From assembly GCA_022539475.1 (NCBI GenBank), contig VCMS01000011.1, forward strand, positions 310,001 to 374,000: a stretch of DNA of 64,000 nt. The letters run 5' to 3'. Positions 1-64,000 of the stretch are shown piece by piece. Positions within the stretch are counted from its first letter, which is position 1; the number at the start of each line of letters is the position of its first letter. The translations under genes and the position numbers were made by a program. This DNA comes from Gracilaria domingensis (taxonomy: Eukaryota; Rhodophyta; Florideophyceae; Gracilariales; Gracilariaceae). The notes below the pieces were generated by a model that made no database searches, was not told the origin of the DNA, and was given only the letters and a program-made list of their open reading frames with translations.

Positions 1-237
1 CCTCGCGCATCGGCTGCGGGGAGCGGCGCGTACCGGCGGGGAAGACGACGGCGATGATGAGAGGTGCAGAATGAGAGATGAGCTCGATAGGGCGCGTCTG
101 TCAGCACCGCAGGGCAGTATGGTTTTGGATATTTCGCGGGTGCAGGCAGCCAATGGCGGCGCGCGCGGCGCCAGACTTGTGGTGCGCGCGCGAGGGACGC
201 GCCGTTGGACTACTCCCTAATATCTCATCGCCACCAA

Positions 238-256
238 CCAATCGGCGATATAAAAG
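238..256 (+). promoter_or_regulatory. CCAAT box and TATA box of the B-box gene
   Basis: CCAATCGGCG (238-247) is followed directly by TATAAAAG (249-256), about 100 bases before the chosen ATG at 353. A similar CCAATCAGCG word occurs in two other GC-rich promoter islands of the window (53546 and 58935). The promoter role is inferred from motif and position. Confidence 0.6.
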
Positions 257-352
257 CGCCACGGCGGGTGGGCGGTGGCGGCGACGATCCTCTTCCGTGT
301 TCCCCGTGCCGGCGCAGCGGGGGCTCACGCAGCGGTCGGCGCGACGCAAAAC

Positions 353-844
353 ATGCCCAGGGTGCTCAACTTCCGCGCGTTGTGCTCGCGCTGCGAGCGG
401 GCCGAGGCGCGCGTGTGGAGCACCAGGGAGCGACGCCCGCTGTGCAACGCATGCGTGCGGGGCGGCGGCGTGCCCATCGCGGCGCGCACGGTGGTGATGG
501 CGCTGTGCTCCGTGTGCGCCGCCACGCCGGCCAGCATGCTGGCCGTGCGATGCGGCGCGTCGCTGTGCCAGGCGTGCGCGGAGCGCCGCGGCGAGGAGAC
601 GGTGCCGCTGCGGGAGGCGGAGGTCACGGACGACATTGTGTTCGACCGCATGGACTTTTCTGGCATGCAGAGGGGCGACGGGCGCGACTGCGGCGAGGGC
701 GGCGTGGACATGAGCTACTACCAGACCAAGGTGCCGTCGGCGTTTGTGGGCGGCCGTAGGAAGCGCGCCGTCGACGGCAGCAGCAAGTCGCCGTCGGGCG
801 CCAAGTCGCCGTCGGGCGCCAAGTCGCCGTCCAAGCGCAGGTGA
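353..844 (+). CDS. Double B-box zinc-finger protein (BBX-like)
   Basis: Predicted 163-residue protein. The N-terminal half has two Cys-rich modules: C11/C14 with C31/C34, and C52/C55 with C72/C75, each ending in the CxxC pattern of plant-type B-boxes. Box 1 lacks the usual middle Cys, so it is partly degenerate. The middle is acidic and the C-terminus is a basic tail in which KSPSGA is repeated, encoded by an 18-base tandem repeat (785-831). The reading frame is open upstream to 275 but only with GTG. The ATG at 353 fits the TATA box at 249. B-box proteins usually act as transcriptional regulators through protein-protein contacts; no CCT domain is present here, unlike the protein at 57507. 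The basic Ser/Pro tail suggests nuclear location. The function is inferred from the fold only. Confidence 0.6.
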   Translation: MPRVLNFRALCSRCERAEARVWSTRERRPLCNACVRGGGVPIAARTVVMALCSVCAATPASMLAVRCGASLCQACAERRGEETVPLREAEVTDDIVFDRMDFSGMQRGDGRDCGEGGVDMSYYQTKVPSAFVGGRRKRAVDGSSKSPSGAKSPSGAKSPSKRR

Positions 845-1061
845 TGGCGCCGCGCTGGCGCGCATCACGCGCGCTGTCTCCTGCCTGTTCCGATGTGGCC
901 CGTACGATAGACCAAAAACCAAAACTGCGCTGTGTATGTCATACTGCCATTATCCACTGTAAACGCGCGCGCCGTCTACGTGCTGTACAGCGCTGCGACC
1001 CGCCGCGCCGCCGAACGCCACCGGCGCTTCGTTCGTACCCATTCGCCGCCGCCGAGATCGC

Positions 1062-1111
1062 GCCGCCCCCACCTCCCCCTCCCCTCCCCTCCCCCCCCCC
1101 CCTCCCAAACC
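1062..1111 (+). promoter_or_regulatory. Pyrimidine-rich leader before the VanZ-like gene
   Basis: Almost pure C/T tract on the coding strand, ending about 20 bases before the ATG at 1134. Equivalent coding-strand CT tracts precede several other genes of the GC-rich islands. It could be a core promoter or 5' UTR element; the role is inferred. Confidence 0.4.
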
Positions 1112-1133
1112 CCGCCGCCGCCAGCCCGTCGCC

Positions 1134-1571
1134 ATGCGCCGACAACTGTGCATCGCCGCGCTGGCGCTCACCGCGCTGCTGCTCACGCTGGGCACGCTCA
1201 CGCCCATCTTCTCGCAGCCGCTGAGCCACCTGCCGCCGCACTCCGATCTGTTCTTCCACATGTGCGCGCACGCCGTGCTGGTGCTGGCGCTGTCGTTCCT
1301 CGCCGCCGCCACGCCGCGCGAGGTGCTGTGCGCCGTGTCCGTGGCGTTCGCCGTCGCGCTGGAGCTGGCGCAGATGCTGCTGGTGCGCGCGCGCGGCGCG
1401 CAGCTGGCCGACGTGGTGGCGGCCGCGCTCGGCTCGTTGCTGCTGTTTGCGCTGCCGCGCGACGGCAAGATGGTGCCGCCCAGCTGGACGCTGTTCGTCA
1501 ACTGGATGTCGCCGGACGACGACGACGACGACGACGCCGACTCGCACCGCGTCACCAGCTGGGCCGTGTAG
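1134..1571 (+). CDS. VanZ-like small membrane protein
   Basis: 145 residues with about four hydrophobic segments. The VanZ-family pattern is visible: D-x3-H-x3-H (DLFFHMCAH, about residues 38-46) at the start of a helix, then E-x2-Q (ELAQ) in a later helix, followed by R and D (RARGAQLAD) and a final helix with a Gly. The tail carries a run of seven Asp. The VanZ name comes from a bacterial teicoplanin-resistance gene, but the wider family is of unknown biochemical role and occurs sporadically in eukaryotes. The ATG lies just after the CT-rich leader. The gene ends 80 bases before the converging coiled-coil gene. Family call is moderately sure; cellular role unknown. Confidence 0.55.
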   Translation: MRRQLCIAALALTALLLTLGTLTPIFSQPLSHLPPHSDLFFHMCAHAVLVLALSFLAAATPREVLCAVSVAFAVALELAQMLLVRARGAQLADVVAAALGSLLLFALPRDGKMVPPSWTLFVNWMSPDDDDDDDADSHRVTSWAV

Positions 1572-1651
1572 CAACGCTACGCGCGCTTGTTACGCACTGC
1601 ATTTGTTGTTTACTTTGCTAACTCATGCTCGCTACTGTACCGCCGTACTGT

Positions 1652-2191
1652 TTACACACGTCCCGATTGCTTGGCGCATTCGTCAAAGTCTCGCATCGCC
1701 TCGTCCTCGTCAAACACGTCGTTGGGCGCCATGAACGGCGCCGTGATGGTGTTGATGTACGCCGCCTGCTCGTGGTGCTCGCGCACGGCGTGGTCGGCCT
1801 CCGCCGCGTGGTGGTCGTACTGCTCCCTACTCTGCTCCAGCGCGTCGCGGTCGGCGCGAAGCTCCTCGTCCAGGTCCAGCGCCAAGCCCGACTCCTCCAT
1901 GATGCGCTCGATGAGCATGATTTGGTGCGCCAGCACGTCGGCGGTGCGGCTCATCTGCGCGCGCGTGGCCTCGGCGTCCATGGCCTTCTCCATGAGGTTG
2001 TCCTGTCTGGCGACGTTGCGCTGCTCCTCGGCGCGCATCATCTGCATCACGAACTGGCGCTGCTTCTCCTTCTGGCGGTGGCGCACGGCCTGCAACGTCT
2101 CCTCGCGCGCGACGGGCGCGCCGTCGCGGCGCGCCGACGACGGCGGCCCCAGCGGCGCGCTCTGGCGGTGGCCCGAGAAAAAGCCCCTCAT
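1652..2191 (-). CDS. Coiled-coil protein of unknown function
   Basis: Predicted 179 residues starting at the ATG at 2191; a longer frame to 2275 would need a GTG start. After a short Pro/Arg-rich N-terminus (MRGFFSGHRQ) almost the whole chain is predicted helical: Gln, Glu, Arg and Met rich with heptad-like spacing, typical of a coiled coil. It ends in an acidic stretch (NDVFDEDEAMRDFDE). I do not recognise the family. The size and acidic tail recall ESCRT-III/Snf7 proteins, but no Snf7 hallmark is clear. It is divergent from the kinase at 2715 (524-base shared island) and convergent with the VanZ-like gene. Confidence 0.55.
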   Translation of the reverse strand: MRGFFSGHRQSAPLGPPSSARRDGAPVAREETLQAVRHRQKEKQRQFVMQMMRAEEQRNVARQDNLMEKAMDAEATRAQMSRTADVLAHQIMLIERIMEESGLALDLDEELRADRDALEQSREQYDHHAAEADHAVREHHEQAAYINTITAPFMAPNDVFDEDEAMRDFDECAKQSGRV

Positions 2192-2280
2192 GGCGGACGG
2201 CGGGCGGCGGGCGGCGGCGGACGCGGGCGGCGCGGCGCGGCGCGGCGCGGCGGCAGCAGCAGACACGGTAAGCACGGCGG

Positions 2281-2288
2281 GCGGCGGC

Positions 2289-2318
<30 letters not shown>
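2281..2318. repeat. GGC/GCG triplet repeat
   Basis: Twelve or so GGC-type triplets in the GC-rich island between the divergent coiled-coil and kinase genes. It lies just upstream of the ATG at 2191 on the minus strand, so it may be part of that gene's leader. Confidence 0.7.
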
Positions 2319-2319
<1 letters not shown>

Positions 2320-2639
2320 ACTCGAGACGCGGCGCGGCGTAGCGCTGGCGGCGCGCGGCGCGGCGGCGGCTGCGGGGCGGCGGCGCACGCCGTGCGCGGC
2401 GGTGGGACGCGCTGGCGGCGGAGGCGGCGCGCGTGGCTGCGCCGCCGCGTGCGCTCTGCGTGTGGGCGGCGCGCGGCCGCCGCTTGACAGCGGCTTACAG
2501 CGCGCGCGGAGCGAGCGAAGCTGTTTGCTTCGCGGCTGCTGGCGCGGCGGCTGCCGATGCCACGCAATCGGCGCGCCGCGTGCGTTGAATTGGCGCGCGC
2601 GCGCTACTACTGCCTTCGTAATAGCGCGCAGATCTTCCC

Positions 2640-2712
2640 TTGGCGCCCTCCTCGCCCCCCATTGCCTCCTCGCCCCCAATTCCCCTCCGCCCCCCTTCCC
2701 CTCCTTCACACA
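2640..2712 (+). promoter_or_regulatory. Pyrimidine-rich leader before the CIPK-like kinase
   Basis: C/T-rich tract on the coding strand running to within a few bases of the ATG at 2715, with the same arrangement as at 1062-1111. Role inferred. Confidence 0.4.
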
Positions 2713-2714
2713 CC

Positions 2715-5328
2715 ATGGCCAAGGAGCCGTCGGGCGTTGCCCGCGTTGGAAAATACCTCATGCTGCACACTCTGGGCGAGGGCGCGTTTGGCAAGGTGCG
2801 ACTCGCCGTCGATGAGACCACCGGCTTGGAGTATGCTATCAAGATTATGGACAAGTCCCATATCAAGGCCAACGAGCTCACCCTGCAGGTGCGCAGGGAA
2901 ATCGCCGTCATGAAGGCAATGACACATCGTATGTGGCCGTCTCTCGTCTTGTTCTTGCTGCGCGCGTTCAAATGCTAACGCTGTTGCGCTTCTGCGTGCG
3001 TGTGTGTGCGTTTTTTTTTTTTCCTTTTTCTCTTCGTTCCGTGCAGCAAACATTGTCAACCTGCATGGCGTTCTCACGTCTTCCAAGAACCTGTACATGG
3101 TCATGGACTTGGTCACCGGCGGTGAGCTGTTCGACGCCGTGGCTGAGCAAGGCCGCCTACCAGAGCCGTTGGCCAGATCCTACTTTCAGCAGCTCGTCGA
3201 TGGAATTCACTACTGCCATTCGCGCAGGGTTTACCACCGCGACCTCAAGCCGGAGAACCTGCTTCTAACAGCCGATAAGAAGACCATCAAAATCACCGAT
3301 TTTGGACTCTCCTCCATCAAGGCTGAGAATGCTGCCTCCGAGCTTTTGCACACCATTATGGGCTCTCCGCACTACATTGCGCCTGAGATTATCACCTCTG
3401 CGGAAAGTGGCTATGATGGCGCCAAGGTGGATGTTTGGGCTTCTGGCGTTATCTTGTTTGGTATGCTTGCTGGATATCTACCCTTTGATGAGACTGCTAC
3501 TCGTGCTTTGTACAAAGCTATTGTGCACAATCCCGTCAAGTATCCCCCTCATTTTTCATACGACTGTGTCAAGCTGTTGCGCGCTATGCTGCAAAAAGAC
3601 CCCAGTCGGAGGCCCACTATGGAACAGGTCAAGACCTTTCAGTGGTTTAGGGTCAACTACGAGCCGCCCGTTGTGGAAGAAAGCAAAGAAAAGACTGTGG
3701 AATCCTCCTCTCATCGAAAGAAAGGGAAGCATAAAACAAAGAGGAATCATCGCCAGCCGAAGAGGAAAGAAGCTCAAGGCAGCTCTTCGGCAAGGAGCGA
3801 AAACGAAACCTCACTGGACAGCATTCCTGCAGTTGCCTCTCCGCCGCACGACGAGTATACTAAAAGTCAATTGAATACGAGATCAAGCGTTGTTGTTGAG
3901 TTGCGAACAGCTTCGCTTGAGGATGGAGCTCCGAACAAGCAGAGCTCTTCCGATTCTGTTTCTCGTCAAGCTGGAAAGGAAAACCGCCACCCCTCCTCGT
4001 CGTTTCTCGCTGGAAAGAAGGATGCTTCAACCAATGCTCGAAATGATTCCGTTCGTGAGCCCCTCATGTCCCTGCGCGCCTCTGAGAATCGACTTTCCTC
4101 CCAGAGACTGACATTGGAGTCTTCAGACGCTCTGGGAGAATCACTTGATGTTCCTGTTTCTCAGACCCTGTATAACGTCGATGAACACTTTGACAAACTG
4201 GACGACTCCGCTAGTCCTGCGGAAGATGGAGCAGCCGCCCAACATTCTGCCCCCGCTTCGCGTGTGGGGACTGAAGATTCTTTCGATCAACATGCACATT
4301 CTTTGGAGCGTCTGAATTCCGTTGCAACAGATAAGCGGTCGTATTTGCGAAAGTCTCAAGGGTTCGAGTTCTGTGAGTTTGAGAACCGCAACAACTCAGC
4401 AGTAATGCGAATTTCAAGTCACTCGGAACGGGCGTCTCTCGCAAACTCCTCATCTGAGTTTGAGGAACCAACAAAGTTGGTCAAGTCGCACCCTGCGCCA
4501 TTTGAGCCCCGAGCACCGTCGCTGAACGAAGTGAAGACGAGCAGCTCCAATTCGACATCGGTTAGCGCTCCCCAACGCGATAGCATTCACGGCAGTGGCG
4601 AGAAAAGCCCTCCATTGTCTCTACGTATTGCAGATGAGGAGGAGAGGCAGTTTTGCCGCGAAGGGCAGTCTGTGACACCTCAATCATCGCTTGCTCATAA
4701 TCGTGAAAGGAAAGGCTCAAGTCGCAGACCAGACCTTAGCGGGAGGTTTTCCGACGATACTTTTGAACCGGCTTCGGCCCAGGCTTTCATATCGCCCGTC
4801 TCCTGGAATCCAGGCACAGAAAACGTGGGAAAGTATGATGCAAAGACGCCCACAGCCTCTCGAGGGATGAAGTTTGCTATGACCAACCTGGATTCTCCGA
4901 TGTCTGAGGGCAGTATATTCTCAAAGGCAAACGTACGATTGCAAGACTTAAATGCTCCAAGAACTGACACGAGCATCTTTAAGCCAATCAAGGCTAAGTT
5001 TGAGAAGCTGGCGACAGCGCAGACCCCCAAGGCGTCACAGCCTCAATGCAGTGCTCCTAGTGTGTTTAGTCCACAGATGGGAGAAGAAGTAGATCCAGTT
5101 GAAGATTGGAATATTGATTCTGCTTCTGTGTTTGCAGATGTGGAAGCTGATGACGATTCAGATTCCTTCACGCCAATGTCGGAATCTTCCGTGAATACTC
5201 CTGATACCAGATGGAAGTTCAAAAAGGTATTGGGAAGAACGTCGAACAAGGACGAAGACAGTCGGAAGTCAATTTTCGCCCCTCTCAGGCTAAACATTTC
5301 TGAGAAGCTGTCCCCTTCGAACAAGTGA
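2715..5328 (+). CDS. CIPK/SNF1-related Ser/Thr protein kinase (CAMK-like group)
   Basis: Two exons: 2715-2928 and 3047-5328. The intron 2929-3046 has a GTATGT donor and a T-rich tract before CAG; the splice restores the expected kinase motif HPNIV. Product 831 residues. The kinase domain occupies about residues 10-270: glycine loop GEGAFGKV, YAIKIMD lysine, HRDLKPEN, DFGLSS and GSPHYIAPE, so all catalytic residues are present. Sequence style is CAMK-like, closest to SnRK3/CIPK and AMPK-related kinases. The remaining 560 residues are a low-complexity Ser-rich tail without a visible NAF/FISL motif, so calcineurin-B-like regulation cannot be claimed. A decayed copy of the 3' end of this gene lies at 17560-18075. 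Confidence 0.85.
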
Positions 5329-5434
5329 AGAATACGGCAAGCAAAAGTGTTTTGCTACGACGTTGTAATAGAGTGAGAAGCATATGCTCGCGATGTAGTT
5401 TGCTAGGAATCAAGAATAGAACTAACATATCTGA

Positions 5435-5948
5435 CTAAAGACACAGAGCCTCTTTGACTAGATGGGTCATGAGGTAATCGTTCTGTTGCCCAAGACAGGC
5501 GGCGCAGCGCGCAGCACATAGAAAGGCAGACAAGTGTTTCCTCTCAGACCAAACACGAACAATCTTCTGATCTACGATTGTTCCAGGCAGCAGGTACAGA
5601 AGAATCTTCTCTGTGAGCTTCATTGAAACGGGCGTTGCGCTCATGGTCTACTACACGTAGTCATGGGTAATCCACTTACCAAGGGTAAACGGTACCGGGT
5701 GAACAGTTTGTTTCTTTTAGAAGTGGGTATCTCTCAAGCCTAATGCCAACATAGTAGAGAGCGTCTGTCGTGAAAGAAGAAGTTGGTATAAAATGTACCT
5801 GCGCTTCAGAAAAGAGAGCCCCATCTCGGCAAAACTCAGTACCGTGCCGAGACGTCTTAGGACTACTCATTTCTTCCATTTTTTCCCCAGCAGTACTGTC
5901 CGCACTCTCTAGATGAGGTCGACTGTTCCCAAAAGGAACACAATTCAT
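5435..5948 (-). CDS. Hypothetical two-exon gene
   Basis: A weak candidate. Reading leftwards from an ATG at 5948, an open frame runs about 90 codons to a GTAAGT donor near 5685. Removing about 40 bases, with an AG just before the sequence encoding ATPVSMKL, joins it in frame to a second open stretch ending at 5435, giving about 158 residues. No family is recognised. The second part contains CAARCAACLGQQN. An intron of 40 bases would be shorter than the others in the window. It converges with the kinase ending at 5328. It may be spurious. Confidence 0.2.
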
Positions 5949-6407
5949 TTTAATTGCAACAAGAAAGTGTCTTGCTAAGCTTTTAAAAAGTGAGTCACAT
6001 GAAGTGTAACGGGATTCTACCGTAGAACTTCTACGTAAGTACAGTACCTCTACGTCGTAACGACTTTAAAAAGATATGCATGATTCGAGGAATTCTCACT
6101 TTTGCGTATTCCGATGATCAACAGTTTCATCAATATTTGACCGAGCGCATAAGAGATTTACCCAATATGGATTATGATTATGATTATGATAAAACGGTTA
6201 TAAGCACGTTAATCGTCAATAACGGGACTACAAAGCTTATCGATATAACACTTCATCATCCAGATGAAGATGAGCCATAGATAGCCTTCACAAAAGTGCG
6301 AGAAAGGCAAAACCTTACATCTGGTTAAGCGCACAAATGAAATTTCAATTGCGGTAGTTACAACGGTACCGTCGGTGTGCATACCGACTGTGTACCTTTT
6401 GAGATAA
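5949..6407. other. Interval before the bestrophin array
   Basis: AT-richer spacer. It holds one small open frame at 6080-6280 (66 codons, acidic, with an Asp-Tyr repeat DYDYDYD) that resembles no known protein and could be a first exon of the bestrophin gene or chance. A short inverted repeat (GTCGGT ... ACCGAC) lies near 6371-6390. Confidence 0.3.
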
Positions 6408-7585
6408 GTGTGGCATCAGTCAGGCCAAGTCAGTTTCTGTCCGGAACGTTCTTGCTCTCAAGGCGCAACTGGAACACTGTTGACGCTGTCACAGACCGCG
6501 AAGCTTCTCTCCCTTCGGTCCTTTGGGGCTTCGTTTGGTGGCGTTTCGAACTCTGAAGATGGTAGTACCTTTTGGCGAAATCCTCTCACGGTATCGTCGT
6601 TTCTGGTGTCTTCCGTCGGATGGGCGCTGTTCACGCTGTTAGGGTTTCTTGTTCGGGAGGCAGCTACCAGAAGAAGAGAAGCACAAGATGCATGGGCAGC
6701 GATTGAACAATTCACTTGTCAAACTGCTAGACAGCTTGTGCAAATTTTTACAGCTGCAGCTGGCATGACGAAGATCGTAACCGTTTACAAGCACATTTGG
6801 CTGCATATCCATTGGCGTTGGCTCTGCATTTAGGCGGAGCTCAAAGACTTCAGCAAGGCATTAAGGCCCTATTGTGCGAAGAGGACTATATCGAAGTACT
6901 CAGAGCTAAGGAGCCACATTTGTCGAGTTCTAGAGGGTTGTGCGAGCATATCTGCCGAAACCGATTGCGCCAAAATATGTTACTTGGCGGAAGGTGGGCC
7001 GCCGCGGGGTTCCGAGTACACGCGAAATTTCGTTGGGAGAATTGTTGATAGGCTTGACGAGAGCTCCACTAATCTTCTTCGAATAGTAGAGTTTGAGCCG
7101 TCGAGGGGATACATAAATCATTTACGGCTGTTTATGTACGTCTGGCAGACATTGTCTGGTGCTTCTTTGTGCCGCTGGCATTTATTGCCGAAAATGGATG
7201 GTAAGTTAACACTGTTACTAACATTGATGTTAAACATTTAATGTTCTGAACAATAAGCGATGGACTTAAGTTCACGGTTCCACTTCCTACACAACATTTG
7301 GGAGCGCTTATTTGCCCATGCGTCGTTATCTCGTGCGTTTGGGTTCTTTCTATGAGTATCTACGAGTTTGTGTCTGATTCTAACTGCAATTTTGAGACAA
7401 TAATCGGTTGACTGGCAGGTTTACGGTTCTATGGTCTACAAGTATTGTATATGGTGTTAGTTCCGTCTTTTTCATTGCTTTCCGGCTTAACCATCCTTTT
7501 GGACATTTCGATGATGATATCAATTTGAAAGCATTTGGATCCGACGCATCTTTAAAGTCCTGTCAACTTTTGAAGATGAACCTGT
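6408..7585 (+). other. Bestrophin unit A (most decayed)
   Basis: Second membrane helix near 6585-6660, then the motif SWHDEDRNR in a different frame after a run of five T at about 6745. The dimerisation helix region around 6920-7000 is spread over several frames. Near 7137 a 14-base insertion lies between two copies of GTCTGG; without it, HLRLFMYVW joins CFFVPLAFIAENGW exactly as in unit E. A clean intron 7201-7418 (GTAAGT...CAG) then joins ENGW to a well-kept PFG segment (NHPFGHFDDDINL). Confidence 0.6.
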
Positions 7586-8650
7586 CGAATTGGACCATAT
7601 TTGGTCGTTCTTAGCGGACGCACAAGAGAATACTGCAGTTCTTCCATGGTTGGATTCATCAATGCCCCGCCCTTCGCGGGCACAATCAAGGCAAGAATCG
7701 CGATCCCAAAATTGGTCAAAGAGACTTATTTCCTCTGTAGTGCTTCAACTTCATGTTTCTCGAATTACCAGAAGGTCAGTTTTTATACCACTCTTGTACC
7801 ACACAAGTTGGACGATCGTTTCAGTGATTTTGTCGTGGGTTGCATCCCGAAGGATAAGTGACACAAGTAGCTACCAACAAACGTGCCACTGGTGGTGCAC
7901 TTACATTGGACCACACCCGCGGACAACTATAAAGATTTCCTTGGCTCTCTTTCTCTTTTTAGGCATTTGGGTGATGGACGCCTACAACCGTTACCGGAAC
8001 GCACTGCTGCTCTGGAACCGAGATCTGAGAAGCAACTTAAGCAATCTGGCAATCCATTTTGCGGCCTCCTGTCGACGAGGTTTTTGGCACGACGGGGACC
8101 GTGAACGTATCTTCTCGATTTTAGGAAACACGCCGTTCGTGCTGATGTCGCAACTTCGAGAAAGCCGCGATTTTGCCACTGTCCATGACATGATCTCGAA
8201 ACACGATTTAGAGGCCTTACGCCCAGCACCCAACCCAAGCAGCTATCTATTACATGTAATATACGGTTACCTGAACAGTGCAAGCGATCCTGCACGTGGA
8301 GCTTGCAAAGAAAAGAAAAGTCCATTCCGTGAGTCTATGTTCAACATTCAGCTGATCACATGGGCAGTAGAAAATATGATTCGAAGATGTCAAGGGTTAC
8401 ACAGATTCCCTCTTTCTCCAGTTCTAACAAAACATATACAGACTTTCTTGTATATCTAGCTTTTTATGCTTCCGTTCTCCATGGTTCAGGAAGACGGCTT
8501 CCTTACAATTCTATATTCGGTTCTGATAGGTTACTCAATTATATACCTTGTCGTTTTAGCACATGATTTGCAGGACCCCTTTGGAGAGGACCCAGATGGC
8601 CTTCCCCTCTTGGAGTTTTGCAACGAAATAAGGGATTCAGTTCGATCCGT
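7586..8650 (+). other. Bestrophin unit B (one in-frame stop)
   Basis: Intron-less unit read in one frame from about 7570 to 9118. Helix 1 FIPLLYHTSWTIVSVI, helix 2 ISLALFLFLGIW, then GFWHDGDRER and the PFG loop QDPFGEDPDGLPL. The only defect is TAG at 8457-8459, exactly where unit E has a conserved Trp (FMGIW versus FLYI-stop), a TGG to TAG change. The frame continues through the stop into unit C. Confidence 0.65.
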
Positions 8651-8779
8651 GTACATCGGCAGCATGCATTCATCGGGATTGTCCAGAGGCATGGAGTTGT
8701 ATTCTCGACATTCGTTTAGTCCTTTCTCTGCTCTCACTGAGAACCAAAGTCGAGACTCATCTGAGGGCAAACGAGTCTT

Positions 8780-9715
8780 CGACTCACCCAAATATGCTTT
8801 AGCGTGGCTGGGCGGTATACTCAGAAAAGGTATCTTGCAGATAAGGTCATTTTTCCCACGGACTAATCGATTAGCATTGCTAGCGTGCGTTTTGTGGTCA
8901 GTGGCTGCTGCATTCATATTCTATGGGTTGTCGTTGGTGTGGGATCAAAGTGGATGTGAAAACCTTGGCGCTGTAGCCCAGTACAAATTGACGGAGATGT
9001 TCTCAGCTATACTGGCTTCGTCTTATTTCTTCTCCTTGGTTTCCGAGCACGAGAGGCACTTGGGCGATATGAAAGCAGGATACTCGACTTTGACAAACTG
9101 GAAAACGAACTTCGATGTCTAGTATTGCAATTTGTTCAGACATTTCCGGACCACACATGGCACGCCAATGACAAAGAGAGAATAGTTGCTCATGTCGCTC
9201 AGATTTCTGTCTCATTCCAAAATGAGTTGGTAAAGACTGGCGCCGTTTATAGAAACAACGGTCTTCTTTCTACGGAAGATCAATCGGCTTTGGATTCTAG
9301 TGCAGAGTCTGCAGCCCAGTGCGGCACTGCCTTGAGTTACTGCAGCGTTACTTGCTTCACATGGATTCGCCTATTAGAGATCATTCGATTGTGGAATCAG
9401 ATTTCTCTGTCCCATCCCGACTACAAGGGTAGTTCGTTTTATGCTTGACAGGCTTACTCGAATACGACTAACAGTTTCATTCATAAGAACTGTGAAACGA
9501 TTTCCAGTCGTTCGTGGCATCACGAATCATCAGCAATTTTTAGCCGCAATATGGTTATTCCTCTTGCCGCTTGGAATGGTTGCCTTTTCTAGTTTTTATG
9601 CAATACTCAGTGATTTCATATGCCGTGCTCTGCCGAAACTCCTTCGCGTTCCGATTGCTGGACGCTCAACAAAGCTCCTTCGCTCGACTAGATGACCAGC
9701 TCTGCTCAAAGATTA
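8780..9715 (+). other. Bestrophin unit C (several frame changes)
   Basis: Helix 1 NRLALLACVLWSVAAAF near 8866 and helix 2 near 8995-9040, with a frame change about 9048 before GRYESRILDFDKLENELR. The motif TWHANDKER follows near 9157, with further frame changes near 9325, 9432 and about 9590. The PFG loop is degenerate (SSFARLDDQL near 9680). The chain then runs in one frame into the unit D linker. Confidence 0.5.
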
Positions 9716-11240
9716 CAGACGCTATTCTTGAAGCAGTAGATTCGGTGAAGTGGGATCATATTTATCATATTCTATCTGGTTCGGCGGAAGGCGAGGCGTT
9801 CTTGGGAGCAACTCTTCAAAATGGGAAGGTCACTGCGAGACACACATTGGCAGCACTTGGGAATTTAGCGCATGCTCCCTTTGAGGAAAGGAAAGAAAAT
9901 TTCATCCTGCCTCCAAAGCAGACCATGTTTAGAAAGACTATCCTCAACCATTTGGCGAACAGCTTTCCCTGGTGGTGGACCCTTACGGTGGGAATATGGA
10001 CAATTGCTGTGGTACTTTTCAACTTCGAAACGAAGCGAAAAGGATCTTCTGATAACGTTTCTTGGTGGGTACCGTCTTTCAGGATCAGCAAAGATATTGC
10101 GATTTACTTCGGCTTTGCAGGTACGTTTACTAGGTAGCTCGGTGTGTATATCGCAGGCATTTGAAGCATGGCATTACTAACATTTGTATGCGACTCTTTT
10201 TCGCTTATCTATCGTTCACGTTTCTTTCTTTATGTGAGGTAGCCCTTCTTTTGCTTGCATTCTATATGGAGATTTGTCTTAATCGATATAAGTTGGCAAC
10301 ATTTGTCTGGCGAGATAATCTAAGAAGTCAATGTCACGGCTTACTTGCGGTTTGGTTGAATTTGTTCCCCAGTGACACATGGCACAAAGGAGATCATGAT
10401 CGCGTCACTAGTCACATTGTGTCCCTTCCTTTAGTCCTCAAGATGGAGTTACGGAAAATCCGCGACATTAGAGAACTTAAAGGTCTTCTTTCCCAGCAAG
10501 ATTTGGGAAGAATAGTTTGTGCGGAGAACATGACATGGCATTGCTTGGACGTAATAAGATCATATTTTCTCGCAGCATCGGCGCATATGTCATCGCTAGA
10601 GAAACCATGTAGAGTACTTGGAACAAAACGGAGAAGCAAATTTTGGAATGAGCTCTTGAAGATAGAAAACTCCATCGCAACATGTATGTTTGTCAAAGAC
10701 GCTGACGTTGCTCCGATTGGGAAGGTATTACTCAGATTTCTACTTGTTTTGTGGATTACCATTTTCCCATTTATCATTGTCGACAGTACAGGTAAGCATC
10801 GATTTCCTTCGGTACCAAAGGTATACAGACTATCTGCAGAACTTCGCGATCGGCATCATCCTGTTTCCCTTTTTCTATATATTTTCATTACCGCTGACGT
10901 TCTCGTTTCGATGTATACATCCGTAGGTTGGATGACTTTAGTCGTTGTGCCTCTTGTCGTCTATGGTCTACTTGGGTACGTGACGAGTATCTTCGTGCTA
11001 ATATGAAGCAAAGCGCGCCTCAACGATTCCAATACGAAAATATGCTGACATTTGCTGGAACTATGCGTCCATCACTCCCTTATAACTTCAAAGGCTGTAC
11101 AAAATTACGAATGAAATCAAGGATCCTTTTGGTCGCGATGTGAATGATTTCGATTTAGATGACTTATCTGGCGGCATTGTACGGGACCTGCTCTTCGTGC
11201 ATCAGAACTACATTCGCGGTTTCAAAACTCTAATAAGGAG
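9716..11240 (+). other. Bestrophin unit D (intact, four exons)
   Basis: Unbroken once three introns are removed. Intron 10121-10242 (GTACGT...TAG) joins IYFGFA to ALLLLAFYMEICLNRYK. Intron 10792-10926 (GTAAGC...TAG) joins IVDSTG to WMTLVVV. Intron 10976-11093 (GTACGT...AAG) joins YGLLG to LYKITNEIKDPFGRD. Motifs TWHKGDHDR and KDPFGRDVNDFDL are both canonical. This unit shows that the gene used real spliceosomal introns and that the breaks elsewhere are not all unrecognised introns. Confidence 0.7.
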
Positions 11241-12297
11241 GGGCATGAACAAGAAATTTTTGGGTCCCGAACCTTGGACATGCATTCACAAGATACGAAG
11301 AAAGTTGGTAATTCGAAACTTAAGTTTTCACTGTGGTCTTCGTTGCGATTAGCAGCCGATCTGTTGCCACTTAAATTCCTTTTGGCATTGATCGTTTGGT
11401 CGTTGGGAATTAGCTGGCTGTCATTAGTGTTTCGTCTAAAGCCTCCGGCAGTTGAAGATCATGAGTGTGGTCCATGGTGGTGCAGTTCTATTGCTTTTGA
11501 AATCAAACATCTTCAAGTTCTCTGGATTTGCATTGTTTCTACTACTCAGTAAGCGATTGCATGAAATGCACGAAAAGTATGTCCTTAGTTTGATCAAGTG
11601 GCGGCAAGATATGACGAGCCTTCCTCGATTGGTTATGAATCGTATCTACGCCAGTACAGGGCGAGGTTTGTTTCACCAGGATGACTTTGAACGTTTAGGA
11701 GCCCACATGTCGGCATACATAATTTCTGCCGCTGCGGAGTTGAGGCATTGGGATATGGTGGGAGACGAGTTGAAGCAGGCGGAGATGAAGTATAGAAAAG
11801 AGCTTGAGAATGTGATGACGGAATCAGACATAAGTCGGGTTCTCGCCTCTGAGGAGCGCGCAGAATACTGTTGGGATGTGATCACGTACTACATAATATC
11901 TAGAGACTACGAATCGAGACATAAGACGCCACCAAACGAAGTGAGGGCTATAATGGCACTGTTATCAAGGATGCAAACCATTTTAGGAGATTGCAAGACC
12001 TTGCAAAGAGAAGACATGCCGTTTGGGTATGTTGTGCATCTAAGATTATTCATGGGCATATGGATGATACTTCTTCCCCTGGGTTTAGTTGAGTCGTCTG
12101 GATGGCTCGCGCCATTGTGGGTTCTTTTGATTGGTTTCGGTATTATTGGTGTAGAACGATGGTCAGAAGAGCTTCGAAATCCATTTGGAACAGATACATC
12201 CGATATACCTTTAAATGCTTTAAAGAAGAGAGTAATGGAAGGCAAACTCGAAAGCTACCGAGTTTTTGAAGAGAAGGGGGGGGTGCGTCATCCTTGA
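11241..12297 (+). other. Bestrophin unit E and C-terminus
   Basis: Helix 1 near 11345-11440 (PLKFLLALIVWSLGISWL), WWCSS near 11477, then one extra base in a run of T at about 11500. After that the chain is open to the stop at 12297. Motifs: LFHQDDFER, HLRLFMGIWMILLPLGLVE and the textbook loop RNPFGTDTSDIPL. It ends about 30 residues after the loop, which suits a natural C-terminus. Confidence 0.65.
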
Positions 12298-13313
12298 TTT
12301 GCAAAAATCGTGGAGGTCTGCAAGGCATAGCAGGCTCGAAAGACGTGAGCTTGGATGTCAACTAGGACCTAGCTTAATGATTTCCCTCTTTCCGTTATTT
12401 CTCTTTGCATATAAGAACAATTTCAATTGCAAAGAAACCTGAATGTCCTGTCCGAACTGAGGCTAGTAAAGAAACTGATATTTTTGTGTTTAGATGTTGG
12501 CAAAAAGCCCACTAATACAGTTTGAAAAACACCGCAAATGCACATGGCCAAAGCCGCTTTGCGGCGTAAAGTGTACAGTCAAGGCAAAGGTATCATCATG
12601 AACACATCCGAGCAAAGTTGGACTGCATAGAATCTCAGAATACCATCTAATGTTTTGTGATCATGCGACTTCAGAGTGCCCTTTTTCTTGGTTCGCGGTG
12701 GTTTTGTACTCTTCGCGGAAGTCCTGGTAATACTAAAAGTTCATACCCTACTACAGTTCTCACTAAATACATAGGTTAAAAACCAACCCATATTGAAATC
12801 TAATTAAATCCATCATGTCTTCTGCAGAAAATGGTCTTCTGGAACAAAAAGCTCGTGACTGGCTCCAGGCTGAAGTCATGTATCTTATTACATCCCTTCT
12901 TTAGGAGAGAGAATTACGTTTAGAACTTAGCGTAGTTTTCCTGCTTCTTCGCAATGAGGAGTTGCAGACCATACTAAAGAAGAAGTATTACATTCCTTTT
13001 TCCCTGCGAAAGTTTTGCAAATCTTCAGTGACAACGTGTTTGTGAGCTCTTTTTTCTGCCGATTGCTGCTCTACCGAAGGTGCTCGCCCATCATGGAGGC
13101 CTGGATATTTTGCTTCAGTACTCTCGAGGTTTGAGCATAGAAAATATTTCTTTGGCATATCATAACGGGAATGGTGTCACGTTGCATCTGGATATATTAG
13201 TTTTGTGCTGACAACCAAAGACGTAGATGTTTCCTCCTGTTTGCTCTTCATTTCGGAAAGTGCAGCTGACTTTTCTTTGTTAGGATAGACCACAGAGTGA
13301 CTCGACGAGTCCA
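12298..13313. other. Spacer between bestrophin array and SOD-like gene
   Basis: No convincing gene. It contains a short LINE 3'-end insertion (12899-12985, separate entry) and a small hairpin GCCGC-TTT-GCGGC near 12552. The rest is AT-rich and unrecognised. Confidence 0.5.
12899..12985 (+). mobile_element. 5'-truncated LINE 3' end with target-site duplication
   Basis: An 87-base insertion ending in AAAGAAGAAG, flanked by TATTACATCCCTT (12886-12898) and TATTACATTCCTT (12986-12998), a 13-base duplication with one mismatch. Its reverse complement matches 40926-41010 closely. Structure (extreme 5' truncation, simple tail, duplicated target) is the signature of target-primed reverse transcription by a non-LTR retrotransposon. 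Confidence 0.7.
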
Positions 13314-14198
13314 ATGGTTTCCCGTGATAATGCTACGATTCTGATGAGTACACTGAGCGGGTTTAACAGTTTCATTACCGTTGCTTTGGCCTTTTGCTTT
13401 CTTAACTCTGTTGCACGGGCCGAACCTGTGACCGCCGCTGCAATCATCCACGAAGAAGATGGGACATGGGGCTCGGTGGTGTTCCATCAGTGGACCAGGA
13501 CTACGCCTGTCGTAATTTCAATGCTCTTCCAGAATTTAAAGGTTCGTCGTCTTCATTCACTTCGGAGGTCCTTCGGGAAATGGACATGATTCTAACTTCT
13601 TTTTCTTTGTCAGCTACAAGGAATGGTTCCTGTAAACTATCAGATATGGGACGAACCAGTACACTACAACTGGTATTCTCGAGAGGAACGATGCGGGACG
13701 AAGGCACTCAAGGCAATTATGAGTGTAAACGGAAGTTGGGTTGGGGATTTGGGAATGCGGCACAGGCTGATGACATCTCACCGTTTTGCTGAAGTTGTTT
13801 ACGACAAAAAACTCTCGCTTTACAAAGATGAACATCACAGTATCATTGGGAAAACGTTTGTCATTCAGCAAGGAGCAGGTGAGAGTTCTTACAGCTGTGC
13901 CACAATCCTTGCATCGAAATTGCACAGTCAGAGACCTGGAGCTATTCCATGTGAAGTTAAAGAATATTCTGATTGTGTGGTTGGTTCAAATGAAGATGGA
14001 AAGTGCACGCTGAGGAGCTGTTATGGGTATCGACAGTATTGGGGCTTGATCGACGAAAACACTCAGATGTGTGCACAGAGCAGAGAAGTGTATCCCAAAC
14101 GTTTAGGAGGAACCAGTAGCGCTGAGGGTGTATTTCCTTGCAAGTACGGTAACCATACTTTGTTAAGACCGATAGATAGGAAAGATCATTTACTTTAA
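13314..14198 (+). CDS. Secreted Cu/Zn-SOD-like domain protein without metal ligands
   Basis: Exons 13314-13541 and 13614-14198 (intron of 72 bases, donor GTTCGT, acceptor CAG after a T-rich tract); the splice gives FQNLK joined to LQGMVPVNYQIW. Product 270 residues. A signal-peptide-like helix (FITVALAFCFLNSVARA) ends near residue 40. The next 130 residues follow the Cu/Zn superoxide dismutase pattern: GSVVFHQ strand, then VGDLG, and IIGKTFVI near the end of the domain. The metal-binding residues look lost: the HIH pair is QIW (YQIWDE), and the His after IIGRxxV is Gln. The tail of about 90 residues is Cys-rich. I infer an extracellular, non-enzymatic SOD fold, possibly a binding or structural protein. 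An alternative start is the ATG at 13344. Confidence 0.55.
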
Positions 14199-14510
14199 GC
14201 AAATACCATACGAGTTTCCATGTCGTTGTATTTGGTTGCGTAGATAGATATTGCGCACAGGTTTCCATGTTATAACACAGAAAAATGCACTTTGGTGCAC
14301 TTGAGTCTACATGTCCCTCGCACGGATGCAGTAATCTTTTGTTCAGGTGCTAAGTCAACAAAGTATCAATTGTCAATTGAAGATAAAGATACTTTAGCCC
14401 GTGAAGAAGACGGTCTTCGCTGCGAAATGTTGATGCGCAGTGCACATTGTTTGTGCGCCGTACCCTTGGCGCGTCGCTATCGAAACAAAACCATCCCGTA
14501 GCAGGTGGAC
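14199..14510. other. Spacer after SOD-like gene
   Basis: No gene supported. Open frames here are short and overlap on both strands without protein-like composition. Confidence 0.4.
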
Positions 14511-14516
14511 AAAAAA
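14511..14516 (-). terminator. T6 Pol III-type terminator after tRNA 3'-half
   Basis: Six T on the minus strand, 10 bases past the end of the tRNA-like sequence at 14527. Position and length fit RNA polymerase III termination. Confidence 0.4.
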
Positions 14517-14526
14517 GGAAATTTGT

Positions 14527-14580
14527 TGGGCATTCGTGGGAATCGAACCACGGACCTCCAGCTCCAGAAGGGGGCCCTAC
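14527..14580 (-). tRNA. tRNA 3'-half (T arm and acceptor strand), 5' half not found
   Basis: Read on the minus strand, the sequence contains a perfect T arm, CGTGG-TTCGATT-CCACG, including a consensus B box, followed by a 3' acceptor strand AATGCCC and discriminator A, then a T6 terminator. Upstream is a possible anticodon stem-loop (CCTTC/GGAGG). The matching 5' acceptor strand GGGCATT and a D arm are not found within about 300 bases on either side. It may be a tRNA remnant, a split or permuted tRNA piece, or a tRNA-derived element. A complete functional tRNA cannot be claimed. Confidence 0.35.
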
Positions 14581-14956
14581 AAATAAGCAATTTTCAATAC
14601 TTGTAACTGACTACTATAAATACAGCGCAGGTAACCCTCCACTCCGAGTTCTCCTTCGGGAGGCTCATCTATCAAACGATAACAATAACAGAGAAGATTG
14701 GCATTCCCTCTGCGCAAGAATGGAACCCAATACCATGCAGTTATCTGTTGAGTTTTTTTGACAACTTGCACACTTAAGTTCAACACCGCAAAGAGGTGTT
14801 CGCTCGCTATCAAGATTGGTTAGGGGATCTACTTTGTAACTTGTTTTCTTCTGCACCGGCGAAGAATCCTGTCTGCAGAGTGCATGAGGATACCACGAGC
14901 ACAGCACTCTCAAAAAAACTCATCTACAGCAGTTTTACATGAAGTTCCCATAGAGC
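14581..14956. other. Spacer upstream of the DEAD-box helicase
   Basis: No gene supported; the upstream region of the helicase (ATG at 14957). No clear TATA box. Confidence 0.4.
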
Positions 14957-16885
14957 ATGAGCCGCAATCTCCTTGATCTCGCTGTGTTTGGGTCATTGCC
15001 AAAACCACATCTGTCGCTTTACTCCTTTTGCGCTTCAAAGTTCCAAACACCGACTTACGCAGTCAAAACACGCACGATTTCTACCTTGCAGCGAAACCTG
15101 TCTTCCTCAATGGTGTGGAACGACCCGATTCCCAAATTGCAACGTTCGCATGGACGCAGCCCGGGAGTAGCAGCGTTTGCCTTATCCACGCCAGCTCATC
15201 TCTATATCTCTTCGAGCCATAAACTTGGTTTCTCCACTCGACTCTCATCATCATGTCCTCGGCGCTTTCGAGTGTCCTGGAGAATGACAGCTACCGCTTC
15301 TTCGGCGTCGGCTTCATATCCACCATCTCTACAACACGGCAGCTTATCTTCCGTTAAGCAAGACGACTCAGATTCTATGTTCTCCTCTGATATGACGTTT
15401 GCCCAACTCGGCGTGACGGAGAGCACAATACAAGCTTTACAAAGTTGCGGGATTGAGAAGCCCACCCGGGTACAAGCAGCTTTAATTCCACTTCTTTTGC
15501 AGGGTCTCTCAATACAAACACGTTACGCTGCACAAGTCAAAGAGGCGTATGAACTTGCGGGACTAGGGCCTACGGCTGATTCCAATCGAAAGACTTTGGG
15601 CGACTTTGATGGCCGACCGGAACCGCCGCAAGATGATGTCAATGATGTGCTAATGGTTGGTGCAGAAACTGGTAGTGGGAAGACGCTTGCATACCTTTTA
15701 CCATATGTTGAAGCACTACGTACGTCTCCCATTGATCTGAAAGCAGTAATTTTGGTTCCTTCGAGGGAATTATGTTGGCAGACATCGAACTTCATCAAAT
15801 CGTACTTTGAAGAAATGCCCCGGTACCTTGTGCTCGCAGGTGGAGCGCCGCCTGATGTTAGTGATGTCAAAGGTGTGAAGATGATAATTGCCACCCCCAG
15901 TGCCCTGCTCAAGTACTTTCGGTTCAGTCAGAAGGCGGACTTGAGCGATAAGATGATAATTATTGACGAGGCTGATATGCTGCTGTCAGGTGGATTCCTT
16001 GCCGATATAGAATGTATCTTGGACCAGCCCGGTATGAAACCATTCGCCACAAGGAGAAACAGAAGTGTTCGAGACATGAATCGGAATCGATTGGTTTTCG
16101 TTGGTGCAACTTACCCACATTGGACAGGGGAGAAAGTCCGTAGTATTGTTACATGGATGAAGAGGAGATATCCTGACATAAAGGCTGTTCAGACAGAGAA
16201 CATTCACAAGCATAGCGACAAGCTAAGTTCGAGATGGGTGTTTGAGCCTAGTGAAGAAAGGCGGCTGGAGCTTTTGCTCCATGTCCTTAAGAAGGAGGCA
16301 TCTTCTTCTGATAAGATAATGGTCTTTGCCTCTGCAGCGGACACAGTACAACGTGTTGCACGTCTCGTTGAAGATGGATATGGGAAGGATGAGTTAGAGA
16401 GCAAATTCGGATGCGCGCTTCAACTGCATAGGTTAGTTCGATCGGCCGATAGGGCGGAGAGTCTCAATAAGTTCCGCAACGCTGAAGGGCGTTTACTGTT
16501 CTGTACAGACCTTGGCTCGCGTGGGTTAGATCTCGGAAATGTGACTCGAGTGATCGAATTTGAATTTGCTTCAAATGTCGTTGCATATCTGCATCGAATA
16601 GGACGTACCGCTAGAGCTGGCGCTTCTGGTTATACTGATCATTACTATGATGATATCGCAAGACCACTGGCTGAGGCTATCAAAGGTCGATCTGAAAAGG
16701 ATACAACAGTTGTCGACGGAGTGTTCAGTAGAAATCGTTCATTCAGAAGGAAGCTCAAGCAGAAGCAAAGGAAACAAATGGCAGAGGGTCAGCATGGCGC
16801 GTCTGAAACAAGTTTAGCGCAAAGCATGGAATCGGTTGAGATTGACGACCCTGATGAAGAAGAACTAAAACGTTTCGATGGGTAA
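14957..16885 (+). CDS. DEAD-box RNA helicase, probably organellar
   Basis: 642 residues in a single exon. The first 130 residues are rich in Ser, Arg and Ala, poor in acidic residues and outside the helicase fold, so they look like a plastid or mitochondrial targeting sequence. The core follows: Q motif GIEKPTRVQAALIP, Walker A AETGSGKT (about residue 236), motif Ia PSREL, motif II DEAD (about 337), GAT in place of SAT (FVGATYP), and HRIGRTARAG near 545. An insertion lies between the Q motif and Walker A. All catalytic motifs are intact, so an ATP-dependent RNA helicase is expected; organelle ribosome assembly is the usual role of such proteins but is only inferred. The tail is basic then acidic. 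Confidence 0.85.
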   Translation: MSRNLLDLAVFGSLPKPHLSLYSFCASKFQTPTYAVKTRTISTLQRNLSSSMVWNDPIPKLQRSHGRSPGVAAFALSTPAHLYISSSHKLGFSTRLSSSCPRRFRVSWRMTATASSASASYPPSLQHGSLSSVKQDDSDSMFSSDMTFAQLGVTESTIQALQSCGIEKPTRVQAALIPLLLQGLSIQTRYAAQVKEAYELAGLGPTADSNRKTLGDFDGRPEPPQDDVNDVLMVGAETGSGKTLAYLLPYVEALRTSPIDLKAVILVPSRELCWQTSNFIKSYFEEMPRYLVLAGGAPPDVSDVKGVKMIIATPSALLKYFRFSQKADLSDKMIIIDEADMLLSGGFLADIECILDQPGMKPFATRRNRSVRDMNRNRLVFVGATYPHWTGEKVRSIVTWMKRRYPDIKAVQTENIHKHSDKLSSRWVFEPSEERRLELLLHVLKKEASSSDKIMVFASAADTVQRVARLVEDGYGKDELESKFGCALQLHRLVRSADRAESLNKFRNAEGRLLFCTDLGSRGLDLGNVTRVIEFEFASNVVAYLHRIGRTARAGASGYTDHYYDDIARPLAEAIKGRSEKDTTVVDGVFSRNRSFRRKLKQKQRKQMAEGQHGASETSLAQSMESVEIDDPDEEELKRFDG

Positions 16886-17454
16886 GCTAGATACCACGGT
16901 CTCTGTGACGGTCCTCGTCAAGTGCAATCAATTCTTCTTGCCAAATGGACAACTTTTTTCGTGCTGCATAAGAAGTAGCGGTTCCACATCCTCCCGTGGT
17001 GTCCCGCGGAGTGTTTGAAGATTCATTCGATCCACATCTTCGCTCTTTGAAACCTCTGAATTCTGTAGTGGGGGTCTCATGGATTGGAGTCTGTGCCTTT
17101 AGGAACCGTGACAAGTGAAGATAAAGCGAATTCTAAGGCAGCGCTTATTCGTGGAATCTTCTTCCGGCTTCAACGAAGCTTCAACGCTTGGCAAGTCTGA
17201 CCCTGCGCCAGGGAGAGCCATGAGCATCGTCACTGAAGGACATGGAAACGAGCACGCCATAATTTAACATCTGTCTACTCTGGTCAAGGCGAAAACATGT
17301 ACGGTCACGTCGACAACAGGTGGTCCCCATGGTCCCATGGTCGGACGGGCTGTTGTCGGACAACACCTATATATATTGTAGATGACGAAAAAGTACATTT
17401 GTGTTACTGGGACAGTCTAAAAACCTGGGTGCTCAAGGTCGTGGAAGGAACTTC
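16886..17454. other. Spacer after the helicase
   Basis: No supported gene. A minus-strand frame of 75 codons at 16887-17114 has no recognisable features. A 15-base perfect palindrome-like hairpin TGTTGTC-G-GACAACA lies near 17351. Confidence 0.4.
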
Positions 17455-17505
17455 AGCGTTCTGTTTGGACTTCGGCCTTTCAGGCCGAAGTCCAAACGGA
17501 ACGCT
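17455..17505. repeat. Near-perfect 24-bp hairpin with 3-base loop
   Basis: Two 24-base arms (17455-17478 and 17482-17505) are reverse complements with one mismatch that would be G:U in RNA; the loop is TTC. Outside it, five more bases pair after one mismatch (AACTT with AAGTT). It sits next to the kinase pseudogene. No other stem in the window is as long. It could be a foldback element, a small-RNA precursor or a product of templated repair. Confidence 0.85.
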
Positions 17506-17559
17506 AAAGTTTAGTGGGACGTATTTCGAAAAGAAACTTGGACTTTGACGCTGGTTTCA

Positions 17560-18075
17560 TTCGGCAGTCTACTGCCTTGCAGGAGCAGAGCGCATGCGAA
17601 GGCGTGATGAGAGATACCCGCTGCGTCATGAGGAAGGAGGTTCTTTCCAATCGACCTGAGATCTCGGACATCAGAAAGTAGCGTAATCTCGAACGCACCC
17701 GGACGACTCCAGCCTTTGAACACTCCGAGGACGGATATTGATATATTTATGACAACCAATCCTTGGTTTCAGAAGCTGGCGACAGCACAGACTCCTGAAA
17801 CGTATCGGAGCAAATCTGGTGCTCTTCGTGCTCTCAGTTGCGAGATGAATGAAGAACTAGTTAGAGCTTGAAAAATGTAACAAGATCCTGTTCTGTGTTA
17901 GCAGGCGTAGAAGCAGACTACAGTTCAGATTTGTCCTCATTTCGGAATCTTCGGCCAGCAATCCCCCAAACGAGTGGGACTGGGATTTACGAAGAGAGTC
18001 GTAATTCACTTTTCGCCGCTCTTTGGTTGAAACATTTCTCAGAAGCTGTCCCGTTCGAACAGGGGACGAAATGTA
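17560..18075 (+). pseudogene. Decayed duplicate of the 3' end of the CIPK-like kinase gene
   Basis: Clear similarity to 4770-5328 of the kinase gene. From 17640 to 17870 one open frame aligns codon for codon: LQPLNTPRTDIDIF against LQDLNAPRTDTSIF, then FQKLATAQTP against FEKLATAQTP. After a small deletion and frame change the next frame gives VLAGVEADYSSD against VFADVEADDDSD, and SLFAALWLKHFSEAVPFEQ against SIFAPLRLNISEKLSPSN, ending at the same place as the parent. The kinase domain itself is absent. Only Ser-rich tail sequence was copied, and divergence is high, so the duplication is old. Confidence 0.75.
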
Positions 18076-18149
18076 GTTGGGGCTTGCAAGCAAGAGCTGA
18101 ACCATTAAGTACTGCAACGGCGTTAATGTCGCTTGAGGTACGATAAAAA

Positions 18150-19256
18150 TTATCTGGTTATCAACTTTTGAAGTTTTTCGTATACATGGTCGTGATAGCC
18201 GACACCATTCGGCTTTCCCTGAGTCCCTGGGGGAATAAGCAGTTCTTTGTCAATCTTCGTAAGAATTGCATCATTTGCTTTGGGAAATGGTCCGGCAAAT
18301 AGACATGGTTGCGATGTGTTCCGCAGGAAGTCTATCGTTATCGGTTTCGGAGTAAAGTCTGGCAATGCGTCCTTCACTATTGTGTCCATCGCGTTTGAGT
18401 TGACGCATTGTAACGAAGTTGTGTGTATCACCTTCCCAATTTCTGCTTTGTTGTTCGCAACGAGAGCGGCAAAAAACCGCTCGTCAACATGTTCAGTGTC
18501 GCCCAACGTCATTAGCAAACGTTTTGACAGCATGGAATCGGTGGCAAGTTTCACAAACGCGTGATTCACAACGAAACGCTTCACTGCCCGTGGAAACTCC
18601 ATTATTCGTTTCTTGTAATCTGGATGCGTAATCCCCATTGCGTACAGTTTCGTTCCGTACGGTAGGCTTCGGTTGAAGCTGAGCGAGAAGTCGAAGACAA
18701 CTCGGTTGATTTCCTTCGCAAAGAAAGGTAATTGTGAGTCATGGAAAAAATGAATGTAGTTGGGAGGTGATTGCTCCACGTTTTCAGTCGAAAGGACCTG
18801 TCGCATATGAGCTGGATTCATGACAGGGTAGTAATCAGGTGTGCAGTGAATGTAATAGTCAAACGAATTGCCCGAAAGGTCGAGGTTTTCCTCGCGGTCC
18901 AGGAAGAAAGCCATGCCATCTAAAATATTTATGACTTCCGAGACTCCGTTTTCCACAAAGGGATCCGCTATCCTGTGATACACATTTTGCGTATTAGGGA
19001 GGCCAACAAAATCATCAGATTGCAATGGCGGGGCGTAATCAACAAGGTAAAGATTATCCTTGTGATATATGCGGTTGAGAAACCTTGGAAGAAAGGCCAC
19101 GTTTGATTGTCTCACGCTCACATGAAATGCAATCGTTGCTTCTGCTTGCGGAAGACTTCTCTCGGGGGAACAAAACCCACTATTCGGGGCAAGACACAAG
19201 AGCACGTATAAGGTGAAGCCTGGTGACCGTAGTTTTGACATTTGGAAAGCTTGCAT
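18150..19256 (-). CDS. GT14-like (core-2/xylosyltransferase type) glycosyltransferase
   Basis: 368 residues, single exon, ATG at 19256. The N-terminus has a hydrophobic signal or anchor (SPGFTLYVLLCLAPNSGFC). The body follows the GT14 layout: IAFHVSV strand, FLNRIYHKDNLYLVDYAP (the equivalent of the family's LxxxYHxxNxYxIHxD), and DYYIHCTPDYYPVM, matching the family's LSxxDYPL region. GT14 enzymes act in the Golgi lumen on glycoproteins or proteoglycans. A Golgi sugar-transfer role is inferred; acceptor unknown. It diverges from QCR8. Confidence 0.55.
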   Translation of the reverse strand: MQAFQMSKLRSPGFTLYVLLCLAPNSGFCSPERSLPQAEATIAFHVSVRQSNVAFLPRFLNRIYHKDNLYLVDYAPPLQSDDFVGLPNTQNVYHRIADPFVENGVSEVINILDGMAFFLDREENLDLSGNSFDYYIHCTPDYYPVMNPAHMRQVLSTENVEQSPPNYIHFFHDSQLPFFAKEINRVVFDFSLSFNRSLPYGTKLYAMGITHPDYKKRIMEFPRAVKRFVVNHAFVKLATDSMLSKRLLMTLGDTEHVDERFFAALVANNKAEIGKVIHTTSLQCVNSNAMDTIVKDALPDFTPKPITIDFLRNTSQPCLFAGPFPKANDAILTKIDKELLIPPGTQGKPNGVGYHDHVYEKLQKLITR

Positions 19257-19629
19257 ACTGTTTCGATGGGAACAAGAACCTTTCTAAACGTAACTGATAT
19301 GTCGAACCCTTCTCAAGCGGCAAACTTTGAGGCTCAAAGCGCTAAAGGCTAATGTTTCAGGTATGCTCTGGTGTCGAACATCAAACATGACTTACAGTGC
19401 AAAGCATGATACTCGAGAATTCCGAAAATCCGATCGCAAGAGATAACTGCCCGGTGACTACTGGCCAGGATTCCAAGGCTATCCAACTTCGATAATCCAA
19501 GTCTTCAACCGCACTGCTGTGGCCTCTGCTCCAGAACCAGCATCTCGACTTAGTAGTGTTGGGTCCAGCCGTTAACTTGCGTTCTCACCTTATTGACAAA
19601 CGAAACCTACTCTGAACAACATCCTCAAT
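19257..19629. other. Shared spacer GT14-like / QCR8
   Basis: 373-base divergent intergenic region; presumably holds both promoters. No TATA box or repeat stands out. Confidence 0.4.
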
Positions 19630-19857
19630 ATGCCCCCGAAGGTTCCTCCCCATATACGGGGGCAGATCGAGTATTTCACGTCTCCGTATGAGCAGCGTCT
19701 ATTCAGCGATATCTTCGACAGCAAGTTAATGATGACTAAATTGCGTCGCCACATGAAGCATGTTCGAGATTTCGCCCCTGGAGTCGTGCTCTTTGCTGCC
19801 GTGTATACTTACGGAAACTCGACTCATGAGAGGCTTGCTCGCGAGCACAGATACTAG
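19630..19857 (+). CDS. QCR8: Cytochrome bc1 complex subunit 8 (QCR8-like)
   Basis: 75-residue protein from ATG 19630. The pattern fits complex III subunit 8: YFTSPYEQRLFSDIF corresponds to the conserved Y-x-SP-x-[EQ]Q region, then one transmembrane helix (APGVVLFAAVYTYG), and the ending HERLAREHRY matches the plant-type ending EKLxHRY. The subunit is a small single-span protein of the inner mitochondrial membrane contacting cytochrome b. Length is typical (70-95). Two more mitochondrial genes follow (bL12m, Mdv1-like). The call rests on short motifs. Confidence 0.65.
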   Translation: MPPKVPPHIRGQIEYFTSPYEQRLFSDIFDSKLMMTKLRRHMKHVRDFAPGVVLFAAVYTYGNSTHERLAREHRY

Positions 19858-20233
19858 GATTCGCCACATTCCGCAGTGTGGGTTCATTCTTCGACCTTAT
19901 CCTCAATGCAAGGAACTTGCTGTGCGTGCGACGTATTGCAGTTGATCGAAACTCGCAGTTTCATGACGGCCTCGCTAAGCCAATTTGAGCAACAGGGACT
20001 TAAGTTAAGCTGAAGATACGCCGCTCGGCATAGTTGGACTGTCGGGAAACTTCGTGCATTAAGAATTGCAAAGCTTCATTTAAGAGGCGTCAAGTTGTGC
20101 GCTTTTTAGCAAGTAAACAATGAAGGTTACAAGAAAATTGCCCTTGCTTGGTCATGTTTCTTTGTCGATGCAAGCTAACCGCCATGAACAACTGGGCTTC
20201 GAGTATGCGCTTGAAGCAACTGTATCCATATCA
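19858..20233. other. Spacer QCR8 / bL12m
   Basis: 376 bases between converging genes; only 3' untranslated sequence is expected and nothing else is seen. Confidence 0.4.
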
Positions 20234-20785
20234 TTATTCTAATAGAACCTCCCCACCAACTTCTTTAAGTTTGTCTCTGATTTGTTCCGCCTCATCTTTT
20301 GAAACCTCAGTCTTAAACACCTTTGGTGCTTCTTCCACGAGCGCCTTCGCTTCTTTCAGCCCCAGGCCGGTAATTGCGCGTACTTCCTTGATCACAGCAA
20401 TCTTCTTTGCCGCATCAAACTTGTTCAGCTTGAGATCGAAAGCGGTCTTTTCTTCAACTTTTTCTTCCGGCGCGGACGCAGGCGCGGCACCCATGCCTGC
20501 AAACATGGCCGGATTCATGGCCATAGGCATAGCAGTGCTATCGTCGATCCCCAGTCGATCTTTTAATGCATCGGTTAATTCTTTCACCTCCAGCATGTTG
20601 AGGGATACCAGATCGTCCAGAAGTCCCTGCACTTTGGCAGAAACTACGGGCGTCATAGAAGGTGGCGGTGGTACGCCTTGAGATTCTTGTGCAACAGCTT
20701 CTGCGCTCAGATGCCTGCTGAGCATCCTGGTCCGAGTGCTTCTCCGCAGCCCGCGGAAGGTCGCTCTGATAATGTAGTTTCTCAT
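20234..20785 (-). CDS. MRPL12: Mitochondrial ribosomal protein bL12m (L7/L12)
   Basis: 183 residues, ATG 20785. The first 30 residues are basic with no acids ([20 protein letters not shown]), a typical mitochondrial presequence. The L12 N-terminal dimerisation domain follows ([22 protein letters not shown]), then a flexible Ala/Met/Pro hinge, and the C-terminal domain with the hallmark [32 protein letters not shown] and the ending [11 protein letters not shown]. This stalk protein recruits translation factors to the ribosome. Mitochondrial rather than plastid location is inferred because red algal plastids normally encode their own rpl12. Confidence 0.92.
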
Positions 20786-21236
20786 TGGCAGTTAATCACG
20801 AATAGAAACAGGCAAGACACGGTCTTCAGCAAAGGTTACCAGTCTGAAATCAACACTCTGGACGGGTTCGAAGAGAAACGTTTATCTCTCTCAAGGCAAC
20901 CGGATCAAGAAGCTATCTTATCGGCGTGGAGCAAGCGGCCCAAACCTCTCTGAGATGATAACAAAAAATGGCAGTCTTTCCGAAAGTTTTGGCACGTGGC
21001 ACTGGGCAAAATTGTTCGCTGGTATGGCTGCAGATGCACTTGCGATGGTTGCTGGCAGAGCACGCAAGAAGTCAAGCAATTCAGCCTCGTAAAGAAGTCA
21101 TGATACTCATGATCATAGTGCAAAGTCGGAGTTTTGTTCTGAAGCTGTCAGGCACCGACGGTGCTCATTAACTCCTTCAGAGGTTTTGCTCGACATACTT
21201 TTCGGATTTCAGAGGAGCGTTTCCTGTGCTACGGCA
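20786..21236. other. Shared spacer bL12m / Mdv1-like
   Basis: About 450 bases between divergent mitochondrial genes, presumably a two-way promoter. No repeat or RNA gene seen. Confidence 0.4.
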
Positions 21237-22745
21237 ATGAGCGATACAACATTACGAAATCCGATCGTTGAAGAAGCACCTTCTTCACCTTCCCGAGCAA
21301 ACGGCGATGCGGCAACCATTTGGGATTTACCACCTATTCCTCTGAATTCCTCCAAACCCCCGCCATTTGTTGTGGAAGAAGACGCGAATGAAATTCCAGC
21401 TTCGACTGTTGTTGTTCCCGTTCGCAGTCAGACTCCCTCCCGACTTCGATCGGCGGATGGCTCATTGAGTATAGCCATGGATGGCCCTAATCCTAGCCCT
21501 CATTTTGTTTCGCTGGAAAATGTTGCCCGCTTGTACCTGGAAATGAAAAACGAGCGTGACTTTCTTGTTCGAGAAAGCGCTTCCATTTTCAACGATCGTG
21601 TTGCTGTAGTTAACCAATTACGACAACTGGAGCTGCAGCTCAATGAGCTTCTACAGCAAAAGGGACGGCTCGAAGAAACTCTGGACACACTGGGTTTAAG
21701 GGATGAAGAAAACAGAGAGAAGATCGCTGCACTTGATGAAAAGGTTGCGAATATATCAACAGAATCGATGCGTTTCGAGGCTACTGTTCGGGGCCTGAAG
21801 GGCGATTCTTATGCGACTCAGACAAGAGGCGGCCAGCCGCGTACGAGACCAAAGCCAAGTGCTGCTTGCCAACGTACTCTATATGGTCATACCGGAAACA
21901 TACTCGGCGTCGACGTCTGTGGTGATACTGGCGTACTCATAACAGCTAGCTCGGATAGATCGCTTCGAACATGGGATTACTCGACTGGGCGGCGTTTGGA
22001 CACATTGTATGGGCATGAAGGGTGGGTGCACGCAGTTGCCTTCGCAAACTCGGGAGAAATTGCTGTGTCGGGATCCGGTGATAAGACCGTCAAGGTATGG
22101 GATTTTGATGATGCCCGAGGGCGAGGAACTTGCCGTGCAACTCTTCGAGGCCACGATGCAGGAGTTACGTGCGTACAACTTGATGAAGAGAACGTTCTCG
22201 TATCGGGCTCATTAGATAAGACTCTTCGAAGGGTAGACCTTAATGGTGGACCAGAGGATGTGTCGGTTATTCAAGCGCATGAAAGCGGTGTGTATTGCCT
22301 CCAGTTTCTACGACATGGTTTGGCGTCTGGAGGAGGCGACAGTCTAATTAGGATGCATGACATAAGAACGGGAAGATGTCATCGCACGCTACAAGGTCAT
22401 TCTGGCGGAGCTGTGCGAGCTTTGCAGTTTGATGATAACCACCTTATATCTGGCGGTACAGATCAGGATCTACGGTTTTGGGACTTAAGAACAGCGACAT
22501 GCACAGCCACAATTAACGTTGGAGCCCGCATCAATGCTCTCAAGTTTGACCACAGCCGGGTTTACGTCGGTTGTGCAGATAGATCTCTTAAGGTGTACGA
22601 TATGCACACAAAAACTTTGATGGCTGAACACTGCGGTCATCTGGGACCAGTCATGAGCCTAGCCGGTCTTGAAGATCAGTTTTTCACGGGTTCGACAGAC
22701 CAGACAACCAAGATATGGCTGTTAGGGTCGAACGATTCGACTTGA
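21237..22745 (+). CDS. Coiled-coil WD40 protein, Mdv1/Caf4/MDA1-like mitochondrial division adaptor
   Basis: 502 residues from ATG 21237; the frame is open 17 codons further but only to TTG. The layout is a disordered N-terminus, a long coiled coil (about residues 90-185, LRQLELQLNELLQQKGRLEE), then seven WD40 repeats from about 212 (RTLYGHTGNILGVDV, KTVKVWDFD, HRTLQGHSGG, DQTTKIW). This order is that of yeast Mdv1/Caf4 and red algal MDA1, which bridge the outer mitochondrial membrane to a dynamin in fission. It lies beside two mitochondrial genes. Other coiled-coil/WD40 proteins such as TUP1 types remain possible, so the specific role is an inference. Confidence 0.6.
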   Translation: MSDTTLRNPIVEEAPSSPSRANGDAATIWDLPPIPLNSSKPPPFVVEEDANEIPASTVVVPVRSQTPSRLRSADGSLSIAMDGPNPSPHFVSLENVARLYLEMKNERDFLVRESASIFNDRVAVVNQLRQLELQLNELLQQKGRLEETLDTLGLRDEENREKIAALDEKVANISTESMRFEATVRGLKGDSYATQTRGGQPRTRPKPSAACQRTLYGHTGNILGVDVCGDTGVLITASSDRSLRTWDYSTGRRLDTLYGHEGWVHAVAFANSGEIAVSGSGDKTVKVWDFDDARGRGTCRATLRGHDAGVTCVQLDEENVLVSGSLDKTLRRVDLNGGPEDVSVIQAHESGVYCLQFLRHGLASGGGDSLIRMHDIRTGRCHRTLQGHSGGAVRALQFDDNHLISGGTDQDLRFWDLRTATCTATINVGARINALKFDHSRVYVGCADRSLKVYDMHTKTLMAEHCGHLGPVMSLAGLEDQFFTGSTDQTTKIWLLGSNDST

Positions 22746-22904
22746 TAAAGACAAGGAATGTACAGACAAACTGTTTCCTAGCAAAGTACAGGACGGGAAT
22801 CCTGCTTTTAAGACCCTCGATTCAAACAAGATTTCCCGCTTACAAGCTCTTATCTTTTGACTCCTACCTTAAAAACTAAACACCTGTTGTACATGATGCT
22901 AAAT

Positions 22905-25900
22905 TCACCTCTCACTAACAGCCGCTTCAATGAGTCCATCGACCAGGAGACGAACTGCCGAGTTTGCCTGTCCATTGGGGCCAAGTCTGTGCCCCTCTCC
23001 TGAATCATGAAAATCATAGCGATCTGCACCTACCATTCGACGCGATGACAAACCAACGGGGCTACCTCTTCCTCTACTACGCTGCACAATAGCATATCTA
23101 GTCGGATCATGTTCCCCAGTAGAACCATTAGGCATCGACACGTACGCAAGACGGAAATCTCCTGCACTTTGACTTGTGCTCGGCACAACGACTGAACTAC
23201 GGGCTTCCCCTATATCCCCATCAGAATGCCTAGAGTGTCGCAAGATGGTTCTTTCGTCCATGGGTCCGCCTGTCATACCAGCTTGAAGCACTTCCACTGG
23301 GACGAGGTGAGATTGAGGAACAGACAAAGGCGGTGCATGCTCCATACCGTGACTATTAGGGTCCTCTGCATGGTGGTATTTCGCAGCGAAATCGTCAGGT
23401 GTGATGTGCAACGAGGGAATCGCTCCCATAGACACGCTCGTTGGAATATCATGACTCATATGATCCAAGCTTGACAAATCTTCTTGCGAACTGGCAGCTA
23501 TCGGACCATCGAGACGCGTTACAACTGTAGAATGTTCAACGGAAACCGTAGATTGCTGTTCAGTCTTTCGATCCCATGCCCTAATCTCTTCAACAATACT
23601 GGTGTAGCCCCCTTTTCTTGCTTCGTCCAATGGAGTCGAGCCCCACCGATCTCGAAGATGGATGTTAGCACCAGCCTGAAGCAAGATGCGCACAACTTCG
23701 TGTCGTCCTTCTACACAAGCCAAGTGCAACGGGGTTCGATGGTCATAATCTCCAAAGTTGGGATTAGCACCTTGCTTGAGATACTGTCTTACAGCGTCGG
23801 CCCGACCCCTGGCAGCATGCTCAACGAGATCCATTCCTTTCTGATTGACAGATTCAGGTTGAGCCTCAAGAAGATGAGGCGGTATTGTAGCACCATATTG
23901 TCGCAACACGCAGAGAATCTTCCTATGCCCATTTGTCACAGCGTCATCAACAGGAGATCTACCCACTCGGTCCCTTGCTGAATGTGACGCACCGTTTACT
24001 AGAAGAAGCTCTGCCACCTCCACATGCCCTTCGGAACAGGCAAGGTGTAGTGGCGTGCGTCTATCATAGTCCTGAAATGTAGCTTTAGCACCTGCAACAA
24101 TTCTGTCTCGAACGGCTTCGAGATCTCCCTTTGCAGCAAACTGCATAAGCTCAAAACTGGTTACGTCCATTGAAAACGAGTTATCTGTGCCGTTGTGTCT
24201 AAGCAGAAGCTCTTGTACATTACGATGACCATTCATTTTTGCGTCCCATAATGGTGTATGTCCCCATCGATCTTTCGCATTAACGTCAGCACCACGCTCG
24301 ATCAGTAATGTGCATATACTTGTATGTCCTTCGGCTGCTGCAATATGTAATGGAGTTCTCCTGTCGTAGTCAGCGAATTTGACTGAAGCGAGACCACTCT
24401 CAATCTTTTCCAACACTTCATCATGCAATCCCTTGGAGCATAAGTCGATTAGCTTAAGACAGTCTGTATAGTTCTGCTGATCCACTGCCGACACCAGTAC
24501 GTCCGCGTCAATTCGTTGACCATAACTCTCTCCGGCGTTCCCATTTGGAGCCCCATGGGATGAAGAAGAGCTTGCCCATGGTGGCGAATCTTCCGATAAA
24601 GCCAGTTGAGAGCTTGTTGCCAAATGCCCATTTGAAGGTATTCTTCCGCTTTTCACAGACATTGACCGATGACGCTCTGGGGAAGAATAACTCTCCATGA
24701 AGGAATCTCCTTGATCAGAACTAGTTGGTGCGGCTACAAATGCGGAGTCTGGATTGCTCCTCTCCTGAACTCCGTTGGAACCATTTGCTTCACGACGGGG
24801 TTTCACAGTTTCACTATCAACGACAACAATTTGCGGTCTTGAACCCGATCTCGTTCTGATCTGAGAAGCTCCTCGTCTCCTCTGGCCCTCCGGTTCTCCT
24901 TCACGAAGTGGGTGTACCGAAAAAGAGTACATATCTGCTCCAGGTCTTGACAGCACTGCTTGGGACATGGCCTCCGTCTCCGTGCCGGCTACTGGATATG
25001 GCGACGCCCTGACAGGGGATCCCATCTGCTTCTGTAAACGCTCGATAGATGGGGATTGAGTGTTAAACAAATGATCTTGCGCATCGCCAGGAATCTCTGC
25101 AATGTCCGATGGCGGTCGAGGTAAGTTCCCCTCCGATATAGATTGAGGAATAGAGGTAATTTGCAAAGCATGTTCCACTGGCGGAGAGCTCACTGGTCTC
25201 TCTGACAAAGTCCTCGGGAATCCATTGGAGCGGAAGGAAGATTTGGGGGCTGGTTGATGGGAAGCTTCAACCTCTTGCATGAAAAGTGCCGGTGTCGAGG
25301 TAGACTCGGTCGCTATGCGCCTTATCTCGACGGGTCTGACATCATCCTCATTTCCTCGGAGACTAGGATTCGAAACATACCCACTTCGACCACTGTCAAC
25401 ATCCCTCGGAATATGCGCTTCCAAATTATCTTTATGGGGACTAGACTTGCTTAGGCGCTCATTTCGATCCTCGATTGGATTAGATTGACTGACTACAGGG
25501 CGACTAGTCAAGTCATGGCCACCATTGAAATCCTGAGACACATGCGAAGTTGCAACAACGGGAGGGATTTCTACAGAATTAGATGACTGAGGTCGCGACC
25601 TGACGAATGAGGATCCTTGCGGATGCGTTTGAGTGTGGATATCAGTTGCAGTGGTCGCAATGTCGTCGGCAGTGAGTCTTCTAAGGACCCGAGTGCTAGA
25701 CAGATCGGTACCAGAATTCAGATTTCCATTGACAGGCGCATTTTGTGCCTGAACGAATTGCTCATCTTGTGGACTTGTTAACGATGAAGTTTGCTGTGAA
25801 CCAGCGGCTTGAGCGATTTGACTGGCAGACAGCGGGAGAACATCAGAAGCAATTTCTCTTTCACAGTCCTGAGTTCCCAGTTCCGACCGCGACGAAAACG

Positions 25901-28025
25901 ATGTTTCCCTGGTCCCTTCATACACCACACTATGTACCGACGGTGGATCTAGTGGAGCTACCGAGTGTGGAACAGGAATACTGGCGGCCTGTTGCTGCAC
26001 AATCTGCTCTTGAATTGGTTGCGTACTCGGTGTTTGCAGAGTAGCATCATTCTGCTGTTCAACCTGTTGATGACTAGCCTGGTGTCCCTCAGACTGGTGA
26101 GGATGGATTAGTACTGGGATAGTTTCTTGTCGCTCGTCCTGACCCCGATCCGCCAGATCTTCATCAGCAATTACCTCAGAATGGTTCGGTTTCTGTCGAT
26201 TGTCCTTTGAAATCTCGTCGGAATAATCGGGAACAGATGGGGGAAGCGAAAGGGACGTTGGCTTTTCAGGAGGTCTTGATGGCACATGGCTCTCCACGCC
26301 TTCATCAACTGTAGGCTCCTCGGCAAGAAAGATATCCTGACTGGATGTAACAATTACATTCTCTTGCCGATGATGCGGAGCAGAAGGAATATCAAAGTGC
26401 TCTCTCGTAATTTGATCATCTGCTGCTGAGGGAAGTGGATTAATCGAACGGCCGTCTGGAAAGCTTGGAACGACATCCACGATGGAATGCTCAGAAGTCC
26501 CGAGAGCAGATCCTTGCATTGAAGCATGTCTCTGATGCTCCATGGATTGTGAAATCGGTGGCGCGCTATGCGATTGTGTATGGGAAGTTGTGGCTTGTTG
26601 GGCTTGGGGCGGTTGCAAAGGCATGGTCGCGTCCTCAAGAATTGTACCTGCCACATTCGAAGAATGAATTGACGTCCGGGGATGTTGAGTCTCAGTATTC
26701 CGTGGTGTAGCCTGCGGAGTAACATTTCGAGAGAGCGCTTCACGCTGGCATCGCTGATCGTTCGCCATTTTCACTTGACGCTCGACTTCTTCCTGAATAA
26801 CAACCAGCTGCTCTTCTCCCAAACCAAACTCAGCAACCATTTCTTGAGCGATATGCCGAGCACTGTCTTCGAACGGATCAAAGGTGAACTCAACTCTTTT
26901 AATCGCATCGCGGATGGGAATCTCAAGACCAACAACGAAACCACCGTTCTGATTAGATGCTCGAACCGAGACCTGATTCTCGTCTCCGCCGCCATTCTCG
27001 CCTTCCTCCATTCGGACAAGCATGTGTCTTTTGAGCGGATCCGACCAGTCAATAAGGTCGGTACCAATATGCAAATCTGCCTGAGCCACCTGCTGAGCCA
27101 CCTGCTGAACTTCTGTGTTTTCCGGCGAGTTCTTCACAAGAGAAAGATTACTAGCATTACCGTCGTCTGTATCCCAATCGCTAAATAAAGGGTGCTTTCG
27201 TAGCTCCACAGCAGATGGGCGAAGAGGTTCTCTTTGTAGACATGCTGCAATGACTTCCTTCACATCACCATCCATAAGCATCTCGAAGGCACGTGGTTTT
27301 TCACCTCCAAAGACCTTCTTGAAGATCTGAGCCATATTTGTACATTCTGAGTAAGGGTATTCCATTGAAACTATTTCTAGTAAACACATACCAAAGGCGT
27401 AGATGTCGACCTTTTCCGTATAGGACTCCTCGTAAAGCTCAGGAGCCATGAACTCCGGAGTGCCAATCACCGAATCTGCCTTTTCCCTCTCTTTGACACC
27501 AGAAAGACCCAAATCGCCTATCTTAACTTCGCCCACATGGCCGTTGATAAATATATTATCACATTTAAGATCTCTGTGCATGATAGGTGGCGTTTGGGTG
27601 TGCAGATACGCAATGGCATCGAGTATATTGGAGCACCACCGTCGGATAACCTTGAGCTTGATCGCCTGTGCCTTTCGCAAATATTCTTTGAGAGTGCCTG
27701 ACATCATCTGCTCAGTAATGAAATTAATGGTTTGATTGCCATTGCTGTCCACACCCCGCCATGAGTCATAAAACTTGATAATGTTCTTGTGCGTAACCTT
27801 GGCCAGTAGCGAAACCTCGTTGGAAACCTTTTCAAGGTCGTGCTCGGAAAGGCGATCGACGTGAAGTTTGTTCCACGCGACCTGTAGCGCCTCCTCGGTA
27901 TCGAACGCCTCATAGACGGTTTTGTAGGCGCCCTTGCCCAAGACAGAGCTGTATCGGATATAGCGCCCATTTGGACTGGTCTCGACGACTTGCTGGACGT
28001 CGGCGGTAGGGCTGCCGTTGGTCAT
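22905..28025 (-). CDS. WNK-type protein kinase with OSR1-C-like and ankyrin domains
   Basis: 1706 residues in one exon. Kinase domain about residues 20-285 with the WNK hallmark: Lys in the glycine loop (GKGAYKTVYEAFD, K35) and Asn (VAWN, N52) where the usual catalytic Lys stands; MHRDLKCDN and GDLGLS follow. Residues about 360-415 (LEIPIRDAIKRVEFTF ... AQEMVAEFGL) resemble the OSR1/PASK C-terminal domain usually found in WNKs. A long Ser/Gln/Pro-rich disordered section spans about 420-1185. Residues about 1190-1480 form three ankyrin modules sharing DYDRRTPLH[IL]A-x2-EGH and [DN]RWG-x-[ST]PL-DA. The ankyrin block on a WNK is unusual. WNKs sense chloride and osmotic state and regulate ion transport; substrate here unknown. 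Confidence 0.85.
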   Translation of the reverse strand: MTNGSPTADVQQVVETSPNGRYIRYSSVLGKGAYKTVYEAFDTEEALQVAWNKLHVDRLSEHDLEKVSNEVSLLAKVTHKNIIKFYDSWRGVDSNGNQTINFITEQMMSGTLKEYLRKAQAIKLKVIRRWCSNILDAIAYLHTQTPPIMHRDLKCDNIFINGHVGEVKIGDLGLSGVKEREKADSVIGTPEFMAPELYEESYTEKVDIYAFGMCLLEIVSMEYPYSECTNMAQIFKKVFGGEKPRAFEMLMDGDVKEVIAACLQREPLRPSAVELRKHPLFSDWDTDDGNASNLSLVKNSPENTEVQQVAQQVAQADLHIGTDLIDWSDPLKRHMLVRMEEGENGGGDENQVSVRASNQNGGFVVGLEIPIRDAIKRVEFTFDPFEDSARHIAQEMVAEFGLGEEQLVVIQEEVERQVKMANDQRCQREALSRNVTPQATPRNTETQHPRTSIHSSNVAGTILEDATMPLQPPQAQQATTSHTQSHSAPPISQSMEHQRHASMQGSALGTSEHSIVDVVPSFPDGRSINPLPSAADDQITREHFDIPSAPHHRQENVIVTSSQDIFLAEEPTVDEGVESHVPSRPPEKPTSLSLPPSVPDYSDEISKDNRQKPNHSEVIADEDLADRGQDERQETIPVLIHPHQSEGHQASHQQVEQQNDATLQTPSTQPIQEQIVQQQAASIPVPHSVAPLDPPSVHSVVYEGTRETSFSSRSELGTQDCEREIASDVLPLSASQIAQAAGSQQTSSLTSPQDEQFVQAQNAPVNGNLNSGTDLSSTRVLRRLTADDIATTATDIHTQTHPQGSSFVRSRPQSSNSVEIPPVVATSHVSQDFNGGHDLTSRPVVSQSNPIEDRNERLSKSSPHKDNLEAHIPRDVDSGRSGYVSNPSLRGNEDDVRPVEIRRIATESTSTPALFMQEVEASHQPAPKSSFRSNGFPRTLSERPVSSPPVEHALQITSIPQSISEGNLPRPPSDIAEIPGDAQDHLFNTQSPSIERLQKQMGSPVRASPYPVAGTETEAMSQAVLSRPGADMYSFSVHPLREGEPEGQRRRGASQIRTRSGSRPQIVVVDSETVKPRREANGSNGVQERSNPDSAFVAAPTSSDQGDSFMESYSSPERHRSMSVKSGRIPSNGHLATSSQLALSEDSPPWASSSSSHGAPNGNAGESYGQRIDADVLVSAVDQQNYTDCLKLIDLCSKGLHDEVLEKIESGLASVKFADYDRRTPLHIAAAEGHTSICTLLIERGADVNAKDRWGHTPLWDAKMNGHRNVQELLLRHNGTDNSFSMDVTSFELMQFAAKGDLEAVRDRIVAGAKATFQDYDRRTPLHLACSEGHVEVAELLLVNGASHSARDRVGRSPVDDAVTNGHRKILCVLRQYGATIPPHLLEAQPESVNQKGMDLVEHAARGRADAVRQYLKQGANPNFGDYDHRTPLHLACVEGRHEVVRILLQAGANIHLRDRWGSTPLDEARKGGYTSIVEEIRAWDRKTEQQSTVSVEHSTVVTRLDGPIAASSQEDLSSLDHMSHDIPTSVSMGAIPSLHITPDDFAAKYHHAEDPNSHGMEHAPPLSVPQSHLVPVEVLQAGMTGGPMDERTILRHSRHSDGDIGEARSSVVVPSTSQSAGDFRLAYVSMPNGSTGEHDPTRYAIVQRSRGRGSPVGLSSRRMVGADRYDFHDSGEGHRLGPNGQANSAVRLLVDGLIEAAVSER

Positions 28026-28650
28026 CTAGCGTTGAAAGCGGAGAAGAGGGTCACCTCTGCGAGCGCAAGCGCGACGAGCAAGCGCACCCATGCAGTGTTG
28101 GGAGAGACGAGGGTGAAGCGCTGGGCACGGCTGGAAGGCGAAGCAGCAGCGAACGTGAGGAGCGCTGTGAGTGATAGTCCACTGGGGAGGGCCGGGGTGT
28201 CTTATTCGGAGTGGGTTATGAGGGGGGGGGGGGTTGGAGGGTTGGCAGGGGGACAGTACGGGGTGAGATTTGACAGGTAGAGTATGTGACTCGCGATTGA
28301 AGACCGAGGTATAAAGGCTGGCGGAAACGCGTGAGTTTTTTTGAAGGCAGTGTGGTGAGTTAGGACGTAACGCGGGACGGAATGTGAGAGACGCGGGGAG
28401 GAAGCGGGCGGAAGGAAGGGAGGGGGTGGGTTACAATAGGGAGAAGGGGCTTGAGGGATGAGATGGAGTAGCGTTGCGCTCGGTAGGAAAGGCGGGGGGG
28501 GGTGGAGGGGGTAGGGTGGGTTTGGTGGCGGGGGAGAGAGGGGGTGGCGCAGGGGCAGGGGAGCGGAGGCGGCGGGGACAAGGGGTGGGGGGGGAGGGGG
28601 AGGGGATAGGGTGGAGGGGTGATTGGGGTGGAAGGCGGCGCTTGCGATAG
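28026..28650 (-). promoter_or_regulatory. Long homopurine/homopyrimidine G-rich upstream region of the WNK gene
   Basis: The plus strand is G/A-rich with many runs of four or more G, densest at 28490-28640 and again at 28218-28230, so the WNK coding strand carries a long CT-rich leader. The G runs could form G-quadruplexes. The region belongs to the 1.2-kb divergent island shared with the KDEL receptor gene. Confidence 0.5.
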
Positions 28651-29126
28651 GCGCAGAACAGGGGGCGGGATCTGAAGGCGAAAGGTGCGATGCGAAACGA
28701 AGGAGGCACTCAATGACGCGCGCGTGCTAGCGCTCTGCGCCACTCCGGTCGTCCACGCTGCGCACGCGCGCTGCCAGCTGCGGTGGAAGTGCCAGGCGTT
28801 ACCCGCCGCGAGCGCGCCGCCAGCGCCAGTCAACAGCCGGCAGCCGCGCTGCCGCGGCGGTTTGCCGTCGCCGTGGCCAGGTGGGCGCCCCCGCGCCGCG
28901 TCCGCCGCCCCCCCCGTGTAATGAGCGCGGCCGTTTTCGGCGCGCCGTGCGGACCGTCGGCCCCCCCCCACCGCCCGGACGGCCACCGGTAGCCGCGTAC
29001 CTTCAGCCGCAGATCGCGTTGCCCCCTTACAGCCGCCTGCGCCATAATTGCGTCAGCCGCTCTTCAATTGCCCCGTCTCCCCCCATCAATCATCTTCAAC
29101 CAATGCATTCACGTCTGCGCTTGTAA

Positions 29127-29172
29127 GCCCCCCCCCTACATTTCCCCCCCCCCCGCCCCCCCCGCCCTATCG
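29127..29172 (+). promoter_or_regulatory. C-rich leader before the KDEL receptor gene
   Basis: Runs of C of up to 13, broken by T or G, about 80-120 bases before ATG 29248. It mirrors the G-rich block on the WNK side of the same island. Confidence 0.4.
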
Positions 29173-29247
29173 TTCCCACGGCTCCTACGCCGCCTTCCAT
29201 GGTGGATCCCACCTGCTCCCCCGCCTAGCTCAATCTCCTCCACCGCC

Positions 29248-29904
29248 ATGAATATCTTTCGCCTCGCGGCGGACATGCTGCATGTCGTCTCAATTCTGCT
29301 GCTACTCCTCAAGATTCAGACCTCCCACTCCTGCGCTGGAATCTCTCTCAAGACCCAGGTACTCTACATGACCGTTTTCAGCACCCGCTACGTCGATCTC
29401 CTATTCACCAAGCCCTGGCACTCAGCACTCACTTTCTACAACACCATCATGAAGATCCTCTTCCTCTCGTCCTCGGCCTATACCATTTACCTCATTCGAG
29501 AGCGCTACAAGCACACCTACGACAAAGTCCACGACACCTTTCGCATCCAGTACCTCATTGCTGGATCAGCTGTGCTCGCTCTCATATTCCATTTGCGCCT
29601 CACTCTCTTCGAGATTTTGTGGGCCTTCTCGGTCTTTCTGGAAGCGGTTGCCATTTTGCCCCAGTTATTCCTGCTGCAAGAGACAGGTGAGGTTGAGAAC
29701 ATCACCTCGCACTACATTTTTTGTTTAGGCGGATACAGGGCCCTCTACATTTGCAACTGGATCTATCGTTACTTCATGGAACACAGACGTAACCAATGGC
29801 TGGCATGGGGCTGCGGGACAGTCCAGACTTTGCTCTACGCCGATTTCTTCTACTATTATGTTCTCAGTCGGCGGCAAGGGAAGAAACTGCGATTGCCCCC
29901 ATAA
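29248..29904 (+). CDS. ERD2: ER lumen protein-retaining receptor (KDEL/HDEL receptor)
   Basis: 218 residues, seven membrane segments, usual family length. The signature start MNIFRLAADMLH is followed by KIQTSHSCAGISLKTQ, and TRYVDLL, LPQLFLLQ, HYIFCLGGYRALYICNWIYR are all characteristic. The C-terminal tail is basic (SRRQGKKLRLPP), consistent with COPI retrieval. The receptor returns KDEL-tagged proteins from Golgi to ER. It diverges from the WNK gene across a GC-rich island. The call is secure. Confidence 0.95.
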   Translation: MNIFRLAADMLHVVSILLLLLKIQTSHSCAGISLKTQVLYMTVFSTRYVDLLFTKPWHSALTFYNTIMKILFLSSSAYTIYLIRERYKHTYDKVHDTFRIQYLIAGSAVLALIFHLRLTLFEILWAFSVFLEAVAILPQLFLLQETGEVENITSHYIFCLGGYRALYICNWIYRYFMEHRRNQWLAWGCGTVQTLLYADFFYYYVLSRRQGKKLRLPP

Positions 29905-30695
29905 TCACGTCCCGTAGTCGCGCTCTTCGCCGAAAGCTGATGGATAAACATGAAACGAACAGTTCACCGTTTCCCATAACCTCACTTACGTATCTGTTCG
30001 CATCGAGAGTTGGCGAACAGCGAACGTTCTTCTAAATCGTACATCAGCTGTTCGTGCCTTCGGGAAAGCTCGTGTAAACTCACTTTTTTTTGCTCGCGTG
30101 ATTTCCGCTGCATTGTATCTAACTGTCCTTTCGGCGACGCAAGAAAATGAATCGCTCAAACAACTGGCAGTTGTGGGTTGCTCGGAGCAACCCACTGTTG
30201 CGTGAAGAACGGATCTGCAAAGCGCATTTGTTGCATATAACGTGCACACACTCTGCCTTAATGATTCGAAAGCTTCCCTTTCGGCGACTTGGGCTACGGA
30301 CGCGTGCTATTGATCTCCGTAAATGCAGAACGTTGCCCTGAGCATTCAACTGGGAAGTAGCTTTGCTCGCCCGATGTACTTCTCATTCCAAAGCAGCGCT
30401 TCGACCTAATCGCATCTTCGCGATCATTGCCAAACTTGACGCTCTTTGGAAGTAGGCACCCACTCGTCGAGAGAAATGAGAGCAGTGATTTACTCCAGCA
30501 ACTTAACACCTCCAGCTCAGAAGCCAAAGAACAGAGACTCCTTTCCTGCTTTTCTCCTGGTTTCTAGAACCGCAAAAGTATCACCACTTGCTCCATTGTG
30601 GCATCATCCCCCCGGAAAACTTCCCGTCTACGTGCGCCTAGTCAAATAGAACTGCAATGCAGTCCAGTCTTGCGATAATTTGATATAGGAACGAT
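29905..30695. other. Spacer KDEL receptor / GT8-like
   Basis: Converging genes with about 800 bases between them. Short frames only. A short inverted repeat with AAAGCG/CGAACA words is seen, nothing clear. Confidence 0.35.
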
Positions 30696-32203
30696 CTAAA
30701 TAAGCGAAATCCCCTGCGTAGCAACAATTCTTGTCTTAGTGAGACATATCTTCAAAGCCCGCGAAAAATCTCCAGGTCCAGGAGCACGAAAGCCCCATTC
30801 CCGGTCGATATGCTCTATAAATGCTAAGACGTTGTGGCTCTGATGTATTCAGTTGCTTACGATTCCAAAGTGAGGAACCTTTCCCGCCACGCACTGGCAG
30901 CATCGTGACAGCTCGAAAACGTTTTCGTTTCAAAGTACGAAGCCTCGACTGAATCAATGGAGTCACCAACAAGCGTTTCGTTTGATTCTGCTTTGTTCTT
31001 CCTCTCCCATTCCCTCAAATGTTTTTTCTTTTCCGTAACAGCCATGTGCCTGTACGCGAAGGATAAGTGGCCCAATAACCACCGTTGAAGTCGCATATTC
31101 TCCTTACAATATTGCAGTAGTCTCCGTGAATCATCCATAGCTACAATTTCATCCCAACTGCAATGAGGAAACAATGAAAGCTCATTGTAGAAAAGAAGGT
31201 TGAGAAGCGTTTGGTCATTTAGGCGAAATCCGGGACGAAACGTACAGATGATTTCGATACTTCTCGAAAATATCTCCACAGGTGAAGGGAGCTTTTCTAC
31301 ATCCACTATGAAAAAGCAAGTTGCCCCTGTTTTGGCCCGATCTGGATATCGATTGTCAAGTTGTCTTGTCTGGTTCGCGTCTAGGTATTTTCTATTGATC
31401 TCGTTTCCGTGGAGAGATTTTTTGTTGAAAGAACGATCGTTTTGTCTCATCAAGATCGTAACATTGTCGGGAAACATTACTCTAAGCATGGGTTCCAAGC
31501 TTGTGAGAAGCCCGTCAGCATCTAAAAAAATTAGGCGTTCATACGTTCGAAACACTGGATTGAGAAAGACTTCCATCTTTCTGAACTTGTTCGGTTCAAG
31601 ATGGCGATAAGACTTTTGGCTTTCTGTCATCTCGTCTATCCATGAATCAAAAATTGGACGCGTTCTCACAACAAAGACTCCGAGTTCCTCGATTTCCTGA
31701 CGAGTTTCCTCCTCAAAAAAGTCATAGTCGATAGCTAAGAGGAACATTGGTTCTTTCCATCCAATATGTCTTGCTTTTCGAAACAGCTGCAACATGCAAT
31801 CTTGAAAAGAGGGGTCTGAAAGTGTTATCAAAGCCGCTGACGGATGTTCTGATAAACCAGACCTGCGCATGTGTGCTAACCTTTCCTTTATGATCAAGTC
31901 CCGACGAGTCCGAAACATTCTTCGAATTGTAATGTTCAGTATGGCCACGGATGCTGCTAGGGAGAGTAAAATGAGTACATTCGTCTTCTTCACCACCAGA
32001 AAACTTCTCTGTGCGTAAGGTTTAAGCATATTTTCTGCTTGCAGAGTGCGGTGCATCGGTTGTGGAGCACTCATTAGCCTGCTCTGCGAGGCAAAGCGCT
32101 CTGTTTGGGTACAGAATATGTGCACCTCAAGGAATGTGCCAAGAGTGCTCGCGGTGGGTCTACCAGTGTACCTTCGTAGAAACCATGAGTCTCGTTTTTG
32201 CAT
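30696..32203 (-). CDS. GT8-like type II membrane glycosyltransferase
   Basis: From ATG 32203 the main frame runs 448 codons to a stop at 30857. A shorter start (ATG 32074) would put the anchor helix NVLILLSLAASVAILNITI closer to the N-terminus, as usual for Golgi type II enzymes. The domain has ALITLSDPSF, a long donor-binding half, the DxD motif RLIFLDADGLL and NDQTLLNLLFY, typical of GT8/glycogenin-like enzymes. After the stop, a protein-like stretch continues in another frame: HNVLAFIEHIDREWGFRAPG to a stop at 30696. Removing 23 bases (30838-30860, GTAAGC...GAG) joins the two into 494 residues. That could be a tiny intron, a frameshift or an assembly indel. Sugar donor unknown. Confidence 0.6.
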
Positions 32204-33633
32204 TGTGGAATATTCCACATTACGGATCACAACTTGTGATTCACAAGATGTTGATTTTTTTTTGCCTCAGTGTGAAGGGTGCTCAACGAAGTTTGCCTGA
32301 CGAACCATCAATTCATACCAACATGCTGTTGGTATCCTAGTCATCCTATGCGCTACGATCCGCACCGGAATGGTAGATGTATTCGAAAACCATGCGTTTA
32401 TGAGAATAGACAGTCATGCCTCAAAAAAAGTTGCCTCTTTAACTGCAGGAATCATACGAAAGTGTAGTTGGCATTCATCATGAAACAGGAATTTTACCCG
32501 AGGAAAGATATTTGTTGAAAGTCAGTGAAATAGCGAACGAACATGACGTTCGACGTGGATACTTGAGTGGTCACGACGTGGTTGTGTTTTTTTAGTGTTG
32601 AACCATCATCTTGTATCGGGCATTTGCTGACAATGCTCCCAGTCCCCAGGCATACAAAAATGCGCCTGGATCCTTAGCTGTCATGTGGGATATTGCACAT
32701 GAGCTGTGAAGAAGTTGAATGACATGGTCTGGACTCTGATATGTTAAGAAAGACAACAGACGACGTCACGTTTTGTTCTTGGAGTATATCGAAAGAATTA
32801 CAGAATCGAACCAAGTCAAGTGTTAAGCGAATGGCATGAGCAACGGTATGCTCAGAGAACTTGAACCCTTGAATATGAAAGGGCAGAAGTCTCGGCAACG
32901 GATTCATGTGACATCAAGTTGAGGAGCAGCAGCATCTTTATTGTATTGTTGGACTTTGAGAGGGTGATTTCGTTTTGAGTGTATATTGAGAAAGACTCGC
33001 AGATGAAGCGCCGACAAGGGAAGCTATTGTTTCGGCTGCAGATCCTGAAATGTGCTTTTCCCGCTCGTATTTACTACAAGTTCAAAGTTCGAACCTGTGG
33101 GACGTTGCTGATCAAAGGACAATCCTTCTATGATAGAATACAATGCAATCTTTAAGCAGACCAGGGGTCGCTGGCCTGTAGAGTATAATGATGCTCGCCG
33201 CACCTAGATCCCTACAACAAGGACACGGGCATATCCCAACGGCAAAGTTATTTACAAATTCCACGCTTCGAAAGTTAATGTCGACAAGTCTCTACCAGTA
33301 CGACGTATCGGCATTTCCTGTAACAAAAGCAACGTATCAATCATAGAATATAGCACAGTGATGGAAGACAATTAGTATATGCTCATGAGGCCAGTGGAGT
33401 AGCACTCCTCTTCATGGTCACGTCAATTCCAGCTTTTCATCTTTCCCCTAATCCGTAGATAATCCCAAGAAAGACGGTGCTCGGGACCTCTTCTTTTTCA
33501 TACAGTGCACAGCTCCTAGTATCTAGAAGAGATGTGGAGTTAAGCGTGTTAGCAGTTACGAATGAATTCATGTGGTCTACAGCTGGAAAGCATGGTGTGA
33601 AAATACTTGTGGTCCTACGTGGGACATCTATCC
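32204..33633. other. Gene-free interval
   Basis: 1.4 kb without a supported gene. A minus-strand frame of 77 codons at 32674-32907 (PFHIQGFKFSEHTVAHAIR) looks mildly protein-like but has no recognisable family. The rest appears noncoding. Confidence 0.35.
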
Positions 33634-35764
33634 TCACGAATCTCGATCAGGTTGCATCGTTAGCTGCCGCGCGAGACGTTTCCCCCTAATAACGAGGATT
33701 CCACAGAGAGCCAGAAGCAGAGCTCCGAAAACAGTGAAATCCTCGGCAAACGAACCGAGAACGGTTGAACTGAATCTGTTCTGTGACAGGGTCCCTTCCC
33801 TGTCTGGCTTCCGAGCAAGTTTATCCACGTGCAGTTCACTCTGAACAGCTTGGAAGTCAGTATCCCCGCTGCACCAATCTCCAAACCTTTCGCATATATC
33901 CAACAGTGCCCAATACACTCGAAGGCCGAATATAGCGACAGTAGCGGGAGCCACTGCATCCTCATTAACTAGTGAGGCGGAGGTGAGGTAATGCAAAGCT
34001 ATATCCCGGTCTTTTTCGACGCCGAGCCCTCTTGCATGCATAAGACCAATAGCGACCATTCCCTCAGCATTTTTAAGTTCGGCGGCCTTCTCATAAACAC
34101 GAGCGGCCTCATCGTAGGCTCTGCTTTCAGAGTAAAGAACATTACCGAGCCGTACAAGCGAGTCCGTGTGCCCTTGCAGACCGGAGTATTGATACAGCTG
34201 ATAAGCTTCTTCAAGTCTACGTTCACGATCCCAATGGCTTAGTTCAGCCACTCCATCGGACATGCTTTGCTCTAGCAAGATGGCTGCATTAAATTCTGCG
34301 ATTTCGATGCCAACATAACCTGCTTGCATGTAACGGTAGAAGGCTCCGAACTCATCCCCGTCTTCCAAAGAACCAGAGGCCAAGTCGAAAAGAGTTTTCC
34401 ATTCTCCTTCTTCAGCTACTTCTTTCAGATACTTCACTCCTTGCACACAGCTCGAGGCCTTGGCGGGAGGGGTACCACTTAATAGAATAGTACCTAAGTT
34501 GAACTTGGCCTGGATGTTTCCATGAGTCGCAGCTTTCTCAAATTCTAGGTAGGCCGCCTGCCGATCTTCTTTTCTCCCTCGTCCATTCCACAGTAGGAGT
34601 GCTAGCTGAAATGATGAATCTGCATGCCCTTCTTTCGAAGCCAGTTCAAAATGCATCGCTGCTCTTACGTAGTTTTTATCAAATCCAAGTAGCCCATGCA
34701 AGTTGCACATTCCCATCGCATAGTGACCCATTTTATTCCCATCTGCAGCAGCATGTCGGAAATGCAGTGCTGCAGACTCATTTCGCCTGTCTCTCATATC
34801 AATATAACCAAGCATTGCATGGGCTTCATGTCCACCCGCGTCGGCAGCTCGTCCGAGAACAAGGCGAGCCTGTGCCTGATCTGGATGGATACCATATCCG
34901 CCGTAGTAGTGTAGAGCACCTAGTGCAGTCATTGCAGCGCGGTCTCCCTCTTGACGCATGTCCGATGATGTTGCCTGGAAGACCGTCACTGTCGCCTAGT
35001 CTCACTCTGCCAACATCTTCAAGCCCTTCAGGGAGTGGAGGCTTAGAATTGAGGAAGTTTTCCGGCGTGGGCCAATGACGTGCGTCAGTCGCGATTGCAT
35101 GCGCAGCTTGTTTGTAGTACTCAGAAGCCGTTTTGCAACTTTGTTTCAGATTGATTCCATAAAGATGGCGAAACCCGAGGGCTGTCATCGAGTAAACGTT
35201 CCCAGTGCCCGCAGCTATCTTCCAATGTAATAACGCGAGAGCCTCCGATTTTTCAACACCATATCGATCAGCGATCCCTGATGCATGCAAGAAACCGAGG
35301 AGGCCATGTGCATCCGGCTGCCCTGCTCTGGAAGCAATGCGGAGATGGTGTACAGCACGTGAGATATCTCGAGGTAGCGAGGCCTCTCCCGAAAGCAAAA
35401 GAGCTCCGGCAGTAGACATTGCACCAGAGTGGCCGAGCAATCCTGCCAGGCGGAATAATTTCACAGCGGCATGACCATTCTGACGCAGTGATATCTCCTC
35501 TTCGGCCAATGATATAAGATGTTCTAGTACTGGTTCTTCTTCCTTTTGGTTCCATGCAGAATACCCGCGTCTTCGAAGTCCGAAGAAATACCCACCAAGA
35601 TCTGACATGCTTTGCAAGGAGGACGAGGAACTCTTCGATGAGGGTACATCTTTCTTAATATTAGAATTGGGAGTCGAAAGGGAGAAGACTGTTTGGAAAA
35701 ATTGAACGCAGATGAAAAGAATCACAACAACCGTAACTCGGCGAGAAGAAGAAAAAAGCATCAT
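33634..35764 (-). CDS. SEL1L: SEL1L/HRD3-like ERAD adaptor, with an apparent frame break
   Basis: Starts at the twin ATG (35764/35761) with a hydrophobic signal sequence (VTVVVILFICVQFFQTVF). Many Sel1 repeats follow, for example GHSGAMSTAGALLLSGE, GQPDAHGLLGFLHASG and GHADSSFQLALLLWNGRG, and a C-terminal transmembrane helix (FGALLLALCGILVIRG) with a basic tail. This is the layout of SEL1L/HRD3, the luminal adaptor of the HRD1 ubiquitin ligase in ER-associated degradation. The conserved RVRLxD segment (RVRLGDS) ends the first frame; the next repeat (MRQEGDRAAMTALGALHYYG) continues one base out of phase. The shift lies near 34960-34990. It could be an assembly indel, a tiny intron or a real mutation. 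It diverges from ALG8, another ER gene. Confidence 0.75.
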
Positions 35765-36512
35765 CCTCAAACGTTGAATCCAAACACCAACGGCATTCGT
35801 TATAAACCAAAACGTAAGGAAGGCGAACGAATTCCTCGAGGTAGCGGTACCCTTCAAAGTTTAGAAGCGTAGTCGGGAGTGTTAACACCACACTCAACGC
35901 GGGTCTGGGCGCATTTCAGACGTCTCAGACGTCTCCGTCTTCATCCAAGCATAGACTGCACCTCTTCGTCGTTGTATCTTCAGAGACTGTTGCGTTCCGC
36001 ATGTACGGCAAGAACACGACGTCAATTTTTGCCTTGGGTTTGCCAAAACCAAATATCTTGACTGAATATGATTCGGCCGTGTTTCGAAACTTTCGGAGCA
36101 AACCGAGATGTCTTACAGCGGCTGTAATGCAGTTGTCATTCTGGATCTTCAGATCCATTTCCTTAAGGATTATGGATCACAGCGTGATGATCTTGGCAGC
36201 TACAGCGTGCAGCCGCTACACTACACGAAGATCACATCTAAATTGTAGATTCTACCGACGGTGCCGCCGGTACTCGTACCCCTCTGAATGGGCAGACGTC
36301 CGTGTGGAGTACAATATTTTCGTACCTCGGTTCTGCCACGAGCTCATGCCAGGCAACGTTGCTCTTTCACATTCTGTAACCTACGAAAGCTGCGGTGGCC
36401 ATCCTTCTTCGAGAAACCGGTTATGGGGTAAAATTTGACGTCTTGGAGCGGAACAAAATACTTGCAACGATTAAACTGCGTTATCGCTGACATGTAGAGC
36501 GTCGTTTCCAGG
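35765..36512. other. Divergent spacer SEL1L / ALG8 with unassigned short frames
   Basis: Contains a 77-codon minus-strand frame (35925-36158, ATG start, with KIFGFGKPKAKIDVVFLPYM) and an overlapping 145-codon plus-strand frame (36001-36438, with CHELMPGNVALSHSVTYES). Both look partly protein-like but neither is recognised and they cannot both be real. Possibly a small gene or a remnant. Confidence 0.3.
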
Positions 36513-38012
36513 ATGAAGACGGACGATGTCTTCTACCCTGTACTTCAAACGGCTGTGATATCAATCTCACTCAAGTTGCTACTGCTGCCGGCAACATACA
36601 GCACAGATCTGCATGTACATCGAAACTGGAAGGCGATAACATATAATCTTCCGTTGAGCGAGTGGTATACGGACGATACATCACAGTGGACACTCGATTA
36701 CCCACCAATGTTTGCGTTCTTCGAATACTTACTAGCCAAAGTCCTACACTTCTTTGACCCATCTCTGACCGCCTTGATCGCGAAGGACGCGGTATCCGAT
36801 CTTTCAGTCACCCTTCTTAGAGTTTCTGTTTTAACAGCCGAGATTCCACTCATCTATGCGGTTTATCACATACTATCGACCCTGAGGTCATGTAAGAAAC
36901 TCTGCAAGTCTCAAATTTCTTCGGCTGCGTCGATTCTGCTGCTTTTACCCGGTCTTACCCTTGTTGACAATATTCATTTTCAGTACAACGCCCTGCCGAT
37001 ATCAATGCTTCTGTTAACGCTATCTTACTTGCTTGGTGGGAGACCATATATGGCCTGTGTAGCGTTTTGTACAGCACTGAATCTGAAGCATACTCTTCTC
37101 CCACTGGTACCGACAATAGCAGTATACCTTATTGCTACACTACCCCCAGGAATTTCGTCCGCTCTTCGACAGCTTGGGGCCCTATGTTTTGTCACTGTCA
37201 TATCGCTGTTGCTTCCGTGGTTCTCTTTGTACTATGTCGGCGGAGAGCACTATGTCAAGGCTGCTCTCTCTCGTCTGTTTCCTTTCAATCGAGGTCTTCT
37301 GCATGCAAATTGGGCACCTAACATATGGGCTCTTTATTCTTTTGTTGATCGGCTACTGCTACAAATGTTTCCTAAGCCAAACGCGCCATCTACAACATCC
37401 GGCCTAATCGGTGAGAATGCTCCGTTCGCATACCTACCGAATCCAACTCCCGCCATTTGCGCCTCACTGATTCTTGTGTCAATAACACTAATTTTGAGCT
37501 GCTTGTACCAGAACCCAAGCGTTAACAATCTAATCTTATCAACTGCCATTAACCTTCATGCTGCGTTTTTATTTGGATGGCATGTACATGAAAAAGCAGC
37601 TCTATTAACGCTGTACTCGTTGATTCTAGGCTCATTGATCCGCGAGGACCTTTGCGGACCATTTCTATTGTTTTCCCTAGCATCACAATTTGCAATGTTT
37701 GAGCTTGTGAGGCGACCAGCCGAAGCGATTTTCGTTGTGACACATTTCGTTGCGTACCACATGCTGGTCATTTCTGAACTGCCTCGAGGTTGTATGAATA
37801 GATGGATTTTTGTTGTGTATTCTACTGGGCTAGCTATTGTCGAAGCATATTCAGGAGTTCTCGGTGTACATCGCATTCTTTTCTTCGATCGCATGCAATT
37901 CTTGCCGATCTTACTTGTTTCTGTATATTCAGCTGCCGGTGTGACTGTAACCTTTTTGTACCTGCTTCACATGATGATCTATACATCATTTGTTCCCATA
38001 GTCAGAGACTGA
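36513..38012 (+). CDS. ALG8: Dolichyl-P-Glc glucosyltransferase ALG8 (GT57)
   Basis: 499 residues, single exon, polytopic membrane protein with about eleven helices. The ALG6/ALG8 signature is near the N-terminus: STDLHVHRNWKAITYNLP, SEWYTDDTSQWTLDYPP. VDNIHFQYNALP and LNLKHTLLPLVP follow, with FGWHVHEKAALL in the C-terminal half. HRNWKAIT with LDYPPMFAFFEY favours ALG8 over ALG6. ALG8 adds the second glucose to the lipid-linked oligosaccharide on the luminal face of the ER, before N-glycosylation. Beside SEL1L it makes an ER-related pair. Confidence 0.92.
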   Translation: MKTDDVFYPVLQTAVISISLKLLLLPATYSTDLHVHRNWKAITYNLPLSEWYTDDTSQWTLDYPPMFAFFEYLLAKVLHFFDPSLTALIAKDAVSDLSVTLLRVSVLTAEIPLIYAVYHILSTLRSCKKLCKSQISSAASILLLLPGLTLVDNIHFQYNALPISMLLLTLSYLLGGRPYMACVAFCTALNLKHTLLPLVPTIAVYLIATLPPGISSALRQLGALCFVTVISLLLPWFSLYYVGGEHYVKAALSRLFPFNRGLLHANWAPNIWALYSFVDRLLLQMFPKPNAPSTTSGLIGENAPFAYLPNPTPAICASLILVSITLILSCLYQNPSVNNLILSTAINLHAAFLFGWHVHEKAALLTLYSLILGSLIREDLCGPFLLFSLASQFAMFELVRRPAEAIFVVTHFVAYHMLVISELPRGCMNRWIFVVYSTGLAIVEAYSGVLGVHRILFFDRMQFLPILLVSVYSAAGVTVTFLYLLHMMIYTSFVPIVRD

Positions 38013-38690
38013 GAGAGACAAGGATAAAGTGTATTCTATCCCATCGGGCAAGACGTTAGGTGGATATCCGAATGTGTTCTGCATCCAGAATATGGAGAGC
38101 GTTTATGTTCTCCCAGCATGGATTCGAAACAGAGCTCTCATTCTCTCTCTCCAATCTCCCGCGTATGCTTCGTTATACGATACGCAACACAAGAATTTAT
38201 TGTTTGGAAAGTGCGTTTTCACTGGCAACACTTTATCTAGCCACTTCTTGATAATTTCGGGTAAAGCTAACCTCTACCCTTGACAGGAAGAAGTAAACAC
38301 ATCCTCAGGATGAAGCTCTATTTGGACATCGTAGAGTATGGTGAACTGCAGAACGTTTGCCCTGCATTCACAAAGTATAGTTTTCTCTCTCAGTAATGAT
38401 CTCAAATGAGTGAAGAAGCGGAATGTGTCCAACAAAGAGGTGCCACAGAGTTCACCCCATCGTTGAGAAACATAGCTTAAGCGTTAAACTTAAGATGAAA
38501 CGCTTATCGAAAGTGAACAAGAACCAAATCGTTTCGAGCACCTCCACAAAAACTGGTGATCCATAATGTTTATACCAATTATACATGCATTTCCTGTTTC
38601 ACTAATCCCGACTCACAAATCTTGAGAGCTCTTGTGTGACAAATCACAGTTGTAGTGGACGGGGACGCAGTCAGAGTTTATTTATCCATT
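38013..38690. other. Spacer downstream of ALG8
   Basis: Noncoding, moderately AT-rich, no repeat family recognised apart from the LINE tail beginning at 38691. Confidence 0.35.
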
Positions 38691-39110
38691 CTTCTTCTTC
38701 ATTTCGAACATCGACCTCTAATTCCTAGGTCGAAGTAGAACGTTCTTTCTACAGAAAGTTCTCTCTCGTCAGAAAGGCCAACAACCTTTGCGGATGTTGT
38801 CTAATAAATTGTTCGAGACTCAGATTTTGTCGTGCAGATAACGGAGGGAGCGTTTCTCGGCGAGGGGCGTTCGTCAGAGGGCATTTCAATACCATATGGT
38901 CTGGATCCTTTTTGACGTTTGTACCACAACCACATCGTACAGTTTTTCCGTGATGTACGAAGCAAGTGGATGTAGATTTATTCATTCTATTTCTGCAGTC
39001 CATTACCAATCGAATGCGAGTTTCCCAATGAATTCTAGTAAGCTGGGTCGACACGCCAGCGAGCGCGGCATAGTTACCGTGTTAAAAATCTAACAACCAT
39101 GTATGCTGGG
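38691..39110 (-). mobile_element. LINE 3' fragment with C-terminal zinc-knuckle coding sequence
   Basis: Minus strand. Residual coding sequence (39084-38749) ends with a pattern typical of the C-terminus of non-LTR retrotransposon polymerases: RIHWETRIRLVMDCRNRM, then CGCGTNVKKDPDHMVLKC (CxC ... H ... C), then R-x8-L and a Leu-rich end (SLEQFIRQHPQRLLAFL). A 3' UTR follows, ending in a (GAA)n-type tail (38691-38700). The reverse transcriptase core is absent, so it is truncated at the 5' side. Segments at 12899, 40926 and 41371 share this 3' end. Confidence 0.65.
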
Positions 39111-39204
39111 TAAACTCCTGTTTCAGGGTTAGTGCATGTTTCCACCAAATAAGAAGCCACTTTCTAGAACTGTTCAGTAGCTTTATCTTCTTCTTTATTA
39201 TGAG

Positions 39205-39231
39205 CGTGATACGCTTATTGCTCGTATCACG
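39205..39231. repeat. 9-bp perfect hairpin
   Basis: CGTGATACG and CGTATCACG separated by nine bases. No coding context; function unknown. Confidence 0.5.
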
Positions 39232-39841
39232 TGGGGTTTTGCTAAGGACCCCCAGCACTTATAATGTTTTCCCTATCAACGTAGCTGCTGACTACAAATC
39301 TGATTTGTACCGTGTTACGCTCACTGAGCTTTGTGTCAGCAAAAGCATTAACCTCTAAAGTGTTCTCTCGTCTGCGTGAGCATTTCGTCACCGATGATTC
39401 AGCCTCTTCATCTCTCCTTCTTTTTGTAGTACCTCTTCCTTCTTCCTCTTGAGGTCATCGGCTAAGGGGTACACCACGGCAAGGCGCTCTGCACGTACCT
39501 CATTGCGCCGTACAAGAGGTTGTGACGGCTCTCCTTCACTCAGTCCTCATTTCCTTGGCGACACCAGGCAAAGGAGCAGCCAGTCGCTTCACATCGTTCT
39601 TCGACCCTAGGCATGTGCGTAAAAGCTTTTACGAAGAAAAAACCTGTAGAAAACCGCCACATGGTTGCCTCCGTTGGATGTATCACACCATGGGGAGGGA
39701 AAGCCAGGGAAAACATCGGTAGGATCGTTCCCAGTGATCAGCTCGTGGCCTGCTGCTTGCGTGCAGCTAGTCGGGGGCCTTTTCACGACTTACCACCCAG
39801 GTCGACGATGGCGATCGGTAAGCAGACCAACCGTCCGGCCG

Positions 39842-40085
39842 ATTTTAGTGACTTCCCGAGTCTGCAGAGGCGCGCCGGTGCGCCGAGCGCCCATGCGAGT
39901 TTAACGACATCCCGAGTCCGGAGCGGCGATCGGTGCGCCGATTACCGCGGCGAGTTTAGCGACTTCCCGAGTCCGGAGAGGCGTCGGTGTGCCGAGCGCC
40001 TATGCGAGTTTACCGACTTCCCGAGTCCGGAACAGCGATTGGTGCGCCAATCGCTGGGACGAGTTTAACGACCTCCCGGGTCAGT
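39842..40085. repeat. Minisatellite, about 55 bp, 4.5 copies
   Basis: Units of 56, 55, 54 and 55 bases and a partial fifth, each opening with GA[GT]TTTA-x-[CT]GAC and CCCGAGTC. The unit is far more CpG-rich than its surroundings. An open frame across it (39613-40068) yields repeated DFPSPE[RQ], but unit lengths are not multiples of three so the phase changes from copy to copy; coding is doubtful. Confidence 0.75.
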
Positions 40086-40925
40086 AGCTTTATGTCGAGT
40101 ATCACCATCAGCATCGATTACTTTCACATATGTTTCTTTCATGCCGTAGCAGAACTACTTTCTTCACGAAATATTATACTTGGTAGGCGATTGTGCTTCG
40201 TGTGGAACTTCTGAACTGTGCTGCGGTTTCAATGTTGCTACGTCTTGTACCAAATAGGGCCAAAGTATACTCTCTTGTTCCATTTGAAGGCTGGTAATAA
40301 TGATATAACACCTATAAGGAACTCAGGACTTCCAACAGCCATCTCTCCAGAGTTTGCACCCAGCTTTGGAAGCTGAGATATGGTTTGTAGTGTGACACTA
40401 TCTTTTGAGAATCCAAATGTTTGTGGAATGTAAGCTTTCCAATGTTTTGGGTCCAAGTCCTTGGGAAAACAGCACTCTGAGTAATTGTAACGACCGTGTG
40501 TCGACGCTACGCTACTCGGAACCTTCTTGAAAGACGATCTTGGCTGTTGTAGGAACAGAGCTTTACATCTAATTGGTGGCCGACAGAGATCCAAATATCA
40601 TGTTGATCATGAGAGCCTCTTCAAAGTAATGCTCCGGTTGGAAGAAGGCACTAATGCTCGAGAGAGATGTGTCGCATGGCCTGAAGACTTTTCCTCGTCA
40701 ACTTGGCGAAAAAATTCCCCCTACCTGCTAGAGCTCAGCGTTTGGAGCAAGGTCCGATTTTGGGAGTGAAGCTGTTGTATTGATCTATCTTCTTCTTATT
40801 TGTTGCGGACAGCAACTGTGATGGGTTCTTGTCTGTCTTCTTTGGATATCCATTTGGCGTACGTGAGATAGTCAGATGATTAGAAAATTTGAGATGGTCT
40901 TCCATGTGAGAGAGCGTTCCTTTTT
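40086..40925. other. Gene-free interval in the LINE-rich stretch
   Basis: No gene supported. A (CTT)n-type tail at about 40789 followed by TTGTTGCGGACAGC resembles the reverse complement of the LINE 3' end at 41440 and may be a further short copy. Confidence 0.35.
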
Positions 40926-41092
40926 CTTCTTCTTCTTCTTTAGTATGGTCTGCAACTCCTTATTACGAAGAAGCAGGAAAACTACGCTAAACTAGAGGTA
41001 ATTTTCTCTCCTTAAGAAGGCCAAAAATTTCGACGGGTATTGCTTAATCAAGACTAACAGTGGTTTCTCTTCTCGCTCTCATGAGTTAGGGA
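40926..41092 (-). mobile_element. LINE 3' fragment with (AAG)n tail
   Basis: Begins on the plus strand with CTTCTTCTTCTTCTT, then about 85 bases closely matching the reverse complement of 12899-12985, then sequence aligning to the 3' coding end of the LINE at 38760. Possible but imperfect target duplication: GAGCGTTCCTTTTT on the left (40912-40925) and GAGTGTCCTTTTT on the right (41091-41103). Confidence 0.6.
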
Positions 41093-41295
41093 GTGTCCTT
41101 TTTATAGAAACGCTCTATAATAAACTGGAATTAGGTTATTCTACCATAAGGAGAAAGAGAGAGCAACTAACATTAGGTTGAAATAACGTAGATCGAAAGG
41201 TTCGAAGCACAGGGCGCCGTTTGTACAACTCAGTGCCATGTAGCGTAGGAGCAATTCTGGAACGTGACATATACAGCAACTGGATCATCTAGTTG

Positions 41296-41337
41296 TTGAT
41301 GTCTATCCTCTTCTTCTTCTTCTTCTTGATGTCTATC
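41296..41337 (-). repeat. (CTT)6 flanked by 12-bp direct repeats
   Basis: TTGATGTCTATC at 41296-41307 and again at 41326-41337 enclose 18 bases of CTT repeat. It looks like a LINE insertion consisting of only the tail, with its target duplication; a 30-bp tandem duplication is the alternative. Confidence 0.6.
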
Positions 41338-41370
41338 ACTCTCAGATCGGTTGTAATGTGAACAAAATTG

Positions 41371-41455
41371 GCCTTTCTGACGAGAGAAAGCTTTCTGTAA
41401 CGATAGTTTTACTAGATCCTAGGAATTAGAGGATGTTGTCCGCATTAAAGAAGAA
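41371..41455 (+). mobile_element. 85-base LINE 3' end with perfect 13-bp target duplication
   Basis: Flanked by GTGAACAAAATTG on both sides (41358-41370 and 41456-41468). The 85 bases match the reverse complement of the 3' UTR at 38700-38780 and end in AAAGAAGAA. The perfect duplication suggests it is younger than the copy at 12899. Confidence 0.75.
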
Positions 41456-41468
41456 GTGAACAAAATTG

Positions 41469-42514
41469 TTTGCCCATGTGTTCTGTCACTCTCCTCTGGC
41501 ATTTCCTTTTCTTGAGGGAAAGTATAAAAGTTGTGTGTTTCAAACAACAACACGCTGAACTTCAGAAGATTTTCTTGCTCGTTTGGCGGGAATACGCGAG
41601 ACTTTTCTGTCGCACACGAGACGCTGTCTCGGTGCTCTTCGGCGACCATCTGAAATTACAGCTGACTTCTCTCGCTAGGTGTTTCAAGGTGAATTGTTTC
41701 TAGTTTACTGTACAAGGGCAGATACAAGGATACGAATATGAGCGGGACGCAACAAACCATCATTAACTCTCTCAAGGCCCCCCATCTTTTGGTCACAAGA
41801 TCCGGCAGAGATAAAGAGTGGCAATGTTTGTGGTCGTAAACAAAGGGGGTAGTTGGTTCCATCTAGTTTTCTCTTTAATAGATAGCCACCGCGAACGACT
41901 CCCTCTCAATCAGAGTGACAGGGTAGCCAGTTATGAGCAGTTCGGAAATGGGGCTTTAGGTTTCGTTAGGTTGGAATTGGTAGCCGCAAGCACTTGATTC
42001 AGTGTGATTGAAAGAATAGTAACCAAGCGTCGGTGTTATCTCCGAGATAGTTTGCAGCATAGAATCGTTATGTTGCTCTAAGATCCAGACCAGGAAAGTT
42101 GTGCTCATGGTGCTTATGATGCTCAAGGTGCTACAAAAGAGCACAGAGAAGGTTCAGCGTCAAGGGCCAGAACTGTTGTGGAGCAGTATATTTGACAGCT
42201 TGTCGCGGTGACATGCAATCGCAAAGAGATGGAAACGCCCTTGAAGTTTGACATCGAAAGTTAGCTATGATCGTGCTCTCTCTCCCTCCATTTCCTCACT
42301 TCTTTCGAGAGGTTTGTCACGTGGACTGCGCCGGGATGTACGTACAGGTTGTCGTTCAAGGCCCGCCCCATCGTCAGAATCGTGGCGTTCCGCTGTAAGT
42401 ATGTAGATATCCGCACGGCATTGGTAAGTAAATTCATCAAATTCATGTTGGTTAGCCAAGTTTCTCATACGCCACAATGATCGTACAGCCGAAGAAGGAG
42501 CATAGATGAGCATG
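41469..42514. other. Spacer upstream of PP2C 3' end
   Basis: No supported gene. Short frames on both strands, none protein-like. Confidence 0.35.
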
Positions 42515-43633
42515 CTATAATGGCTGTCTCGGACGATGGAACCGCACCACAATCGCCGAAATATCATCAATAGTTTCACCACCATTCGCATACCATAAAG
42601 TAGCAGCGCGTCTGACAAGGGCCTCTGAAATACGTTGAGCACTTCTTTCTCCATGGGCAGCTATGAATTCAACCACATCCTGATTAGACATGACATTCCA
42701 AAGACCATCAGTTGCTACCACAAGAAATTGATCCTGTTCAGTGAGTTTGTAGGAAGTTATCTCCGGTTCACTTGACACTATGCCCGAAAGAATAGAGTCA
42801 CCGATCACACGAGACACAGACAAACCGGGTAGGCGTTTGTCTTTAAGCCAAATCCGAGCTGGTCCCGTGTCAAGACCGGCCGGAGTCCATCGCTCGACGC
42901 GACCGCCAGCGTTCTCAATACGCTTTCGTTCCCGTGGGACTGACGGAACGTGGTCCTCGGTAAGCGGGACAGGGACTATGAGACCATTGCGCAAGGTGCC
43001 CACAATAATCCTAGAATCGCCAAGATTTGCACATGTGACATATCCCTTGTGAACCGCAGCTGCGGCCAGAGTGGTGCCAGTCATGAAACAGTCCAACTTG
43101 GCTGTTCTGACGGAGGCGGCGGTGCGCCTACACGAGTACTGCAACGCTGTTCCTACCGAGGCGGGCTTGTGCGACAAAGCAGCTTTGAATTGACGGGTGA
43201 ACTGCTGGGCAACAAAGGCAGACATGCGATGACCATGCTTGCCGTGTGCGTCGAAAACAGCGAAGAGAGATACGGCCTGGTGTGGATCTGGGAGCGGTAG
43301 AACGACGGCAAGCGAGTCTTGGTTGAGGGGTGAGGGAGACAAGAGCTGCCAGCCCGTGCGCGACCTGAAGCCAACCTCCAGACGCAGAGCGGCCTCCTGA
43401 CGACGAATGCAAACAAGACGGCGCTTCGAGGCGGAGAGGTCTTCCTGCGGGAGGGTGACGTGATGCGGGTGCGTTCGATGCGGGCGCGGAGTGGGTGGGT
43501 GAGGGGAAGTGGTCGTCGAGGGCGATGGTGATGGCGAAGGCGAGGGCGATGGCGATGCGGACGATGCCAGCGACGGCGACAACGACGGAATAAGCCGCGA
43601 AGGAAGGTAAATACGAAGATCAAAGCAGGACAT
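42515..43633 (-). CDS. PP2C-type Ser/Thr protein phosphatase
   Basis: 372 residues from ATG 43633; the frame stays open to 44137 but without ATG. The first 80 residues are Ser/Pro and His rich (a SPSPSP run), low complexity. The PPM domain then shows FAVFDAHGKHGH (family DGHGG region, metal-binding Asp kept), MTGTTLAAAAV, ANLGDSR, LTEDHVPSVPRERKRIENAGG, LSVSRVIGD, VVATDGLWNVMSNQDVV and the closing DDISAIVV with the metal-binding Asp. It should be an active Mn/Mg-dependent phosphatase. The GC-rich upstream island (2.7 kb) is shared with the divergent PH-kinase. Confidence 0.88.
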   Translation of the reverse strand: MSCFDLRIYLPSRLIPSLSPSLASSASPSPSPSPSPSPSTTTSPHPPTPRPHRTHPHHVTLPQEDLSASKRRLVCIRRQEAALRLEVGFRSRTGWQLLSPSPLNQDSLAVVLPLPDPHQAVSLFAVFDAHGKHGHRMSAFVAQQFTRQFKAALSHKPASVGTALQYSCRRTAASVRTAKLDCFMTGTTLAAAAVHKGYVTCANLGDSRIIVGTLRNGLIVPVPLTEDHVPSVPRERKRIENAGGRVERWTPAGLDTGPARIWLKDKRLPGLSVSRVIGDSILSGIVSSEPEITSYKLTEQDQFLVVATDGLWNVMSNQDVVEFIAAHGERSAQRISEALVRRAATLWYANGGETIDDISAIVVRFHRPRQPL

Positions 43634-46322
43634 GGCAAAACAATCAGCGCAGCAAGACAGCCGAGGCACAGAGAGGGGACAGCCGAGGCGCAGAGACGGG
43701 ACGAAGATGTGCGCGAACAACGTGGAGCAAGGACGGCGTCGTTCTGAGCGGCGGCCGCCAACACGGCAGTGCACAGCGGGGCACGTCAATTGGAAAGACA
43801 GCGGCGTGAGTGCTATCTTTTGCGGGCGCAGATTGTATCTACCGACGGTATCGCTGCGGCTGACGGGCGCGCACGCGCAATGATTGGTGGCGCCGGGCCT
43901 GGCACACACGCCGCACGCCGCTGCTCCGGCGCGGCAAGCACTGCTGACTGCGCTGTGGGCTGTGGCGGCCGTTTTTTTGGGCCGCTCGCGAGCGTGCCGC
44001 TGAGCCGCAACCGACGGGCGCGCGCGCGGCGCACGTGAGCGCGCGCGTCTGCGCGCGGCGGGCGTGGACAGGCGATGGCCATTGCTACGCTTGCTGAGGC
44101 TGTGGACCTGCGACGGCGGTTGGTCCGCCGTGATCAATCACACGGCTGCTCGGCGCCTCTGTGGCGAGTGCTGCTGCGAATCACGTCAGTGTTGACTGCA
44201 GAGCTGGCTTCGCAGGGAGCCGCCCAGGCTGAGCGCTGACGTTAGAAAGCGTATCTTTTCGTACGGCCGGGCTCGGAGCGCGGGTGCGCGCGATGGCCAC
44301 CACAGGCGCGGTGCGTGTCGGCGGCGCTGAGGACGCTCGCGAGGCGGGCGCGCGGCGCGGCGCGGCCGCGCGCGTGTTCAACACGCCGTGTGGGTGCGTC
44401 GCGGAGTGCGCGCTGCGTGGCGCGTCTCGCGATGCGGCGCGGAGGTGGACTCCTCAGGTGCTTCGGTGCTCCGGAGCGCTGCCAATGACGTGATCTGATC
44501 TCAAAAGGGTATCCGAAATTTTGTCTCAGCGTTGCCCTCATCCGTCATCGTTTGCCGCCACATGACCACCGCGCGCCGCGCGGAAGACGCTTCGCCCCTG
44601 CTTCCGCCGGCGGCGGTCGTGAGATTGGCGAGGTTTTGTCGTACGGAGCAGATACAGGTGCAACGAGTCAGCGCAAAGATCAGCGATGGCTGCTGTTTCA
44701 TACACGATGACTACTGCAAAGGTACTGTAGCGCCCTGTACCCGTCGGATGATCCCATCGAGTGCGTGGAGACGCGTACCAATGAAGCTGTAATGGGGAGC
44801 GTCCAAAGCTTTGCGGCATGGCGCACAGCTCAGGGAGTAAGCGAACGGCGACGACCAAGTCAAGTCGGTCATCATCATGATGCACGAGCACAATTCAAGG
44901 CGGCAGCAACGCGGCAGTGTGAGCAGGTAGTACGGTTTACGCACGGGGCGGGAGAAGGCATGACCAGCCTCAAGCTTGCTGTTCTCAAGCGATGTGTAAT
45001 GTGCTCAACATGCTACTGTAACAGTTACATGGCTCAACCGAATTGCATGCGGCCATTCTATAGGCCATTCGGGCATGCATGGTTCGCTCCATCGAGGATT
45101 GGCATGGCAAACAAGCGCCTGCTTTGGAAACCGGCGAAAGGTTTTGAAGCTTTGTCTAGCTCGCGCGAGATGGACAACGTGTAGCGTTGATACATAACAA
45201 GTATCTTATGTGTTGCGCGCGAGATGCGACGTGTTCTGTTACGCACAACTGGCGCCCATCAGCATGTTGCGGTGAAACGCGATCTCGCCCGGCCGAACGA
45301 CGTGAGCGCCCCAACATTCGAGCTGCCGTCGTATCCGACCCGTGCGGCGAAGGTGAAGGACTGCGAAGTTGAAGAAGGACGGAGAACGCACGCGGGCACT
45401 GTAAAACACTCTGTATCAAGACACACTCACAGTGCGCAGTGCATACGACGGTACACGCGCAGGAGTGCTCGCGCACGCACGGGCGGGCCAACTGCATGCG
45501 CGCATCACTGTATACAGTCGAACACGTGCAGCAGTTTGTCGCCCCCCGCCTCGCGCGTTGCGCGCGGCCACGCACCGCGCGCGCCAGCGCTGCGGCGGCG
45601 GCGGCGGCGCGCGCGCGCGCGCACGCGGCGCGCACGCGCTGTCCCACCGCCGCGCGCGCGCCGCGCCTGCGCTTTCGCGCAGTGGCGCAAAGCGCCACGG
45701 AAAGCGCCCAAACAAACGCGCCGCGCAGCCCGCCGCGCAGCCCGCGCTGCGTCGTCCTGCTCGTCCGTGGGTTGCCCGCCCTTCCTTCCGCCACGCGCTC
45801 GCCCTCCCCGTCGCGCGTCGCGCCGTCCCGCTTGAAACGTTGCCGTGCGAGACGCACTGCCCACTTGGTCGCTCTCGCGTCTGCCGTGCGATCACGCTCC
45901 CCCTCTTGTTTTAGCCGTCCGCCGCGTAGATACCCGTCGCCCTCTCTCGCACTCGAGACTGCCTTGTCCAGGCGCGTCTTGCCCGCTTTCAACACGCGCG
46001 CTCCCGCCTCACGCACACCCATGTCTCATTTCCCTGTTTAGCACGCGCCAGTTTGTATTCCGCCAGCCTTTGAGCTCCGCTTCACTTCCGCCTCCACGCC
46101 AAACAGCTCATCGCTTCTTCCATTTCCCGCCTTTATCCTCCCTCGTTGCGCTCTAGCCCGTGCGTCGACCCCGCTGTCCCCTTTTTCCTCATACTGTCCG
46201 CACCGCACCACCGCTTAGCCCGCACTCTCTTCTTTCCACCCCTTGCCTTGTGTCCTCCTTCACACCCACCCCTTCCGCTCCCTTCCGCTCCTTCCCCTAT
46301 CCCATCGCCCTCTTACCACCAC
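43634..46322. other. GC-rich divergent island between PP2C and PH-kinase
   Basis: 2.7 kb, without a supported gene though frames are open by base composition. It contains CCAAT on the minus strand (ATTGG 43884-43888), CACGTG at 44032 and 45523, and a stretch of alternating GC/GCAC dinucleotides at 45608-45640 that could adopt Z-DNA. A CT-rich tract (46180-46320) leads to the kinase ATG. Confidence 0.45.
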
Positions 46323-48236
46323 ATGGATTCCACCTCCTTTTCATTCGACCGCCGCTTCAGTGGCTCTACCGCCGAAGGCTTCGGCTCCGATCGCCCCATT
46401 GCAGACGAACGCTTCTCAAGCTATCATGAATCACTGCCCTTCTCTTCCACATCCTTCAACCCGTCGTCCTCCTCCTCCAACGCTACCACCAAGGTGCTTC
46501 CCAAGTCTCCCGTCGCTGTTCTCTCCGGCCCCATCCGTTCCTTTGCGGGATGGGCGCTCGTCAAGTTTGGCAAACTCTCACGCTCCTCTCGTCGATGGGT
46601 TCTCCTTCACTCGTGCGTACTCTCCATAGCAGCTTCCCAAGTCACTCGTCACTCTTCGTCCGCTCAGCTTACCGTTCAACTCGTTGGGGCCAGTGCAACT
46701 TTGGTCCCCATGCGAATGGAATGCCAGGTTCGCACAAAGACCCATCGCCTCATCTTTCTATTTGGCTCAGAGAGCGATATGCGCTGCTTCAAGGCTGCCT
46801 TTGAGTATGCCAACAGGTCCATAGACCGCTTTTACAAACTGCTTCCTCACAAACAGCTTGGAACTGGCCGTGCCTCGAAAGTAGTCTTTGCCTTCGACAC
46901 ATGTACCGGTGAACATGCTGCAGTCAAAGTCATTAACAAGGACAACGCCCGCCTCACAGACCGCGAATTCGCAGAGCGCGAGGTCATGATGCGCATGTCG
47001 GTCCGCCATCCCTGCATAGTGCAAACGCTTGATATATTCGAATCTCCGCTCGACCTGTTTGTAGTAATGGAACTTATGCCTGGAGGCTCTATCGACAGAC
47101 GTATGAATCAGTTCAATATGCCTATATCCGAACCAAATGCCGCCATCATCATGCAGCGTCTCTTCACCGCCCTGTCATTCCTGCATTCTCGCGATATTGT
47201 CCACAGGAATGTCAAGCCGGAGAATCTGTTCTTAGATCTTACAAACGAATATGAGTGGGCGCACACTGCGAAACTTTCAGACTTCAGTTTGGCATGTTTC
47301 TTAGATGACCCAGATTCCGGCATGCAGGTTGTCGGTACCCCCGAGTTTCTTGCACCAGAGGCTTCTATCATGTCTTTTACAGCCGAAGGTGATCGTCGCG
47401 TTGTGTTTGGCACTGAAGTCGATATGTGGGCTGCCGGTGTGTCGTTGTACAATCTGCTGACAAAAGAGCTTCCCTTCGAGGGTCAATACCCCCCTGATGT
47501 CTTTAAGAAAGCCCGCAGTGGAATGGTTCAGTTTCCGAAGAAGACAAACAAGAGGCTATCAATTGAAGCTATTTCTCTCATAAAAGCTTTGCTGAATGTT
47601 GACCGGCGGAAACGACCCACTGCAACCACTGCGCTCTTGCACCCATGGTTCGAGATGCACCTTACCGAAGAGGAGGAACTGAACAGGCGGTTTTCATCAG
47701 TTTTGAAAAAGGAGATATATAGCGGTGACCTCATATCTAAGTTCCGCAGTGTTGCGCAAGCATTTATGTTCTGCAATCGACTGGTCAGGTGCACTCCAGG
47801 CGCGAACGTCACGCGTGCGCCCAGGAGTTTCATGCAGTTTGAATTCAATGTCTCATCGGTCTGCATTGCGCCAGAACGCCTCCGGCTTCCAAATTTGCAA
47901 TCAGATGTGAGACCAGGGGGTTCAGCAAACCCGGACAAAAGCGGTACTGTACTATCACGATTAAGCTCTGCGTCGACTGTTAAGACTGGCAGTAGTAGCG
48001 CCGGAACTGACTCTGCTTCGTCCCGAAACGCCCTTCGGAAAGATATCCCAAACTTTGAAACGAACGGTAACCCCAACGAACTTGTATTTCCGAGCGAAGG
48101 TCCTGATCCCGTTAGCTTTGAATTTCGAAGTGTGATTGGTATGCACCGTCTTATGAAAGACACGGCGGACATGGCCGAAAGAGAACGGGCAGAGGGTGTC
48201 TCGAACTCATGGTTTTGGAACAATAAGAAGAGATGA
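46323..48236 (+). CDS. PH-domain protein kinase homologue, probable pseudokinase
   Basis: 637 residues, single exon, start at ATG 46323 after a CT-rich leader. Ser-rich N-terminus, then a PH-like domain at about 70-165 (GPIRSFAGWALVKFG ... RRWVLLH ... LFGSESDMRCFKAAF). The kinase domain runs about 175-440 in CAMK style. The ATP lysine is present (AAVKVINK, K202) and Asp of DFG is kept (DFS, D320), but the HRD catalytic Asp is Asn: HRNVKPEN, N296. The activation segment ends GTPEFLAPE. With N at this position phosphotransfer is expected to be absent or very weak, so a scaffold role is likely. The tail (440-637) is unstructured. Confidence 0.8.
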   Translation: MDSTSFSFDRRFSGSTAEGFGSDRPIADERFSSYHESLPFSSTSFNPSSSSSNATTKVLPKSPVAVLSGPIRSFAGWALVKFGKLSRSSRRWVLLHSCVLSIAASQVTRHSSSAQLTVQLVGASATLVPMRMECQVRTKTHRLIFLFGSESDMRCFKAAFEYANRSIDRFYKLLPHKQLGTGRASKVVFAFDTCTGEHAAVKVINKDNARLTDREFAEREVMMRMSVRHPCIVQTLDIFESPLDLFVVMELMPGGSIDRRMNQFNMPISEPNAAIIMQRLFTALSFLHSRDIVHRNVKPENLFLDLTNEYEWAHTAKLSDFSLACFLDDPDSGMQVVGTPEFLAPEASIMSFTAEGDRRVVFGTEVDMWAAGVSLYNLLTKELPFEGQYPPDVFKKARSGMVQFPKKTNKRLSIEAISLIKALLNVDRRKRPTATTALLHPWFEMHLTEEEELNRRFSSVLKKEIYSGDLISKFRSVAQAFMFCNRLVRCTPGANVTRAPRSFMQFEFNVSSVCIAPERLRLPNLQSDVRPGGSANPDKSGTVLSRLSSASTVKTGSSSAGTDSASSRNALRKDIPNFETNGNPNELVFPSEGPDPVSFEFRSVIGMHRLMKDTADMAERERAEGVSNSWFWNNKKR

Positions 48237-50264
48237 TCTTGGACTGCGATCTGCACTTTCCTTGAGCAAAGACTGAAGTCAATAATTCTTTTTCATTGCA
48301 CATGGTGACCCTTGAGATGTCTACGCTGAATGAACAACGGAATGGGAAAACTTGGGATTGCCTTAATGTATTGTGGCACTAGCTTCAGCGAGTTCGTAGA
48401 ACCAGTCGTTGTTTTGTACAGGAAGTACTGACTCCGAGAACGCCCGACAGAAGTGCGTGGGGGAACTGGAGTACTGCAGGGAGGCTTAGATCAGAACTCA
48501 GCAATTTTGTCGATAGGGCCGCCATTGTTCCTTCGCTGATGTAAAGCTTTCAAAGCCCTCTTGGGATTTGGCGATATCAATATCAAATACAAGATAATAT
48601 ATGTCTTTATTTCTGTTGTCGTCCTGGATTTGAACACTGTGTATGGGCAGTGGTACTGCCGCAGTACGTATACGTTCAGACTCCCCGCTGGTCCCTTGAA
48701 CTGTCGCCTAGAGCTGCATAAACATGCCCATGACTCGTAGCCAACGTAAGGGCTGCATTCAGCTCTACAGAGGCATGGTGGAAAACTTCTTCTCTTTTGA
48801 GGAACTCAAGTGGAAGGTTACTCTTGCACGTAATAAAAAAAAAAGAGCCGCGGTGTTGACTGTGGCTACCTTCGTATAACTGTGTCCTTAGACCTTTCTT
48901 CTCAGAGGTATCTGTTAGAAAGACCCTTCTTCGTCGACAGTCAAACACTTCTTCTCACGTAAAGATGCAACGTGCTAACCTTAAAAGCTGCCAAGCATGT
49001 ATGATCTTCCTCTCTTACGAGCAAGCCAGTTGTTTCAATCCTTCGCGCGTCATTTGATCTTGGTGTTTGAGTTCCAAAGAACTGGACACGTCGTCAGAAG
49101 ATGGCCGCTCCTATGCACAAACGATGTTTTAAAACCTCCAGCGATTGGTGGTTTGTGGTATCAAACGATTGCCGTGGAACCATTTCAACTTCACTTGATC
49201 TCTTGTTCGAGAACGGATTCCGTGTGGCTCCTCAACTTGAAGACGTCAAAATGTCCTGAGTCCGAGACCCTAACATTTTCGTGCTCCATCATGGGGATCA
49301 CGATGATCATCAGCTCAATGATTGAGAGCGTTGTCTCTGCAATCGTTCGTTGTCTGACAATCCGGCAACGCATTCTTTTTTTAGACTTGATTTGTTGCAT
49401 CATTAGATTGTGAACAAATCGATGAGATCTCATCATGTTAAGAGAACAAAGTGTCGACAAATATCATTTGATGTCAACTGAAACAAGAAGTCGTGCGTGG
49501 CATTCTGGCTTCTCTTACCTTGCTCCGACAACACAAGGTTAATAAACTGAGAAAGTTACGAACAAACCACAGCACCGAAGGTACCATAGTTTTGTATACA
49601 GTATCTGTGCTCTGAAGCAAGCTTGACAAGTTGTGTCTCATTGCTGTCTTGTCTTACGGCGTCTGTACGAAGCCGACGGCTGAATACCACCTGTAGACTC
49701 ACGTACACATAGTAGATACTCTTGCTTGGGAACTGACGAACGAGGATATAATATTCCGAGTTCTTAGATTGGAGCACTCACGAACGGGCAGAGTACAAAA
49801 ACAAAGTTTGTTCAGGTTCCTTACTATCCACAACATTATCTCCTTTTATGTAGAGTGGAGACAAATCGTGAGTTCGATTGCATTCGTATCACAAGAGGGA
49901 AGGAAACAATCCTCTGCTTCAAGGGTAAGTTGAGACATGGTTGGGGTCGACTCCTGAAACCTGAGAGCAGTTGAAGGGGAACGATACTGGTCTATGTTTA
50001 GATGCATTTTGCCTGCATACTCCGGTCTTCGTACAAACTCTATCAAGACAAACTCGAAGGTCAAAACATATACGGGAAGATAGTCATAGATGGGATTTTC
50101 TGAAGTTACAGCATAGCAGTAAGTAGAGCAAGTAGTAAGGTATGTGAAACGTATACGTGGAGGTGTCCGGTGAAGGAGAGAAGTCGCCTTCGATGCAACG
50201 GTTTGTATTACATTTTAAACACGCAAGTATTATTCACACAATCAAATCCAGTTGGGCATTGCAT
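48237..50264. other. Gene-free interval PH-kinase / UTP13
   Basis: Two kilobases between converging genes. Frames of 90 codons (48676-48948, minus) and 138 codons (48997-49413, plus) begin with ATG but show no recognisable domain and an irregular composition, so neither is called as a gene. Confidence 0.4.
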
Positions 50265-52829
50265 TTAATACTCCACAGGGAAGACGTCCCTTGCTTTTCG
50301 CTTTCGCATGGAGGTAGGAATGTTGGAACCAAGTGCCTCATTCTTCTCAGAATTCTTCCTGTCCAACGCCTTCCTTTGCGTCTCCGGCTCAGGCAAGCCT
50401 CGCATACAGTTCAAAGTGAACTCAAGCAAACCCAGTTTTGTCACAACTCTGCCAATTCGCTCCTCATGCCGGTCAACGTGTGCAGCAAGTGCTTCAATAA
50501 TAGCTCTGCCATCACTTCCGAAAGCGTCACATAAAGTATCAGAGGTCCAGCAGCTGAACACAGCCTTCATCACATATGCCGCCACTGCAGCGCTTTTGGA
50601 GCCACCACTTGCATTCCAATCTCTGCAACAAAGGAGGAGCTTTCGTACCAGGCTCCACTGGCCTTCGCCTTCCTCTTCCGCAAGCCCTTTCACGACCTTA
50701 ATCAGCTCCGCGTCCGGATCGTCAACAGTGATAACAAGTTCAGAAAAAATTGATTTCAGCTTCTGCGACATGCCGAGCTGCAAAGCACCTCTTGCTGCAG
50801 TTTCCCAGCGTCTGGCACGAGCTGCATTAAGGACTGTTTGCTTCATTAATTCTTCCTCCCCTTTCTTCTTCATTTCGGCGTCTATTGTTTCCTTAGTAAC
50901 GTCTCCCCACACTTGAATCAAACCATCAGCGCCGCCGGTAATTAATTTGTCTCCATCATCTACGTTACTGAGAGCCCATACCCGATCCTCATGACCGTCA
51001 AGCGTAGCGCAGCATTCATCATTCCTTACATTCCACACTTTCAACAAGCCATCAGCTCCAACAGTAGCAAGTTGTGTCCCGGAGCTTATAAAATTGGCTT
51101 TCAGAACCCCTGCGAGATGGCCTTGTAGATTCCTTAAGCAACTGCCATCCGCAACATTCCATAATCTTACCGTTGAATCTCCACTGCAACTAGCCAATAT
51201 TCTGTCCACAGATGAAAACTGAATTGCCCAAACACCTCGTCGATGGCCAACACAGTTTCTGCTGAGGCTGCCGTTCGCCGCATCCCACAGCTTTACAGAA
51301 CGATCTTGTGACCCAGAGGCAATAATACGACCGTCCGGCGACACAGCAACTGCATTGATATCCTTGTCGTGCGCTAAGACCGTCCATTTCGCCGACAAAG
51401 ATGTTTCAGCATAACTAGCCTCAAAAGCGAGTTGATGCTTTGGTTCCCCAGCTTTGTCGGCAGCCCGCTTCGCCGAGTCGAGACTCCAGAGCTTTATCGT
51501 ACGATCAGATGCGCCGCTGACGACAAAAAACTGACCATGTGTTGTGCGCGGCGAAAATGCCACAGCTCCGACGGCGTCCATGTGTCCTTCTCCAAGAGCA
51601 AAACACTGCCACTTGCAATTTACCCGTCGCCACACTCGAATATTGTTGTCGCGAGCGCTAGTAGCCAGATAAGCGTCTGCAACATCTTGCTGCAGTGCTT
51701 TTTGGCCTTGCAAAACATCCAGGGAGAGAACAATGCCTGAATGTTGTTGCAGTCGAGCTTCGCAGCGCCATTGCTCGTCTTCATACTTGAGAATGTGCAC
51801 CGCATTTGAGTTGGACGCGACGGCGAGCGTAGTTGAGTCCAACGCGCGTACATCATAAATTTCTTCAAGATTTGCACACACAATGTCGCTAGAGACTGTT
51901 AAGCGGTCAACATTGTCAGCATGTACGAAGAGCAAAGTTTGATCTGATAATGCAATGGCAATCTTTCGCTTAGACATTAATCGCATGGATGTAACTGTGA
52001 TTGGGTCTTCCTCGTCTTGTGTAACAAAAGGAAGCTGCAAGGAGCTTTGGCGAAGTTCTTGAGCAGTTTTGGTGTTCCACACGCGTATAATACCCTTCTC
52101 ACCGACTGTCAATGCATAATCGTCCAGAGCAATAATATCTACAAGGGAGTCATCGACGCGTAGTAGCGTTGGCTTGGTGTTGTGGTGGCTAATATCAGTG
52201 ATGGCCAACACATTGTCTTGAGAAACCGAAACAAGGCGATGATCCGAAAAGGCAATGGAGTTAATTCGTGCGACATGTGGGGAGAGAACTAAGGCTGGCT
52301 TGCGGGACTTGCTGTTGAGTTCAAACACAGATACGGAGCCATCTTCCGCACCGACATACAAAGAACGAGAATTGGGAGCAAAAATAAGCGTAGTGATCAT
52401 GGAGGCTACGTTCAAAACGTGCGTTAAAGATCGGTTCTCAACGGCGTAGACATGAAGAAGCCCGTCTGAGGAGGCGAGTGCCACAAAATGAGCAGAAGGA
52501 TCAACGGCAATAAAAGAAACCACTCGTTCATCTCGGAAGGGGGTGATGGTGGATGAAGGACGCTGTTCTAGAATAGAATGAAATGAAACAAGGCCGGATG
52601 AGTGAGCGACGATAGCAATCGCGGCATCCGGTGTCAGGGCGGTGGCACATATCGGATTCGACGGCGTGAGTGGCGGGGCGACGAAAGTGGGAGAAGGAGG
52701 ATATAAGGACAGTTTCTCATCGGTAGCGAGCAAGAGGGCAGATACATGTTCGCTGGCCGCCGGGCGCAGCTGGGAGCATGTAGGCGTAATGGAAGAAGAA
52801 TGCGCGAAGCGCAAGCGGCGCGGCGCCAT
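50265..52829 (-). CDS. UTP13: U3 snoRNP component UTP13 / TBL3-like WD40 protein
   Basis: 854 residues from ATG 52829 (MAPRRLRFAHSSS); the frame extends further upstream but only to a non-ATG start. A double WD40 propeller covers about residues 20-650, with repeats such as INAVAVSPDGRIIASGSQDR, VGHRRGVWAIQFSS, LQGHLAGVLKANF and LDGHEDRVWALSNV. The UTP13 C-terminal domain follows (about 665-815; ARRWETAARGALQLGM and DWNASGGSKSAAVAAY), and the end is basic. Length and order match yeast Utp13 and human TBL3, part of the UTP-B complex of the small-subunit processome in the nucleolus. It diverges from the AGC kinase. Two CACGTG boxes sit 115-145 bases upstream. Confidence 0.85.
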   Translation of the reverse strand: MAPRRLRFAHSSSITPTCSQLRPAASEHVSALLLATDEKLSLYPPSPTFVAPPLTPSNPICATALTPDAAIAIVAHSSGLVSFHSILEQRPSSTITPFRDERVVSFIAVDPSAHFVALASSDGLLHVYAVENRSLTHVLNVASMITTLIFAPNSRSLYVGAEDGSVSVFELNSKSRKPALVLSPHVARINSIAFSDHRLVSVSQDNVLAITDISHHNTKPTLLRVDDSLVDIIALDDYALTVGEKGIIRVWNTKTAQELRQSSLQLPFVTQDEEDPITVTSMRLMSKRKIAIALSDQTLLFVHADNVDRLTVSSDIVCANLEEIYDVRALDSTTLAVASNSNAVHILKYEDEQWRCEARLQQHSGIVLSLDVLQGQKALQQDVADAYLATSARDNNIRVWRRVNCKWQCFALGEGHMDAVGAVAFSPRTTHGQFFVVSGASDRTIKLWSLDSAKRAADKAGEPKHQLAFEASYAETSLSAKWTVLAHDKDINAVAVSPDGRIIASGSQDRSVKLWDAANGSLSRNCVGHRRGVWAIQFSSVDRILASCSGDSTVRLWNVADGSCLRNLQGHLAGVLKANFISSGTQLATVGADGLLKVWNVRNDECCATLDGHEDRVWALSNVDDGDKLITGGADGLIQVWGDVTKETIDAEMKKKGEEELMKQTVLNAARARRWETAARGALQLGMSQKLKSIFSELVITVDDPDAELIKVVKGLAEEEGEGQWSLVRKLLLCCRDWNASGGSKSAAVAAYVMKAVFSCWTSDTLCDAFGSDGRAIIEALAAHVDRHEERIGRVVTKLGLLEFTLNCMRGLPEPETQRKALDRKNSEKNEALGSNIPTSMRKRKARDVFPVEY

Positions 52830-53782
52830 GTCGGCGCACGGGTCAGTAGTACCTGGATCTCGCACCGTTGGTAAACTGTGCACAGGGGTGGTGCGGCCGC
52901 CGCACTGCGGCGGCGGCCGGTGGCGTCTCCGAGCAACGGAACACACGTGCAACGGCGTCACGCGGAGCCACGTGGCTAGAGTGGATGATGCGCTCCGTGT
53001 GCACACACGAGCGATTGTCGATGATGATGCATGCTGGGATTCTCTTGCTTGCTGGCGTTGGTGGTGGCTCGCGTCGAGACGTGTTTGTGCCTGGCGACAG
53101 CGGCGAGTGCGCTCGAACGTCTTTGACACGACTGGCTCTTTCCCAGCTTACAAGCAATGCCGACAGGATGTAGACCGCCTGCGTACAGCAATTGCATGAC
53201 GATGTCCAAGGTTGTCGAGACGTGTGCCTGGCCTCGCCGCGTGGCTCACGCCCGCAAAGAGGCGCACATTGGGCATCCGCGCAAGAAGATCTTGAAGAAG
53301 ATCAGGAAACAGCAGGAGCCACCGAGTTGGAGAAAGCCTGAAGCCATGGAGGGGAGGAGCATGATCGGCAGTCAACGCATGATGCGCCAAGCCACCGCGC
53401 GCTTGCGGCACAGCTGGCGTGACAAATTGTCCCACCAACGGCACCTCCACTTGTGCGCCGGCCATTGGCGTCGCACGCAAAATGGCGCAGCAATCGTCCA
53501 ATGCAATGCACCGAATGCGCAGCGCTCACGTGTCGGTGCGCTCGGCCAATCAGCGTCGCCAATGCGTTGATGGCACTGTGCGTGGCGCTCGAGCGTCTGA
53601 CGACGCAAATCTCGCTGCTCGCTCCGCTCTACACAAGACAGCCGTCACAGCCGCTGCTTGCCATTTATCTGTTCCGTCGCTGTTTCCGTAGCATACTGTT
53701 CACTTTGCCTTCCCGCGCGTTCACCCCGCGTCGCCTTCTTTCGTTCGTTCCTTGCTGCGGAAGCCCACCCACACTCGCTCAA
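52830..53782. promoter_or_regulatory. Divergent promoter island UTP13 / AGC kinase
   Basis: GC-rich, 950 bases. CACGTG at 52944-52949 and 52969-52974 on the UTP13 side; CACGTG at 53527 and CCAATCAGCG at 53546-53555 on the kinase side. No separate gene is supported. Confidence 0.5.
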
Positions 53783-55003
53783 ATGGGCTCTTGTCTCTCC
53801 AAATCCTCCGCTCCGCGCGAGCCTTCAAATCACCCCACGCGCTGGAAGGTGACCACGTCAAATCTCTTGCCATCATGCGAGCCCATCCGTCTGCTCGGCG
53901 AAGGCACCTTTGGTACTGTCGTGCTCGTCCGCGAGCGCAGTACTCAACAACTCTTCGCCGTAAAGGTCATGAACAAATCCCAGCTCGTGTATGAGGGCCA
54001 AATGGACAACATCGTCACCGAGCGCCAGGTGTTGCGAGAGGCCGGGCCTCATCCGTTTGTTGTCGAATGTCATTCTGGCTTTCAAACACCACACGCCGTC
54101 GTCCTTGTTCTAGAGTACGTCAGCGGCGGCGACATGTACGATCTGCTGAGAACGCATGGCTGTCTTACTGAGGATCAGGCCCGCTTCTATCTCGCCGAGA
54201 TTACCGTAGCCGTCGCCGAACTGCACAGTCATGATTTCGTTTTCAGAGATCTCAAACTTGAGAACATCCTCATCGACGACAACGGACATGTGCGCCTCAC
54301 CGACTTTGGTCTGGCGGGCAAATTCCAATCTGGAGACGCCAATGAGAAGGCAATCTTCGATATCTCTGGAACTGCCATCTACCAAGCGCCCGAAATGATT
54401 AAAGGAGAAGGCCATGGTCGCGTCGTCGACTGGTGGGCCCTGGGAGTGCTGGCATACGTCTTGATGGCCGGCCGGCCTCCCTTTTCGAGCGATTCACGTG
54501 AAGAGTTGACGAAAAAGATTGCTGAAGCAGACCTGGATCTTGAAAACGATGAACGACTGGCCGACGTTTCAGAAACGTGCAAAGACTTCATCAAGCGTTT
54601 ATTGGATAAGAATCCAGCCACGAGGCTTGGTCACGCAGGCGCCGATGCTCAGGACGTACAACAGCACCCCTACTTTGCTGGTATCGATTGGGCCGGCGTC
54701 GAAGGCTTTAAACTGAGTCCTCCGTTGCGTCCCGCGCTTCAACGCTCCACTGAACCGAACAATGCACAGGAAATCAAGCAGGCTCACAAGAGCTTGGCTG
54801 ATAAGATAATGCGAAAACATAAGAGTGATGGCGGAACGCTTGATGAAGGAGAATATAAACCTATTCAGGTGAACAAGTTCCCGACCTCAAATCGTGTCAG
54901 TATTGGGTTGGACTTTTCGGGTAGAAACAAGAAGCAACGAAGTAAGACGTGGACTGGCACCCTCGACGACTTTGGCCGGGAGATAACAGCTACTCATCAG
55001 TGA
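53783..55003 (+). CDS. AGC-family protein kinase with N-myristoylation site
   Basis: 406 residues from ATG 53783. It begins MGSCLSKSS: Gly2 with Ser at 6-7 is a strong N-myristoylation pattern and Cys4 could be palmitoylated, so membrane attachment is likely. Kinase motifs: GEGTFGTV, FAVKVMNKSQ, FRDLKLENILI (the AGC form of the catalytic loop), DFGLAGKF, GTAIYQAPE, DWWALGVLAYVLMAG and ATRLGHAGADAQDVQQHPYF. The activation segment (IFDISGTAIY) differs from the usual TFCGT and lacks the Thr normally phosphorylated by PDK1. A C-terminal AGC extension is present but no classical hydrophobic motif. PKA/PKG-like rather than PKC-like. Confidence 0.88.
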   Translation: MGSCLSKSSAPREPSNHPTRWKVTTSNLLPSCEPIRLLGEGTFGTVVLVRERSTQQLFAVKVMNKSQLVYEGQMDNIVTERQVLREAGPHPFVVECHSGFQTPHAVVLVLEYVSGGDMYDLLRTHGCLTEDQARFYLAEITVAVAELHSHDFVFRDLKLENILIDDNGHVRLTDFGLAGKFQSGDANEKAIFDISGTAIYQAPEMIKGEGHGRVVDWWALGVLAYVLMAGRPPFSSDSREELTKKIAEADLDLENDERLADVSETCKDFIKRLLDKNPATRLGHAGADAQDVQQHPYFAGIDWAGVEGFKLSPPLRPALQRSTEPNNAQEIKQAHKSLADKIMRKHKSDGGTLDEGEYKPIQVNKFPTSNRVSIGLDFSGRNKKQRSKTWTGTLDDFGREITATHQ

Positions 55004-56014
55004 TGTGAAGACGAGTTCCATTTTTGTGAATTGTATCCGAACAAGTGTTCGTGTTGAACAGCATGTGGGGTCAGATGGACCTTCGTCCATGCGGAAGGAA
55101 TTGATCCGTCCCTCACTGGGTATACAGAGTACACATGGCTTGTAGCAAGTCCATGAAAAATGCAGCTGTTGTTTTCCGTATAATAATAGCTAGGTAATTA
55201 TTACTTGGTTGCCTTGTTGTTTGTAAGCTGGCTTGATGTGTTTGTACGTTTTGTGAAGATTAAAACTACTAGCGATACGTTTTGAGTGCCATGGCCGTTT
55301 GTATCCTTCTGAGAACGAGGTGTCGCAATTGCAACATGAATTGCTTGAGATAATCATACTCGTAGTAGAGTGTTCAGATGGTGGAAACAGGAAAGTTTCT
55401 CACGCCTTCGGGAACGAGAAACATATTCGTGTTCGTTGTTTGAAGTCCAGGTTATACAGCATATCTAGGAACATTCCCTTAAATGCTCGACGTCAAATCT
55501 CATCGTTCAACTGTGAGAAACTAGACCTCATCATGCATGATGCCGCAATGAAGGCCATATCCTGCTCATTTACGTGCCCGTTTGCCCAACCCTCAATAGA
55601 TACGTGCTAATGCGTATGGACCCTCAAACAAGACGCAATTCGCACAGATGAGTGCCGTAGAGAGCGACCCAGCGTTGGAGACTTTGGTAGCCCGCGTCAG
55701 TAGATATTCCTGCCTTACACCAAAGCTGACGCGCGCCGTAGTTCCTACCTTCGAGGAAGTACTTACACCGGTAGCTCGCCGATAACTCGCCTTACCTGCC
55801 TTCTGCTTGCGTGGTCAGGCTCACCTCAGCAACCTTTCCTCCAAAAGATTTTTTCGGCGTGCTGAACTTCGTTTTGTTGACAAGGCACAGTCATCTCTCA
55901 CGCGGTAGTCGGCAAGTCTTCTGCGCGCAAAATGAAGAAGTTAAAGATTGCATTTTAGGTGAACACGGCTACACGTCTCTATCGTCTCTCACGAAACCAA
56001 AAAATACACAACAG
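55004..56014. other. Spacer AGC kinase / SDR
   Basis: 1 kb between converging genes. No supported gene, no repeat recognised. Confidence 0.4.
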
Positions 56015-57274
56015 TTAGCGAGACTGATTCTCTGTCTGCAGCCCAGGCCGCACAGCCAAGCCCATGGACGCGTCCAGCACTGAGCCGTGGAAAATACCTG
56101 GCGGACTCTCGGCGGCCAACCAGTACACGCTTCTCGCTACCTCAAGCGGCTGAATGAGTCTCCGCTTGGGCATACTGCCAACAAAAGCGCCCACGTTTGG
56201 GACGTTTGCCAATGTGCTCTGCCTGAACATCTCCGTCTCCGTAGCTCCTGGTGAGATGCACATCACGTCGACATTGTCCATAACGTGCTGTGCTGCCAGG
56301 TGCTTTGAAAGGTATGTAATTGCGGCCTTGCTCATTAAATCGGCCGCGCAGTATTCTGGAAACACGGCGCTGCTTCCTCCTCCCACCGAGCCGATAAATA
56401 TCACCGTGGCTCTGCCAGCCACAGTGGCGGCTCTTCTTAGCGCATCTGAAAGAGCATCGGTGACCCAAAGAGGCCCCAATGCGTTCACTCGCATGAGAGC
56501 CAAGTCATTCTGTGCACGCTTGACCATTCTGAGAGCAGAGTCCGGAAGTTGTTCTGACGGCAGCTTTGCAAAATTGGCGGAGCCTATCTGTTGCTGCACA
56601 TAGCGAGACACAGTAGCAGAACCTAGCGCAGCATTGTTAACCAAAACGTGCACGCCAGCACTTCCAGCCCACTGAGAAACAGTGCGCGCAAAAGACGCGA
56701 CGCCGGCCACGTCGGCCTGATCGAGCGGCGTGGCCGTAACATGTGGCCACAAGGCCTGCAAGCGCTCAGCGTCGGTTCGGCGAGTAAGGTACGTAAACAA
56801 CACGCGATGGCCAGCTTCAGCAAACACACGGACAATGGCCTCGCCAATTCCCGTGGAGCCGCCGGTGACGACGACGTTGAGAGCGCTGGGAGGCGGCGGC
56901 GCTGTGGAAGACAGCGACGGCAGCGAGAGCGGCGGAGCGGGCGCGGTGGTGACGGACTTTGTGGCTGAGTGCAGCGGACTTGAGTGGGTCATGATTGGGG
57001 AGGAGGGTGAGGGCGGGGAAGGGAGGACGGTGGGGTCGCAAAAAGTGTGAGCGTTGCTCGGCATGGCGGTAAGTCGGGAGGGGGAAGGCGGAGGGGGGGT
57101 TGGCGGGAGGACTGCAGAAGGCACGCAGCGGAGTGAGTTGTGGCCCGGCGCGGACGGATGAGCCGAGGGGGGACGCGGGACGGCGCTCGTCTGAAATAGT
57201 GCGGCACCGAGGCGCGTGGATAGCGCGCCTGGGGGAGCGAGCGAGGACATACAATGCGCGGCTGGCCGGCGCAT
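56015..57274 (-). CDS. Short-chain dehydrogenase/reductase with altered active site
   Basis: 419 residues from ATG 57274; an ATG at 57063 (MPSNAH) is an alternative giving about 349. The first 125 residues are Pro/Ser/Ala-rich with few charges and could be a targeting region. The Rossmann fold follows: VVVTGGSTGIGEA (about residue 134), NNAA (about 213) and the catalytic strand IGSVGGG. In the usual YxxxK site the sequence reads EYCAADLMSKAAI: Tyr and Lys are eight positions apart instead of four, as if four residues were inserted. ISPGATETEMF follows as in classical SDRs. NAD(P)(H) binding looks intact; catalysis may be changed. Substrate unknown. Confidence 0.75.
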   Translation of the reverse strand: MRRPAAHCMSSLAPPGALSTRLGAALFQTSAVPRPPSAHPSAPGHNSLRCVPSAVLPPTPPPPSPSRLTAMPSNAHTFCDPTVLPSPPSPSSPIMTHSSPLHSATKSVTTAPAPPLSLPSLSSTAPPPPSALNVVVTGGSTGIGEAIVRVFAEAGHRVLFTYLTRRTDAERLQALWPHVTATPLDQADVAGVASFARTVSQWAGSAGVHVLVNNAALGSATVSRYVQQQIGSANFAKLPSEQLPDSALRMVKRAQNDLALMRVNALGPLWVTDALSDALRRAATVAGRATVIFIGSVGGGSSAVFPEYCAADLMSKAAITYLSKHLAAQHVMDNVDVMCISPGATETEMFRQSTLANVPNVGAFVGSMPKRRLIQPLEVARSVYWLAAESPPGIFHGSVLDASMGLAVRPGLQTENQSR

Positions 57275-57292
57275 CCGCGCGGTTTACAGGCC

Positions 57293-57298
57293 CACGTG
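57293..57298 (-). promoter_or_regulatory. CACGTG box upstream of SDR
   Basis: Palindromic G-box/E-box 20 bases before the ATG at 57274. Same word as in the UTP13, AGC kinase and PP2C islands. Role inferred. Confidence 0.3.
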
Positions 57299-57506
57299 GC
57301 GCTCATACGCAGCAATTCGCAATCGGCGCGCAGTTACAGAGCGCATGAATTTTGGACGCAGGCAGGGGGCTCCCCGCAGGCGGCGGCCTGGCGCGGCGAG
57401 GCGCGCGTCCCGCCGCCCGCGCGCGCTGCCACCGCGCGCCGCCGGCTGCTCGCGCGCAGACAAGCCGTCGGCGGCTGTAGCGCGTCAGCGAGGTCCGCGC
57501 GGGTTG

Positions 57507-58418
57507 TCATGAAAAAAAAAAAACTGTTTCGAGGTTTAGCGCATCTGCCCATTCTACAGTAAGACGCGTCCCGGGCGGATGCTTTCCCACACGTGATCCG
57601 CCCCCCTCGCCCTCAGCACGAGCTGCTCGAATTTTCCAGCTCGTGCAGGTGTTCTCTGTACATGTTGCCGTATTTCCGATACAGTGCATCTCCACCTTCC
57701 TCACAAACCGCCCCTTCACGCGCGGTCTGCTGTCGGCCAGCTGCTTCCTGCACTCGTATCTCACGCGCTTTGCAAACGAGCGGTTTGCACGCTTCGAACG
57801 AAACCGCTCCAGCGCCTCCTTTCTCCGCTTTCTCCTTCTCTCCAGCGCCTTCTGGTGCTCCTCCTCGTCGACGGAGGCTTGTACCTCTTGTTCCCTGCTG
57901 CGCTTGACGCCTGTCCGCACCTCCTTCTTTTCCGACATCACCACCTGCGGCTCGGGCTTGGCGCACTCTTCGGCACCTCTGTCCGCGCGCAGCTCGACGT
58001 CCGGTACCACGTGCACAAAGCCGTCGTGCACAACTTCTTCCCAGCTGACGTCCCAATTCTTCCCCAACTTGCCCTCACCCCAGATGCCCATGTCCTCCAC
58101 GCCAGTGAGGCCCGGCATGCGCCCCAACCCCAGTTCGGTAAAGTCATAGTCGGCGGCGTCTTCAAAAGTGAGCGTGTCGGTGTCGTCCTGCTGCATGTTG
58201 CACACGTCCGGCACCAGACTTTGCTCCGACTCGTCGTGAATGGAGGAGCCTTCCAAGTCGCACGGCGCCACTGCGCTGCGTACATGGCGCTGCGCGAGAC
58301 GGTTTGCGTTGTGCACCTCGACGTCACATTTGGCGCACAGGTAGCATGCGTCTGCTGCGCAGTACACTGTGGCCGTTACCGCGTGATCCTCGGGGCACAT
58401 TTCGCAGTTGCGAACCAT
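57507..58418 (-). CDS. CONSTANS-like protein (B-box + CCT domain)
   Basis: 303 residues, ATG 58418. One B-box at residues 5-45 (CEMCPEDH, YCAADACYLCAKCDVEVH, with RLAQRHVR after it), very close to plant B-boxes. An acidic middle follows, then a basic CCT domain at about 199-241 (RKEALERFRSKRANRSFAKR, VRYECRKQLADSRPRVKGRF). In plants this pair defines COL proteins, which bind CO-responsive DNA with NF-Y subunits; that NF-Y binds CCAAT is relevant since this promoter island carries CCAATCAGCG at 58935. Nuclear regulator, target unknown. It lies 230 bases upstream of the SDR gene, same strand. Confidence 0.88.
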   Translation of the reverse strand: MVRNCEMCPEDHAVTATVYCAADACYLCAKCDVEVHNANRLAQRHVRSAVAPCDLEGSSIHDESEQSLVPDVCNMQQDDTDTLTFEDAADYDFTELGLGRMPGLTGVEDMGIWGEGKLGKNWDVSWEEVVHDGFVHVVPDVELRADRGAEECAKPEPQVVMSEKKEVRTGVKRSREQEVQASVDEEEHQKALERRRKRRKEALERFRSKRANRSFAKRVRYECRKQLADSRPRVKGRFVRKVEMHCIGNTATCTENTCTSWKIRAARAEGEGGGSRVGKHPPGTRLTVEWADALNLETVFFFS

Positions 58419-60773
58419 GTTGAAAGGGCTGCTGTGGCGACTCTACTGACAATGCCGGCGGCGACAGAGCTGTGGCAAGCAAGATGCGAAGGTGTTTAAA
58501 TGAATAACAAAAAGTAAGAGCGGAGGCGACAACAAGTGAGCGACGGGGAAGTAGAAGCAGGCGGAGGGACTGAGAAAAGAATGAGCGTAAAGAGAGAGAG
58601 AGAGAAATAAGAATAAGAAGCGCGGAGTGGAGAATCAGGCGCCGGACAGTGGCAGCGTCGCGCGTCTGCCGCGGGCAGGGCTCTAGCGGACACAGTAGCG
58701 GCTATTTATGTCGGCAGGGGAAGTGTGCGCGACACACAGAGGCTCAGCGCGAAGTCGAATCAAGCACAACGGGGGGGAGAGTGCGGAGCGTCAAGAGCGC
58801 TGATCTCGCGCCGCGCGCGGAAACGCGCGCTGTTTCAAACGCGGCGGCGCCGGCGCGTGCGCGCCGCGAGCGTTACTCTCGCGATGGCGCTGTCGGTCGC
58901 GACGGCAGTGACGCGCCGCGGCCGGCGGAGGCGGCCAATCAGCGCGCGACAGCGGCGGCGCTTCGCGCCGCGGTGGAGAATGCCCTAGCATTGCGCGCAG
59001 CTCGCGAGGCCGTCCGCGCGCACCCCGCCGCCTCCCGCCGCCGGCTGCGCGCCGCTGCCGAGCGATATTTTGCGAGGAGGTGCGCGTTTCGCGGCTGACG
59101 AGTCGTTCGCACATGCGCCGCTTGAATTTCGGTAACTTTTTGGGGTGGTGCGGCGGCGGAACGCACGCAGCGAAGCCGTCGGTCACCGTGTGACGGCGCG
59201 CGTACGCCCCTCCGTAAGCGCTGCCGCGGCGTGTTTGAAGCGTCGCGCGGCGGCGCAGCGAGCGCGGAGGCGGGCCGCGCGCGTCACGCTAGATACTTAT
59301 GTGTTTCGCGGCTGTGAGCGCGCCAAGTGCGCCGCGCGGATGCACAGTATTTGCTGCTAGATTGCTATTGGAGATGCATTTCGCTAGTGCATTTCCATTC
59401 GCTGCCGACCCGCCACTAGATTCGGAGCGGACGGTTCGCCGCCCTTCTCGCCGATGCGACGCAATGAATCATTTTGCGCCGCCGTCAGTCAGAGAGTCGC
59501 TGCAACCGTTCTGCCTCCCCATGCTGTAGGAACTCCTCTGTGGCACAACTTCTCGTCCCGCCACCTCGTCCGGAAGCCGCTTGCAGCATTCGTTTCTACC
59601 CCACGTTGTGCCTCCACCTCCGCCCTCCCAGCCTCAGCTGTACCTGAAACGCCTTCAGCCGCCGCGTACTGAGTCAGTACGACTGACGTTATAGTTCTGC
59701 TTCCGCATCATCTTTGTTACGCTTCGGCTGTGAGCTTTTTCGTGCACAATGTTGCGTTCCACTTTGGAGCGAGCTTCAGCTCAAGGTCTTTCTACCCTGC
59801 AGCAACGCTTGTCCTGCGCGGGGATACAGCCTTTGAATACGGCACGGAAAGACAAAACGTTTATCATCCTGACATTTCGTAGAGGTACTGTTGGTGCAAG
59901 CATGCAAATGCTGTGCAACGGCGAGGTGGACAGCTGACACAGCATGCTGAACAAGAAACCCCTCCCGACATCGTACTTACATCGTTCCTGTCGTGTGACC
60001 CTCATCATCAGGATCATGAGCAATCATGACTCATATGAGTCATGAGGCTAATGTGCGCGTCCAGCTTGAACACCTTATCCGTCTCTTGCACATATTCGTG
60101 CACGCGCAGCACACTGCTCAGTGTTTTCAAGTAAACATACACAACTGCGCTTTCATACCACCATCGGCACGATGGTGGGCTGAATGGCATTGCGCTGGTC
60201 GGTGATGATCATTATTTGCGTCAACAATACGAGTACTTTTCTTCATTCATGTGCTGCTGTTGGGTACGAGGCATACACCCCATTCTTGCTGGCCACACAT
60301 CGCCTACCGAAATGCGAAGTCAGGGAACAGAACACTCCCGGTCACTCCAAGTGACATGTAATGCTAAATGTTTAAAACATTTCTCTGCTTCCTGCCAATT
60401 AAGGTAAACTTACAACACAAACGGCACAAAAAGAAGAATCTTCCTCAATTACAGTAAATAGAAGCCATTACAGTTGTTAGTCTGTGTCAAGCTGTCAGAG
60501 TGCGAACCAATCTAATTGATTTTGCGACGTATCATTTGTGGCTGCCACACCCAAATTGTTCATTGACTTGTGCCTTGTGCTCCGCCTTCCAGCTGAGGGA
60601 GCGATGCCCCCACGCCATTCTTCATTGGCGGATCAACCCACTTCGCCACCTGCGCCGCCATTGCTCGCGTCGATTCGCGTGTTCAGAACGCAGTGCCATC
60701 GCGTGGACGCTCTTCATCGCAGCCCGCCGTTCTTTCCGAACACAAGTTTTGTTCACAACTACCTGTTTTCAAC
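58419..60773. other. GC-rich island and spacer before proteasome beta-2
   Basis: The left part (58500-58620) is purine-rich on the plus strand, i.e. a CT-rich leader for the COL gene, with a TATA-like CATAAATAG on the minus strand near 58700 and CCAATCAGCG at 58935-58944. Two small ATG frames at 59454-59672 and 59749-59937 have basic, acid-poor N-termini like mitochondrial presequences (MLRSTLERASAQGLSTLQQR) but no recognisable mature part; they remain unproven. Confidence 0.4.
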
Positions 60774-61757
60774 ATGATGAATACACCTCAATCCGCCAGG
60801 GGGGGTTCTGTTTCGAAAATGCCGTCCGCAACTCCATTCTTTCTTCAAAGTAAGTTCAATGCGCCGCAATTTCCCCGATCTCTCCTTCTTCGTCAGTACT
60901 GATTCATTTGAAGAGGCTATAAGCCACCAACAGCCCGAAAGACAGGAACAACCATTGCCGGCGTCGTGTTTGAAGGAGGCGTAGTTTTAGGTGCCGATAC
61001 GCGAGCGACCGCGGGTGCTACCGTGTTTGAAAAGAACTGTCAGAAGATTCATTATATTGCTGATAATATCATGTGTTGCGGAGCGGGAACAGCTGCCGAT
61101 ACTGAACATACAACCCAACTTATTGCATCCAAGATTTGGTTGCATTCGTTAGCTACCCATCGTAAGCCGCGCGTGGCAACTGCATTGAATATGCTCAAGC
61201 ACATGCTTTTCAGGTATCAGGGCTATGTGTCAGCTGCGTTAGTTCTTGGCGGCGTTGATTTCCATGGACCGCATTTATACACTGTTTATCCGCACGGTAC
61301 GTTACCGTTGTCTTTTGGAGCCACATTGACGCGCCGACTCAATCTCTAATCCTAACAACTGTTACATGACTGTTCAATATTTGTAGGAAGCACGGATCGT
61401 TTGCCATTTGTGTCGATGGGATCTGGGTCCTTGGCTGCAATGGCTGTTTTCGAATCCAAGTACAAGGACGGAATGACCGTGGAGGAAGCAAAGCAACTGG
61501 TTTATGAAGGTATTTCCGGTGGTATATTCAACGATCTGGGTTCTGGTGGAAACGTTGATCTTTGCATCATTACTGCAGAGGGTAAGGAGTTTATTCGCGG
61601 CTTTGCCAAAGAAAATGAGAGGAAATATCGTCGTCCTGCTGGGTATAGCTTCCCGAAGGGCACAACCCCCGTTGTTGCTGGCTCTGAGACTTTTAAGGAA
61701 CGGCCGAAAGGCTTTGCTCTTGTCACGGAACAGGATGGAATGGATGTATCGGCATAG
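60774..61757 (+). CDS. PSMB7: 20S proteasome subunit beta-2 (PSMB7 / Pup1)
   Basis: Three exons: 60774-60849, 60934-61296 and 61387-61757. Introns of 84 and 90 bases have GTAAGT and GTACGT donors. Product 269 residues. The splice 1/2 junction gives [20 protein letters not shown]: the propeptide ends at Gly and the mature chain starts with catalytic Thr (TTIAG), as in beta-2. The following LGADTRAT carries Asp17 and ends a well-conserved segment; the Lys33 position is in the ENCQKIHYI block. [20 protein letters not shown] spans the second junction. Beta-2 gives the trypsin-like activity of the 20S core. Confidence 0.93.
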
Positions 61758-62076
61758 TCGAGGTTGCGAACACCGAGACTCGTACTTGCTGCCAGCTTTG
61801 AAGTGATGAAGCGCTTGTGAGCCACGCCACTTCGGGGTCTTGGTGTTTCGTTTCAATGCGGATGCACCATTACAACGATAGAGCAATGTCACTTCTCCAT
61901 CATTGGATTTGCTCCTTTTAACACTTGGGTGTCCATGGATATCGTGGCTCAAAAGAGCCACATGTTATCAGACACATTTTATCAGTTCATGTCAGCTGTG
62001 GAGTAAGAGTTATGTATATGTAATGCATGCAGTGAAAACTCTTGCCCATTCGTTTGTTACCGCCCATCGCATACTT
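61758..62076. other. Spacer between converging PSMB7 and COG4
   Basis: 319 bases, 3' untranslated sequence of both genes expected; nothing else seen. Confidence 0.4.
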
Positions 62077-64000
62077 CTAAAGCTTCAACGACTTAATCGC
62101 ATCCTTGTTAAAGTCCGAGCGTAATGACAGGGTTCGCCTCACTTCACTTGCCGTTAACCTCCATGTCATCCCGCCCGCGTTCGGTCCCCAGACGTCATAG
62201 ATTTCTGCAGGTCGTTCAAGATTCACCAACATAGCCAATTGCGACAGTCTTCCGAACACATCCCTTACTGTACTTCGCCTGCCCTTGTTCGAAAAATAAG
62301 CAGAGATTGCTCTCACGTCTCTGTCCGCTCGCAAAGCCCCAAACGCGGTGAACGACTTTGATACAGTTGCACCTGAAATGGTTGGAAGGAATATAATTGC
62401 TTCCACCTGCTGTGCATACCACTCGGCAACTTGCCGTACAAGCGCATCCCAATTTGTTTCCGTGAGACGCTTCTCAAGAGATGGACTCAATACCTTGCTC
62501 TCTATCTGATTAGCAACCTCGCGCGAAAACGATGGAGTTGCATCAGAGTCAAGTGAATATTGTGCTTCGGTAACCATATATGAAGTTTCCTTCAACGAGT
62601 TCTGTACTAGAGCAGTTACCCTGTCTAGTAGAACCGACGCTAGTTTAGCAACACCTTGTTCTGATGCTTGCGAAAGCGTGCGAGAAGCGTCGTTTATGTT
62701 TGTTAGGGGACCAACCACTAAGGTCCTGTCTTCGGCTGAAAGCTTCGGCGACGCATGAACCGCTTTCTCAACGTTACTGCGAAGACGACTCGCATATCTC
62801 GCAGAAACAGAAGAGTTGTTGAGCGCAACGAAAAAGTCATATTTCGCAACGTCAGTATTGCTGGACGACATATCACCCCCACCTGGTATGGTGATGTTTG
62901 CTTTCGCCAGTTCTGTCAGGTAGGACACCGTCAATGCTGCCGCGGGTAGAGCAGAAGAAGATGCCCCTGCATTTCCAAACAGTTTTTCTAGAGCTGCTTC
63001 AGTTTCCCTAAGCCGTCGTCTCATGTAAGGAATCAGGTCATTCATGAGGCAGAGACTGACTTGATTTAGAACCAAACGTAACACCTCAGGATCAGTGTCA
63101 CCATATGCAAAAGCTCTTTGGAAACATTTTTGCACAACGAAAAAGAAGTCGTCGACCGCTGTCGATGTCTCAGCGTCCTCACCGTTACTTTCGTCAATCT
63201 TGATCGCCAGTCTTGCGTTTTCCCTCATAAAGTAGGATTCGATCGCATTATAGAATCCGGCGAGATCTCGTTTCCTTTTGAACAGCCCAGACTTCTCCAG
63301 CATCTTCTCGATCTTGCGGTACTCAGCAGCCGACTCTTCATCTGCTTGCGCATTGTCCGTATCTTGAACAGTTGGCAGCCTTTTACCGACTAAGAAGTCG
63401 GTGTAGCCCGCAATTCTTTGACTTATTAACGTAAGTTCGTTGAGAAGACCATCCAACTCTCTGGCGTTTGTTGATTCCGAACGTAGTGCTCGAATGACCT
63501 CATCCATACGCTTGGCTTCTTCATACCGATCAAGAATACGACCCAAACTTGAGTCGCATTGCTCTTGAAGCCCTTCAAGAATAAACGAGAGGGAAGAAAT
63601 ACCGAACAGTCTTGAGAGATTTGGTCTTCCGTCGTGTGCGATGGCAGCCACGCTCTCAAAAAGGCGAGCGAGCGCAATTATATGCGGTTCATCAGCCCCA
63701 GTGCCTTCCGCTGTAGAATCAAGTAATAATTCTCTGACATCAATATCGCTCTCGCGGGCAAGACGCGTTTTCAGGTGCTCGCAAAGCTTAGTCAACCCTT
63801 CGTTCGCCAGACCGATAGGCACAAAAAGTTGTACGGCGCTTATAGCATCTTCTGTGGAAAGTTCTGACTTGAGTTTGTCTTCAGCAGCGCTACGAACCTT
63901 ACGAGACAACTCGGCGCGTGATTGCTCGATCTGAGAAACAGCAGTCGCAGAGGCGGAATCTGCTCGAATTGCATCTCCCAAGGTAAGGTAAGTCTCCACA
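62077..64000 (-). CDS. COG4: Conserved oligomeric Golgi complex subunit 4 (COG4), 5' end outside the window
   Basis: At least 640 residues, open to the window edge, so the N-terminus is missing. Long helical protein with the COG4 pattern: LVGKRLP, then YRKIEKMLEKSGLFKRKRDL, IESYFMRENARLAIKID, VDDFFFVVQKCFQRAFAYGD and the C-terminal EIYDVWGPNAGGMTWRLTASEVRRTL. COG4 belongs to lobe A of the COG tether and binds SNAREs and Sly1 in retrograde Golgi traffic. No introns in the visible part. Confidence 0.85.
   Translation of the reverse strand, partial: VETYLTLGDAIRADSASATAVSQIEQSRAELSRKVRSAAEDKLKSELSTEDAISAVQLFVPIGLANEGLTKLCEHLKTRLARESDIDVRELLLDSTAEGTGADEPHIIALARLFESVAAIAHDGRPNLSRLFGISSLSFILEGLQEQCDSSLGRILDRYEEAKRMDEVIRALRSESTNARELDGLLNELTLISQRIAGYTDFLVGKRLPTVQDTDNAQADEESAAEYRKIEKMLEKSGLFKRKRDLAGFYNAIESYFMRENARLAIKIDESNGEDAETSTAVDDFFFVVQKCFQRAFAYGDTDPEVLRLVLNQVSLCLMNDLIPYMRRRLRETEAALEKLFGNAGASSSALPAAALTVSYLTELAKANITIPGGGDMSSSNTDVAKYDFFVALNNSSVSARYASRLRSNVEKAVHASPKLSAEDRTLVVGPLTNINDASRTLSQASEQGVAKLASVLLDRVTALVQNSLKETSYMVTEAQYSLDSDATPSFSREVANQIESKVLSPSLEKRLTETNWDALVRQVAEWYAQQVEAIIFLPTISGATVSKSFTAFGALRADRDVRAISAYFSNKGRRSTVRDVFGRLSQLAMLVNLERPAEIYDVWGPNAGGMTWRLTASEVRRTLSLRSDFNKDAIKSLKL

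Follow-up and report, generated by a model that had tools for sequence, protein, structure and literature searches.

A 64,000-nucleotide stretch of the Gracilaria domingensis genome (assembly GCA_022539475.1, contig VCMS01000011.1, positions 310,001 to 374,000; hereafter the window) raises the question of whether an alga can encode all five subunits of a bestrophin channel in a single polypeptide. A model's reading of the letters alone (the sequence-only reading) had proposed such a gene here, with five fused bestrophin domains making one chain. The window carries a paralogue, now decayed, of a red-algal gene. In the intact members, a single polypeptide of ~1,800 amino acids comprises five bestrophin units, and this chain would very probably fold into one ring.

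The five bestrophin-like units are real and lie in order on the plus strand, as established by a unit HMM, Pfam, and spliced alignment. The unit HMM, built from an intact paralogue, matched 13 window pieces over all five units (E = 0.16 for one piece and between 1.3e-54 and 8.3e-4 for the other 12), and its first and last matches delimit the whole feature at 6552 to 12237. A remnant of unit A occupies 6552 to 7559, with HMM pieces at 6552-6755, 6743-6913, 7029-7217, and 7408-7551. Unit B (7767 to 8660) was found by Pfam, the unit HMM, and spliced alignment, and unit C (8841 to 9741) by HMM pieces at 8966-9325 and 9423-9608 and by spliced alignment. Unit D extends from 9946 to 11193, with HMM pieces at 9952-10119, 10242-10793, 10869-10982 (the weak match, E = 0.16), and 11095-11190, and unit E (11367 to 12237), located by all three approaches, is the best preserved. 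With the 27-bit cutoff of Pfam PF25539 (Bestrophin_2), open reading frame pieces of units B (32.2 and 40.8 bits), D (31.9 bits), and E (106.6 bits, frame 11440-12297) scored above the threshold, the unit C piece fell just below it (26.1 bits), and the unit A piece fell far below it (11.7 bits; E = 0.18). The classical bestrophin model PF01062 was uninformative, with no match in the alga's own genome or in any of 14 control genomes. Inspection of the translations by eye bore out the description of the PFG loops, legible in every unit except C, where the loop is degenerate, but only part of the claim that every WH-D-R motif is visible: H, D, and R are legible in all five units, while the W is replaced by F in unit E.

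Spliced alignment of the window to the intact protein P0007 covered positions 6570-12216 and P0007 residues 143-1808, with 553 of 1,622 aligned codons identical (~34%). One intron interrupts unit A (intron 1, 7201 to 7418, GTAAGT..CAG, phase 2) and three interrupt unit D: intron 2 (10121 to 10242, GTACGT..TAG, phase 1), intron 3 (10792 to 10926, phase 1), and intron 4 (10976 to 11093, GTACGT..AAG, phase 2). The GTAAGC donor of intron 3 at 10792 was picked by eye, the program having placed it at 10821 or 10786. In the spliced alignment, all four introns match the places and phases of introns in the locus C160, and three of them (1, 3, and 4) are also present in the locus C203; in 8 controls that lack introns, the same program made 7 false intron calls. 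Bacterial contamination was rejected on the grounds of these intron places common to C160 and C203.

Intact members of the family exist in the same genome and elsewhere. The C203 locus is annotated as a single 1,859-amino-acid protein and contains a single open frame of 1,118 codons that runs over units B, C, and most of D. Public databases hold two intact five-unit members, P0007 ("Bestrophin/UPF0187," Gracilaria domingensis, 1,859 amino acids) and P0009 ("hypothetical protein BWQ96_08484," Gracilariopsis chorda, 1,821 amino acids), whose names give no hint of a five-in-one architecture. The five-unit gene is present in several species: beyond G. domingensis, proteins with five units come from Gracilariopsis chorda, Agarophyton chilense, and further assemblies, the named species all being gracilarioids. 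Given to PF25539 alone, four of four proteins (P0007, P0009, P0015, and P0018) each yielded 5 stretches; the last two, which hold five units apiece, stem from a source in which the remaining entries resemble unspliced open reading frames. All five units were found in 8 of 52 multi-unit proteins, 4 of which have all five complete. The unit order is fixed, in that none of the 52 has more than five units or an order other than A-B-C-D-E, with the proviso that both large protein searches scored the best ~8,000 candidates by shared words and absences are hence not proven. P0057 is a three-unit relative. We take the G-prefixed accessions (GEZJ, GFKZ) to be transcriptome assemblies. A long transcript over two or more units, which the sequence-only reading had proposed to look for, is represented by P0008, a transcript-derived reading frame covering units A to D. 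Single-unit transcripts had been named as refuting evidence; P0004, a transcript-derived frame of 321 amino acids that carries unit E alone, is of this kind, although its transcript may be truncated.

Phylogenetic analysis of the units, a check that the sequence-only reading had proposed, revealed that they pair by position across species. The trees drew on 12 of the 52 multi-unit proteins, whose units were joined by those of C160, the window, and, in the quick tree alone, C403, by 2 single-unit genes, and by 4 bacterial outgroups, chosen from 15 plasmid records with a match. The quick tree had 72 rows; the careful tree drops 5 of these, four C403 near-copies along with the long branch P0058_B, and both trees recovered the same five clades. 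In the careful tree, each of the unit classes A to E forms one clade with a bootstrap value of 100, the window units fall, in order, within the clades matching their positions, and C62, a single-unit gene, splits off just outside. Since each unit class is one clade, all five distinct units were already present in one ancestor. Recent tandem duplication was rejected, as the units inside one protein are only 18-31% alike (three proteins tested) and pair by position. Prokaryote contigs searched with an alignment of E units gave 20 pattern matches and no confirmed relative. Together, C203 and C160, the five-unit proteins of gracilarioids and further assemblies, P0008, and the tree strongly support an ancestral gene in which five units, no more and no fewer, were fused.

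We next considered what such a gene would produce. Of the solved structures, those that matched by sequence did so with unit E only. Of the 22 distinct PDB sequences that matched, 20 come from entries deposited with five chains and two (7ek1/7ek2 and 7ek3) from entries with one chain. Most bestrophins of known structure are thus deposited as separate chains, five to an entry, and the likeliest product of the five-unit gene is a covalently linked, fixed-order pseudo-pentamer. The bacterial bestrophin KpBest (PDB 4wd7, 4wd8, and relatives) belongs to the same family by sequence (unit E match, E ~1e-15), and its hydrophobic neck positions are kept; unlike the five-unit gene, it has one unit per chain and five chains per entry. 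The rhodopsin-bestrophin fusion (PDB 7pl9), an algal giant bestrophin that is also matched by unit E, joins one bestrophin unit and rhodopsin in a chain of 1,187 amino acids, with five chains per entry, and is no bestrophin concatemer. Green-algal and diatom BST proteins have one unit per chain. Among algal bestrophins, one paper ties Chlamydomonas BST1-3 and diatom PtBST1 to chloride or bicarbonate transport and gives red algae as having homologues but no orthologues of the green-algal/diatom BST clade (PMC11142338). In the open-access literature searched, we found no description of a five-in-one bestrophin, and a search for natural concatemers or pseudo-pentamers gave nothing apparently relevant.

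By strong analogy with the family, the chain would fold into one pentameric channel, a single chain giving a single ring in which every unit forms one fifth of the wall of one pore. Each unit's C-terminal tail would be connected by a linker of about 40-140 residues to the first membrane helix of the unit that follows. Because each position evolved separately, the five parts of this pseudo-pentameric pore would be unequal and fixed in order, and, by family analogy, the pore may conduct small ions such as chloride or bicarbonate. The linkers also bear on the best-surviving alternative, a polyprotein that is translated whole and cleaved in the linkers into five subunits of an ordinary heteropentamer. 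They are long (41-136 amino acids; medians of 52-69) and poorly conserved (mean majority frequency of 0.33-0.38 versus 0.56-0.64 in units), and algal polyproteins are already known, dinoflagellate ones among them. However, no shared cleavage motif is visible by eye in the linkers inspected, different residues are kept at each junction, and five distinct units would have no need of a fixed order once cut free, so we regard cleavage as improbable.

Only marginally less probable than cleavage is an arrangement in which a single chain does not make up a closed ring by itself, either because units of at least two chains mix in each pentamer or because some units lie outside the pore, for example in a regulatory role. 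Its appeal comes from the inequality of the units. Classes were assigned by the nearest P0007 unit (one short tail, P0058, is labeled C where its position says A), and almost every row, whatever its class, keeps H, D, R, the PFG loop, and the loop's two aspartates. In class D, however, all 36 of 36 rows have lost the W of WH-D-R, and all 36 have likewise lost a histidine that classes A, B, C, and E keep. Across all five classes, the neck positions aligned to I62, I66, and F70, which we take to be the KpBest neck residues, are mostly hydrophobic; the third place is F in most rows, and the second is often T in class D (19 rows). Against such an arrangement, a chain has exactly as many units as the ring has subunits, and a search that allowed lengths of up to 3,253 amino acids found no protein with a different complete unit number.

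The single-chain product does not extend to the window copy itself, for which the proposal of one chain failed. Splice- and frameshift-aware alignment gave 12 frameshifts in its first run and 11 once extra paralogue columns were removed (four penalty settings gave 13, 11, 10, and 8). We count ~10 separate frameshifts because two adjacent ones near 11250 act as one. They include four in unit A (near 6756, 6938, 7146, and 7555), four in unit C (near 8964, 9305, 9418, and 9606), and, in the unit E region, those near 11250, directly before the unit, and one near 11493, within its start. A single in-frame stop, TAG at 8457-8459, lies in unit B. The first 142 residues of P0007 have no counterpart in the spliced alignment, and neither the N-terminal part of unit A nor the gene start was found. 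The units thus do not share one open (spliced) reading frame. With the identical method, C203 and C160 showed 0 frameshifts and 0 stops, and 8 reverse-translated intact relatives (31-44% identity) showed 1 frameshift in total and 0 stops. Given the ~10 frameshifts, the in-frame stop, and the lack of a detectable N terminus, the window copy is a pseudogene of the five-unit family, not a working member, and cannot make the chain.

The frameshifts could instead be assembly errors in a live, divergent third five-unit gene, as the sequencing-indel-like ratio of frameshifts to stops (~10 to 1) and the persistence of long open stretches (313, 290, and 285 amino acids) might suggest. But C203 and C160 have no such errors over >10 kb of coding sequence in the same assembly, the 142 N-terminal residues are absent as well, and the stop is a substitution-type change; there is little chance that this explanation is correct. 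That the intact genes are prediction artifacts, with five adjacent single-unit genes falsely joined, is largely refuted and very improbable, since, although some public models are automatic (P0007 and P0009), the open frame in C203 crosses two unit junctions, P0008 covers four units in a transcript-derived frame, and the five-unit P0015 and P0018 come from a source of apparently unspliced frames.

The textbook example of a ring fused in one protein is the four-domain single-chain channel: voltage-gated sodium and calcium channels carry all ring subunits in one chain, with position-specific divergence. The five-unit bestrophin would be alike in principle as a fused ring, but those channels have an unrelated fold and four units and conduct cations. 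We know of no natural channel with five ring subunits fused in one chain. Red algae probably evolved, once, a concatenated pentameric channel, with the whole ring in one polypeptide, its subunits order-locked and position-specialized around an asymmetric bestrophin pore, and kept the five units through wide divergence with single-unit bestrophins alongside. If this is true, pentamers, too, can be order-locked, and each fifth of a bestrophin pore can be altered separately. In these seaweeds, which include agar crops, the five-unit bestrophin may contribute to chloride or bicarbonate movement.

We compared the bestrophin copy of the window, which spans positions 310001 to 374000 of contig C11, with the Pfam model Bestrophin_2 and with a unit hidden Markov model (HMM) built from an intact paralogue. 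Pfam scores exceeded the cutoff for pieces from B, D, and E, whereas the unit C piece fell just under it and the unit A piece fell far under it. The unit HMM placed 13 pieces representing all five units within positions 6552 to 12237 of the plus strand, 12 of them with E values of ≤8.3e-4. Together, these results bear out the sequence-only reading that five bestrophin units are present here. The copy matches, in order, residues 143 to 1808 of P0007, the five-unit protein of another locus (C203) of the same genome, with identical codons at 553 of the 1,622 matched positions and with identities of 33 to 39% in the units versus 12 to 16% in the linkers.

Reading-frame damage was scored by splice- and frameshift-aware alignment to P0007, in which no counterpart of residues 1 to 142 was found in the window copy. 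Four introns were placed, at 7201 to 7418, 10121 to 10242, about 10792 to 10926, and 10976 to 11093, each agreeing in place and phase with an intron of the C160 paralogue. Since the program called seven spurious introns in eight reverse-translated intact relatives (31 to 44% identity), the window introns rest on these shared positions and not on the program; the same controls yielded one frameshift in total and no stops. The first alignment of the window copy contained 12 frameshifts (11 once extra P0007 residues around the third intron were removed) and one stop, a TAG at 8457. At frameshift penalties of 10, 14, 20, and 28, the counts were 13, 11, 10, and 8, with one stop at every setting, and about 10 separate frameshifts remain if the pair near 11250 is counted as one. 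Assembly error is a possible but less likely source of this damage because comparable genes of the same assembly (77.9 Mb, 680 contigs) are clean: C203 and C160 each gave no frameshifts and no stops with the same program. Most likely, the window carries an old paralogue that has become a pseudogene. The proposal that the five units form one chain therefore holds for their order but not for this copy as an open chain. Just upstream (2923 to 5328, plus strand) lies an 801-codon open frame with, by eye, a protein-kinase domain (HRDLKPENLLL).

Undamaged five-unit genes are found at C203 (three introns) and C160 (four introns). The best database match of the former is "Bestrophin/UPF0187 [Gracilaria domingensis]" (P0007, 1,859 amino acids), with which its spliced model agrees at 1,856 of 1,856 matched codons; this agreement marks the source of the window as a red seaweed. 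Three further loci are degraded: C403 (L023, G000:C403:14500-24400, minus strand), with two frameshifts, four stops, no unit A, and units that are near-copies of those of C160 in trees; C238 (L025), with four frameshifts, four stops, and large gaps; and C130 (L027), a unit E fragment with one frameshift. Beside the C403 copy, a 585-codon open frame (L023 8145 to 9899, minus strand) resembles a retrotransposon integrase by eye and is perhaps linked to duplication or decay there. A kinase frame similar to that of the window adjoins the C130 fragment (L027 4637 to 5515), and this shared neighbor may be due to chance. Two loci on minus strands appear to be single-unit genes with no frameshifts or stops in the matched part, namely, C62 (L026, G000:C62:223500-232500; five introns) and C87 (L024, G000:C87:68500-76500; one intron).

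Database searches with a three-unit piece (615 to 1,956 amino acids allowed) and with whole P0007 (1,022 to 3,253 allowed) returned 39 and 30 proteins, together 52 different multi-unit proteins (43 clusters at 70% identity over B-C); a unit E-only query added six. Grouped by hand according to unit content, eight of the 52 have A to E, with all units complete in four (P0007, P0009 from Gracilariopsis chorda, P0015, and P0018). Of the rest, 21 combine the A tail with B to E, and 4 have B to E; 10 run from the A tail through B and C into the beginning of D, and 5 run from A through C into the beginning of D. A to D (3) and A to C (1) make up the remainder. None of the 52 has more than five units or another order. 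Pfam alone found five stretches in all four proteins given to it. Many partial proteins look like unspliced open reading frames (ORFs) of longer genes, because they start or stop near conserved introns; for P0015 and P0018, this suggests five-unit ORFs with no interruption. The named sources among the 52 are all gracilarioids.

Transcript-derived ORFs point both ways. P0008 (GEZJ01002761; 1,439 amino acids) covers A to D, in line with a long multi-unit transcript, whereas P0004 (GFKZ01002204; 321 amino acids) contains unit E only and counts against that reading. P0004 begins within the first membrane helix in the alignment, so its truncation is likely, though unproven. Toward the close of its unit D, P0008 strays from the reading frame shared by the family, and its last, unmatched residues look by eye like the next stretch read in another frame; an indel, alternative splicing, or an assembly error in the transcript would explain this.

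In a 67-row tree, with which a quick 72-row tree agreed, A, B, C, D, and E each formed one clade (bootstrap, 100; SH-aLRT, 99 to 100), and the window units fell in the matching clades. This grouping by position indicates that the five units were already distinct when these species and paralogues separated, and thus that there was one five-unit ancestor. C62 branches just outside all five clades (92/90 for the five-unit group), and C87 branches deeper, on a long branch. A gene like C62 was probably duplicated in tandem to produce the five-unit ancestor, and C62 may still resemble that ancestral gene; the order of duplication is poorly resolved (bootstrap, 80 to 82).

In each of the five classes, nearly all rows retain the H, D, and R of the WH-D-R motif and the PFG loop with its two aspartates, whereas other positions vary between classes. 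In class D, the W of WH-D-R is gone, as is a histidine that classes A, B, C, and E retain. The residue at what we take to be the position of I62 in the bacterial bestrophin KpBest is mostly W in class A, mostly L in class B, and mostly F in classes C, D, and E. Linkers have median lengths of 52 to 69 amino acids and low conservation, with a few residues specific to each junction. Sequence matches to solved structures came from unit E only; it matched 22 distinct PDB sequences, of which 20, KpBest (4wd7 and 4wd8) and the rhodopsin-bestrophin 7pl9 included, were deposited as five chains, whereas 7ek1/7ek2 and 7ek3 have one chain per entry. We found no description of a five-unit single-chain bestrophin in the open-access collection searched, which largely omits subscription journals and wholly omits bioRxiv preprints. 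Because each chain carries five units, one ring per chain would be the simplest assembly, and we infer that a five-unit chain of this family would close one ring, conduct ions, and perhaps select anions.
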